A stretch of DNA of 64,000 bases from Mercurialis annua (taxonomy: Eukaryota; Streptophyta; Magnoliopsida; Malpighiales; Euphorbiaceae), in NCBI RefSeq assembly GCF_937616625.2, contig NC_065576.1:18130001-18194000 (forward strand), read 5' to 3'. The translations under genes and the position numbers were made by a program. Of the stretch, positions 1-64,000 are shown in pieces. Position 1 is the first letter of the stretch. Each line of letters opens with the position of its first letter. The notes under the pieces are model-generated. The model saw only the letters and a list, made by a program, of their open reading frames with translations, searched no databases and had not been told where the DNA came from.

Positions 1-2635
1 AGATTAGGCTTATGCTCCGATGGGTGTCAGCCGTTTACCAATTTTGGGCAGCATTATTCCTCGTGGCCGGTCATTTTGACGCCGTACAATCTCCCCCCAG
101 GCATGTGCATAAAGGATGAGTTTATGTTTTTAACGGTTTTGGTACCGGGGCCTAGAAACCCGAAACACCTAATGGATATCTTCCTACAGCCGCTGATTGC
201 AGAGTTGAACCAACTGTGGGAATGTGGAGTCCATACATATGACGTTCATAAGTGTCAGAATTTTCAACTAAAAGCGGCTCTTATGTGGACAATAAATGAC
301 TTTCCCGCTTATTCTATGTTGTCTTGTTAGAGCACTGCTGGTAGAAAAGCATGCCCGTACTGCATGGAAAACACCGATGCATTCACACTGGATAAAAACG
401 ATAAACAATCGTGGTTTGATTGCCATCGCAAGTTTTTGCATCCGAATCACCAATTCCGTCGAAATGTTACTGATTTCCGTAAGGGGAAACGAGAGGTCGG
501 CAAAAAGTTTGCAGGGGTGAGAACTGGAGATGAACTGTTAGCAGAGATTGATCGACTGGGGTTTAAGAAGGCATTTGAGCCTGGTGCGAAAGTTACTAAT
601 GCATTACTGTCAAAAGATCATGGGTGGAATAAAAAAAGTATCTTTTGGGATTTGCCTTATTGGAGAACGAATGTAATACGTCACAATCTCGATGTCATGC
701 ACATTGAGAAAAATGTCTTCGATAACATTTTTAATACCGTTCTCAATGTCCCCGGGAAAACAAAAGACCATGCAAAATCTCGTGAAGAGTTGAACGACAT
801 CTGTGATCGGCCAGGGTTAGCTAAAGATCCGGCAACTGGGAGATTTCCAAAGGCAATGTATGCTTTGGATAGGGATTCAAAACGAGTTTTGCTTGAGTGG
901 ATTCAGAAAATAAAGTTTCCAGACGGGTACGCGTCAAACTTGTCTAGATGTGTTAATCTAAAGGGGCTGAAAATGCATGGAATGAAAAGTCATGACTGCC
1001 ATGTTTTTATGCAACGACTTCTGCCAATCGCCCTTCGGGAGCTACTTCCGAAAAACGTGTGGGAGCCTCTAACAGAGTTAAGTATCTTCTTCAGGGAGTT
1101 AACTTCCACATCACTGTCATAGGAAGATCTAAACCGTATGGAAACTGAGATCCCAAAAATCCTGTGTAAGTTGGAACGTATATTTCCACCCAACTTCTTT
1201 GACTCTATGGAGCATCTCCTCGTGCATCTTCCGTATGAAGCTATGATGGCAGGACCGGTTCAGTATCGCTGGATGTATCCATTTGAAAGGTAATCAATTA
1301 GTCATGGTTTTTTCTCGAATCCATTTGTTCAATATATATATGATTATAGGAAATGCTTACGAATATTAATATCTGGTTACAGATATTTGAGGAAATTGAA
1401 AAAAAGGTCAGTAATAAAGGCAGGGTGGAAGGGAGCATTAGTAGTGGATATCTGCAAGAAGAAATCGCTAAATTTGCATCCTATTATTTTGCTGAAGGTG
1501 ATCCGATGTTACCCATGCGTTTGGGAAGAAATGAAACTTGTGATATGGATATCAATGACGATGCCGACAGACTGGGAATTTTTAAACCTAAGGGAAAGCC
1601 GTTGCGTGGTAGCGGTAGGAGATATCTCGAAGACGATGAGATCATCGCTGCTCGGACCTATGTTCTTCTGAATTGTTCCGAAATCGAAGATCATCGAAAG
1701 TAAGCATTTAAATATAGTGTAATATTTCACATATTTGCTAGAATTTGATGTAGTTTGGGCCTTTTCCATTTAAAGGGTTTTTGTGGCCGGGTTGCGCGAA
1801 AGGAACAGTGGCATAAGTGAAACAGAAATTGCAAGAGTGCTGGAAAGTGATTTCGCCTCTTGGTTCGAACAATATGTATGTATCTTATAACAATGAACTT
1901 TCATTTTTATAATAAGGTTTATAAATCTTACAAATTTCTAACTCCCCACAGGTGAAAGATCCAACTGTCTGTACTAATCTGTTTATTCTGAGTCTCGCAA
2001 AGGGACCATGTAGAAAGGTCACCACATATAAGGGATACTATGTAAACGGCTTCAAATTTCTTGCTCAGGAATATGGGCAGGATCAACTTACAATGAATAG
2101 CGGTGTCTGCGTAAGGGGAACATAATATGTTGAGGGTGAAAATGACTTTTATGGAGTGTTAACAGACATAATTGAGTTAGAGTATCCAGCTCTACCAATG
2201 AAGCAGACTGTCATTTTTAAATGCGAATGGTTCGACCCTACGGATACAGGCACAGACACTACCAATCGATACAACTTGGTAGATGTTAAACACAAACGCA
2301 GGTACAATAAATACGAACCATTCATCTTGGCAGAACAGGCTGACCAAGTTCATTACCTTCCATATCCAAGTAGAAGACGGGACAAAGTAAATTGGTGGGC
2401 AGTTTGCAAAATTAAGGCACGATCAGAACTTGACATGCCCGATGCGATTAACCCGGCCTTTCAAGAGGACATTGAAGAAAATCCCCTTATAGTTGAAACG
2501 GACGACAATCCCACAAATTTAGCTGGCCTGAATGAGGTGGCAGACGAAGATGCGTTGCAAATCCCTCCTGTTGAAGATGAAGAAGAAGAATATCCGCCAT
2601 CCTCATCAGACGAAGATGAAGAACAACTTGACTGA
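1..2635 (+). pseudogene. TNP2-type CACTA transposase, 5'-partial, disabled
   Basis: This would be the catalytic transposase of the CACTA element, acting on its terminal and subterminal repeats in the nucleus. The reading frame is open from base 1 with the typical Transposase_21 (TNP2) text; HNLDVMHIEKNVFDNI near 683-730 is the family signature. DUF4218-like sequence follows at about 1135-1290 and DUF4216-like sequence at about 2140-2400, then an acidic tail ending at TGA 2633-2635. I infer four exons: 1-1289, 1383-1699, 1776-1875 and 1952-2635, all with GT/AG borders and matching codon phase. Breaks are in-frame stops at 328-330 (TAG, where the family usually has Trp or Gly), 1120-1122 (TAG) and 2123-2125 (TAA), plus a frameshift in the A-run 1399-1405, which looks one A short. 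The N-terminus is outside the window. Confidence 0.9.
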
Positions 2636-2789
2636 CGTTTTGGATATTTTTTGCAGTTTTAGTTGTATTCATTTATTATTGTTAACATAACAATTTATTT
2701 TTTTATAATGTATTTTTCTATAATGTTTTGTTATAATGTATTTTTTAACAATGTATTAAATTGTTATATGTGGAACGAAATGTAGTTTA

Positions 2790-4547
2790 ATGTCTGCAGG
2801 TATGAGAGGGCAGGGTGGTTCAGGTGACCCGACTAGAGGTCGAGGACGTCGGGGTAACCCAGCTAGAGGTCGTGGTCGGGGTAACCCGGCTGTGCGTGCC
2901 CCTGTTGAGGACATCCCTGTTCAGGTTCAGCAGCAGGAGGTGGAGGCGGCACCCCCTGTTCAGCCCCGACAGCCAGGAGAGCCCCCTGCAGAGCTGGATG
3001 CCCAGGTGAGGGCACTGTGTTTCCCAGACGCGAGCAGGTAAGAATGTAAATTTTTAGTTTAATTTTTTTTAATCATTTTACTATAGAAAGTAAAAGTTTA
3101 CTGTAACCTCGTAGGGAGAGGCTGTTGAACTCTGGACCAATCTCCCGGTCTATACGGGAGATCTTTAGAAAGTGCTGGTTCGAGAATGGGCGAGCCTGGC
3201 GGTTTCTGACTGCAGAGCAGACAGATTTCTATTGGGAGGAATTTAAGGTAATAAATTGTTAATTTTAAAGTTTGAATTTAGACTAACGCAAAATTACTAA
3301 CTCAAACTTGGTGTTTATGTTTTGCAGAAGGAATACTGGTGGGATACGGCGGATTACAGCGACGACGTCATCAAAGGTGTATTCATGACGCATGCTGCCA
3401 ACCGATACAAGGACGTTATTCACAGGATGAGAGAGAAGGACGAAAAACATACCTCGATCAGCCAAGATATATGGGATTCCTAGAAGGCCTTCTGGGCGTC
3501 AAAGGACGAGAAGAAGAAGTTCGATGTAGCTCGCGCTAATCGGATGAGCGAGCCTGCTGGAGCCGGTTCCGGACCAGTACGCCATACAGGGGGATCCCGT
3601 TCCGCCATCAGACATATGGATGTGTTGGTTTGTTTCTAGAACTCTTTTTTATTTATAACTCTTTTTTATTTTCTGATTTTCTGATGAACTAACAAATTGT
3701 TTATTATTCTTTTAGGCTGACGAGCTCGGCCGCAAGCCTATCGCAACGGAGCTGTATACTCGGGTGCACTCCACTAAAGCTGATAAGGGTGTCATGGTCT
3801 ACAAGAGGGCCCAGGACATGAGTGTAAGTCATGAACCTATATAATTTTAGTAGTTGTTTTACTTTACTCAAGTGTTAGATTAAATTAGTGTAAAATGTGT
3901 TTTAATTTAAATTGTAAATGCTAGATTAGGTGTGTTAACAGCCGGTGGGTTGTATATGAAATCTATATGTTTGCGGGATGTCCCTGAAAAATGGGTGTTG
4001 ATCCAATTATAGAGGAACTGTCGAATTTTCGTTAGGAATTATACTTACATTTCATATGTTATACGTCTTCGGCCGTTATGTGATATGTTTTTCAATCTTT
4101 CTGTAGGATGCAATTGCGCAGAGACTTGCTGTTGCATCACAGCCGCCGACCGGAGATGGGGGTTCTTCTAGCACAGCGGAAGTCGACGAGACCCAGCTAT
4201 TTCTGGATATCGAGGGCGTCAACAAGAAGCGGCGTGTCTACGGGTTGGGTTCGGCGACTAGTGCGTACGTGGATACGACGACGTCTAGTAGGGCGAGGTC
4301 CAGGTCCACACAGTCACAGCGAACTGAGGAGGAGATCGAGCGGCGTGTGAAGGCAGGGATTCAGGATGGACTGCGCCAGATTACCACCGAGGTGGAGGAT
4401 CTCCGTGCCCAGCAGGCGAGAGCCAATGAGAGGATGGCCGAGATTATTTAGGCTGAGATGGCGAAGATGATGCAGACTCTTCCTCCGCAGTATCGCCCAC
4501 CCCCACCCCCAGATCCTTCGGACAATGACGACACTCCGACTTTGTAG
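2790..4547 (+). pseudogene. CACTA accessory protein, Transposase_24 (TNPA-like), disabled
   Basis: This is the second gene of the CACTA element, in the position of the TNPA-like DNA-binding accessory protein. I infer five exons: 2790-3037, 3115-3247, 3328-3627, 3716-3823 and 4107-4547. All have GT/AG borders and the codon phase holds throughout. The N-terminus is rich in RGRG repeats (residues about 10-35). The middle has the plant Transposase_24 (Ptta/En/Spm) pattern, including WFENGRAWRFLT in exon 2 and ANRMSEPAGAG in exon 3. The C-terminal exon has a charged, probably coiled-coil stretch (EEEIERRVKAG onward). Two in-frame TAG stops, at 3481-3483 (position of a family Trp) and 4449-4451, break it; the natural stop is TAG 4545-4547. 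It starts about 155 bp after the transposase pseudogene. Confidence 0.85.
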
Positions 4548-4771
4548 TGTCATGTTTGTATTTATGACATTTTGGTATTTTGTCACTGTATACATTTTGT
4601 ATTTTCTTGCTTTATATATTTTGTTACGACATGTATACTATAACATGTTTTTATATGACAGCGTTTTTTTCGGAAATTTAGTTATAATGTGAATTGCAAA
4701 TAGTAGATTTTACAGGTTATAATCGTCGTTAATAAAACAGGGAAACGGATGGAAAAAAAATTTTCTGTCCA

Positions 4772-5180
4772 AATTGCGACGGATTTTGCGACGGCAGTTT
4801 CGTCGCAAAGTTCCTTAAATTTGTCGCCAAAACAAGGCACTTTTGCGACGGAACACGCCGTCGCAAATTGTTAGTATTTGCGACGGACTTCTTTCCGTCG
4901 CAAATTGCCTTGTTTTGGCGACGGGCTTTTTCCGTCACCCAATTAATTAATCTGTCGCCAATTCGTCTCCTTTTTCTTTTTTGGGGAGACGAAATTGGCG
5001 ACGGGTTTTGGAATATGGCGATGGACTGTCCGTCGCCAGATTTGTGACGCCCTGGTTGCTATTTTTTTAGCGACCAGACAATCTGCGACGGAACAAATCC
5101 GTCGCAATTCTGTCGCAAATCCTTCTTTGCGACGGAATACTAGTACTTTGCGACGGATTTTTCCGTCGCAAAATCCCTGC
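4772..5180 (+). repeat. CACTA subterminal repeat field
   Basis: More than a dozen copies of a short motif (TTTGCGACGGA and its complement TCCGTCGCAAA, with GGCGACGG variants) fill this AT-rich stretch in both orientations. Such fields are where TNPA-type proteins bind in CACTA elements. The same stretch holds an inverted pair GTCTCC/GGAGAC around a T-rich loop (about 4966-4990). No gene is visible between 4548 and 5192. Confidence 0.85.
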
Positions 5181-5192
5181 TATCTAGTAGTG
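5163..5192 (-). repeat. CACTA terminal inverted repeat, right end
   Basis: Read on the minus strand this begins CACTACTAGATAGCAGGG and runs into a TTTGCGACGG subterminal motif. CACTA is the diagnostic terminus. The left partner is not in the window. Confidence 0.85.
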
Positions 5193-6389
5193 TTCCTCGA
5201 TATCGAAACCCAAAGACTTCGATCCACGAATCATATATCGAGGTAAACCAACCTTGACCATGTGAATAAATCATCTCACGTGCTACTCCACACGAAGAGA
5301 TAAACAAATACAATCAACTTAGTCCAACATGTAAATACGACGCAAATCAAAACTAAAAAAAAATTATGATTGCTACAAATCATAAACCACATAAGTGTTG
5401 CCATTAAACAAAATTTTACCCAATCATACTTAAAAGACAAAAACAAGACGTGCCACAACAAGCATGAATTTTCGTAACAAATCATTCTCTAAAATTTAAT
5501 CTTTTAAGTAAACGCTTCAAAATTCATTTTGAAATCTTAAAGTCAAATACGAAAACTTCCAAATTTTATTGAGCCCCACGGTTACAACAAAATCACTTTC
5601 TGTAAGAGTCTCTTCTTATTAATCAATTACTTTAAAATGGATATCCAAGTATCTCAAATCATTAAAATCATCGAGTTAGCCGAAAATTACAACTACTAAG
5701 CTTAACTCCTAAATTTGGGTGACCCAAGTCGAACCCCAAAACAAACGTTTATAAAACGTATTCAAAATATTTGCCATCCGGAAAAATCATTTTAATAAAA
5801 TTTTTATCTTTTTAAAATTGAGAGCTCAAGCAAACCAACCGCTAAACGGTAATTTAAAACTCAAGTGAGAAATCTTTAATCTCAAACTTCCATTCCGTAA
5901 ATCCCAAAATTTAAAATGTTGACATACTACAACATGATAAAATAACTTTAACTTAAATTCTTAAAACAATGGCTCGTCTCATAAATATCATTTTGAAATC
6001 ATCGCTTTTTAACACGAGACCAAACATAATATTTCAAAATATAAGAATTTCTTTTTACTGGTAATTCAACCACAAATCAAACTTTTTAAGAATTTAAAAT
6101 CAAACTTCTCTTATGATTATGTGTCGAAACACAAATTGGATAAACTAATATTCTCAATGAAAATCTTTAAATCAACATGTGGTCAAACAATGCATGACCA
6201 CCAAAATACGTTTTAAGGTTTAACCCAAAAATCTCTTTAATACAAAAACAAGGCTTACGCCCAAATGTATCCTCATATGTACTAGCGTATATAGCACCTA
6301 ACAATTACGGCCAAAGCAAAAATGTACTACCAAATAATCCATCGTTATTAATTCATTAGTGGCATAAAGCCAATATTTATCAAACAACA

Positions 6390-6475
6390 TCATACCCAAG
6401 TATGAGTTTTAGAAAAATTTGTCAACCTAAGATTTCCCGAGAAATCGAAAGCAATAGTAAAATTACCCAAGTGAA
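6390..6475 (-). promoter_or_regulatory. Three-hairpin leader block, TEK-1
   Basis: On the element's sense strand three stem-loops follow each other. TCATAC/GTATGA lies at 6390-6405 with loop TTGG, GATTTC/GAAATC at 6431-6446 with loop TCGG, and a decayed TTCAC/GTAAT at 6462-6475 with loop TTGG. The same block occurs in TEK-2, TEK-4 and TEK-5. Its role is unknown; packaging or dimerisation of the RNA is an inference. Confidence 0.6.
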
Positions 6476-6729
6476 ATAACCTCAACATAATAAATCACAG
6501 CAAGTAACATCCAAGTGAAATTAATTGTCAATCATAACATCAATACCAAATAAAGACTGACAGACATCACCTATAGGATGTAGGATGAAAGTTTAAAATC
6601 AAATGATGACGTTTTAAAAAGACAAGACACGAGTCCTAATTCCGCAGTAGTTCCTAAGACACGACATCAACTTATCATGTCAAAAACACATAACAAATAA
6701 CATGCATAAGGCCTTGGTTTGAAACCAAG

Positions 6730-6741
6730 GCCTTGATACCA
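6730..6741 (-). other. Primer binding site, TEK-1 (degenerate iMet)
   Basis: The sense strand reads TGGTATCAAGGC, four bases inside the LTR. It differs at two adjacent bases from TGGTATCAGAGC, the usual plant initiator-Met tRNA primer site seen in TEK-2 and TEK-5. Confidence 0.75.
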
Positions 6742-7603
6742 AGTTTGTCACGATTCATTTTCATGAATCCCGACCGGCGCTAGGGTATGGGTATGGTTGT
6801 ACCAAAACCCGTAGCTAGCCTTTGCGGATAACCAACAATTATAATTTAAGCAATGTACCTGCATAAAACCAATGCTCGGGGTAACCGAGACTTCAGCCTA
6901 GTTCTAGCAGTTCATAATATTTAACATAATTAATAAATGCTCGTACAACTACGAGTCTCTAAGATGGCATATATATAAAAAATCAGAATAACAGTATAAC
7001 ATGCCAGAGCAAATATATCCGGTCGGACCAATCCGACAAACAACTAGAATATAATAAAGACTTCTAGTTACTACTACGGTCTAAGAATAAAATAGTTGAC
7101 TAACTTTATCAAAATAAATGGAACCTCCGAGGAAAGTAAATAAACGGAGAGCATCTGACTCTCTCAAATTATAACTCTGGAAAATTGGGAAAAACAACGG
7201 GGTCAGATATAGTGAGATAAGTTTATACCACTATTTACATTTATCAAGTGGAAAACCTTTAAAACCGTTTAAAACATTTATAACAGCATTACGTTTAATA
7301 GTTGGAACCCTAATCCACAATACTACATATAACCATAATCCAATAGGCCTGGTCTCGAGAGCTGAGCTACACCGAGTTACCACCCACCACTCTTTAATTG
7401 AAACCAGAGTCCCGAGAGCTGAGCTACACCGAGTTACTCTACTAGTTCCGAGAGCTATGCTCACACCGAGTTAAAACCACATTTCACATACCTTATCTAG
7501 ATCAATACCGGTGATCACGCAGTCCTAATGAAGCCCATTAGGTAGCATGTTCCAACTAAGAGCCATAATGGAAAAACAGTTCGCAATTGTACATATACAA
7601 TAT

Positions 7604-7608
<5 letters not shown>

Positions 7609-7664
<56 letters not shown>
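7609..7664. repeat. (AT)n microsatellite
   Basis: About 28 uninterrupted AT units inside the TEK-1 LTR. Sister LTRs have a shorter tract (46277-46301) or hardly any at the same place. Confidence 0.95.
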
Positions 7665-7669
<5 letters not shown>

Positions 7670-7726
7670 TAATAATTTACTTAATAAAGCGGTAAATAGT
7701 AAGTAGAAAATCACTGCTTGCTAATC

Positions 7727-7732
7727 CACGTG
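7727..7732. promoter_or_regulatory. G-box CACGTG in TEK-1 LTR
   Basis: CACGTG lies between inverted arms TGCTTGC and GCAAGCA. The same site occurs in every other LTR here that keeps the region. CACGTG is the core site for plant bZIP and bHLH factors; binding is not shown. Confidence 0.55.
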
Positions 7733-9401
7733 AAAACTCCTGGCAAGCAACCTAGACTCGGTTCGCCTTGAAAGCACGAACAGTTGATGAGTCTAAACAC
7801 AATTGAATAATTATTAAAACAACCCTAACTCTATAAAGTACTAGACACCACATAGGACTAGCACAAACAACAAGTTAAGGTAAGGCAATCCAGAGTAAAC
7901 GTCATACTCAGATAAACATCAAACGTAAACAAACCAAGCCTATTGAGTTCCCGCTTTAAAATCCAATTCGGAAAATATTATTTAAATAACATTAAATAAT
8001 AAAACAATCCAATTTCCAAAACAGTGGGTTAGCCGAGTTACCGATAACTACCTAGCTAATCTCACATGTCGGGCGATCCAAGTCTAACCCGACCCAAATA
8101 TTTTATCAAAATATAAACCAGCGTTTATAATTACAAAAATAACTTTGATAAAATAATATATTTAAATTATAAAGCATAGTTTATAATTAATAAAACAACT
8201 TTGATAGAATCAAAAATTAAATTCAAAATGGAACCCAATAGCTTAAAATTTAAGTAACCAAAGTTACAACCAATACTTAACTAAAGTAAGTTAAGAAAGC
8301 GTTTTTTAAATTAAATTTATAATTTAACCAATAACAAGCTAAAAATTCTCAAATGATAATTACCCAAGTAATTATCCCAATAAAAGATTATAAAATACTT
8401 TGACAATTTATAATACTCCAAAACGATATTATTTCAACAGAGTAAACTGTTACCAATCAAAGTCAAATTGATATTAATAACTAGACCAAAGCCTAGTGCC
8501 CCAAATAAATCAAACTATTCATAGAATATATTTCTAATAACCCAAAGTATACAATACCAACTCCTAAGATAACTTACCACAATATAAATCAATTGATTTC
8601 CCAACAACTCAAGGTAAAACTAAGCAACATAACATAAGTCAAAACATTGATTAGACCACCCATCAATTAGGTATCCAAAGTAACTTTTAATTGATTAAAA
8701 TCAGCCCTTTAATAATCTTTTTAGCCACTTAATAAGTTCTTAAAACAGCAAATTATTATGAAGAACGACCTCCATCAATACCATCTCAATTCTATTCCAA
8801 GGAATCTAACCAATTAATGAATAACCAAAAACTAGCAATCTAAGACAAACCTTAAACAAAAATTCCAGATTTTTAGTAAGCCTAAAACATTATTATAACT
8901 CAAAAACTTCAACAAGTTGATTAGTTAATCAATTTCATCAACCATACCAATCCACCCAAGGTATAAGCGACATAAACAAGACAATTACAATACAAATAAA
9001 CATTTACAGATTTTAGAATCAAAGCAAAATAGAAAATATAAGGCAAGCCACCCAAAATAATGAATCAAAACATCATCTAACAATTTCTACAAGCCATAGC
9101 AATAGATTAGAGTTACATACCTCATGAAATAGACTAAGAACAATCAATAGAAGGAACTCCAGAAAATATAACAATCCAAATCAGCCTATGACAACATAAG
9201 AGGAGGAACAATGAATAGGAAACATGATTGAGTGTTAATCCAATGATTAAAAAATGGAAAGGAGTGAATAAATACTTACAACTGATTAAAAAGGACCAAG
9301 GAATGATAGGAGATGAAAATCAGAGAGCAACAGACGTTTTAGGGTTTTAGAATTGGGTGAAAACTGATTTAATTTGTTAAAGTCGTATTTATAGAATTTC
9401 A

Positions 9402-9541
9402 GAGTAAACGATCGTTTAAAAATAAACGGTCGTTCAAAATGGTTTGAACTATCGTTTAGGGATCGTTCAAAACACTGTAAGCACAAAAACAATTGTAAAC
9501 GATCGTTCATGGAAGGAACGATCGTCCAAACGATCTAGAAA
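9402..9541. repeat. U3 palindrome field, CGATCG type
   Basis: Several imperfect copies of a palindrome around CGATCG (for example AACGATCGTT), some with decayed cores such as CGGTCG. They lie 180-320 bp from the U3 end of the LTR. Other LTRs in the window have fields of a different palindrome at the same position. Confidence 0.65.
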
Positions 9542-9717
9542 GTTAAAACTCAATTTTCCTTGGCCAAAAGAAGGTTTAAACACTTATAACAATGTCAAAC
9601 ATCAATGAAAAGATTAAGAACACCAAACCAAGGTTTCAATGAACCAAACCACCAAAGATCAACTCAAAACACCTCGGAAAGTTCATAAAAACAATCCGAA
9701 AAACATGGGATATTACA

Positions 9718-12336
9718 ATAACGCTTGTAAACGTTTGCCTTAAAATGCAGAAAAAGTTGAAACGTTTGGATTTGTTTTGCAACGTTTTAAACATTTGGAT
9801 TGGTTTCATAACGTTTTAAATGTTTGGCTTAAATATCTAAAAAGGTGAAACGTTTGGATTTGTTTCGTAACGTTTGTAAACGTTTGGCTTAAAATCGCTA
9901 AAAAGGGGAAAAGTTTGGATTAGTTTGGGAATGTTTGTAAACGTTTGGCTTAAATCGCTAAAAAGGCAAAATGTTTGGATTTGTTTCGTAACATTTGTAA
10001 ACATTTGGCTTAATTCGCTAAAAACGTGAAACGTTTGAATTTGTTTTGTAACGTTTGTAAACGACTGGCTTAAATCCCTAAAAACGTGAAACGTTGGATT
10101 TATTTCGTAACGTTTTAAACGTTTGGATTAGTTTCATAACATTTTGAATGTTTTGATTTGTTTCTGAACGGTTTTAAACGTTTGGCTTAAATTGCTAAAA
10201 AGGTGAAACGTTTGGATTTGTTACGTAACGTTTTAAACATTTGGATTGGTTTTGTAACGTTTCAAACGTTTGGCTTAAATCGCTAATAAGGTGAAACGTT
10301 TGGTTTTGTTTCGTAACATTTGTAAATGTTTGGCTTCAATTGCCAAAAAGGTGAAATGTTTGGATTTCTTTCTTAACGTTTATAAATGTTTGACTTAAAT
10401 CACTAAAATGGTGAAACGTTTCGATTTGTTTTGTAACGTTTTAAACGTTTGGCTTAAATCTCTAAAAAGATGACACGTTTGGAATTGTTTCAAAAACTTT
10501 TGTAAACGTTTGGCTTCAGTCGCTAAAAAGGTGAAACGTTTGGATTTGTTTCCAAACATTTTAAACGTTTGCATTTGTTTCGTAACGTTTTAAACATTTG
10601 GCTTAAATCGCTAAAAAGGTAAAACGTTTGGATTTCTTTTGTAACGTTTTTAAACGTTTGGCTTTAATTGCTAAAAAGGCGAAACATGAAACGTTTGGAT
10701 TTGCTTCATAACGTTTTAAACGATTGGATTGGTTTTATAACGTTTTAAACGTTTTGCTTAAATAGCGAAAAATGTGAAACGTTTGGATTTGTTTCGTAAC
10801 GTTTGTAAATGGTTTTCTTAAATCGCTAAAAAGGTGAAACATTTGATTGTTTCATAATGTTTGCAAACGTTGTCTTAAATTGCTAAAAAGGTGAACAATT
10901 TGGTTTTATTTCGTCACGTTTGTAAACGTTTGGTTTTGTTTCGTAACATTTGTAAACGTTTGGCTAAAATCCTTAAAAAGGTAAAACGTTTGGATTTGTT
11001 TCGTAACGTTTGGCTTAAATCACCAAAAAGGTTAAACGTTTGGATTAGTTTCGTAATGTTTGTAAACATTTGACTTAAATTGCAAAAAAGGTAAAACGTT
11101 TGGATTTGTTTCGTAACGTTTTAAACTTTTGGATTGGTTTGGTAACGTTTGTAAACGTTTTGCTTAAATCGCTAAAAAGTTGAAACGTTAGGATTTGTTT
11201 CGTAACATTTTAAACGTTTGGATTTGTTTCGTAACGTTTATAACATTTGGCTTCAATTGCTAAAAAGGTGAAACATTTATATTTATTTCTTAACGTTTGT
11301 AAACGTTTGGCTTAAATCGCTAAAAAGGTGAAACGATTCGTTTTGTATCGTAACGTTTGTAAACGTTTGGCTTATATCGCTAAAAAGGTGAAAAGTTTGG
11401 ATTTGTTTTGTAAAACTTGTAAACGTTTGGCTTAAATCGCTAAAAATGTGAAACGTTTAGATTTATTACGTAACGTTTGTAAACGTTTGGCTCAAATCGC
11501 TATAAATGTGAAACATTTGGATTTGTTTCATAACGCTTGTAAATGTTTGGCTTAAATCGCAAAAAAGGGGAAAGGTTTGGAATTGTTTCGTAACATTTTA
11601 AACGTTTGGATTGGTTTCGCAACGTTTTAAACGTTTGCCTTAAATCTCTAAAAAGGTGGAACGTTTGGATTTTTTTCGTAACGCTTGTAAACGTTTGACT
11701 TAAAATCGCTAAAAAGGGGAAAAGTTTGGATTAGTTTGGAAAAGTTTGTAAACGTTCGGCTTAAATCGCCAAAAAGGCAAAACGTTTGGATTTGTTTCGT
11801 AACATTTGTAAACGATTTGCTTAAATCACTAAAAAGGTGAAATGTTTGGATTTATTTCGTAACGTTTTAAACGTTTGGATTGGTTTCATAACATTTTGAA
11901 TGTTTTGATTTGTTTTTTAACGGTTTTAAACGTTTGGCTTAAATCGCTAAAAAGGTGACACGTTTTGATTTGTTTTGTAACATTTTAAACATTTGGCTTA
12001 AATCGCTAAAAAGGTGACATGTTTGGAATTGTTTCGTAACATTTGTAAACGTTTGGCTTCAATCGCTAAAAAGGCGAAACGTTTGGATTTGCTTCCAAAC
12101 ATTTTAAACATTTGGATTTGTTACGTTAACGTTTTAAACATTTGGCTTAAATCGCTAAAAAAGTGAAACGTTTGGATTTTTTTCGTAACGTTTTAAACGA
12201 TTGGATTGGTTTTATAACGTTTTAAACATTCTGCTTAAATTGCTAAAAATATGAAACTTTTGGATTTGTTTCGTAATGTCTGCAAACGTTTTTCCTTAGA
12301 TCGCTAAAAAGGTGAAACATTTGGTTTTATTACATA
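9718..12336. repeat. Left array segment with a diverged higher-order pair
   Basis: Mostly type I monomers with some short half-units. A block near 9880-10760 recurs in altered form near 11690-12230; shared oddities include ATTTTGAATGTTTTGATTTG (near 10140 and 11891) and GATTGGATTGGTTTTATAAC (near 10722 and 12207). The spacing changes from about 1.8 to 1.5 kb, so insertions or deletions separate the two copies. Confidence 0.6.
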
Positions 12337-12340
12337 ATGT

Positions 12341-12406
12341 TGTCGTTAACTCCTCGCGCCGCTGCCGCCGTTTCTAGGACCGACCAACGCCTCATCTGCA
12401 CAGGTT
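12341..12406. other. GC-rich non-satellite insert, copy 1
   Basis: About 66 bp that do not fit the monomer, with GC-rich text such as CTCGCGCCGCTGCCGCCG. Satellite resumes right after it at AAACGTTTG. Its origin is not recognised; filler DNA copied during break repair is one explanation. Confidence 0.7.
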
Positions 12407-13679
12407 CAAACGTTTGTCTTAAATTGCTAAAAAGGTTAAACGTTTGGTTTTGTTTCGTAACGTTTGTAAATGTTTGGTTTTGTTTTGTAACGTTTGTAAA
12501 CGTTTGGCTTAAATCCCTAAAATGTTGAAACATTTGGATTTGTTTCGTATTTTTTGGCTTAAATTGCTAAAAATGTGAAACGTTTGGATTTGTTTCGTAA
12601 CGTTTGTAAATGTTTCGCTTCAATAGCTAAAAAGGGGGAACGTTTTGATTTGTTTCGTAACGTTCTACACATTTGGATTGATTTTGTAACATTTTAAACG
12701 TTTGGCTTAAATCGCTAAAAGGATGAAATATTTAGTTTTATTTCGTAACGTTTGTAAACGTTTGCCTTAAATCGCTAAAAAGGTGAAACGTTTGGATTTG
12801 TTTTGTAGCGTTTGTAAAGGTTTGTTTTAAATCGATAAAAATGGGATACGTTTGGATTTGTTTCGTAACGTTTGTAAATGTTTGGCTTAAATCGCAAAAA
12901 AGGTGAAACGTTTGGTTTTGTTTCATAACGTTTGTAAACGTTTGGCTTAGATCGCAATAAAGGCGAAACATTTGGATTTGTTTCGTAACGTTTTAAACGT
13001 TTGGATTGGTTTCGTAATGCTTTCAACATTAGGCTTAAATCGCTAAAAAGGTGAAACGTTTCGATTTGTCTCGTAACGTTTTAAACGTTTGGCTCAAATC
13101 GCTAAAAAGAGGAAACCTTTGTATTTTTTCGTAACGTTTGTAAACGTTTGGCTTAAATCGCTAAAAAGGTAAAACATTTGGATTTGTTTTGTAAAGTTTA
13201 TAAACGTTTGGCTTAATTTGGTAAAAATGGGAAACGTTTGGATTTCTATTGTAACGTTTAAAACTTTTGGATTTGTTTTGTAACGTTTGTAAACGTTTGG
13301 CTTAAATCGCTAAAAATGTGAAACGTTTGGATTTGTTTCGTAGCGTTTGTAAACGTTTGGCTTAAATCGCTAAAAAGGTAAAACTTTTGGATTTGTTTCG
13401 TAACGTTTGTAAACTTTTGGTTTAAATCGATAAAAAGGGGAAACATTTTGATTTGTTTCGTAATGTTTGTAAACGTTTGGCTTAAACCTCTAAAAAAGGT
13501 GAAACATGTGCATTTGTTTCGTAACGTTTGTAAACGTTTCGCTTAAATCGCAAAAAAGGTGAAACGTTTAGTTTTGTTTCGTAATGTTTGTCAATGTTTG
13601 GCTTCGATCGCCAAAAATGTGAAACGTTTGGATTTTTTTTGTAACGTTTTAAACGTTTGGATGGTTTCGTAATGCTTTC

Positions 13680-16600
13680 AACATTTGGCTTAAATCGCTA
13701 AAAAGGTGAAACGTTTGGATTTGTTTCGTAATGTTTTAAACATTTCGCTCAAATCGCTAAAAAGGGGAAATGTTTGGATTTGTTTCGTAACGTTTGTAAA
13801 CGTTTGGCTTAAATCGCTAAAACTTTGAAATGTTTGGATTTGTTTTGTAACGTTGGTAAATGTTTGGCTTAAATCGGTAAAAAGGTGAAACGTTTGGTTT
13901 TGTTTCGTAACGTTTATAAACATTTGACTTAAATCGCTGAAAAGGGGAAACGTTTGGATATGTTTATTAACGTTTGTAAACACGTTTAGATTTATTTCGT
14001 AACTTTTGTAAACTTTTGGCTTAAATTGCTAAAAAGGTAAAACATTTGGTTTTGTTTCGTAACGTTTGTAAACTTTTGGCTTAAATCGATAAAAAGGGGA
14101 AACATTTTGATTTGTTTCGTAATGTTTATGAACGTTTGGCTTAGATCGCAAAAAAGGTGAAACGTGTGCATTTGTTTCGTAACGTTTGTAAACGTTTCGC
14201 TTAAATCGCAAAAAAGGTGAAACGTTTAGTTTTGTTTCATAACGTTTGTAAACGTTAGGCTTCGATCGCAAGAAAGGTGAAACGTTTGGATTTGTTTCAT
14301 AACGTTTTAAACGTTTGGATTTGTTTTGTAACGTTTTAAACGTTTGGATTTATTTTGCAACGTTTGTAAACGTTTAACTTAAATTGGTAAAAAGGTGAAA
14401 CGTTTGGATTTATTTCGTAATGTTTGAAAACGTTTGGCTTAAATCGTTAAACAGCGGAAACGTTTGGATTTGTTTCGTAACGTTTTAAACGTTTGGTTTT
14501 GTTTCGTAGCGTTTGTAAAGGTTTGTTTTAAATCGCTAAAAATGGGAAACATTTGGATTCGTTTCGTAACGTTTGTAAACGTTTGTATTAAATCGCAAAA
14601 AAGGTGAAACGTTTGGTTGTATTTCGCAACATTTGTAAACGTTTGGCTTAGATCGCAAAAAAGGTGAAACGTTTGGATTTGTTGCATAACGTTTTAAACG
14701 TTTGGATTTAATTCGTAACGTTTGTAAATGTTTGGCTTAAATCGCCAAAAATGTGAAACGTTTGGATTTGTTTTGTAACGTTTTAAACGTTTGGATGGTT
14801 TCGTAATGCTTTCAACATTTGGCTTAAATCGCTAAAAAGGTGAAACGTTTGGATTTATTTCGTAATGTTTTAAACATTTCGCTCAAATCGCTAAAAAGGG
14901 GAAATGTTTGGATTTGTTTCGTAACGTTTGTAAACGCTTGGCTTAAATCGCTAAAACTTTGAAATGTTTGGATTTGTTTTGTAACGTTGGTAAATGTTTG
15001 GCTTAAATCGGTAAAAAGGTGAAACGTTTGGTTTTGTTTCGTAACGTTTATAAACATTTGACTTAAATCGCTGAAAAGGGGAAACGTTTGGATATGTTTA
15101 TTAACGTTTGTAAACGTTTGGCTTAAATCGCTCAAAAGGTGAAACATTTAGATTTATTTCGTAACTTTTGTAAACTTTTGGCTTAAATTGCTAAAAAGGT
15201 GAAACATTTGGTTTTGTTTCGTAACGTTTGTAAACTTTTGGCTTAAATAGATAAAAAGGGGAAACATTTTGATTTGTTTCGTAATGTTTGTAAATGTTTC
15301 GCTTAGATTGCAAAAAAGGTGAAACGTGTGTATTTGTTCGTAACGTTTGTAAACGTTTCGCTTAAATCGCAAAAAAGGTGAAACGTTTAGTTTTGTTTCA
15401 TAACGTTTGTAAACGTTAGGCTTCGATCGCAAGAAAGGTGAAACGTTTGGATTTGTTTCGTAACGTTTTAAACGTTTGGATTTGTTTTGTAACGTTTTAA
15501 ACCTTTGGATTTGTTTTGCAACGTTTGTAAACGTTTAGCTTAAATTGGTAAAAAGGTGAAACGTTTAGATTTATTTCGTAATGTTTAAAAACGTTTGGGT
15601 TAAATCGTTAAACATCGGAAACGTTTGGATTTGTTTCGTAACGTTTTAAACGTTTGGATTTGTTTCGTAGCGTTTGTAAAGGTTTGTTTTAAGTCGCTAA
15701 AAATGGGAAACATTTGGATTCGTTTCGTAACGTTTGTAAACGTTTGTCTTAAATCGCAAAAAAGTTGAAACGTTTGGTTGTATTTCGTAACATTTGTAAA
15801 CGTTTGGCTTAGATCGCAAAAAAGGTGAAACGTTTGGATTTGTTGCATAACGTTTTAAACGTTTGGATTTGTTTCGTAACGTTTGTAAATGTTTGGCTTA
15901 AATCGCCAAAAATGTGAAATGTTTGGATTTGTTTTGTAACGTTTTAAACATTTGGATGGTTTCATAATGCTTTCAACATTTGGCTTAAATCGCTAAAAAG
16001 GTGAAACGTTTGGATTTATTTCGTAATGTTTTAAACATTTCGCTCAAATCGCTAAAAAGGGGAAATGTTTGGATTTGTTTCGTAACGTTTGTAAACGCTT
16101 GGCTTAAATCGCTAAAACTTTGAAATGTTTGGATTTGTTTTGTAACGTTGGTAAATGTTTGGCTTAAATCGGTAAAAATATGAAACGTTTGGTTTTGTTT
16201 CGTAACGTTTATAAACATTTGACTTAAATCGCTGAAAAGGGGAAACGTTTGGATATGTTAATTAACGTTTGTAAACGTTTGGCTTAAATCGCTAAAAAGG
16301 TGAAACGTTTAGATTTATTTCGTAACTTTTGTAAACTTTTGGCTTAAATTGCTAAAAAGGTGAAACATTTGGTTTTGTTTCATAACGTTTGTAAACTTTT
16401 GGCTTAAATCGATAAAAAGGGGAAACATTTTGATTTGTTTCGTAATGTTTGTAAACGTTTCGCTTAGATCGCAAAAAAGGTGAAACGTGTGCATTTGTTT
16501 CGTAACGTTTGTAAACGTTTCGCTTAAATCGCAAAAAAGGTGAAACGTTTAGTTTTGTTTCATAACATTTGTAAATGTTAGGCTTCGATCGCAAGAAAGG

Positions 16601-17413
16601 TGAAACGTTTGGATTTGTTTCGTAACGTTTTAAACGTTTGGATTTGTTTTGTAACGTTTTAAACGTTTGGATTTGTTTTGCAATGTTTGTAAACGATTAG
16701 CTTAAATTGGTAAAAAGGTGAAACGTTTGGATTTATTTCGTAATGTTTGAAAATGTTTGGCTTAAATCGTTAGACATGGGAAACGTTTGGATTTGTTTCG
16801 TAACGTTTTAAACGTTTGGATTTGTTTCGTAGCATTTGTAAAGGTTTGTTTTAAATCGCTAAAAATGGGAAACATTTGGATTTGTTTCGTAATGTTTGTA
16901 AACGTTTGTCTTAAATCGCAAAAAAGGTGAAACGTTTGGTTGTATTTCGTAACATTTGTAAACGTTTGGCTTAGATCGCAAAAAAGGTGAAACGTTTGGT
17001 TTTGTTGCATAACGTTTTAAACGTTTGGATTTGTTTCGTGACATTTGTAAATGTTTGGCTTAAATCGCCAAAAATGTGAAATGTTTGGATTTGTTTTGTA
17101 ACGTTTTAAACGTTTGGATGGTTTCGTAATGCTTTCAACATTTGGCTTAAATCGCTAAAAAGGTGAAACGTTTGGATTTGTTTCGTAATGTTTTAAACGT
17201 TTCGTTCAAATCGTTAAAAAGGGGAAATGTTTGGATTTGTTTCGTAACATTTATAAACGTTTGGCTTAAATCGCTAAAACTTTGAAATGTTTGGATTTGT
17301 TTTGTAACGTTGGTAAATGTTTGGCTTAAATCGCTAAAAAGGTGAAACGTTTGGTTTTGTTTCGTAACGTTTATAAACATTTGACTTAAATCGCTGAAAA
17401 GGGGAAGCGTTCG
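13680..17413. repeat. About 1.16-kb higher-order repeat, copy 1
   Basis: Blocks that begin with the same irregular unit (TTCGTAATGCTTTCAACATT just before them) start near 13680, 14814, 15976 and 17138, so spacings are about 1,134, 1,162 and 1,162 bp. The first block is short because of a deletion of about 28 bp near 13980. The fourth is partial and runs into type II monomers near 17413. A related but less regular block precedes them from about 13000. Confidence 0.85.
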
Positions 17414-20400
17414 GCTTAAATTGTTAAATGTTAGGATTTGTTTGGTAATATTTTAAACGTTTGATTTAAATAGCTAAAAAAGTGAAACGCTATGATTTGT
17501 TTTGTAACGTTTTCAATGTTTAGATTTTTTTCGTAACGTTTTCAACGTTTGGCTTAAATAGCTAAAAAGGTGAAACGTTTGGATTTGTTTTGTAACGGTT
17601 GCGTTAAATCGCTAAAAATATTAAGTGTTTGGATTTGTTTTGTAATGTTTTAAATGATTGGATTTGTTTCATAACATTTTAAACGTTTGACTTAAATAGC
17701 TAAAAAGGTTAAACGTAAGAATTTGTTTCGTAACGTTTTAAACGTTTGGCTTAAATCGCTAAAAAGGTGAAACGTTAGGATTTGTTTCGTAACGTTTTAA
17801 ACGTTTGTATTTGTTTCGTAACGTTTTAAACCGTTGGCTTAATTAGCTAAAAAGGTCAAACATTAAGATTTGTTTCGTAACGTTTTAAACGTTTGGTTTT
17901 GATTTATAACGTTTTAAACGTTTGGCTTAAATCGCTAAAAAGGTGAATTGTTAGGATTTATTTCATAACGTTTTAAATGTTTGGCTAAAATCGCTAAAAA
18001 GGTTAAACGTTAGGAATTTTTATAACATTTTAAACGTTTGGATTAGTTTCATAATATTTTAAACGTTTGGCTTAAATACCTAAAAAGGTGAAAAGTTTGG
18101 ATATTTTCGCAACGTTTTAAACGTTTAGTTTAAATCGTTAAAAAGGTGAAATATTAGGATTTGTTTCGTAACGTTTTAAACGTTTGGCTTAAATAGCTAA
18201 AAAGGTGAAACGTTAGGATTTGTTTTGTAACGTTTTAAACTTTAGATTTGTTTCATGACGTTTTAAACGTTTGGCTTAAATAGCTAAAAAGATTAAACAT
18301 TTGGATTTGTTTCGTAAAATTTTAAACGTTTGGCTTAAATTGCTAAAAAGATGAAATGTTTGGATTATTTTTGTAAAGTTTTAAACATTTGGATTTGTTT
18401 CGCAATGTTTTAAACGTTTGAGTTAAACCGCTAAAAAGGTTAAACGTTAGAATTTGTTTTGTAACGTTTTTAACGTTTGGATTAAATCGCGAAAAAGGTT
18501 AAACGCTAGGATTTTTTTCATAATGTTTTAAACGTTTCCATTTGTTACGTAACATTTTAAACGTTTGGCTTAAATAGCTAAAAAGGTGAAACATTAGGAT
18601 TTGTTTTGTAACGTTTTAAATGTTTGGATTTATTTTGAAACATTTTAAACGTTTGGATTAAATCGCTATAAAGGTCAAATGTTAGGGTTTGTTTCGTAAC
18701 ATTTTAAACGTTTGTCTTAAATCGCTAAAAAGGTGAAACGTTAGGATTTTTTTGTAATATTTTAAATATTTGGATTAGTTTCGTAACGTTTTACACGTTT
18801 GGCTTGAATAGCTAAAAAGGTGAAAAGTTTGGATTTAGTTCGTAATATTTTTAACGTTTGGCTTATATCGCTAAAAAGGTGAAACGTTTGGATTTATTTC
18901 GGAATGTTTTAAACGTTTGGATTTGTTTAGTAACGTTTTAAACGTTCAGATTAGCTTCGTAACGTTTTAAATGTTTGGTTTTGTTTCCTATTTTGTTTCG
19001 TAACATTTTAAACATTTGGCTTAAATCGCTAAAAATGTTAAACATTAAGATTTGTTTCGTAACATTTTAACGTTTGGCTTAAATCACTAAAAAGGTGAAA
19101 CACTAGGATTTGTTTCATAACGTTTTAAACATTTGGATTTGTTTCGTAACGTTTTAAACGTTTGGCTTAAATAACTAAAAAAGGGAAACGTTTCGAGTTG
19201 TTTCATAACCTTTTAAACGTTTTGTTTAAATGGCTAAAAATGGAAACGTTTGGATTTGTTTCGTAACGTTTTAAATGTTTGGATTTGTTTCGTAGCGTTT
19301 CAAACGTTTGAATTTGTTTCGTAAAGTTTTAAGCGTTTTGCTTAAATAGCTAAAAAGGTGAAACATTAGCATTTGTTTCGTAACGTTTTGAACGTTTAGC
19401 TTAAATCGCTAAAGACAAAAAACGTTAGGATTTATTTTGCAACATTTTAAGGGTTTGGATTTGTTTTGTAACGTTTTAAACATTCGGCTAAAATAGCTAG
19501 AAAGTGAAATGAACGTTTGGATTTGTTTCGTAACATTTTAAACGTTTGGCTTAAATTGCTAAACAGGTGAAACGTTAAGATTTGTTTCGTATCATTTTAA
19601 ACGTTTGGCTTAAATCGCTAAAAAGGTGAAACGTTAGAATTTGTTTCATAACGTTTTAAACGCTTGGAATTGTTTCATAACGTTTTAAACGTTTGGCTTA
19701 AATAGCTAAAAAGGATAAACATTTGGATATGTATTGTTACCTAATCGTTTGGTTTAAATCGCTAATAAGGTGAAACGTTTGGATTTGTTTCATGACGTTT
19801 TACACGTTTTGATTTGTTTCGTAACGTTTTAATCGTTTGGCTTTGTTTCGTAACCTTTTCAACATTTGGATTTGTTTCGTAATGTTTTAAACGTTTGGAT
19901 TTGTTTTGTAACGTTTTGAATTTTTGGCTTAAATGGCTAAAAAGGTCAAATATAATGATTTGTTTCGTAACGTTTTAAACGTTTGGCTTAATCGTGAAAA
20001 AGGTGAAACATTAGGATTCGTTTCGTAACATTTTAAACGTTTGGCTTAAATAGCTAAAAAGGTGAAACGTTAGGATTTGCTTTGTATCGTTTTAAACGTT
20101 TGGATTAGTTTCGTAACATTTTAAACGTTCGGCTTAAATAGCTTAAAAGATGGAACGTTTGGAATTGTTTCATAACGTTTTAAACGTTTGGCTTAAATCG
20201 CTAAACATGTGAAACATTTTAAATGTTTGGATTTGTTTCATAACATTTTAAACGTTTGGATTTGTTTAGTAACATTTTAAACGTTTGGATTTGTTTCGTA
20301 ACGTTTTAAATTTTTGGCTTAAATTGCTGAAAAGGTGGAACGTGTGGAATTATTTCGCAGCGTTTTAAATGTTTGGCTAAAATCGCTGAAAAGGTTAAAC

Positions 20401-22139
20401 GTTTGGATTTGTTTGTAACGTTTTAAACATTTGAATTTTTTTCGTAACGTTTTACACATTTTATTTTTTTATAACGTTTTAAACGTTAGGATTTGTCTCG
20501 TAACGTTTAAAATGTTTGGCTTAAATTTCTAAAAAAGTGAAACATTAGGATTTGTTTCGTAACGTTTTAAACGTTTGGCTCAAATAGCTAAAAAGGTGAA
20601 ATGTTAGAATTTGTTCCATAAAGTTTTAAAAGTTTGGATTTGTTTTGTAACGTTTTAAACATTTGGCTTAAATAGATAAAAAGGTGAAACATTAGGATTT
20701 GTTTCGTAAAATTTTAAACGTTAGGCTTAAATACCTAAAAAGGTGAACCATTAGGATTTGTTTTGTACGTTTTAAACGTTTGTCTTAAATTGCTAAAAAG
20801 GTGAAACGTTGGGATTTGTTTAGTAACGTTTTAAACGTTTGGATTACATAACTAAAAAGGTAAAGCATTAGGATTTTTTTTCTTAACGTTTTAAACGTTT
20901 GGATTTGTTTCGTAACAATTTAAATATTTAGTTAAATTGCTAAAAAGATGAAAATTAGAATTTGTTTCGTAACATTTTAAACATTTGGCTTAAATCGCTA
21001 AAAAAGTGAAACGTTAGGATTTATTTTGCAACGTTTTAAACGTTTGGATTTGTTTTATAACTTTTTAAACGTTTGGCTTAAATTGCTAAAAAGATGAAAC
21101 GTTTGGATTTGTTTTGTAACCTAATCGTTTGACTTAATTCGCTAAAAAGTGAAATGTTTGGATTTATTTTGTAACGTTTTATACGTTTGGATTTGTTTTG
21201 TAATATTTTAAATGTTTGGATTTGTTTCGTAACGTTTTAAACGTCTGGATTTCTTTCATAGCGTTTTAATTTTTTTGCCTTAAATCATTAAAAAGGTGAA
21301 ACGTTAATATTAGTTTCGCAACGTTTTAAACGTTTGGCTTGAATCTCTAAAAATGTGAAACATTAGTATTAGTTTCGTAATGTTTGAAACATTTGGCTTA
21401 AGTAGCTAAAAAGGTAAAACATTAGGATTTGTTTTGTAACGTTTTAAACGTTTGTATTTGTTTCGTAATGTTTTAAACATTTAGCTTAAATTGCTAAAAA
21501 GGGAAACATTACGATTTGTTTAGTAACGTTTTAAACGTTCGGCTTAAATCGCTTAAAAGGTGAAATGTTAAGATTCGTTTCGTAACGTTTTAAATGTTTG
21601 GCTTAAATAGCTAAAAAGCTGAAACGTTAGGATTTTTTTCGTAACATTTTAAACGTTTGGATTTGTTTCATAATGTGTGGATTTGTTTCGTAACGTTTTA
21701 AACGTTTGCCTTAAATCGCTAGAAAGGTAAAACGTTAGGATTGGTTTCGCAACGTTTTGAACGTTTGGTTTACATAACTAAAAAGGTGAAACGTTAGGAT
21801 TTGTTTTTAGCGTTTTAAACGTTTCGATTTGTTTCGTAACGTTTTCAACATTTGGCTTAAATAGATAAAAAGGTGAAACGTTAGGATTTGCTTCCAAACA
21901 TTTTAAACATTTGGATTTGTTACGTTAACGTTTTAAACATTTGGCTTAAATCGCTAAAAAAGTGAAACGTTTGGATTTTTTTCGTAACGTTTTAAACGAT
22001 TGGATTGGTTTTATAACGTTTTAAACATTCTGCTTAAATTGCTAAAAATATGAAACTTTTGGATTTGTTTCGTAATGTCTGCAAACGTTTTTCCTTAGAT
22101 CGCTAAAAAGGTGAAACATTTGGTTTTATTACATAATGT

Positions 22140-22205
22140 TGTCGTTAACTCCTCGCGCCGCTGCCGCCGTTTCTAGGACCGACCAACGCCTCATCTGCAC
22201 AGGTT
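22140..22205. other. GC-rich non-satellite insert, copy 2
   Basis: The identical insert in the second 9,799-bp copy. It gives the array a unique marker that occurs exactly twice. Confidence 0.7.
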
Positions 22206-23478
22206 CAAACGTTTGTCTTAAATTGCTAAAAAGGTTAAACGTTTGGTTTTGTTTCGTAACGTTTGTAAATGTTTGGTTTTGTTTTGTAACGTTTGTAAAC
22301 GTTTGGCTTAAATCCCTAAAATGTTGAAACATTTGGATTTGTTTCGTATTTTTTGGCTTAAATTGCTAAAAATGTGAAACGTTTGGATTTGTTTCGTAAC
22401 GTTTGTAAATGTTTCGCTTCAATAGCTAAAAAGGGGGAACGTTTTGATTTGTTTCGTAACGTTCTACACATTTGGATTGATTTTGTAACATTTTAAACGT
22501 TTGGCTTAAATCGCTAAAAGGATGAAATATTTAGTTTTATTTCGTAACGTTTGTAAACGTTTGCCTTAAATCGCTAAAAAGGTGAAACGTTTGGATTTGT
22601 TTTGTAGCGTTTGTAAAGGTTTGTTTTAAATCGATAAAAATGGGATACGTTTGGATTTGTTTCGTAACGTTTGTAAATGTTTGGCTTAAATCGCAAAAAA
22701 GGTGAAACGTTTGGTTTTGTTTCATAACGTTTGTAAACGTTTGGCTTAGATCGCAATAAAGGCGAAACATTTGGATTTGTTTCGTAACGTTTTAAACGTT
22801 TGGATTGGTTTCGTAATGCTTTCAACATTAGGCTTAAATCGCTAAAAAGGTGAAACGTTTCGATTTGTCTCGTAACGTTTTAAACGTTTGGCTCAAATCG
22901 CTAAAAAGAGGAAACCTTTGTATTTTTTCGTAACGTTTGTAAACGTTTGGCTTAAATCGCTAAAAAGGTAAAACATTTGGATTTGTTTTGTAAAGTTTAT
23001 AAACGTTTGGCTTAATTTGGTAAAAATGGGAAACGTTTGGATTTCTATTGTAACGTTTAAAACTTTTGGATTTGTTTTGTAACGTTTGTAAACGTTTGGC
23101 TTAAATCGCTAAAAATGTGAAACGTTTGGATTTGTTTCGTAGCGTTTGTAAACGTTTGGCTTAAATCGCTAAAAAGGTAAAACTTTTGGATTTGTTTCGT
23201 AACGTTTGTAAACTTTTGGTTTAAATCGATAAAAAGGGGAAACATTTTGATTTGTTTCGTAATGTTTGTAAACGTTTGGCTTAAACCTCTAAAAAAGGTG
23301 AAACATGTGCATTTGTTTCGTAACGTTTGTAAACGTTTCGCTTAAATCGCAAAAAAGGTGAAACGTTTAGTTTTGTTTCGTAATGTTTGTCAATGTTTGG
23401 CTTCGATCGCCAAAAATGTGAAACGTTTGGATTTTTTTTGTAACGTTTTAAACGTTTGGATGGTTTCGTAATGCTTTC

Positions 23479-26400
23479 AACATTTGGCTTAAATCGCTAA
23501 AAAGGTGAAACGTTTGGATTTGTTTCGTAATGTTTTAAACATTTCGCTCAAATCGCTAAAAAGGGGAAATGTTTGGATTTGTTTCGTAACGTTTGTAAAC
23601 GTTTGGCTTAAATCGCTAAAACTTTGAAATGTTTGGATTTGTTTTGTAACGTTGGTAAATGTTTGGCTTAAATCGGTAAAAAGGTGAAACGTTTGGTTTT
23701 GTTTCGTAACGTTTATAAACATTTGACTTAAATCGCTGAAAAGGGGAAACGTTTGGATATGTTTATTAACGTTTGTAAACACGTTTAGATTTATTTCGTA
23801 ACTTTTGTAAACTTTTGGCTTAAATTGCTAAAAAGGTAAAACATTTGGTTTTGTTTCGTAACGTTTGTAAACTTTTGGCTTAAATCGATAAAAAGGGGAA
23901 ACATTTTGATTTGTTTCGTAATGTTTATGAACGTTTGGCTTAGATCGCAAAAAAGGTGAAACGTGTGCATTTGTTTCGTAACGTTTGTAAACGTTTCGCT
24001 TAAATCGCAAAAAAGGTGAAACGTTTAGTTTTGTTTCATAACGTTTGTAAACGTTAGGCTTCGATCGCAAGAAAGGTGAAACGTTTGGATTTGTTTCATA
24101 ACGTTTTAAACGTTTGGATTTGTTTTGTAACGTTTTAAACGTTTGGATTTATTTTGCAACGTTTGTAAACGTTTAACTTAAATTGGTAAAAAGGTGAAAC
24201 GTTTGGATTTATTTCGTAATGTTTGAAAACGTTTGGCTTAAATCGTTAAACAGCGGAAACGTTTGGATTTGTTTCGTAACGTTTTAAACGTTTGGTTTTG
24301 TTTCGTAGCGTTTGTAAAGGTTTGTTTTAAATCGCTAAAAATGGGAAACATTTGGATTCGTTTCGTAACGTTTGTAAACGTTTGTATTAAATCGCAAAAA
24401 AGGTGAAACGTTTGGTTGTATTTCGCAACATTTGTAAACGTTTGGCTTAGATCGCAAAAAAGGTGAAACGTTTGGATTTGTTGCATAACGTTTTAAACGT
24501 TTGGATTTAATTCGTAACGTTTGTAAATGTTTGGCTTAAATCGCCAAAAATGTGAAACGTTTGGATTTGTTTTGTAACGTTTTAAACGTTTGGATGGTTT
24601 CGTAATGCTTTCAACATTTGGCTTAAATCGCTAAAAAGGTGAAACGTTTGGATTTATTTCGTAATGTTTTAAACATTTCGCTCAAATCGCTAAAAAGGGG
24701 AAATGTTTGGATTTGTTTCGTAACGTTTGTAAACGCTTGGCTTAAATCGCTAAAACTTTGAAATGTTTGGATTTGTTTTGTAACGTTGGTAAATGTTTGG
24801 CTTAAATCGGTAAAAAGGTGAAACGTTTGGTTTTGTTTCGTAACGTTTATAAACATTTGACTTAAATCGCTGAAAAGGGGAAACGTTTGGATATGTTTAT
24901 TAACGTTTGTAAACGTTTGGCTTAAATCGCTCAAAAGGTGAAACATTTAGATTTATTTCGTAACTTTTGTAAACTTTTGGCTTAAATTGCTAAAAAGGTG
25001 AAACATTTGGTTTTGTTTCGTAACGTTTGTAAACTTTTGGCTTAAATAGATAAAAAGGGGAAACATTTTGATTTGTTTCGTAATGTTTGTAAATGTTTCG
25101 CTTAGATTGCAAAAAAGGTGAAACGTGTGTATTTGTTCGTAACGTTTGTAAACGTTTCGCTTAAATCGCAAAAAAGGTGAAACGTTTAGTTTTGTTTCAT
25201 AACGTTTGTAAACGTTAGGCTTCGATCGCAAGAAAGGTGAAACGTTTGGATTTGTTTCGTAACGTTTTAAACGTTTGGATTTGTTTTGTAACGTTTTAAA
25301 CCTTTGGATTTGTTTTGCAACGTTTGTAAACGTTTAGCTTAAATTGGTAAAAAGGTGAAACGTTTAGATTTATTTCGTAATGTTTAAAAACGTTTGGGTT
25401 AAATCGTTAAACATCGGAAACGTTTGGATTTGTTTCGTAACGTTTTAAACGTTTGGATTTGTTTCGTAGCGTTTGTAAAGGTTTGTTTTAAGTCGCTAAA
25501 AATGGGAAACATTTGGATTCGTTTCGTAACGTTTGTAAACGTTTGTCTTAAATCGCAAAAAAGTTGAAACGTTTGGTTGTATTTCGTAACATTTGTAAAC
25601 GTTTGGCTTAGATCGCAAAAAAGGTGAAACGTTTGGATTTGTTGCATAACGTTTTAAACGTTTGGATTTGTTTCGTAACGTTTGTAAATGTTTGGCTTAA
25701 ATCGCCAAAAATGTGAAATGTTTGGATTTGTTTTGTAACGTTTTAAACATTTGGATGGTTTCATAATGCTTTCAACATTTGGCTTAAATCGCTAAAAAGG
25801 TGAAACGTTTGGATTTATTTCGTAATGTTTTAAACATTTCACTCAAATCGCTAAAAAGGGGAAATGTTTGGATTTGTTTCGTAACGTTTGTAAACGCTTG
25901 GCTTAAATCGCTAAAACTTTGAAATGTTTGGATTTGTTTTGTAACGTTGGTAAATGTTTGGCTTAAATCGGTAAAAATGTGAAACGTTTGGTTTTGTTTC
26001 GTAACGTTTATAAACATTTGACTTAAATCGCTGAAAAGGGGAAACGTTTGGATATGTTAATTAACGTTTGTAAACGTTTGGCTTAAATCGCTAAAAAGGT
26101 GAAACGTTTAGATTTATTTCGTAACTTTTGTAAACTTTTGGCTTAAATTGCTAAAAAGGTGAAACATTTGGTTTTGTTTCATAACGTTTGTAAACTTTTG
26201 GCTTAAATCGATAAAAAGGGGAAACATTTTGATTTGTTTCGTAATGTTTGTAAACGTTTCGCTTAGATCGCAAAAAAGGTGAAACGTGTGCATTTGTTTC
26301 GTAACGTTTGTAAACGTTTCGCTTAAATCGCAAAAAAGGTGAAACGTTTAGTTTTGTTTCATAACATTTGTAAATGTTAGGCTTCGATCGCAAGAAAGGT

Positions 26401-27212
26401 GAAACGTTTGGATTTGTTTCGTAACGTTTTAAACGTTTGGATTTGTTTTGTAACGTTTTAAACGTTTGGATTTGTTTTGCAATGTTTGTAAACGATTAGC
26501 TTAAATTGGTAAAAAGGTGAAACGTTTGGATTTATTTCGTAATGTTTGAAAATGTTTGGCTTAAATCGTTAGACATGGGAAACGTTTGGATTTGTTTCGT
26601 AACGTTTTAAACGTTTGGATTTGTTTCGTAGCATTTGTAAAGGTTTGTTTTAAATCGCTAAAAATGGGAAACATTTGGATTTGTTTCGTAATGTTTGTAA
26701 ACGTTTGTCTTAAATCGCAAAAAAGGTGAAACGTTTGGTTGTATTTCGTAACATTTGTAAACGTTTGGCTTAGATCGCAAAAAAGGTGAAACGTTTGGTT
26801 TTGTTGCATAACGTTTTAAACGTTTGGATTTGTTTCGTGACATTTGTAAATGTTTGGCTTAAATCGCCAAAAATGTGAAATGTTTGGATTTGTTTTGTAA
26901 CGTTTTAAACGTTTGGATGGTTTCGTAATGCTTTCAACATTTGGCTTAAATCGCTAAAAAGGTGAAACGTTTGGATTTGTTTCGTAATGTTTTAAACGTT
27001 TCGTTCAAATCGTTAAAAAGGGGAAATGTTTGGATTTGTTTCGTAACATTTATAAACGTTTGGCTTAAATCGCTAAAACTTTGAAATGTTTGGATTTGTT
27101 TTGTAACGTTGGTAAATGTTTGGCTTAAATCGCTAAAAAGGTGAAACGTTTGGTTTTGTTTCGTAACGTTTATAAACATTTGACTTAAATCGCTGAAAAG
27201 GGGAAGCGTTCG
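23479..27212. repeat. About 1.16-kb higher-order repeat, copy 2
   Basis: The same three and a bit higher-order blocks as at 13680-17413, carried along by the 9,799-bp duplication and including the same internal 28-bp deletion. Confidence 0.85.
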
Positions 27213-30200
27213 GCTTAAATTGTTAAATGTTAGGATTTGTTTGGTAATATTTTAAACGTTTGATTTAAATAGCTAAAAAAGTGAAACGCTATGATTTGTT
27301 TTGTAACGTTTTCAATGTTTAGATTTTTTTCGTAACGTTTTCAACGTTTGGCTTAAATAGCTAAAAAGGTGAAACGTTTGGATTTGTTTTGTAACGGTTG
27401 CGTTAAATCGCTAAAAATATTAAGTGTTTGGATTTGTTTTGTAATGTTTTAAATGATTGGATTTGTTTCATAACATTTTAAACGTTTGACTTAAATAGCT
27501 AAAAAGGTTAAACGTAAGAATTTGTTTCGTAACGTTTTAAACGTTTGGCTTAAATCGCTAAAAAGGTGAAACGTTAGGATTTGTTTCGTAACGTTTTAAA
27601 CGTTTGTATTTGTTTCGTAACGTTTTAAACCGTTGGCTTAATTAGCTAAAAAGGTCAAACATTAAGATTTGTTTCGTAACGTTTTAAACGTTTGGTTTTG
27701 ATTTATAACGTTTTAAACGTTTGGCTTAAATCGCTAAAAAGGTGAATTGTTAGGATTTATTTCATAACGTTTTAAATGTTTGGCTAAAATCGCTAAAAAG
27801 GTTAAACGTTAGGAATTTTTATAACATTTTAAACGTTTGGATTAGTTTCATAATATTTTAAACGTTTGGCTTAAATACCTAAAAAGGTGAAAAGTTTGGA
27901 TATTTTCGCAACGTTTTAAACGTTTAGTTTAAATCGTTAAAAAGGTGAAATATTAGGATTTGTTTCGTAACGTTTTAAACGTTTGGCTTAAATAGCTAAA
28001 AAGGTGAAACGTTAGGATTTGTTTTGTAACGTTTTAAACTTTAGATTTGTTTCATGACGTTTTAAACGTTTGGCTTAAATAGCTAAAAAGATTAAACATT
28101 TGGATTTGTTTCGTAAAATTTTAAACGTTTGGCTTAAATTGCTAAAAAGATGAAATGTTTGGATTATTTTTGTAAAGTTTTAAACATTTGGATTTGTTTC
28201 GCAATGTTTTAAACGTTTGAGTTAAACCGCTAAAAAGGTTAAACGTTAGAATTTGTTTTGTAACGTTTTTAACGTTTGGATTAAATCGCGAAAAAGGTTA
28301 AACGCTAGGATTTTTTTCATAATGTTTTAAACGTTTCCATTTGTTACGTAACATTTTAAACGTTTGGCTTAAATAGCTAAAAAGGTGAAACATTAGGATT
28401 TGTTTTGTAACGTTTTAAATGTTTGGATTTATTTTGAAACATTTTAAACGTTTGGATTAAATCGCTATAAAGGTCAAATGTTAGGGTTTGTTTCGTAACA
28501 TTTTAAACGTTTGTCTTAAATCGCTAAAAAGGTGAAACGTTAGGATTTTTTTGTAATATTTTAAATATTTGGATTAGTTTCGTAACGTTTTACACGTTTG
28601 GCTTGAATAGCTAAAAAGGTGAAAAGTTTGGATTTAGTTCGTAATATTTTTAACGTTTGGCTTATATCGCTAAAAAGGTGAAACGTTTGGATTTATTTCG
28701 GAATGTTTTAAACGTTTGGATTTGTTTAGTAACGTTTTAAACGTTCAGATTAGCTTCGTAACGTTTTAAATGTTTGGTTTTGTTTCCTATTTTGTTTCGT
28801 AACATTTTAAACATTTGGCTTAAATCGCTAAAAATGTTAAACATTAAGATTTGTTTCGTAACATTTTAACGTTTGGCTTAAATCACTAAAAAGGTGAAAC
28901 ACTAGGATTTGTTTCATAACGTTTTAAACATTTGGATTTGTTTCGTAACGTTTTAAACGTTTGGCTTAAATAACTAAAAAAGGGAAACGTTTCGAGTTGT
29001 TTCATAACCTTTTAAACGTTTTGTTTAAATGGCTAAAAATGGAAACGTTTGGATTTGTTTCGTAACGTTTTAAATGTTTGGATTTGTTTCGTAGCGTTTC
29101 AAACGTTTGAATTTGTTTCGTAAAGTTTTAAGCGTTTTGCTTAAATAGCTAAAAAGGTGAAACATTAGCATTTGTTTCGTAACGTTTTGAACGTTTAGCT
29201 TAAATCGCTAAAGACAAAAAACGTTAGGATTTATTTTGCAACATTTTAAGGGTTTGGATTTGTTTTGTAACGTTTTAAACATTCGGCTAAAATAGCTAGA
29301 AAGTGAAATGAACGTTTGGATTTGTTTCGTAACATTTTAAACGTTTGGCTTAAATTGCTAAACAGGTGAAACGTTAAGATTTGTTTCGTATCATTTTAAA
29401 CGTTTGGCTTAAATCGCTAAAAAGGTGAAACGTTAGAATTTGTTTCATAACGTTTTAAACGCTTGGAATTGTTTCATAACGTTTTAAACGTTTGGCTTAA
29501 ATAGCTAAAAAGGATAAACATTTGGATATGTATTGTTACCTAATCGTTTGGTTTAAATCGCTAATAAGGTGAAACGTTTGGATTTGTTTCATGACGTTTT
29601 ACACGTTTTGATTTGTTTCGTAACGTTTTAATCGTTTGGCTTTGTTTCGTAACCTTTTCAACATTTGGATTTGTTTCGTAATGTTTTAAACGTTTGGATT
29701 TGTTTTGTAACGTTTTGAATTTTTGGCTTAAATGGCTAAAAAGGTCAAATATAATGATTTGTTTCGTAACGTTTTAAACGTTTGGCTTAATCGTGAAAAA
29801 GGTGAAACATTAGGATTCGTTTCGTAACATTTTAAACGTTTGGCTTAAATAGCTAAAAAGGTGAAACGTTAGGATTTGCTTTGTATCGTTTTAAACGTTT
29901 GGATTAGTTTCGTAACATTTTAAACGTTCGGCTTAAATAGCTTAAAAGATGGAACGTTTGGAATTGTTTCATAACGTTTTAAACGTTTGGCTTAAATCGC
30001 TAAACATGTGAAACATTTTAAATGTTTGGATTTGTTTCATAACATTTTAAACGTTTGGATTTGTTTAGTAACATTTTAAACGTTTGGATTTGTTTCGTAA
30101 CGTTTTAAATTTTTGGCTTAAATTGCTGAAAAGGTGGAACGTGTGGAATTATTTCGCAGCGTTTTAAATGTTTGGCTAAAATCGCTGAAAAGGTTAAACG

Positions 30201-31682
30201 TTTGGATTTGTTTGTAACGTTTTAAACATTTGAATTTTTTTCGTAACGTTTTACACATTTTATTTTTTTATAACGTTTTAAACGTTAGGATTTGTCTCGT
30301 AACGTTTAAAATGTTTGGCTTAAATTTCTAAAAAAGTGAAACATTAGGATTTGTTTCGTAACGTTTTAAACGTTTGGCTCAAATAGCTAAAAAGGTGAAA
30401 TGTTAGAATTTGTTCCATAAAGTTTTAAAAGTTTGGATTTGTTTTGTAACGTTTTAAACATTTGGCTTAAATAGATAAAAAGGTGAAACATTAGGATTTG
30501 TTTCGTAAAATTTTAAACGTTAGGCTTAAATACCTAAAAAGGTGAACCATTAGGATTTGTTTTGTACGTTTTAAACGTTTGTCTTAAATTGCTAAAAAGG
30601 TGAAACGTTGGGATTTGTTTAGTAACGTTTTAAACGTTTGGATTACATAACTAAAAAGGTAAAGCATTAGGATTTTTTTTCTTAACGTTTTAAACGTTTG
30701 GATTTGTTTCGTAACAATTTAAATATTTAGTTAAATTGCTAAAAAGATGAAAATTAGAATTTGTTTCGTAACATTTTAAACATTTGGCTTAAATCGCTAA
30801 AAAAGTGAAACGTTAGGATTTATTTTGCAACGTTTTAAACGTTTGGATTTGTTTTATAACTTTTTAAACGTTTGGCTTAAATTGCTAAAAAGATGAAACG
30901 TTTGGATTTGTTTTGTAACCTAATCGTTTGACTTAATTCGCTAAAAAGTGAAATGTTTGGATTTATTTTGTAACGTTTTATACGTTTGGATTTGTTTTGT
31001 AATATTTTAAATGTTTGGATTTGTTTCGTAACGTTTTAAACGTCTGGATTTCTTTCATAGCGTTTTAATTTTTTTGCCTTAAATCATTAAAAAGGTGAAA
31101 CGTTAATATTAGTTTCGCAACGTTTTAAACGTTTGGCTTGAATCTCTAAAAATGTGAAACATTAGTATTAGTTTCGTAATGTTTGAAACATTTGGCTTAA
31201 GTAGCTAAAAAGGTAAAACATTAGGATTTGTTTTGTAACGTTTTAAACGTTTGTATTTGTTTCGTAATGTTTTAAACATTTAGCTTAAATTGCTAAAAAG
31301 GGAAACATTACGATTTGTTTAGTAACGTTTTAAACGTTCGGCTTAAATCGCTTAAAAGGTGAAATGTTAAGATTCGTTTCGTAACGTTTTAAATGTTTGG
31401 CTTAAATAGCTAAAAAGCTGAAACGTTAGGATTTTTTTCGTAACATTTTAAACGTTTGGATTTGTTTCATAATGTGTGGATTTGTTTCGTAACGTTTTAA
31501 ACGTTTGCCTTAAATCGCTAGAAAGGTAAAACGTTAGGATTGGTTTCGCAACGTTTTGAACGTTTGGTTTACATAACTAAAAAGGTGAAACGTTAGGATT
31601 TGTTTTTAGCGTTTTAAACGTTTCGATTTGTTTCGTAACGTTTTCAACATTTGGCTTAAATAGATAAAAAGGTGAAACGTTA

Positions 31683-34331
31683 GGATTTGTTTCTAAAAGT
31701 TTTAAACGTTTGGCTTAAATACCTTAAAAGGTGAAATATTAGGATTTGTTTCGTACGTTTTGAACGTTTGTCTTAAATTGCTAAAAAGGTGAAACTTTGG
31801 GATTTTCTCAGTAACGTTTTAAACATTTTGCTTAAATAGCTAAAAAGTTGAAGGATTAGGATTTGTTTCGTAACGTTTTAAACATTTGGATTTATTTCGT
31901 AATGATTTAAATGTTTGGTTAAATTGCTAAAAAGATGAAACATTAGAATTTGTTTCGTAACATTATAAACATTTGGCTTAAATCGCTAAAAAGGTGAAAC
32001 GTTAGGATTTATTTTGCAACGTTTTAAACGTTTGGATTTGTTTCATAACTTTTAAAACATTTGGCTTAAACTGCCAAAAAGGGGAAACGTTTGGATTTGT
32101 TTCGTAACCGAAACGTTTGGCTTAAATCACTAAAAAGGTGAAATGTTTGGATTTGTTTTGTAATGTTTTAAACGTTTGGATTTATTTCGTAATGTTATAA
32201 ATGTTTGGATTTGTTTCGTAACGTTTTAATCGTTTGGATTTGTTTCGTAACGTTAGGCTTCTATAGCTAAAAAGGTGAAACGTTAGGATTTGTTTCGTAG
32301 CGTTTTTAAACTTTTAGCTTAAATCGCTAAAAAGGTGATCTTAGGATTTGTTTCATAACGTTTTAAACGCTTGGATTTGTTTCGTAACGTTTTAAACATT
32401 TAGCTTAAATAGCAAAAAAGTGAAACGTTAGAATTTGTTTCGTAGCGTTTTAAACGTTCTGATTTGTTTCATAATGTTTTAAACGTTTGGATTTATTTCG
32501 TAATGTTTTAAACGTTTGGATTTGTTTTGTAACGTTTTGATGTTTTGGCTTAAATTGCTAAAAAGGTGAAACATTAGGATTTTATTCATAACGTTTTAAA
32601 CGTTTGGCTTAAATCGCTAAAAAGGTGAAACATTAGGATTTGTTTCGTATCGTTTTAAACCTTTGGCTTAAATAGCTAAAAATGTGAAACGTTAGGATTT
32701 GTTCCGTAACGTTTTAAACGTTAGGATTTGTTTCGTAACATTCTACACGTTTGGCTTAAATCGCTAAAAAGGTAAAACACCTGAATTTGTTTCGTAACGT
32801 TTTAATCGTTTGGATTTGTCTCGTAACATTTTAAACGTTTGGATTGGTTTCGTAACGTTTTAAACGCTTTGATTTGTTTCGTAATATTTTAAACGTTTGG
32901 ATTTCTTTCTTAATATTTTAAACGTTTGGATTTGTTTTGTAATGTTTTAAATTTTTGGCTTCAATCGCTAAAAAGATGAAATAGTAGGATTTGTTTCATA
33001 TCGTTTTAAATGTTTATCTTAAATCGCGAAAAGGGTGAAAAGTTAGGATTTGTTTCATAATGTTTTAAACGTTTGGCTTAAATAGCTGAAAATGTGAAAC
33101 GATAGGATTTGTTCCTTAACTTTTTAAACGTTAGGATATATTTCGCAACATTTAAAACGTTTGTTACATAACGTTTTAAACGTTTGGCTTAAATCGCTAA
33201 AAAGGTGAAACATTAGGATTTGTTTCAAAATGTTATAAACGTTTGGCTTAAATAGCTGAAAAGGTGAAACATTAGGATTTATTTCGTAAAATCTTAAATG
33301 TTTGACTTAAACCGCTAACAAGGTGAAATGTTAGGATTTGTTTCATAGTGTTTTAATCGTTTGGCTTAAATAGGTTAAAAGGTGAAACGTTAGGATTTGT
33401 TTCGTAACGTTTTAAACGTTTAGCTTAAATCGCTAAAAAGGTGAAACTTTAGCATTTGTTTCGTAACGTTTTAAACGTTTGGCTTAAATAGCTAAAAAGG
33501 TGAGACGTTAGGATTTCTTTCGTAAACTTTTAAACGTTTGGTTTAAATTGCTATAAAGGTGATACGTTAGGATTTGTTTCGTAACGTTTTAAACGTTTGG
33601 CTTCATACGGTAAAAAGGTGAAACGCCGGGATTTTTTTCATATCGTTTAAACGCTTGGATTTTTTTCACAACGTTTTAAACGTTTGGATTAAATAGCTAC
33701 AAAGGGAAAACGTTTGGATTTTTTTCAAAACCTAAATGTTTGGCTTAAATCGCTAAAAATGTGAAACGTTTGGATTTATTTCGTAACGTTTTAAATATTT
33801 GGGTTTGTTTCATAACGTTTTAAACGTTTGGATTTTTTTCTTAATGTTTTAAACGTTTGGATTTGTTTTGTAACGTTTTAAATTTTTGGCTTCAATCGCT
33901 AAAAAGGTGAAATAGAAGGATTTGTTTCATAACGTTTTAAATGTTTATCTTAAATCGCTAAAAAGGTGAAATATTAGGATTTGTTTCGTAACGTTTTAAA
34001 CGTTTGGCTTAAATAGCTGAAAAGGTGAAACGTTAGGATTTATTTCGTAAAGTCTTAAACGTTTGACTTAAACCGCTAAGAAGGTGATATTTTAGGATTT
34101 GTTTCATAGTATTTTAAACGTTTGGCTTAAATAGGTTAAAAGGTGAAACGTTAGGATTTGTCTCGTATAGTTTTAAACGTTTAGCTTAAATCGCTAAAAA
34201 GGTGAAACGTTAGCATTTGTTACGTAACCTTTTAAACGTTTGGCTTAAATAGCTGAAAAGGTTAAACGTTAGGATTTGTTTCGTAAAGTTTTAAACGTTT
34301 GGTTTAAATCGCTATAAAGATGAAACGTTAG
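31683..34331. repeat. Right array segment, type II monomers
   Basis: Type II (59-bp) units that continue the sequence expected after the higher-order block at about 30500-31680. A further local repeat is visible (near 32953 and near 33888, both with GGCTTCAATCGCTAAAAAG). The array stops at 34331, where TEK-2 begins. Confidence 0.75.
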
Positions 34332-35242
34332 TGTCACGGCCCATTTTCATGAATCGCGACCGGCGCTAGGGTATGGGTAATGTAGTACCAAAACCCGTAG
34401 CTAGCCTTTCAATTAACATATAAACACATAAACCTGCAAAAAACCAATGCCCAGGGGTTACTGAGACTTCAGCCTAAATCTATCAGTTATAATATTCAAC
34501 AGTTAATATAACATACTTATCCAATTCGGAGTCTAAAATAGATTTATCATAAACCAATGTAAATAATATAACATGCCAAAGCAATATAACCAGTCGAACC
34601 GATCCGACAAAAAATATAATAATAATAGAGACGTCTAGTTACTACTGCGGTCTAAGAATAAAACAGTTTTAAAGTGTATAAAAATAAATGGAACCTCCGA
34701 AAAAAAGTAAATGCGGAGATCACCAGACTCTCTCATATCATAACCCTTGGAAAAATTGGGACAACAACGGGGTCAGATATACTAAAATGAGTTTATACCA
34801 CTATCTACATTTATTAAGTGGAAAACCTTTAAAACCGTTTACAACATTTAATAACAATATTACGAATAATAGTTGGAACCCTAATCCACAATTTTAAATA
34901 ATAAACATAATCCAATAGGTCTGGTCCCGAGAGTTGAGCTACACCGAGTTACTACTGACCACACTTATACCAGAGTCCCGAGATCTGAGCTACACCGAGT
35001 TACTCTACCTGGTCCCGAGAGCTATGCTCACACCGAGTTTACACCTTTCCATATATAACTTACCCAGATCAATACCGGTGCGCACGCAGTCCTAATGATG
35101 CCCATTAGGTAGCATGTTCCAACTAAAAGCCATAATATAAAAACAGTTCGCAATATACGTACAACATATATATTTAATATTAAAATAACAATTTACTTAA
35201 TAAAGCGGTAAATAGCAAGTACAAACTCACTGCATGCTAATC

Positions 35243-35248
35243 CACGTG
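35243..35248. promoter_or_regulatory. G-box CACGTG in TEK-2 3' LTR
   Basis: Same place as in the sister LTRs. The flanking inverted arms are partly decayed here (GCATGC and ACAAGC). Confidence 0.5.
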
Positions 35249-35750
35249 AATACCGACAAGCAACTAATCCTGGTTCGCCTCTGGAACACGAACAATAGAC
35301 GGGTTTAGACAAATAAAATAATTATTAAAAACAGACCCTAACTCTAGAGAGTACTAGACACCACATAGGACTAGCACAAATAACACGTCGGAATAACACA
35401 AGCCAGAACACACAAAAATACTCATTAGGTAATAAAGCCCAATTAATATAAGTCTATTGAGTTCTCGCTTAAAATCCAATTTATAAATATTATTTAATAA
35501 TCTTTAAATAATAATTAATTTTCAAATAATGGGTTAGCTGAGTTGTCATTAACTACCAAGCTAACCTCACTTGTCGGGTGACCCAAGTCTAACCCGACTC
35601 AAAACGTTTATCAAATATAAACCCGAGTTTATATTTATAAAATAATTCCATAAAATAATAAACCATTTTAAAAGCGGAACTCAATAACTTCAATTTCAAG
35701 TAACCCAAGTTACTACTCAAAAACTTAATTAAATAAATCTTAAAAAAATT

Positions 35751-35832
35751 TAGGGACTAAACTGTACTTTAACCAATTAGGGACTAAACTGTACTTTAAC
35801 CAATTAGGGACTAAACTGTACTTTAGCCAATT
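35751..35832. repeat. LTR minisatellite, three copies
   Basis: Three near-identical 27-28 bp units with core TTAGGGACTAAACTGTACTT. Homologous tracts have about six units at 44262-44421 and about three at 46875-46952. Confidence 0.85.
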
Positions 35833-36869
35833 TGATATCCGAAATTAAATTAATTATTCGATCTCAATTTACTAATTCATAATTTAATCAAAATCCAATA
35901 GATAAAATTTTACTTAAATAAGTCCTTCAAAAACCTTAGGGGCTAAACCACAATTTAGCCAAATTGACATTACAATTAAAATTACATATAATTACTCGTG
36001 TAATTATATTAATTTAAGTTATAAAAATTTAACATGTACCTGTCTATTTAAAATCAAAGTTATTATCGAAATAAAATGGAAATAAGTTAAAGGACCTAAT
36101 TAATTCAAACAAAACAATGTAATGATCAAAGTGACTAAATAGCCATCATCTTCCTCATTTCAAAGAAGCCATCCCCGCCATGCTCAACAAACAACCGAAG
36201 CTACAACTAACCTTTCATGGATTCAAAACTCCCTAATTCAAGCCACATCCTAATCCTAAAGTAAAGTGAAGAATCAAAAACGTGAAAACCGAATCAACAG
36301 GCCGTGAACAAAGACCCATAACCAAACGGCGATTAATACCACGGCACAATAACACAAACAATTCATCTATGAATTACAGCAATTCCAACGATCTAATCTC
36401 AGTAACAATAACCAATTCATAGCTAACGGAAAGGAATGGGTTCAGTAGAAATAAGTTTTTCAAATACAAAACAGAATTATTGTTAACGTACCAATGCGAC
36501 GGAACGGCAGCGATTGAACGAGATCGGCGTCATACCTTTTTACAAAATCAAAGAGTATAAACATAGAGAATTCAGTCCACAACGTCTGAGATCAAACGGA
36601 ATCAGTTTCGATCTAGAAACGAGCAAGAACGACTAAAAATACGGAATTGCCGTTATAAGCTTAAACTGAAATTATGAAAAATCTTACCGATAATTTTCTG
36701 TCAACTTCGGAAGGGATTTCGGATGGCGATTTCTCAGTGAAAGCGAAAGGGAAATACGGCTACAGATTGTCTGATGTGTGGAGAATAGATTAGGGTAGAA
36801 AATTTTGAATATAACTAGGTCGGAATAGGTTAGAACAAAGGACGAACATGCCCCCCGCAAGGATAGGAA

Positions 36870-36990
36870 AGTTTCGAACGGGAATAGCCTTTCAGGCCTG
36901 ATTTCTGTTCGAAACTGGCCTAGTCTCGAATGAGACCAGGCCCCCAACAAGATTCTCGTTCGAGAATCATGAAATTCTCGAACGAGAATT
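36870..36990. repeat. U3 palindrome field, TTCTCGAACGAGAA type
   Basis: Several palindromes around CGAACG or CGTTCG, including TTCTCGTTCGAGAA and TTCTCGAACGAGAA in opposite senses. They are at the same LTR position as the CGATCG field of TEK-1. Confidence 0.7.
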
Positions 36991-37165
36991 GGTCTTCCAT
37001 ATTTTTTTTGTTTTTTAAAATAAAATTTTAATATGGTTGAACCTAGATCAACCCCAATCCCGAACCAACTCGAATCAAACCGCTATCATCGAAGTTACTT
37101 CAAAACGACCGGAAAATCGTTAGAAATTATCGAAAAATAAATGTAAAATTTTACGGGATATTACA

Positions 37166-37201
37166 TTCTTCCCAACTAATTAAAAATTCGTCCTCGAATT
37201 T
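37166..37201 (-). promoter_or_regulatory. Polypurine tract and 3' hairpin, TEK-2
   Basis: The sense strand has GTTGGGAAGAA directly before the 3' LTR, the expected start of plus-strand synthesis. Just upstream, 37184-37201 forms a perfect hairpin AAATTCG-AGGA-CGAATTT. The same pair of features occurs in TEK-4 and TEK-5. Confidence 0.75.
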
Positions 37202-38814
37202 AACACGATAAGGAATTAACACCAGACAACACGTAGCACAAGTAAAAATCATAAAAGTCACAGAAAATCAAGATATCGTACCTCACGGAAAAGGAAAGGA
37301 TAGCGATTCCGCATATCCGACTCGGTCTCCTTGTTCCGCAATTTACCCACTTGCGTATCAATAACCTCAACTGGTTGTTCCTCATACGATAACTCTTAGT
37401 CAATCTCACCGCTCTGAGGCACAATCACGTGCGAAGGATCAGAAATGCACTTCCTCAACATAGAAACATGAAACACATGATGCACTAAAGACATGTCTGG
37501 CGGCAGAACCAGATGATAAGCCACAGCTGCAATCCTCTCTGAAATCTCATAAGGACCAATATACCTCGGTGCCAACTTTCCCTTGACACCAAAACGAACC
37601 ACGCCTTTCATAGGCGAAACCCGAAGAAACACGAAATCACCAACATGAAACTCAATGTCTTTCCTCTTCGGATCAACATAACTCTTATGCCGACTAAAAG
37701 CAGTCTCTAACCTCCGCTTGATCAACGGTACCTTCTCTGAGGTAATCTGAATAATCTCTGCTCCCGAGAGTTTACGCTCTCCAACCTCCTCCTAACAGAT
37801 AGGAGATCTACACTTGCGCCCGTACAAAGCCTCATACGGCGCCATCTCGATACTCGCGTGGTAACTGTTGTTATAAGAAAACTCAATCAACGGAAAATGA
37901 GTATCCCAGCTATCTTGAAAATCGAGAACATACATCCTGAGCATATCCTCCAATGTCTTAATAGTCCTCTCGGACTGACCGTCAGTCTGAGGATGAAAAC
38001 CTGTACTGAAATCCAACCGAAAACCTAAGGATTCCTGTAACGCTTTCCAGAACCTCGAAGTAAATACAAAACCTCTGTCTGAAACAATAGAAACCGGTAC
38101 ACCATGCAAACTGACAATCGAAATGAGCTGACTTGGTCATACGGTCAACTATCACCCAGATGGAATCGTATCCCTGTCGAGTACGTGGTAAAACAACCAC
38201 AAAATACATAGCAATCCGCTCCCACTTCTACTCTGGAATAGGTAGTGGCTGCAGATAGCCAAAAGGTCTCTAATGCTCCAGCTTCACCTGCTGGCAAGTC
38301 AGACACTTAGAAACGTACTCAGCTACATCCTTCTTCATCCCGCTCCACCAGTAGGTACCCTTAAGATCATGGTACATCTTAGTAGAACCCGGATGAACAC
38401 TATAAGTAGACCTGTGCGCTTCTTCCAGAATCTGGTCCCTCAAACCATCTGAATCCGGAACACACAATCTTGAACCATGTCTCAGAACACTATCCACAAA
38501 AGTAAACTCAGAGTTGCCGTCCTGCTGAATCTCCTCAATAATCCGTTTCAATTGTGGATCCTCAGCTTGTGAAGCTTTGATCCAATCAATCAAAACAGGT
38601 TGCACTTGCAACTGTGCTAACAAACAACCACCCTGCAAAACCTGAAAACCATAGCCTGTAGCTATCAAACTTTGCCACTCTCTAACCATGGGTCTACGCC
38701 CAATCTCAGAAATATGAGCCAAACTGCCCGAAGACTTGCGACTCAACGCATCGGCTACCACATTAGCCTTACCAGGATGGTACTGAATAGTACAGTCGTA
38801 GTCTTTCAACAATT

Positions 38815-39987
38815 CTAGAACCTCCTCTGTCTCAAGTTCAACTCCCTCTGATCAAAGATATACTTCAGACTCTTATGATCAGTGAAAATCTCACAAGTAG
38901 CACCATACAAATAATGCCTCCAAATTTTCAGCGCAAAAACCACAGCTGCCAACTCTAAGTCATGAGTAGGGTAATTCACCTCATGCTTCTTCAACTGTCT
39001 GGAAGCATAGCCAATCACCTGTCCATGTTGCATCAGAACGCAACCCAAACCAATCTGAGACGCATCACAATACACTGTGAAACCGTCAATGCCAGAAGGC
39101 AATTCAAAAACCGGAGCTGTAGTCAAAATCTCCTTGAGCTTCTCAAAGATCGCCTCGCACTTGTCAGTCCACTCAAACTTAACACCCTTCTGTGTCAGTT
39201 TAGTCAACGGTGCAGATATTCTGGAGAAATCTTGCACGAACCGACGATAGCAGCCAGCTAAACCCAGAAAACTCCTGATCTCGGTAACTGACCTCGGCCT
39301 TTGCCAATCCATAACTGCCTCAATCTTCTTTGGATCAACCTTGATCCCATCTTTTGACACCACGTTTCCTAGAAAGGTAACCTGATCCAACCAGAACTCA
39401 CATATTGAGAACTTAGCATACAACTGATGCTCATGCAACGTCTGTAGTATAGTCCTCAAATGATAAGCATGATCCTCCTCACTCCGAGAATAGATCAAAA
39501 TGTCATCAATGAAGACGTTAACAAATTGATCCAAAAACGGCTTGAACACTCTGTTCGTCATATCCATAAACGCTGTTGGTGCGTTAGTCAGACCAAAGGA
39601 CATAACCAGAAACTCAAAATGTCCATATCGCGTCCGAAAAGCAGTCTTAGGCACATCTACATCACAGATCCGAATTTGATGATACCCAGACCTCAAATCA
39701 ATCTTGGAAAAACATTTTGCACCCTGCAACTGGTCAAACAAATCATCGATGCGAGGAAGAGGATATCTATTCTTGACAGTAGTCTTGTTCAACTGTCTGT
39801 AGTCGATACACATTCGAAAGGAACCGTCTTTCTTCTTCACAAACAGAACTGTAGCACCCCATGGAGAAGTACTCGGTCTGATGAACCCGCTATCCAACAA
39901 CTCTTGTAACTGGTCCTTCAACTCCTTCAGCTCTGCAGGAGCCATCCGATACGGCAGTATCGAAATCAGAGCTGTACCAGAAACCAC
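38815..39987 (-). pseudogene. RT-RNase H segment of TEK-2
   Basis: A 390-residue open stretch with the complete RT core: [31 protein letters not shown] and the catalytic FIDDIL. It is followed by RNase H with [10 protein letters not shown] and [11 protein letters not shown]. It ends at a frameshift just before the integrase. The start shown is only the first Met after a stop where TEK-5 has Glu. Confidence 0.9.
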
Positions 39988-41117
39988 ATCGATGCAAAAC
40001 TCAATATCACGATCAGGTGGTAATCCAGGAAATTCCTATGGAAACACATCAGTGAACTCATTCACTATCGAAACACTATGCATATCACCACTATCAGTCT
40101 CCAAATCAAGAAACACAGCAAGAAAACCCTGACAACCCTTGCCTAACATCCTCTTCGCCTTGATGGCGGAAATCAGATTCTTAGGTGTCTACGCCTTTTC
40201 TCCCTGAAAGGAAAAAGGTAGATCACCTGGAATACTAAACTCGACTGACTTCCCTCGACAGTCAATAGAAGCAAAATGGCGTGACAACCAATCCATACCC
40301 AAGATGACATCAAAAGAAAGAACTTCAAGCACAATCAAATCAGCACATAATTCTCTACCCTGAATAACCACTGGATAAGAAGGATAAACGACGTCCACTA
40401 CTACACCTTCAGACATAGGTGTAGACACAGCTAGAGGTTCACTCAAAGTAGATGGTGCAATACCCAATTTCCCATCAAAGCAAGTAGACACAAAAGAATG
40501 GGTTGCACCCGCATCAAATAATACCAAAGCACCAGTAAAAGAAATCAGAATGGTACCTTGCACCACAGCGTTTGATGCACGCGCATCCTGAGGAGTAAGA
40601 GTGAACACTATGGCCTAACCCTGCGGCTGCTGTTGCGAACTCTGCCCAGTACCATAACTGTGGAACCTCTGCCACCGTTACCACGACCACCAAAACCTCT
40701 GCCACCAGAACCTCGGCCCCGCTAGCCACCAAAAGATGCTGCAGGTTGAGAATACCCTACAGACTGTGTAAACGCAGGTCTCTGCTGCAGGTAAGACGAC
40801 TGCACCACACTAGAGTTAGACATCTGATGCCCAGATGTCGGACACTCCCTAGAGAAATAACCCGGCTGGCCACAAGAAAAACAACCTCCAGGAGCTAACT
40901 GGCACTGACCATAGTGCTTGCGTCTGCAATTCTGGCAAAACGGAATGTTCGATCCACCACTGTACCCGCGTACTGAACCACGGTTACTCCCACTGCTACT
41001 AGAACTGTACGGAGCACTCCTAGTACTATGTCTCCCCTTTTTGTGCGTTCGGCGACTCCCCCTATTGGCCTGAGAAGAGCCACTGTAGTAGTTTCCACTA
41101 CCATGATTCGTTGGGGC

Positions 41118-41618
41118 CTATTGCCCCCCACTAGGAAGATCACTCTTTCCATTATGATTCTGGAAAGGGTCAGAGATCGTCCCAAACTGAATCAATGAAT
41201 TCTCCATCTGTCGAGCACTATCCACTACCCGAGCGAACTCCACGTCTGTCCCTATCAACAAAGGAAGAAATTCCAAGCCTAAACCCCTAACATAGCGGTC
41301 GTTCACTCGCCCTCGATCACCCTGTAGATCTGTAGCAAACCGCCCCAAACGGACAAACTTTGTAGTGTAGTCTGTCATTGATCTATCCCCTTTCTTCAAA
41401 TTTAGCAGCTTTTCTCTGAAATTCTCAGTAACAGAGAAGGGTAGATAGTAACCTCTGAACCTGTTCACAAACTCAGCCCAAGTCAATGTAGTCATCTCTG
41501 GCCTGATGTTATCGCGAAACCAGTCCTTAGCTGGACCCTTCAGCGACATCTCCACAAGCATCACTGATTGACGATTAGTAGCTTGAATCCGCTGACTGTT
41601 GTACTCAAACTCCTCCAA
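41118..41618 (-). pseudogene. Gag core segment of TEK-2
   Basis: The longest open Gag piece of this copy. It includes the retrotransposon gag motif GPAKDWFRDNI and FRGYYLPFSVTENFREKLL. It is out of frame with the N-terminal piece and ends at a TAG (41118-41120) where TEK-5 has CAG. Confidence 0.85.
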
Positions 41619-42173
41619 AAAGTCAAGAGCATCCCAGTGCCATCAAATGAAGTCGGATTCAACTTCGTGTAGGTCATCACCACCTCTCTATCTGTCGGAA
41701 TATGATGGACACCAGCAAGTCCACCCATACCAGCTACAATACCAGCCTGAGGTTGTTGTTGCTGCGCTAACTGACCCAGTACAATACACTAATTCTGCAG
41801 AAGAGCCTGGTTGTTCTGCATCTCGACAATCCCCGCCAAGAAAGTAGTGAAGTCGAACGCCTGCATGTTCGGTGCCTGTTTCACCTCCGGTGCATGCTGC
41901 ACATTCGGTGCCTGAACACTTGCTGCACCACGTCCTCTAGCTCCACCTCTACCAGCACCAGCTCCTGTGCCTCTACCAGCACCTCTACCTCTGCCAGCAC
42001 CTCTACCTCTACCACGTCCAGCATTTGCCTGAAATGGTGGTACGTTCTGATCGACTTCCATGGAAATCGCATCATCAGCCTCAGCTTCTTGCTCTACCGC
42101 AGCATGAGCACGAGTACGAACAACGTTGTCCATATCCTAATGATTGAACAACAACAATTTAAATAACACATAA

Positions 42174-42256
42174 TTCATACCCAAGTATGAAACAAAACAA
42201 GTAACAATTAGGATTTCCCGAGAAATCAACATCATTAAAATGTTCACCCAAGTGAA
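42174..42256 (-). promoter_or_regulatory. Three-hairpin leader block, TEK-2
   Basis: Three perfect stem-loops lie between primer site and gag. TTCATAC/GTATGAA is at 42174-42191 with sense loop TTGG, GATTTC/GAAATC at 42212-42227 with loop TCGG, and TTCAC/GTGAA at 42243-42256 with loop TTGG. In all three a C-G pair closes a loop of the form T-pyrimidine-GG. Confidence 0.7.
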
Positions 42257-42445
42257 GTAACAACAACTATCAAAAGCATTAAATCAACATATAATGACTG
42301 ACTCGGCGCAATCCTATTGGTGTGGGCAGAATGTTTTGAAATCCAAAAGATGACGTTTTTAAAGACATGACAGAAACCTATATCCGCAGTAGTTCCTAAG
42401 ACACAACATCACTTAACAGAGTAAACACATAGCAAGCAAATGGCC

Positions 42446-42473
42446 TTGGTTTGAAACCAAAGCTCTGATACCA
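42446..42473 (-). other. Primer binding site and adjacent hairpin, TEK-2
   Basis: The sense strand has TGGTATCAGAGC (42462-42473), four bases from the LTR, matching the 3' end of plant initiator-Met tRNA. Next to it TTGGTTT/AAACCAA (42446-42460) forms an inverted repeat. Confidence 0.88.
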
Positions 42474-42477
42474 AGTT

Positions 42478-42894
42478 TGTCACGATCCATTTTCATGAAT
42501 CGTGACCGGTGCTAGGGCATGGGTAATGTAGTACCAACACCCGTAGCTAGCCTTCCTTATAACATACAATTTAATTAAACCTGTAGAAAACCAATGCTCA
42601 GGGGCAACCGAGACTTCAGCATAATTCTAGCAGTTATAATATTCAACAATTAATATAACATGCTTATCCAATTCTGAGTCTAAAAATAGGCATAATTTAA
42701 ACCAGTGAAAATAATGTAACATGCCAGAGCAATATAAATCAATCAGACCAATCTGACAACGACTAGCATAAGATAAAGACGTCTAGTCAACTACTGCGGT
42801 CTAAAAATAAAATAGTTTGATAGTTCTACTAAAATAAATGGAACCTCCGAGGAAAAGTAAATGCGGACATCACCAAACTCTCTCAGATCATAAC
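42478..42894 (-). repeat. TEK-2 5' LTR, inner part
   Basis: First 417 bp of the LTR, starting TGTCACGATCC, with an intact terminal GTCACGA/TCGTGAC inverted repeat. It stops at ATAAC, the target duplication of TEK-3. Confidence 0.88.
42890..42894. repeat. Target site duplication, left (ATAAC)
   Basis: Five bases matching 45848-45852 exactly. When the solo LTR and one copy are ignored, the host LTR reads on in register with its sister at 34736. Confidence 0.92.
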
Positions 42895-43084
42895 TGCAAT
42901 AACCCGTATAATTTTTGATAATTTCCGACGAGCTTCCGGTGATGTTTCGATGTTAATTTAAAGTTTGGTAGCTCGTTTCGTGTTGGTTTGAGGTTGGGTT
43001 AATTATTTTTGGAACCAAGAAACCGAACCAAATCCTTCGGCCCAAGAGAATTGGCTTTGAGCCAATTCCCGTTTGATACAACAC

Positions 43085-43190
43085 AGGTCTCGAACGAGAC
43101 CTGTGTTGAAAAGCCTTGTTCTCGTTCGAGAACTTAGTTCTCGAACGAGAACAAGAGTTCTTTTGCTGGTCTCGTACGAGACTAGCTCTA
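43085..43190. repeat. U3 palindrome field, TCTCGAACGAGA type
   Basis: Repeated palindromes such as GTCTCGAACGAGAC, GTTCTCGTTCGAGAAC and a CGTACG variant, near the U3 end of the solo LTR. Confidence 0.75.
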
Positions 43191-44261
43191 GGCAGCGGGG
43201 AGGGCTTTTTGGGCATCGTTTTTCTCTATTTTAGAATCCCTTAAATACGTAACATTCAACTCTCATCTTTTCTCCATACTATAAACAAACCCTAGACATC
43301 TTAAACATCCATTTTCACTGAGAATTACTGCCGTAATCATCCCTCAAACTCTGCTGTTCCGGTAAGTTTCATGACTCCTTTGATTTCAGTTTTAGCTTTA
43401 GACGGCACTTCCGTATTTTCAATCGTTCTCTTTCGTTTCTAGATCGAAATTGATTTCGTTCGATCCTGGAGATTCTAGACTCGCATACCTACGTTTCCCC
43501 ACCTCGTTTTTGTTGAACGGTACGTAATTGACATCGTTTCAATCGCCGTACGGTTATCGTTTTGAGTTTGATATATACTCTGTTTTGGTTTCTTTGAGTT
43601 ACTGCCGATCATTCTTTTTCCTTTTGTCCATGATGTTTCTTGCTTAATGGCTATGAATCCACTGGTATGATTAGTGGTTAATAGTTAAAGCTTTCGGATT
43701 GAGTTGTACCATCGTTCTCGCTTGATTCGTTATTGCCGATTCTGAATTCTATTTTGCTGTTAACATTTTAATGTTTGGTGGTTTGCCTAAGTTGAGTTTC
43801 TGGGTTGGTTCTATGCCATATGATCATGCTATAAGTAGTTTATGATTTTAAGTTGTTTTTTGGTTTAAGATTAGGTTCATAAGCTTAAGTTTTTGGTATG
43901 CAGAAAGGCTTGGGCGGGGAATGTTTCTCTTTGAATTGAAGATGGTGGTTAAAAGTCCTTTTTGATCATCTAATTGTTTTGTTTAAATCAAATAAATCCT
44001 TAATGTTAAACTTTAACTAATAACTTGGATTTTATTTTAATTTATAAATTAAATATTTAAAACGATAGTTATTTATAAATTAAGCTAATATAATTACTCG
44101 GGTAATTATAATTAATTTCGAATTTCGATTTGGTATAAATTGGCTAAATTACAATTTAGACCCTAAACGTTTTTAGACTTATTTAATTAAGTTTTTGATT
44201 AGTAATTTCATATTTTGTTTTAATTATAAACAAAAGCAATTAAATTGATTTCGGATATCTA

Positions 44262-44421
44262 ATTGGCTAAAGTACAGTTTAGTCCCTGATTGGAAAGTAT
44301 AGTTTAGTCCTAATTGGCTAAAGTACAGTTTAGTCCCTAAATGGCTAAAGTACAGTTTAGTCCCTAATTGGCTAAAGTACAGTTTAGTCCCTAATTAGCT
44401 AAAGTACAGTTTAGTCCCTAA
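44262..44421. repeat. LTR minisatellite, about six copies
   Basis: About six units of 23-29 bp with core GGCTAAAGTACAGTTTAG, the complement of the unit at 35751. This is the longest version of the tract in the window. Confidence 0.88.
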
Positions 44422-44924
44422 ACTTTTATAAACTTAAAATGGTTAGATTTTGGGTTGTAATTTGGGTTACTTAAAATGGAAGTTATTGAGTTTTGTTTTT
44501 TAAAATGGATTATTATTTTATGGAATTATTTTATAAATATAAACTCGGGTTTATATTTGATAAACGTTTTGAGTCGGGTTAGACTTGGGTCACCCGACAA
44601 GTGAGGTTAGCTTGGTAGTTATTGGTAACTCGGTTAACCCACTATTTGGAAATTAATTATTATTTAAAGATTTTTAAATAATATTTGTAAATTGGATTTC
44701 AAAGCGAGAACTCAATATACTTGTATTAATCGGGCTTTATTACCTATTGGGCATTTTTGTGTTGTTTTGGATTGTTTTATTCCGACGTGTTATTTGTGCT
44801 AGTCCTATGTGGTGTCTAGTACTCTCTAGAGTTAGGGTCTATTTTTAATAATTATTTTATTTGTCTAGACACGTCTACTGTTCGTGCTTCAGAGGCGAAC
44901 CAGGATTAGTTACTTGCCGGTTAT

Positions 44925-44930
44925 CACGTG
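44925..44930. promoter_or_regulatory. G-box CACGTG in TEK-3
   Basis: CACGTG between CTTGCCGG on the left and TTAGCAAG on the right, the same framed site as in the other LTRs. Confidence 0.55.
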
Positions 44931-45847
44931 GATTAGCAAGCAGTGGGTTTGTACTTACTATTTACCGCTTTATTAAATAAATTGTTATTTTAATATTAAA
45001 TATATATACTGTACGTATAATTCGAACTGTTTTTATATTATGGCTTCTATTTGGAACATGCTACCTAATGGGCATCATTAGGACTGCGTGCGCACCGGTA
45101 TTGATCTGGGTAAAGTATATATGGAAATGTGGTAACTCGGTATGAGCATAGCTCTCGGGACCAGGTAGAGTAACTCGGTGTAGCTCAGCTCTCGGGACTC
45201 TGGTATAAGTGTGGTCAGTGATAACTCGGTGTAGTTCAGCTCTCGGACCAGATGTATTGGAATATGTTTATATTTAGAATTGTGGATTAGGGTTCCAACT
45301 ATTATTCGTAATATCATTATCAAATGTTTTAAACGGTTTTAAAGGTTTTCCACTTAATAAATGTAGATAGTGGTATAAACTCATCTCAGTATATCTGACC
45401 CCGTTGTTTTCCCAATTTTTCCCAGGGTTACGATCTGAGAGAGTCTGGCGATCTCCGCATTTACTTTTCCTCGGAGGTTCCATTTATTTTAGTAGAACTA
45501 TCAAACTATTTTATTCTTAGACCGCAGTAGTTGACTAGACGTCTTTATTTTATTACAGTTGTTTGTCGGATTGGTCTGACTGGATATATTGCTTTGGCAT
45601 GTTTATACTGTTTACTCTATTTGCTTTTATGCCATATTGGAGACTAGTAGCTGAACGAGTATTTATAATATTAATGGTTGAATATTATAACTGCTAGAAT
45701 TAGGCTGAAGTCTCGGTTGCCCCCGAGCATTGGTTTTCTTGCAGGTTTATTATAATTGTATGTTAACCGAAAGGCTAGCTACGAGTTTTGGTACTACATT
45801 ACCCATACCCTAGCGCCGGTCACGGTCCATGAAAATTGGTCGTGACA

Positions 45848-45852
45848 ATAAC
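45848..45852. repeat. Target site duplication, right (ATAAC)
   Basis: Right partner of the duplication at 42890-42894. Confidence 0.92.
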
Positions 45853-46276
45853 CCTGGGAAAAATTGGGAAAACAACGAGGTCAGATATACTAAGATGAGT
45901 TTATACCACTATCTACATTTATTAAGTGGAAAACCTTTAAAAACATTTAAAATATTTAATAACAATATTACGAATAATAGTTGGAATCCTAATCCACAAT
46001 TCTAAATTATAAACATATTCAAATAGGTCTGGTCCCGAGAGCTGAGCTACACCGAGTTACCACTGACCATACTTTACCATATCCAGAGTCCCGAGAGCTG
46101 TGCTACACCGAGTTACTCTATTTGGTCCCGAGAGCTACGCTCACACCGAGTTACCACATTTCCATAATTACCTTACCCAGATCATTATCGGTGCACACGC
46201 AGTCTTAATGATGCCCATTAGGTAGCATGTTCCAACTAAGAGCCATAATATAAAAACAGTTCGCAATATACGTACA

Positions 46277-46301
46277 ATATATATATATATATATATATAT
46301 T
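46277..46301. repeat. (AT)n microsatellite
   Basis: Twelve or so AT units at the position of the longer tract in the TEK-1 LTR. Confidence 0.9.
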
Positions 46302-46369
46302 TAATATTAAAATAACAATTTACTTAATAAAGCGGTAAATAGTAAGTACAAACTCACTGCTTGCTAATC

Positions 46370-46375
46370 CACGTG
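46370..46375. promoter_or_regulatory. G-box CACGTG in TEK-2 5' LTR
   Basis: Framed by GCTTGC and GCAAGC. Confidence 0.55.
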
Positions 46376-46874
46376 ATAACCGGCAAGCAACTAATCCTGG
46401 TTCACCTCTGAAGCACGAACAGTAGACGGGTCTAGACAAATAAAATAATTATTAAAAACAGACCCTAACTCTAGAGAGTACTAGACACCAGATAGGACTA
46501 GCACAAATAACACGTCGGAATTAAATAATCCAGAACAACACAAAAATACCCAAAAGGTAACAATGCACAATTATTACAAGTCTATTGAGTTCTTATTTTA
46601 AATCCAATTTATAAACATTATTTAATAAACTTTAAATAATAAATAGTTTCCAAATAGTGGGTTAGCCGATTTACCAATAACTATCAAGCTAACCACACTT
46701 GTTGGGTGACCCAAGTCTAACCCGACCCAAAACGTTTATCAAATATAAACCCGAGTTTATATTTATAAAAATAATTGGTAAAATAATAAACCATTAAAAT
46801 AGAACTCAATAACTTCAAATTTAAGTAACCCAAGTTACAAATTAAAAACTTGATTAAATAAGTCTTATAAAAAT

Positions 46875-46952
46875 TTAGGGACTAAATTGTACTTTAACCA
46901 ATTAGGGACTAAACTGTACTTTAGCCAATTAGGGACTAAACTGTAAGCCAAT
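46875..46952. repeat. LTR minisatellite, about three copies
   Basis: Two full units and one shortened unit of the TTAGGGACTAAACTGTACTT repeat. Confidence 0.8.
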
Positions 46953-47813
46953 TTGATATTCGAAATCAAATTAATTATTCGATCTCAATTTACTAATTTA
47001 TAATTTAATCAAAAATCCAAAAGATAATCCAATAGATAAAACTTAACTTAAATAAGTCTTTTAGAAACTTTAGGGTCTAAACTGCAATTTAGCCAAATTG
47101 ACATTGCAATTAAAATTACATAAAATTACCCGAGTAATTATATTAATTTAAGTTATAAAAATTACGTATACAAATTGTCTATTTAAAATCAAAGTTATTT
47201 GTCACGACCCAATTTCATGAATCGTGACCGGCGCTAGGGTATGGGTATGGTTGTACCAAAACCCGTAGTAAGCCTCGCGGAAATCAAATAAATATTTAAC
47301 CTGCAGAAATTTCTCGGGGGCAACCGAGACTCCAACCTAAGTCTATCAATTTATATTACAGTTCTAATATAAATAACTTAAATATCTGAAATGTTCAACA
47401 GCATGCCTTAAATATAATAATAAAATATTTCAGAGTAAACATGCCAATAATAAATAGTCGATCAAATCGACAATCCTAAAGTGTAATAATAAGTAATGTA
47501 TAAACTAGTTCTACTGCGTTATAAGAGTTCGAAAACAGTAACTAGTTTAAATAACATAAGAACCTCCGAAGAATCAAAAGAATCGGAGTGGACCAGCTTT
47601 CAAATCATAAACCTGGAAAATTTGGGAAAACAACGGGGTCAGATATACTGAAATGAGTTCGCAATAATATTTACATTTATTAAGTTTAAAACCCTTAAAT
47701 CAAAACAGTTTATACTAATATAGTATGATTATGGAAAACAGTATTGAAATGATCCCAACGTAAGTATGACATAGCATACTGATAAACCCAGAATGGAGGG
47801 GAACAAATCCTCG

Positions 47814-47815
<2 letters not shown>

Positions 47816-47858
<43 letters not shown>

Positions 47859-47859
47859 G
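47816..47859. repeat. (TA)n(CA)n microsatellite
   Basis: About 15 TA units followed by about 7 CA units within the TEK-4 LTR. Confidence 0.92.
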
Positions 47860-48002
47860 TCTCGATATAAGCCTATCGAGTAGTTCGTTTCAATCCAGAT
47901 CCATAATCGCTTAAAACAGTTCAAAAGCACTTATAATACTAAAATAAATTGCGGTACTTAATAAAGCAGTAAATAGCACTACAAACTCACTGCTTGCTAA
48001 TC

Positions 48003-48008
48003 CACGTG
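48003..48008. promoter_or_regulatory. G-box CACGTG in TEK-4 LTR
   Basis: Framed by GCTTGC and GCAAGC, even though the LTR around it is otherwise strongly diverged from the others. Confidence 0.55.
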
Positions 48009-50032
48009 AAAACCTGGCAAGCGACAAAACCTGAATCGACTCCGAAGCACGCACAGTCGACGAGTCTAAGAACAGAGTAAAACCATAATTAAAATCAATT
48101 CCTAACTCTAGAGAGTACTACACACCACATAGGAATAGCACAATACCAAGCCAATCACAAACATAGCCAGAACAGATTGAGCAATTAATTACATAATGAC
48201 CCAAGTAAAAATACGACAACATCGAGTAACACAATACTCAAATAAATAAATAAGTCAAGTCTATTGAGTTCCCGCTATAAAATCCGTTCTGGAAAAATAT
48301 TACTTAGATAATATTTAATAATAACTTAAATCCATTTTCTTAAATATTAGGTTAGCCGAGTTACCAATAACTACCAAGCTACCTCACATGTCGGGTGACT
48401 CAAATCTAACCCGACTCAAAATATTTTATCCAAAATATAAACCAGAGTTAAGTTTCCCAAAAATAACTTTGATAAAATAAATATAATTATATCCAATTAT
48501 AATTATAGGATCAATTTTGATAAAATAATAAATCAATATTTAAAACGGAATCCAATAGCTTTAACTTCAAGTAATTCAAGTTACAACCAAAAACTTAATC
48601 AAATAAGTTTTAAAGAAAACGTTCAAGAGCTAAATCGTAATTTAGCCAAAATGACATGCCACAAAGATATTTAAAATCAAATATAATTACCCGAGTAATT
48701 ATATTAATTTAGATTATAAGATAATCATCGTTTTCAATTCGACAATTTATTACTCGAAACGAAATCCAGAAGTTATAAATATAACTTTAATCACATTGGC
48801 ACGCTAAACCAAAATCTCAAAATATCAATTAAATAATAATAATAATTATTATTAATTTAATTATAAAGAACTCAATTATTATCTTTAGGTTTTAAAAATA
48901 ATATTATTAATTTGACAAACTTTCAAATTAAATGAAATCCCCAATTCCAATTTGATAAAGTCAATTTATAAAATCATAAATTAATTATAATAAGATTAAT
49001 ATTAATTCCAGATTTAAAATAATGGTACCTAAAGTAATTTAAAATCATAATTAATAATTAAATCGCCGAAGTAATAGTCGAGACTAAATTCGTAATTTAA
49101 AAATCAAAATTATAAAACAGTTTAATAAGTAAGTTAAAGGATCACTAGGTTTTGAGTAAAACAATTTAGAAGCTAAATTAGCCCTTCAACCAAAAGAATT
49201 ATAAACAAGCCAATCACCCAATGCCACCTCATTGTCTTCATCAACAATCATACTCAAACTCACGTATACAGCAGCGGAAACCAAAAGAACAAACTTCAAC
49301 TTCGCAAAACCAAAAACAAAACCGATTCATCAAGTCTTTATATTATCAAATCCTCCTAATTTCTTAACAACTCAACTAATACAATTTACTAAGATCACCA
49401 AACAAGAAAAAACATAGTCAATGAAAATGAGTAACACGGCAGTGAACTCAACATCAAACAGTAAACAATAATTCTCAAACACGAAGAAACGACGACAGCG
49501 ATACAAGGTGATTTACGTACCGATTTGCGAGAAACGAAAAGCAACGTCGTAGAGGAACGAGTCGGATTTGAATTCGATTTCCAAACGTCTACGAACGGTT
49601 TGAAAAATGAAAGTATCGTTTTAGAATCAAAATAACAAATAACTTAAAAATGGTAAAACGGCAGCGGCTATAACGGAAAATATAACGTACCGTTTTATGA
49701 CAACTAAACTCGGACTTGTAGAGGGCTGAGTTTACAATCTCAGGAATCAAACGAGATGAAATTTGGTGCTGAAACGAGGGAGAATGAATCAGAATACGGA
49801 TACGCCGTTTTCAGCTAAAAACAGAGTATACAAGAACAAAACTTACCGAAGTTGACATGGTATAGAGATGGATTCCCACAAGAAAATTTGGTGAATCAGG
49901 TAGAGAGTTCGACTGCTAGGTTTAGAGGTTTATGAGGGATAGATTTTTTTAGGTTAAGTTAGGAGTAAAAATAGGAAAAGAATCGTGTGAAATATAAAGA
50001 AGGAAAGATTTGAAATCACACTGCTGTAAATA

Positions 50033-50163
50033 GCAGTGTCTCGTTTGAGACAGTGAAGTCTCGTTCGAGACACTGCAAAAATGAGCAGTGTCTCGTTCGA
50101 GACTTCACCGTCTCGAACGAGACTTCACAAGCAAAACAGGTGTCGTTTGTTTCAAACGAGACC
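50033..50163. repeat. U3 palindrome field, GTCTCGTTCGAGAC type
   Basis: At least five copies of TCTCGTTCGAGA or its complement, separated by short spacers that themselves repeat (CAGTG, TTCAC). Confidence 0.8.
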
Positions 50164-50376
50164 TGAACAAAAAATGGGTTGAACCAACTTGGTTCAACCC
50201 TAACCTGGTCCAACTACCACCCAAACCAAGCCCAAAATAAAATCGAACAACGAAACGAACTCAAACTCAAACTAAAAATTTACTCAAACCATAAATCGAA
50301 CTAGGATACTGAAAAATGACTCAAATATCACCGGAGATTCAAATAAATAACTTTAAAATTTTTACGGGGTATTACA

Positions 50377-50412
50377 TTCTCCCCAACTTATTAAAAATTC
50401 GTCCTCGAATTT
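50377..50412 (-). promoter_or_regulatory. Polypurine tract and 3' hairpin, TEK-4
   Basis: The sense strand has AAGTTGGGGAGAA against the LTR and the hairpin AAATTCG-AGGA-CGAATTT at 50395-50412, identical to those of coding elements. Confidence 0.75.
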
Positions 50413-53400
50413 ACCACAAGGCCAAAGTAATAAAAACTCAATTATGACACGTAAAAAAAATCGCACATAACTCAAAATACGAAGCAACGCATCCTCGACG
50501 GAACGAAAGAAAATATACACATCACAATTTCTGATTTTCAAAATCACTTACCACCGAGTGACAACACAACAAAAGTTAAAAAAAATCATCTGATCGAAAC
50601 ACGCTAAAATCATTTTTTACGGACATTCTCCCCAACTTATTAAAATACAACTTCGAAGATAAAATTTGGTCAAAAGTTCGACTGGTCACCACATGCATAC
50701 GCGAAAAAATTTTAGTTCAACAATTTGCTACTTCAATCGACTTCTCAAACATCACATGTGAACGGATTAGAAATTTATTTACAACCGGAAATAACCAACA
50801 CGCTACACGAGGAAAAGTTTCAAAATAATCAGATCAAGTCTCCAAGACTACCAAGCAACACCATAAGTGTAGGAACAATCCCAAAAATAAATCAAAATTT
50901 TAATAACCAAACTCCAACGCTACAACTAAAACATACTGACACTCTCACTTGAATTAATCTTACATCACTCAACGCCTACGCACTACAAAACTAATAGTGG
51001 TCAAAATACCAATTATCTCAAATGAGAAAGCTTATCAGTAGTTCAAAATATCCTCCTGCTTATAATTTCTCTTACAAATAACGGCTTAAAACTAAATACC
51101 ACTAGAATCGTCCTGGTTCAACTAACTAATATCAGTTCAACAATTTCATCAACCCTTCAAACCCAGACGTAAGAAAACACACCAATTCTAAGGAATACAT
51201 ATCTTAAACTTCAGACAACAATAATTTTCATCCTCGACACTTATTTTGAAACACTAAGACCCCGAATTATATCGAAGATTATTAAGATCAAATCATAATC
51301 AATCGGATTGTTGGTTATGCTCAAAACAAAATTTTCTAGAAAAACGCTTTCCGTAAACACAAATATATAATAACGCAATCCATCTTCAATTTTAAATCAC
51401 TAGCACCACAAATTTAAGTCTCATTGTCAACCAAAAATAATTAACCCGTTGAAAAATCCTTTTATTCGTAAACGTATCAAAATAATAAAATACTCTCAAT
51501 TTGAAATCATAATCGAACCTTACTTTCGAATAATTTCATGATTTTATAAAATCGTTCATTTTAAACAATTTAAAATCCGCCTTTAAATCATAACTGGCAA
51601 AGTTTCATCACTTTTCAAAAGTTAAAATCTCACAAATAAAAATTCCTTTATTTACGAAAAATTTCCATATCGGTTTCAAAACTTTTTAAACAGAAATCGA
51701 ATCTGTAAAAACAAAATTCCTTTTAAGTCTTTCAGTGTAAATAAACACGCAGAGCATAACCAATTTCCTTAAATAAAAAAAATACTCAAATTATATACTC
51801 TAAGCTGACACAATTATTTAATCCGAACTCAATATTTTTCCGCACTTAACAAAACTAAACCTCGAGTATAACCTTATAACCATAGCCCTTCCTTATCAAA
51901 TACGAATACTCCAACAATATAAAATAAATCCTTATAATAAAATTCCTCTTAAATCACCACCGTCATCACAGAGTATTTTTCTAGATATCAACCAGATAAA
52001 ATTTCAAAACCGTTTGAAATTTAATAACTTTTTAAACACCATCTTCACAATATAACTCGCAAATTTATAACAAAACATTTTTTTTGAAAAGTCCCACTCA
52101 TAAAATTTATTTTACATAATTGTGCGCCATGGTGATGACAGCTCTCGTCCCCAAAGAGTTGCATTCAACCCTAATAATTTAATGTTGTGATGAATGTTCT
52201 AAATGCATGTATCAATTATTTATTTCTCTTTTAATTAGTGATCATACTCAATGCTCAATGCAGTTTCCTATTCGTGGCATTTTAAATGCATTTTCATGAC
52301 ATGTCTGGGCATAATTACGTGATAAAACATTTCAATTTCTTTAACAAGTTACCATTTCAAATCAATTTTTCTTTGAAACTTTTTCTAGACATTACACTCT
52401 GTGAGACGTGCACTCGTCCATCTTGACATATTTGCCCATCTCTATTTTCCTAGTCCACCAATTTGCATTGTCAACAACGAAATAACCCAAAATCAACAAC
52501 GAAACTAAAAATTTACCTAACAACAAGTTCCCCCTCAAATCGAATTGGAAATTCTCCAAAGGCAAGAAAGCAACACGACTGCCTTCACAGCTCCACTATC
52601 AATTTCGGTATTTCACCGCTCTTCCTGATGAAAACACCAGTGTATTACTACACTGATCAACTTCGAATACAGTTACCACATACTTTTCCATAATGCCAAT
52701 AGTCGAAGAATTGTTTGATACTCCAATTTCACAACGAACACGATCTAGAAATGCATAATGCTCGAAATTCCACGCACAAGGTAAACACTCACGAGAAGAA
52801 TTTTTCCACCGGTGTTGAGTAATATAACTCAATCATCTTCCTCTTACAAGGACAGATTTGGAATTCGAATCTACGAATAGCTCTTGAGGAACGCTCCTCG
52901 AATTTCTTGATAAGAAAATTAATGACTTCAATTTCTAGAGTTCAAACGTTCGATCCGGCTAAACCAATTAGAATATCTAAACTAATCGCAGGGTTACAAT
53001 AAAGGTTCGAATCGCATATCGACACCAATGCCAAAGTTAAGCTAAGAAAAATAGCGAGCAACAACCCTCATGTGATACTCCACACAGTGAGGCAAATGAG
53101 AACAAAACTGATGTGACATAACTTAGTCAAACACGAGAGACAAGAATTAATAACAAAGTAATATAGGTCAAGAATTTATCACACATAAAAAAAACACTTA
53201 AGCATCTTGCAGTAAAACAAATAACCATCAGGGTAGGTAAACAATATCATACCAAAAAGTTGAGCGTGCAACAACTTATCCGATCAACGAATTTTCACCG
53301 ACATGGTAGCAACTCAAACAGTCCAATAATGACTAATTTATCGAATCAATTAAAAGCATCCAAACAGATTACAATAACAAAGATGTTGATCCGAAAATAT

Positions 53401-54399
53401 TTATCAAAACCATTTAAAAGGTAAAATTTACAAAATAAATTTTAAGTTCATGTCGAGCCCCATAGTATTAAAAATCATTTTCCGGAAAATCTCTCTTATA
53501 AAACAATGGATATACTTGTTTTCAAACGTCTCACATTAAAATCGCCGAGTTAGCCGAGCGATTACCACTTCCAAGCTCAACTCTAAATTTGGGTGACCCA
53601 AGTCAACCCACAATTACCATTTATAAAACGTATGCAACACATTTTAAAATCCGAAAAAACGCCTTTTGAACATAAATCTCAATATTTTCAAAATAGGTAG
53701 TTCGACGTCACCCAAAGTAATAACATCAAGTCATCGCCCAAGTGGAAAAACAATTATTCTTTAACAATCTTTTCAGAAATACTGGCTTCAATCAAAATTA
53801 GTGAATCAAGCATAAGACCAACAACACCAAAGTGTTGACAAATCGAAATATGGTAAAATTACAAAATTATGTTAAATTATCAAATCGGTATCGCCTTTAA
53901 AAATTATTTCAAATTAATCATTTTGAAAACACCAAGCTAGACGTAACATTTTAATTTTTAAAATACAAGAATTTCATTTTATTTCAAAATAACAACCCTT
54001 TTTCAATCCTTAGTCAAATGTAAAACATTGAAATAAACAGATTTTATTTTACTGGCTAGATACTGAAAATAATATTTTAAGGTGTCGTGTCTAGACTACC
54101 CATTTGACCTTTTTGCGTCAAACACTAGTTAGGCAAAAATAATATCCTTAAGGTAATTTAAAACCAATATGTGGCCAACAACGTAATTCACAAAATGTGA
54201 AAAAGATTTTTCGGTCAAAAATTATTTAACGCAAAACAATGTCAAAGCCTAACAAAATATAAATTTTTGAAATCGAAGTTCACGGCAAAAACAAGAAGTA
54301 CCGACAAAATAATTTAACATCAACAACTTCTTTAAAGTATAACAGCCAAAATGTATTACCCAAATGAAAAGCAACATCACAAAGATAAGGCAATTTACA
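50413..54399 (-). other. TEK-4 interior, no coding sequence recognised
   Basis: About 4 kb of AT-rich sequence. Open frames are short (at most about 77 codons, for example minus strand 52599-52832) and none resembles gag, protease, RT or integrase. Parts from about 53060 to the leader match TEK-1. A segment at about 52120-52450 differs in composition, and I could not identify it. Confidence 0.65.
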
Positions 54400-54480
54400 T
54401 CATACCCAAGTATGACATAAAGAAAATTACCAACATAAGATTTCCCGAGAAATCAAAAGCAATTAATTCACCCAAGTGAA
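54400..54480 (-). promoter_or_regulatory. Three-hairpin leader block, TEK-4
   Basis: All three stem-loops are perfect: TCATAC/GTATGA at 54400-54415 (loop TTGG), GATTTC/GAAATC at 54439-54454 (loop TCGG), TTCAC/GTGAA at 54467-54480 (loop TTGG). They are preserved although this element has no genes. Confidence 0.7.
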
Positions 54481-54581
54481 ATAACATCAATATAGTAAAA
54501 TAAAAACATCAAATCAAAACATAATTAATGACTGACTTGACGCAATCCTATCGATGTAGGTAGAAAGTTTTAAAATCAAAA

Positions 54582-56080
54582 TGTAATACCCCGTATTTTC
54601 TATTGCTTTTTTTTTTGTAAATTCTGTCGTTTGACTTGTGGAATAAACTCTGGACTTGATCCATCGTCACTTGTGGGCCTTATAAAAATCCAGCAATTGT
54701 TGTGTAATATCCGGAAAATAATAATAATAATAATAATATTAATAAAATAAAGTAAAATAAAATAATAATATCAATAATAGTAAAATAAGGATAATAAGGA
54801 TAATAATAAGATAAGGGCTAAATTGGAAATTCATCTATTTTAAATAAAACCCTAATCTTAATCTAAGCCTATTTAAAGAAAACTAATTTAGGTTACAAAA
54901 AAAATAAAAAAAAATTGCCGTTCTATTCTTAAGATTACAATTTTATAAGGATAAAGTTTCATCGGAATATTACTGCTATTTTCAAGGTATGATTTACTTT
55001 GTTTAATTTTATGTATTAATTTTGTTTGTGTATCTATATATTAACCAGTTAGAATAAAAAAGGTTAATGGTTTTCGTTTATGGAGTTATTGAAAGTTGAT
55101 ATTGTTCCCAATTAAAAGTTTTGGCTAGGACAAACAATTTGTTGATTAGTGGAACTTTTGCTTAGTGAAACTTTGATTCGGAATAGACAAATTTTGGTAC
55201 ACAACAATGAAATTATACATAAATTCAATTCTCACATTTATGTTTTATAGGTTAAGATAATTGTACACCTCACTTTTCATATTAATGAATTGACATGTAA
55301 AAATCTATAACCTAATCATGAAAATGCGCACATTATTTTTTTTGTCATCAGGTTTATCATTTTTTGTTGGTTCTGATTATTGAATTGTCATAAACTTTGG
55401 TTCTTAATAATTTGTTTATTGTTTTGGTTGGCGGAATGGTATTGTGTCGTTGGCAGGAGCAAATTGGTTTTGTATTAAGTGATGGTTAAAGGATTAAAGT
55501 GTTCCTTAGGTTGTTTTGTTTTAAATCAATTGATTCCCTAAATTAAATTCTAATTAATCACTTCTACCTATTGTTATTTGATTTAGATTTTTACTTTCGA
55601 ATTTAGTTTCGATTTATGATTTGGCAATTTGGCAACATTATTTTTAATCTAAAAATAATATTATTTTTATTTATTATTTAGATTATTTTTATAATCGGAA
55701 ATGATGATTATATTTTTAATTAATAATTTTAATTACTTGGATAATTATTATATTTTGGAATAGTTGACTAGACGTCTTTATTATTATTACAGTTGTTTGT
55801 CGGATTGGTCTGACTAGTTATATTGCTCTGGCATGTTATATGATTATTTCGGATTATTTATGTTATGCCTATTTTTAGACTTAGAATTGGATAAGCATGT
55901 TATATTAATTATTGAATATTATAACTGCTAGATTTAGGCTGAAGTCTCGGTTGCCCCCGAACATTGGTTTTCTGCAGGTTTAATTAAATTGTATGTTATA
56001 AGAAAGGCTAGCTACGGGTGTTGGTATTATATTACCCATGCCCTAGCGCCGGTCACGATTCATGAAAATGGGTCGTGACA
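54582..56080 (+). repeat. TEK-5 5' LTR, internally deleted (1,499 bp)
   Basis: Starts TGTAATACCCC and ends TCGTGACA. Compared with the 3' LTR it lacks about 1.14 kb between two CTAGACGT sites (62546 and 63687 in the 3' LTR; the joined copy is at 55768-55775). The lost part includes the G-box and the three CCGAG-AGCT motifs. It keeps about 150 bp near 55115-55255 that the 3' LTR lacks. An (AAT)n run is at about 54717-54740. Confidence 0.87.
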
Positions 56081-56084
56081 AACT

Positions 56085-56112
56085 TGGTATCAGAGCTTTG
56101 GTTTCAAACCAA
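56085..56112 (+). other. Primer binding site and adjacent hairpin, TEK-5
   Basis: TGGTATCAGAGC at 56085-56096, four bases after the LTR, matches plant initiator-Met tRNA. TTGGTTT/AAACCAA at 56098-56112 forms an inverted repeat directly after it. Confidence 0.9.
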
Positions 56113-56301
56113 GGCCATTTGCTTGCTATGTGTTTGCTCTGTTAAGTAAGGTTGTGTCTTAGGAACTACTGCGGATATAGGTTTCTGTCATGTCTTTAAA
56201 AACGTCATCTTTTGATTTTTAAAACATTCTGCCTACTCCAATAGGATTGCGTCGAGTCAGTCATTATATGTTGATTTGATGCTGTTAAATGTTAATTTTA
56301 T

Positions 56302-56383
56302 TTCACTTGGGTGAACATTTTATTGCTGTTGATTTCTTGGGAAATCCTAAATGTTGCTTGTTTTGTTCATACTTGGGTATGAA
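56302..56383 (+). promoter_or_regulatory. Three-hairpin leader block, TEK-5
   Basis: TTCAC/GTGAA (56302-56315), GATTTC/GAAATC (56331-56346) and TTCATAC/GTATGAA (56366-56383), each closing a TTGG loop. The block ends about 40 bases before the gag start codon. Confidence 0.7.
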
Positions 56384-56703
56384 ATATCTGTGTATTTAAA
56401 TTGTTTTTGTTCAATCCTTAGGATATGGACAACGTTGTTCGTACTCGTGCTCGTGCTGCGGCAGAGCAGGAAGCTGTGGCTGATGATGCGATTTCCATGG
56501 AAGTCGATCAGAACGTACCACCAGTTCCGGCCAATGCTGGACGTGGTAGAGGTAGAGGTGCTGGCAGAGGTAGAGGTAGAGGCAGAGGAGCTGGTGCTGG
56601 TAGAGGTGGAGCTAGAGGACGTGGTGCAGCAGGTGTTCAGGCACCGAATGTACAGCAGGTACCGAATGTGCAGCAGGCTCCAGGGGTGCAATAGGCACCG
56701 AAT

Positions 56704-57639
56704 ATGCAGGCGTTCAACTTCACTACTTTCTTGGCTGGGATTGTCGAGATGCAGAACAACCAGGCTATTATGCAGAATCAGTGTACTGTACTGGGTCAGT
56801 TAGCGCAGAAACAGCAACCTCAGGCTGGTGTTGTAGCTGGTATGGGTGGACTTGCTGGTGTCGGTCACATTCCGACAGACAGAGAATTGGTGATAACCTA
56901 CACGAAGTTGAATCCGACTTCTTTTGATGGTACTGGGGATGCTCTTGACTTCTTGGAAGAGTTTGATTACAATAGTCAGAGAATTCAAGCTACTGATCGT
57001 CAATTAGTGATGCTTGTGGAGATGTCGCTGAAGGGTCCAGCCAAGGACTGGTTTTGTGATAACATCGGACCAGATATGGCTACATTGTCTTGGGCTGATT
57101 TTGTGACAAGGTTCAGAGGTTACTATCTACCTTTCTCTGTTACTGAGAATTTCAGAGAAAAGCTGCTGAGTTTGAAGAAAGGGGATAGATCAGTGACAGA
57201 CTACACTACAGAGTTTGTCCGTTTGGGGCGGTTTGCTACAGATCTACAGGGTGATCGTGGGCGAGTGAACGACCGCTATATCAGGGGTTTAGGCTCGGAG
57301 TTTCTTCCTTTTCTGATAGGGGCAGACATGGAGTTTGCTCGGGTAGTGGACAGTGCTCGACGGATGGGGAATTCGTTGATTCAGTTTGGGACGATCTCTA
57401 ACCCTTCCCAGAACCAGAAGGGAAAGACTGATGTTCCTAGTGGGGGGCAACAGGCCCCAGTGCAGCATGGTAGTGGGAACTACTATAGTGGCTCTTCTCA
57501 GGCCAATAAGGGGAGTCGCCGTACTCACAACAAAGGGAGGCATAGTGCTAGGAGTGCTCCGTACAGTTCTAGTAGCAGTGGGAGTAACCGTGGTTCAGGA
57601 TGCAGGTACAGTGGTGGATCGAACATTCCGTTCTGCTAG
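56704..57639 (+). pseudogene. Gag segment of TEK-5
   Basis: The longest intact Gag stretch (311 residues) between two TAG stops. It contains GPAKDWFCDNIG and FRGYYLPFSVTENFREKLL and is followed by a Ser/Gly-rich tail leading to the zinc fingers. Confidence 0.88.
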
Positions 57640-57963
57640 AATTGCAGGCGCAGGCACTATGGTCAGTGTCAGCTAGCTCCTGGAGGTTGTTTTTCTTGTG
57701 GCCAGCCGGGTTATTTTTCCAGGGAGTGTCCGACATCTGGGCAGTAGATGTCTAACTCTAGTGTGGCGCAGTCATCTTATCAGCAGTAGAGACCTGCGTT
57801 TACATAGTCTGTAGGGTACTCTCAACCTGCAGCATCTTTTGGTGGCCAGCGGGGCCGTGGTTATGGTGGTAGAGGTTTTGGTGGCCGTGGTAGCGGTGGT
57901 AGAGGTTCCAACAGTTATGGTACTGGGCAGAGTTCGCATCAGCAGCCGCAGGGTCAGGCCAGA

Positions 57964-59067
57964 GTGTTTGCTCTTACTCCTCAGGATGCGCGTGCATCAA
58001 ATGCTGTGGTGCAAGGTACCATTCCGATTTCTTTTACTGATGCTTTGGTATTATATGATGCGGGTGCAACCCATTCGTTTGTGTCTACATGTTTTGCTGG
58101 AAAATTGGGTATGGCACCATCTGTTTTGAGTGAACCTCTAGCTGTGTCTACACCTATGTCTGAAGGTGTAGTAGTGGACGTTGTTTATCCTTCTTGTCCG
58201 GTGGTTATTCAGGGTAGAGAATTATGTGCTGATTTAATTGTGCTTGACGTTCTTTCTTTTGATGTCATCTTGGGGATAGATTGGCTGTCGCGCCATTATG
58301 CTTCTATTGACTGTCGAGGGAAGTCAGTCGAGTTCAGGATTCCAGGTGATCTGCTTTTTTCCTTTCAGGGAGAGAAGGCGGAGACACCTAAGAATCTGAT
58401 TTCCGCCATCAAGGCGAAGTGGATGTTAGGCAAGGGTTGCCAGGGTTTTCTTGCTGTGGTTCGTGATTTGGAGACTAGTAGTGGTGATATGCATAGTGTT
58501 CCGATAGTGAATGAATTCACTAATGTATTTCCAGAGGAATTGCCTGGATTACCACCTGATCGTGATATTGAGTTTTGCATTGATGTGGTTTCTGGTACAA
58601 CTCCGATTTCGATACCGCCGTATCGGATGGCTCCCGCAGAGCTGAAGAAGTTGAAGGACCAATTACAAGAGTTGTTGGATAGCGGGTTCATCAGACTGAG
58701 TACTTCTCCGTGGGGTGCTCCAGTTCTGTTTGTGAAGAAGAAAGACGGTTACTTTCGACTGAGTATCGATTACAGACAGTTGAACAAGGTTACTGTCAAG
58801 AACAGATATCCTCTTCCTCGCATCGATGATTTGTTTGACCAGTTGCAAGGTGCGAAGTATTTTTCCAAGATTGATTTGAGGTCTGGGTATCATCAGCTTC
58901 GGATCCGTGATGCAGATGTGCCTAAGACTGCTTTTCGGACTCGTTATGGACATTTTGAGTTTCTCGTTATGTCCTTTGGTCTGACGAATGCACCAGCAGC
59001 GTTTATGGATATTGATGAAAAGAGTTTTCAAGCCGTTTTTGGATCAGTATGTTATCGTTTTCATTGA
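57964..59067 (+). pseudogene. Protease-RT segment of TEK-5
   Basis: An open stretch with the protease (DAGATHSF) and the N-terminal two thirds of RT ([20 protein letters not shown]). RT then shifts frame at about 59010 and carries on in the +1 frame with the catalytic FIDDIL. Confidence 0.88.
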
Positions 59068-60266
59068 TGACATTTTGAGCTATTCTCGGAGTGAGGAGGA
59101 GCAGGCTTACCATTTGAGGACTATACTACAGACGTTGCGTGAGCATCAGTTGTATGCTAAGTTCTCAAAATGTGAGTTCTGGTTGGATCAGGTTACCTTT
59201 CTAGGACATGTGGTGTCGAAAGATGGGATCAAGGTTGATCCAAAGAAGATTGAGGCGGTTACGGATTGGCAGAGGCCAAGGTCAGTTACCGAGATCAGAA
59301 GTTTTCTGGGTTTAGCTGGCTACTATCGTCGGTTCGTGCAAGATTTCTCCAGAATATCTATACCGTTGACTAAACTGACACAGAAGGGTGTTAAGTTTGA
59401 GTGAACTGACAAGTGCGAGGCGAGCTTTGAGAAGCTCAAGGAGATTTTGACTACAGCTCCTGTTTTGGCATTGTCTTCTAGCATTAACGGTTTCACAGTG
59501 TATGTGATGCGTCTTAGATTGGTTTGGGTTGCGTTCTGATGCAACATGGACAGGTGATTGCCTATGTTTCAAGACAGTTGAAGAAGCATGAGGTGAATTA
59601 CCCTACTCATGATTTAGAGTTGGCAGCTGTGGTTTTTGCGCTGAAAATCTGGAGACATTATTTCTATGGTGCTACTTGTGAGATTTTCACTGATCGTAAG
59701 AGTCTGAAGTATATCTTTGATCAAAGAGAATTGAACTTGAGACAGAGGAGGTGGTTAGAGTTGCTGAAAGACTACGACTGTACTATTCAGTAACATCCTG
59801 GTAAGGCTAATGTGGTAGCCGATGCGTTGAGTCGCAAGTCTTCGGGCAGCTTGGCTCTTATTTCTGAGATTGTGCGTAAACCCATGGTTAGAGAGTGGCA
59901 CAGTTTGATAGCTTCAGGCTATGGTTTTCAGATTTCTCAGGCTGGTTGTTTGTTAGCACAGCTACAAGTGCAACCTGTTTTGATTGATCGGATCAAAACT
60001 TTACAAGCTGAGGATCCACAGTTAAAACGGGTTATTGAGGAGGTTCAACAGGACGGTAACTCTGAATTTACTTTTGTGGATGGTGTGCTGAGACATGGTT
60101 CGAGATTGCGTGTTCCGGATTCAGATGGTTTGAGAGACCGAATTCTGGAAGAAGCGCACAAGTCTGCTTATTGTGTGCATCCGGGTTCTACTAAGATGTA
60201 CCATGATCTTAAGGGTACCTACTGGTGGAGCGGGATGAAGAAGGATGTCGCTGAGTATGTTTCTAA

Positions 60267-61010
60267 GTGTCTGACGTACCGCAGGTGAAGATGGAGCATC
60301 AGAGACCTTTTGGATATTTGCAGCCACTACCTATTCCAAGGTGGAAGTGGGAGCGGATTGCTATGGATTTTGTGGTTGGTTTACCACGTACTCGACAGGG
60401 GTACGATTCCATTTGGGTTATAGTTGACCGCATGACCAAGTCAGCTCATTTCCTTCCGATTAAGGTTTCGTATACTGCTTCGAGGTTGGCTCAGTTGTAC
60501 AACGACAGGATTGTCAGTTTGCATGGTGTACCGGTTTCTATAGTTTCAGACAGAGGATCTGTGTTTACTTCGAGGTTCTGGAAAGCGTTACAGGAATCCT
60601 TGGGTTCTCGGTTGGATTTCAGTACAGCCTTTCATCCTCAGACTGACGGTCAGTCTGAGAGGACTATTCAGACGTTGGAGGATATGCTCAGGATGTGTGT
60701 TCTCGATTTTCAGGGTAGCTGGGATACTCATCTACCGTTGATTGAGTTTTCTTCTAATAACAGTAATCACGCGAGTATCGAGATGGCGCCGTATGAGGCT
60801 TTGTACGGGCACAAGTTTAGATCTCCTATCTGTTGGGAGGAGGTCGGAGAGCGTAAACTCTCGGGAGCAGAGATTATTCAGATTACCTCAGAGAAGGTAC
60901 CATTGATCAAACGGAAGTTAGAGACTGCTTTTAGTCGGCATAAGAGTTATGCTGATCCGAAGAGGAAAGACATTGAGTTTCATGTTGGTGATTTCGTGTT
61001 TCGCCTATGA
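60267..61010 (+). pseudogene. Integrase core segment of TEK-5
   Basis: The integrase catalytic core, open for 247 codons with all three acidic residues in context. It is out of frame with the zinc finger before it and with the C-terminus after it. Confidence 0.88.
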
Positions 61011-61466
61011 AAGGCGTGGTTCGTTTTGGTGTCAAGGGAAAGTTGGCACCGAGGTATATTGGTCCTTATGAGATTTCAGAGAGGATTGGAGCTGTGGCTT
61101 ATCGTCTGGTTCTGCATGTCGTTAGTACATCTTGTGTTTCATGTTTCTATGTTGAGAAAGTGCATCTCTGATCCTTCGCACGTGATTGTGCCCCAGAGCG
61201 TTGAGATTGACCAAGAGTTATCGTTTGAGGAACAGCCAGTTGAGGTTGTTGATACGCAAGTGCGTAAATTGCGGAACAAGGAGATTCCGATTGTAAAAGT
61301 TCTCTGGCGCAATCATTTTGTAGAGGAGTGCACTTGGGAGACCGAATCGGATATGCGGAATCGCTATACTTTTCTTTTTCCGTGAGGTACGATATTTTTA
61401 TTTTATGTGATTTCTATGGTTGTTATTTGTGTTACGTGTTATTCTGGTGTTAATTGTTGTCGTGTT

Positions 61467-61502
61467 AAATTCGAGGACGAATTTTTAATAAGTTGGGGAG
61501 AA
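61467..61502 (+). promoter_or_regulatory. 3' hairpin and polypurine tract, TEK-5
   Basis: Hairpin AAATTCG-AGGA-CGAATTT at 61467-61484, then AAGTTGGGGAGAA directly before the 3' LTR. Confidence 0.78.
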
Positions 61503-63992
61503 TGTAATACCCCGTATTTTCTATTGCTTTTTTTTGTAAATTCTGTCGTTTGACTTGTGGAATAAACTCTGGACTTGATCCATCGTCACTTGTGGGCCTT
61601 ATAAAAATCCAGCAATTGTTGTGTAATATCCGGAAAATAATAATAATAATAATAATATTAATAAAATAAAGTAAAATAAAATAATAATATCAATAATAGT
61701 AAAATAAGGATAATAAGGATAATAATAAGATAAGGGCTAAATTTGGAAATTCATCTATTTTAAATAAAACCCTAATCTTAATCTAAGCCTATTTAAAGAA
61801 AACTAATTTAGGTTAGAAACAAAATTAAAAAAAATTGCCGTTCTATTCTTAAGATTACAATTTTATAAGGATAAAGTTTCATCGGAATATTACTGCTATT
61901 TTCAAGGTATGATTTACTTTATTTAATTTCACGTATTAATTTTGTTTGTGTATTTATATATTAACCAGTTAGAATAAAAAAGGTTAATGGTTTTTGTTTA
62001 TGGAGCTATTGAACGTTGATATTGTTCCCAATTAAGATAATTGTACACCTCACTTTTCATATTAATGAATTGCCATGTAAAAATCTATAACCTAATCATG
62101 AAAATGTGCACATTATTTTTTTTGTCATCAGGTTTATCATTTTTGGTTCGTTTTGATTATTGAATTGTTATAGACTTTGATTCTTAATAATTTGATTATT
62201 GTTTTGGTTGGCGGAATGGTATTGTGTCATTGGCAGGAGCAAATTGGTTTTGCATTAAGTGATGATTAAAGGATTAAAGTGTTCCTTAGGTTGTTTTGTT
62301 TTAAATCAATTGATTCCCTAAATTAAATTCTAATTAATCACTTCTACCTATTGTTATTTGATTTAGATTTTTACTTTCGAATTTAGTTTCGATTTATGAT
62401 TTGGCAATTTGGCAACATTATTTTTAATCTAAAAATAATATTATTATTTATTATTTAGATTAATTTTATAATCGGAAATGATGATTACATTTTTAATCAA
62501 TAATTTATAATTACTTGGATAATTATTATATTTTGGAATTATTGACTAGACGTGTCAATTTGACATTTTAAATTTTAAACGTTTTCTTAATTTATTTTAA
62601 TTAATTAAATTGTTAGTAACTATTGGTTACTTGCGTTTAAGTTATTGAGTTACGTTTTAAAACATTAAATAAATTATTGTTATCAAATGGGTATGTTTAA
62701 ATTATAAACTGTGGTTTATAATTTTGGTTAAATGTGTGGGTCGGGTTAGACTTAGGTCGCCTGACATTTGAGGTTAGTCTGACAGTTATCAGTAACTCGG
62801 CTAACACATTATTTTGGAATATGATTTGATTATTTTCCGAAACAGATTTTTATGTGAGAACTCAATAGACTTGTATTAATTGGGCTTTATTACCTAATGG
62901 GTATTTTTGTGTTGTTCTGGATTGTTTATTCCGACGTGTTATTTGTGCTAGTCCTATGTGGAGTCTAGTACTCTCTAGAGTTAGGGTATGTTTTTAATAA
63001 TTATTTTATTTGTCTAGACCCGTCTACCGTTCGTGCTCCAAAGGCGAACGAGGATTAGTTGCTTGCCGGTTATCACGTGGATTAGCAAGCAGTGAGTTTG
63101 TACTTACTATTTACCGCTTTATTAAGTAAATTGTTATTTTAATATTAAATATATATATACTGTACGTATATTGCGAACTGTTTTTATATTATGGCTTCTA
63201 GTTGGAACATGCTACCTAATGGGCATCATTAGGACTGCGTGCGCACCGGTATTGATCTGGGTAAGTTATATATGGAAATGTGGTAACTCGGTGTGAGCGT
63301 AGCTCTCGGGACCAAGTAGAGTAACTCGGTGTAGCTCAGCTCTCGGGACTCTGGTAAAAGTGTGGTCAGTGGTAACTCGGTGTAGCTCAGCTCTCGGGAC
63401 CAGACCTATTGGATTATGTTATTTATTTAGAATTGTGGATTAGGGTTCTAACTATTATTCGTGATATCGTTATTAAATATTTTAAACGGTTTTAAAGGTT
63501 TTCCACTTAATAAATGTAGATTGTGGTATAAACTCATTTCAGTATATCTGACCCCGTTGTTTTCCCAATTTTCTCCAGGGTTATGATCTGAGAGAGTCTC
63601 GTGATCTCCGCATTTACTTTTCCTCGGAGGTTCCAATTATTTTTGATAAACTGTAAAACTGTTTTATTCTTAGACCGCAGTAGTAACTAGACGTCTTTAT
63701 TATTATTATATATTTTGTCGGATTGGTTCGACTGGTTATATTGCTTTGGCATGTTATATTACTTACATTGGTTTATAATAAATCTATTTTAGACTCGGAA
63801 TTGGATAAGCATGTTATATTAACTGTTGAATATTATAACTGCTAGATTTAGGCTGAAGTCTCGGTTGCCCCGAGCATTGGTTTTCTGCAGGTTTATGTGT
63901 TTATGTATTAAATGAAAGGTTAGCTACGAGTTTGGGTACTACATTATCCATACCCTAGCGCCGGTCGCGATTCATGAAAATGGGTCGTGACA
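61503..63992 (+). repeat. TEK-5 3' LTR (2,490 bp)
   Basis: Starts TGTAATACCCC and ends TCGTGACA. It carries the G-box (63074-63079), three CCGAG-AGCT motifs (63281-63403) and a minus-strand frame of 62 codons (63448-63636) related to those in other LTRs. It has no U3 palindrome field; the U3 end is an AAT-rich tract instead. Confidence 0.9.
63074..63079. promoter_or_regulatory. G-box CACGTG in TEK-5 3' LTR
   Basis: Framed by GCTTGC and GCAAGC. The 5' LTR of this element has lost it. Confidence 0.55.
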
Positions 63993-64000
63993 AGTTTACT

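What the first reader, a model, noticed from the sequence alone, without database searches (positions are those of the whole stretch)
56098..56383. Structured retrotransposon leader: three tandem TTGG-loop hairpins
Between primer site and gag, TEK-5 has TTCAC/GTGAA, GATTTC/GAAATC and TTCATAC/GTATGAA, each closed by C-G over a four-base TTGG loop. TEK-2 has the same three (42174-42256), with TCGG in the middle one. Loops and stems are conserved while spacers vary. A fourth inverted repeat (TTGGTTT/AAACCAA) sits beside the primer site, and its CCAA could pair with the TTGG loops. That such a block could serve RNA packaging, dimerisation or priming is inference.
Basis: partly seen in the sequence, partly recalled or inferred. 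Interest (0 to 1): 0.75.

Follow-up and report, generated by a model that had tools for sequence, protein, structure and literature searches.

The report
Retrotransposon leader with repeated hairpins
Just before its coat-protein gene, an abundant plant jumping gene carries three small hairpin-forming sequences with the same loop, and relatives with no coat-protein gene in that place still keep them, which suggests (but does not prove) that they tag the RNA for packaging.

Summary
TEK-5 has TTCAC/GTGAA, GATTTC/GAAATC and TTCATAC/GTATGAA, each on a TTGG loop, between the initiator-tRNA primer site and gag. Shuffled leaders reach three such stems in 0.5% of cases and three with one loop in 0 of 5000. 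The window holds four such leaders, not two. Of 89 leaders sampled through an independent box, 76 keep at least one exact hairpin core. Between subfamilies 44 of 48 hairpin columns agree, against 17 of 34 columns between the hairpins. A subfamily with no gag match within 1.5 kb (30 of 30 loci) keeps primer site and hairpins. RNA pairing is not shown: 0 of 18 pairs have a Watson-Crick double change in 68 copies, and the local folding z-score is about 0. A separate family with the same primer site has four tandem hairpins, two with a compensated pair. Best reading: a psi-like Gag-recognition block, unproven. CCAA:TTGG kissing is not supported: in the gag-less subfamily the middle loop is TCGG in 24 of 30 while the CCAA repeat is exact in 26 of 30.

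The parts
54580..56083 (+). 5' LTR of TEK-5 (approximate bounds; 3' LTR from about 61501)
   Evidence: LTR blocks 97.6% and 96.0% identical
56085..56096 (+). primer binding site TGGTATCAGAGC
   Evidence: complement of the 3' end of a host initiator tRNA-Met gene plus CCA
56095..56115 (+). primer-site-flanking hairpin GCTTTGGTTTCAAACCAAGGC
   Evidence: -9.6 kcal/mol alone; by eye two pairs differ on both sides from family D (L073)
56159..56175 (+). conserved box YTAGGAACTACTGYRRA, shared with other families using the same primer site
   Evidence: 1230 exact genome copies vs 0 for the reversed pattern
56302..56315 (+). hairpin H1 TTCAC-TTGG-GTGAA
56331..56346 (+). hairpin H2 GATTTC-TTGG-GAAATC
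56366..56383 (+). hairpin H3 TTCATAC-TTGG-GTATGAA
56414..56424 (+). short inverted repeat ATCC-TTA-GGAT just before the gag ATG (56425); contains a TAG that looks like a 3' splice site; probable counterpart of hairpin H4 (TTCATTC-TTAG-GAATGAA) of family C
56425..57747 (+). gag of TEK-5 (interrupted), with a zinc knuckle near its end
   Evidence: Retrotrans_gag E 5e-12, zf-CCHC E 2e-4
42174..42256 (-). H3-H2-H1 block of TEK-2 (H2 loop TCGG)
54400..54480 (-). H3-H2-H1 block of a further, truncated copy that abuts the TEK-5 LTR
6390..6475 (-). H3-H2-H1 block of a gag-less (subfamily B) copy; flanking hairpin at 6711-6731

Best explanation
Proposed mechanism: the genomic RNA displays three short stems with U-U-G-G (or U-C-G-G) loops; the loop guanosines are bound by the zinc-knuckle region of Gag, several loops giving a multivalent docking site that marks the RNA for the particle. 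Gag-less relatives keep the primer site and this block and are packaged in trans. Shown: position, excess over chance, conservation above the spacers, retention in elements without gag in the tested 1.5 kb, a zinc knuckle in Gag. Inferred: that the stems form in the RNA, that Gag binds them, and that packaging (not translation or splicing) is the function.
For: Three hairpins with one loop sequence exceed chance. 76 of 89 box-anchored leaders on contig C1 keep at least one exact core, 61 at least two, 21 all three. Hairpin columns agree in 44 of 48 (A vs B) and 45 of 48 (A vs C) against 17 of 34 and 27 of 34 in the spacers between H1 and H3; 1 of 133 circular shifts of the mask does as well in each comparison. 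L075 of subfamily C has a gag only 52% identical to that of TEK-5. Subfamily B (L031-L060) has no gag match within 1.5 kb in 30 of 30 loci, against a match in 30 of 30 of L001-L030, and no stop-free run above 97 aa in the 22 of 30 that could be measured; TEK-5 gag and pol pieces find nothing better than E 0.2 in window 1-9000, which holds a B copy. B resembles TEK up to H3 and no further, and the 54-kb copy's match to TEK-5 ends at 56382, the last but one base of H3. By eye, H3 reads as H1 with two bases added symmetrically to each arm. Family G, same primer site, has four tandem hairpins with GC/AT and CG/TA exchanges. Precedent: BARE2 cannot make Gag, keeps packaging signals and is packaged into BARE1 particles (PMC3735527, abstract and passages); HIV-1 NC knuckles bind guanosines of hairpin tetraloops (PMC7599994, passages).
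Against: No Watson-Crick double change in any of 18 pairs over 68 copies (5 of 73 rows dropped because H2/H3 are missing or disrupted; one of those, L105, has an H1 double change by eye). Kinds of change seen in two or more copies: one-sided 5 breaking and 4 giving G-U, two-sided 1 breaking; in single copies: 13 one-sided breaking, 4 one-sided G-U, 1 two-sided G-U. Local folding is no better than shuffles: z -0.04 and -0.27, although the whole leader gives -2.37. Mean stem pairing probabilities are 0.16-0.68 in A and 0.42-0.64 in B. A lineage with a TEK-like gag start (L091, L103, L105) keeps an H1-like and an H4 hairpin but lacks H2 and H3. B also carries an upstream CACTTGGATG copy whose closing pair is broken. 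BLAST pieces of the B loci stop at or just after H2; H3 is recognised beyond by its core. In Ty3 both UTRs and POL are said to be needed for packaging (PMC11381356, passages), and MLV NC did not bind isolated psi hairpins well (PMC7599994, passages). No binding or packaging data for TEK.
Confidence: 0.43

Rival explanations
1. The conserved units are sequence motifs read as DNA or as single-stranded RNA by a host or element protein; the hairpin form is incidental. All three can be written as TTC and GAA half-sites around TTGG with 0, 2 or 4 extra pairs between (by eye).
For: No compensatory changes in H1-H3 and pair-breaking changes not avoided; fold z-score near 0; subfamily B keeps an upstream CACTTGGATG copy without a hairpin; shared TTC/GAA half-sites.
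Against: Three perfect inverted repeats around one central sequence are unlikely by chance; symmetric additions to both arms and the compensated pairs of family G point to pairing.
Confidence: 0.22
2. The leader from somewhere upstream to the gag ATG is an intron; the hairpins modulate splicing, and unspliced RNA with the hairpins is the genome while spliced RNA makes Gag.
For: In 8 of 8 loci that I picked because the gag start was recognisable (families A, C, E/E-like, F, G) the ATG follows TAG or CAG by 1-3 nt, with 11-15 pyrimidines in the 20 bases before; family D has an exon-like stretch with a strong donor (CAG|GTATGT, CAG|GTACGT). BARE1 makes spliced gag RNA.
Against: In the 15 loci outside family D the best donor scores are 5.8-7.8 bits against 10.4-10.6 in D (17 loci, approximate matrix recalled from memory); a review says plant LTR elements generally lack introns, with exceptions (PMC12786077, passages). 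The leader is T-rich. No RNA data.
Confidence: 0.12
3. The hairpins control translation of gag (ribosome stalling, shunting or masking of the ATG).
For: H4 of family C covers the gag ATG (TTCATTC-TTAG-GAATGAA), and in L062 and L087 the ATG sits in the loop of an 8- or 10-bp stem.
Against: H1-H3 are kept in subfamily B, which has no gag in the tested 1.5 kb.
Confidence: 0.1
4. Priming or dimerisation: the CCAA of the primer-site repeat pairs with TTGG loops, or the flanking repeat pairs with the T-arm of the primer tRNA.
For: The flanking hairpin is stable and highly conserved; GGTTTC, 3 nt after the 12-nt primer site, matches the complement of the tRNA T-arm (shuffle fraction 0.027).
Against: Loops change to TCGG, TTAG and others while CCAA stays; TTGG is not self-complementary; the longest leader:tRNA match overall (7 nt) is reached by 421 of 1000 shuffles; in vivo Ty3 studies do not support a role of the primer site in dimerisation and packaging (PMC11381356, passages).
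Confidence: 0.08
5. Hitch-hiking: the block is conserved only because the subfamilies are young and recently related.
For: LTR blocks of TEK-5 are 96-98% alike; stems are conserved as letters.
Against: Spacers between the same hairpins agree in only 17 of 34 columns (A vs B) while hairpins agree in 44 of 48; gag of L075 is 52% identical.
Confidence: 0.05

Closest known systems
BARE1/BARE2 of barley (Ty1/copia), packaging and dimerisation signals kept by the Gag-less BARE2
   Same: LTR retrotransposon of plants; gag-less partner keeps the leader signals (abstract and passages of PMC3735527)
   Different: BARE is copia; there packaging into particles was shown, here nothing beyond sequence; the passages seen mention no series of UUGG hairpins
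Retroviral psi (HIV-1 SL2/SL3, MLV and RSV stem loops)
   Same: hairpins upstream of gag with loop guanosines; Gag with zinc knuckle (PMC7599994 passages)
   Different: here the same loop is repeated three times; fold and Gag binding untested
Coronavirus SL5 repeated UUYYGU hexaloops
   Same: several stems with one loop motif in the 5' region, proposed (not shown) as a packaging signal (PMC10927501 passages)
   Different: unrelated virus; hexaloops in a multiway junction, not separate tandem hairpins
Yeast Ty3 leader
   Same: Ty3/gypsy element primed by initiator tRNA; primer and dimerisation sequences in a structured 5' end (PMC11381356 passages)
   Different: bipartite primer site, palindromic dimerisation site; no repeated-loop block in the passages seen

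Membership tests
Ty3/gypsy chromovirus, Tekay-type | gag, protease, RT, integrase in gypsy order | tested here: met
   Retrotrans_gag, RVP_2, RVT_1, Integrase_H2C2 above cut-off; rve 32.1 bits just under 32.6; RNase H not tested
Ty3/gypsy chromovirus, Tekay-type | C-terminal chromodomain on integrase | tested here: inconclusive
   Chromo E 2e-5, 24.8 bits against a cut-off of 25.1
Ty3/gypsy chromovirus, Tekay-type | phylogenetic place in the Tekay/Del lineage | not tested
Ty3/gypsy chromovirus, Tekay-type | primer site for initiator tRNA-Met | tested here: met
   host tRNA gene found; its 3' end plus CCA matches 12 of 12; that it is the initiator rests on a recalled 5' sequence
psi-type packaging signal | structured RNA between primer site and gag with compensated stems | tested here: inconclusive
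   conserved hairpins, but no Watson-Crick compensation in 18 pairs of 68 copies and z near 0; compensation only in family G
psi-type packaging signal | kept by gag-less elements that depend on another element's Gag | tested here: met
   30 of 30 B loci without gag in 1.5 kb, hairpin blocks kept; the dependence itself is inferred
psi-type packaging signal | needed and sufficient for encapsidation by the cognate Gag | not testable with these tools
   needs particles
kissing-loop dimer initiation site | self-complementary loop | tested here: not met
   TTGG, TCGG and TTAG loops are not self-complementary (loops)
known Rfam family | match above gathering score | tested here: not met
   0 matches in the window

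The most novel reading that the evidence does not exclude
Plant chromodomain retrotransposons carry a lineage-specific 'loop code': tandem hairpins between primer site and gag whose repeated loop (UUGG here, other loops in other families) is the multivalent address read by the cognate Gag; gag-less parasites arise by keeping exactly primer site plus code, so their break points map the packaging signal.
Probability: 0.2. Interest if true: 0.75.

Novelty: new variant of a known kind. Interest (0 to 1): 0.48.

Why it matters
Plant Ty3/gypsy elements fill much of many plant genomes, and to my knowledge (recalled) their packaging signals are little defined; the nine answered literature searches listed no paper whose title or abstract start describes one for a Tekay-type element, though only listings, and passages of six papers, were seen. 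Here natural gag-less variants narrow a candidate to about 300 nt ending at H3, with three short loops that can be changed one by one. A shared loop motif could also explain how gag-less parasites choose their host element.

Tried and rejected
Kissing CCAA:TTGG: not supported, on loop variation. Strong local thermodynamic stability: not found. Rfam: no match. Relatives outside this genome: two scans of viral contigs with the H2 pattern and the box pattern gave 50 and 76 stretches; none of the 126 holds the 12-nt primer site and none has H2 within 120 nt of an H1 or H3 core, so they look like chance matches. Conservation in other plants is untested. Extended tRNA pairing: weak. Primer-site-flanking hairpin as a general feature: shuffle fraction at most 0.03 in 5 of 20 distinct flank types (L087, L082, L064, L073, L069), higher in the other 15. 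Splice donors: none above 7.8 bits outside family D.

Full report
Where it is. The window is 64 kb of contig C54 of a 451-Mb genome. The elements are LTR retrotransposons with gypsy-order domains: gag, protease and RT, and integrase domains are found in TEK-5, with a chromodomain match just under its cut-off and a zinc knuckle. The primer site TGGTATCAGAGC at 56085 is complementary to the 3' end (CCA added) of a tRNA-Met gene of the same genome, taken as the initiator on a recalled 5' sequence.

The observation. All three hairpins are present as described in TEK-5 and, on the minus strand, in TEK-2. Two further leaders in the window carry the block: a copy at 54.4 kb that abuts the TEK-5 LTR, and a copy at 6.4 kb whose H1 has two broken pairs. 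In 5000 dinucleotide shuffles per leader, three or more Watson-Crick stems of at least 5 bp over 4-nt loops appear in 0.5% (TEK-5) or 0.62% (TEK-2), and three with one loop sequence never.

How widespread. Exact H1 occurs 694 times in the genome (reversed pattern 2), exact H2 with either loop 1113 times (reversed 0). As a sample not chosen by the hairpins I used the conserved box YTAGGAACTACTGYRRA, about 75 nt after the primer site in TEK (1230 copies, reversed 0). Of the 89 box sites listed on C1 between 2.8 and 28.8 Mb, 76 have at least one exact hairpin core at the right distance and strand, 61 at least two and 21 all three (exact H1 demands an outer pair that subfamily B lacks). Twelve of the 13 without were read: seven (L092, L093, L096-L099, L104) are other families that share the box, five (L091, L100, L103, L105, L106) are relatives with an H1-like hairpin but without intact H2/H3. 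The 13th was not fetched.

Subfamilies. A (L001-L030, TEK-2, L069) is the gag-bearing group of TEK-5; all 30 of L001-L030 have gag downstream. C (L075, L094) keeps H1 and H2 (loop TCGG) and an H3 with G-U pairs and a TTAG or TTGG loop, and adds H4 (TTCATTC-TTAG-GAATGAA) over the gag ATG; the gag of L075 is 52% identical to that of TEK-5. B (L031-L060) has no gag match within 1.5 kb in 30 of 30 loci and no stop-free run above 97 aa in the 22 of 30 that could be measured (28 of 30 measured in L001-L030: 80 to 503 aa). TEK-5 gag and pol pieces find nothing better than E 0.2 in window 1-9000, where a B copy lies. B nevertheless shares the LTR end, primer site, flanking repeat, box and hairpins. 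Its BLAST resemblance to TEK-5 stops at or just after H2, the H3 core follows in the alignment, and beyond H3 I see no alignable stretch in the rows compared; the match of the 54-kb copy to TEK-5 ends at 56382, the last but one base of H3. This is the strongest hint of function in trans. B was tested for gag over the first 1.5 kb only, and the loci are the 30 best of one query each, so they are close relatives of the queries.

Conservation against structure. Between A and B, 44 of 48 hairpin columns agree but only 17 of 34 columns in the spacers between H1 and H3; between A and C, 45 of 48 and 27 of 34; 1 of 133 circular shifts of the hairpin mask does as well in each case. Whether the constraint is base pairing is open. 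On 68 of 73 leaders (five rows without intact H2/H3 dropped: L091, L100, L103, L105, L106) none of 18 pairs shows a Watson-Crick double change. Changes seen in two or more copies are one-sided to G-U in four cases (A-U to G-U in H3 of 14 copies is the commonest) and pair-breaking in five, plus one two-sided breaking change; single-copy changes are 13 breaking and 4 G-U, plus one two-sided to G-U. Several breaks look like decay of methylated cytosines (inference). Among the dropped rows, L105 changes the outermost H1 pair on both sides (by eye). Folding of the block is no better than shuffles (z -0.04 TEK-5, -0.27 TEK-2), the whole leader z is -2.37, and stems form in the ensemble with mean probability 0.16 to 0.68 in A and 0.42 to 0.64 in B.

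Comparison within and between leaders. H3 equals H1 with two extra bases placed symmetrically in each arm (TTC-AT-AC-TTGG-GT-AT-GAA), H2 has TTC/GAA directly at the loop, and H4 differs from H3 by an A-U to U-A swap (by eye; common origin is inference). This fits hairpins copied and kept paired, but the shared TTC/GAA also fits half-sites of a motif. A different family with the same primer site, G, has four tandem hairpins between primer site and gag start: as many stems as in L076 in 0 of 2000 shuffles, as many as in L064 in 0.35%; in 12 copies (10 chosen by me from the 40 listed as more diverged, plus L064 and L076) one pair is GC in 6, AT in 5 and AC in 1, another CG in 10, TA in 1, AG in 1; other pairs of these hairpins are broken in one or two copies. 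The lineage of G is not established: the gag match of L064 to TEK is weak (25%, E 9e-6), and L076 shows no frame of 80 aa in its last 1.1 kb. There is no tree-based control for these counts.

Mechanism. I favour a psi-like Gag-recognition block. Position, repeated loop, a zinc knuckle in Gag and retention by gag-less relatives fit it. HIV-1 NC knuckles bind guanosines of hairpin tetraloops, although MLV NC did not bind isolated psi hairpins well (PMC7599994, passages); BARE2, which cannot make Gag, keeps packaging signals and is packaged into BARE1 particles (PMC3735527, abstract and passages); repeated loops have been proposed as a packaging signal in coronaviruses (PMC10927501, passages). 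In Ty3, by contrast, both UTRs and POL are said to be needed (PMC11381356, passages). None of these steps is shown for TEK. Rivals are motif recognition without structure, leader splicing, translation control and priming. The kissing idea is not supported: the H2 loop is TTGG in 28 of 30 A but TCGG in 24 of 30 B, with TTGGTTTCAAACCAA exact in 29 of 30 and 26 of 30.

Splicing. In 8 of 8 picked loci the gag ATG follows TAG or CAG by 1-3 nt, with 11-15 pyrimidines in the 20 bases before. A leader intron would make the block specific to unspliced genomic RNA, as in retroviruses, but donors are weak except in family D, and a review says plant LTR elements generally lack introns (PMC12786077, passages).

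Verdict. Real, widespread in this genome, conserved; likely functional; structure and function unproven. A candidate packaging signal for a plant gypsy-type element is a new variant of a known kind, useful because the gag-less variants and the repeated loop make it easy to test.

Noticed in passing
L061-L064, L069, L075, L076, L087 and window 56410-56427: gag ATG lies 1-3 nt after TAG/CAG in 8 of 8 picked loci, like a 3' splice site; family D (L073, L082) shows an exon-like stretch ending in a strong donor.
   Followed up: partly
window 56159-56175; 1230 genome copies: Box YTAGGAACTACTGYRRA after the primer site is shared by families whose leaders otherwise differ; function unknown.
   Followed up: partly
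L064, L076, L235-L244: Family G leader with four tandem hairpins and two compensated base pairs.
   Followed up: yes
G000 C4:836956-874605, C55:18715996-18723678, C1:16580697-16588086: Subfamily B leaders recur at about 7.35 kb spacing (one step 7.9 kb on C4), suggesting tandem LTR-sharing arrays.
   Followed up: no
L061, L063, L071, L084, L088: Primer-site-flanking block with GGTCCAGTTACCAC is repeated about 60 nt downstream in family F, with small changes between copies.
   Followed up: no
window 9760-34330: Long array of 29/60-base repeats (AAACGTTTGG...) with a 9.9-kb direct duplication 99.8% identical.
   Followed up: no
window 2156-2635: ORF with DUF4216 (recalled as typical of CACTA transposons), in the same window region as the gag-less copy.
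   Followed up: no
L062, L087: The gag ATG sits in the loop of an 8- or 10-bp hairpin (TTGGTCAG-GATGT-CTGACCAA in L062).
   Followed up: no
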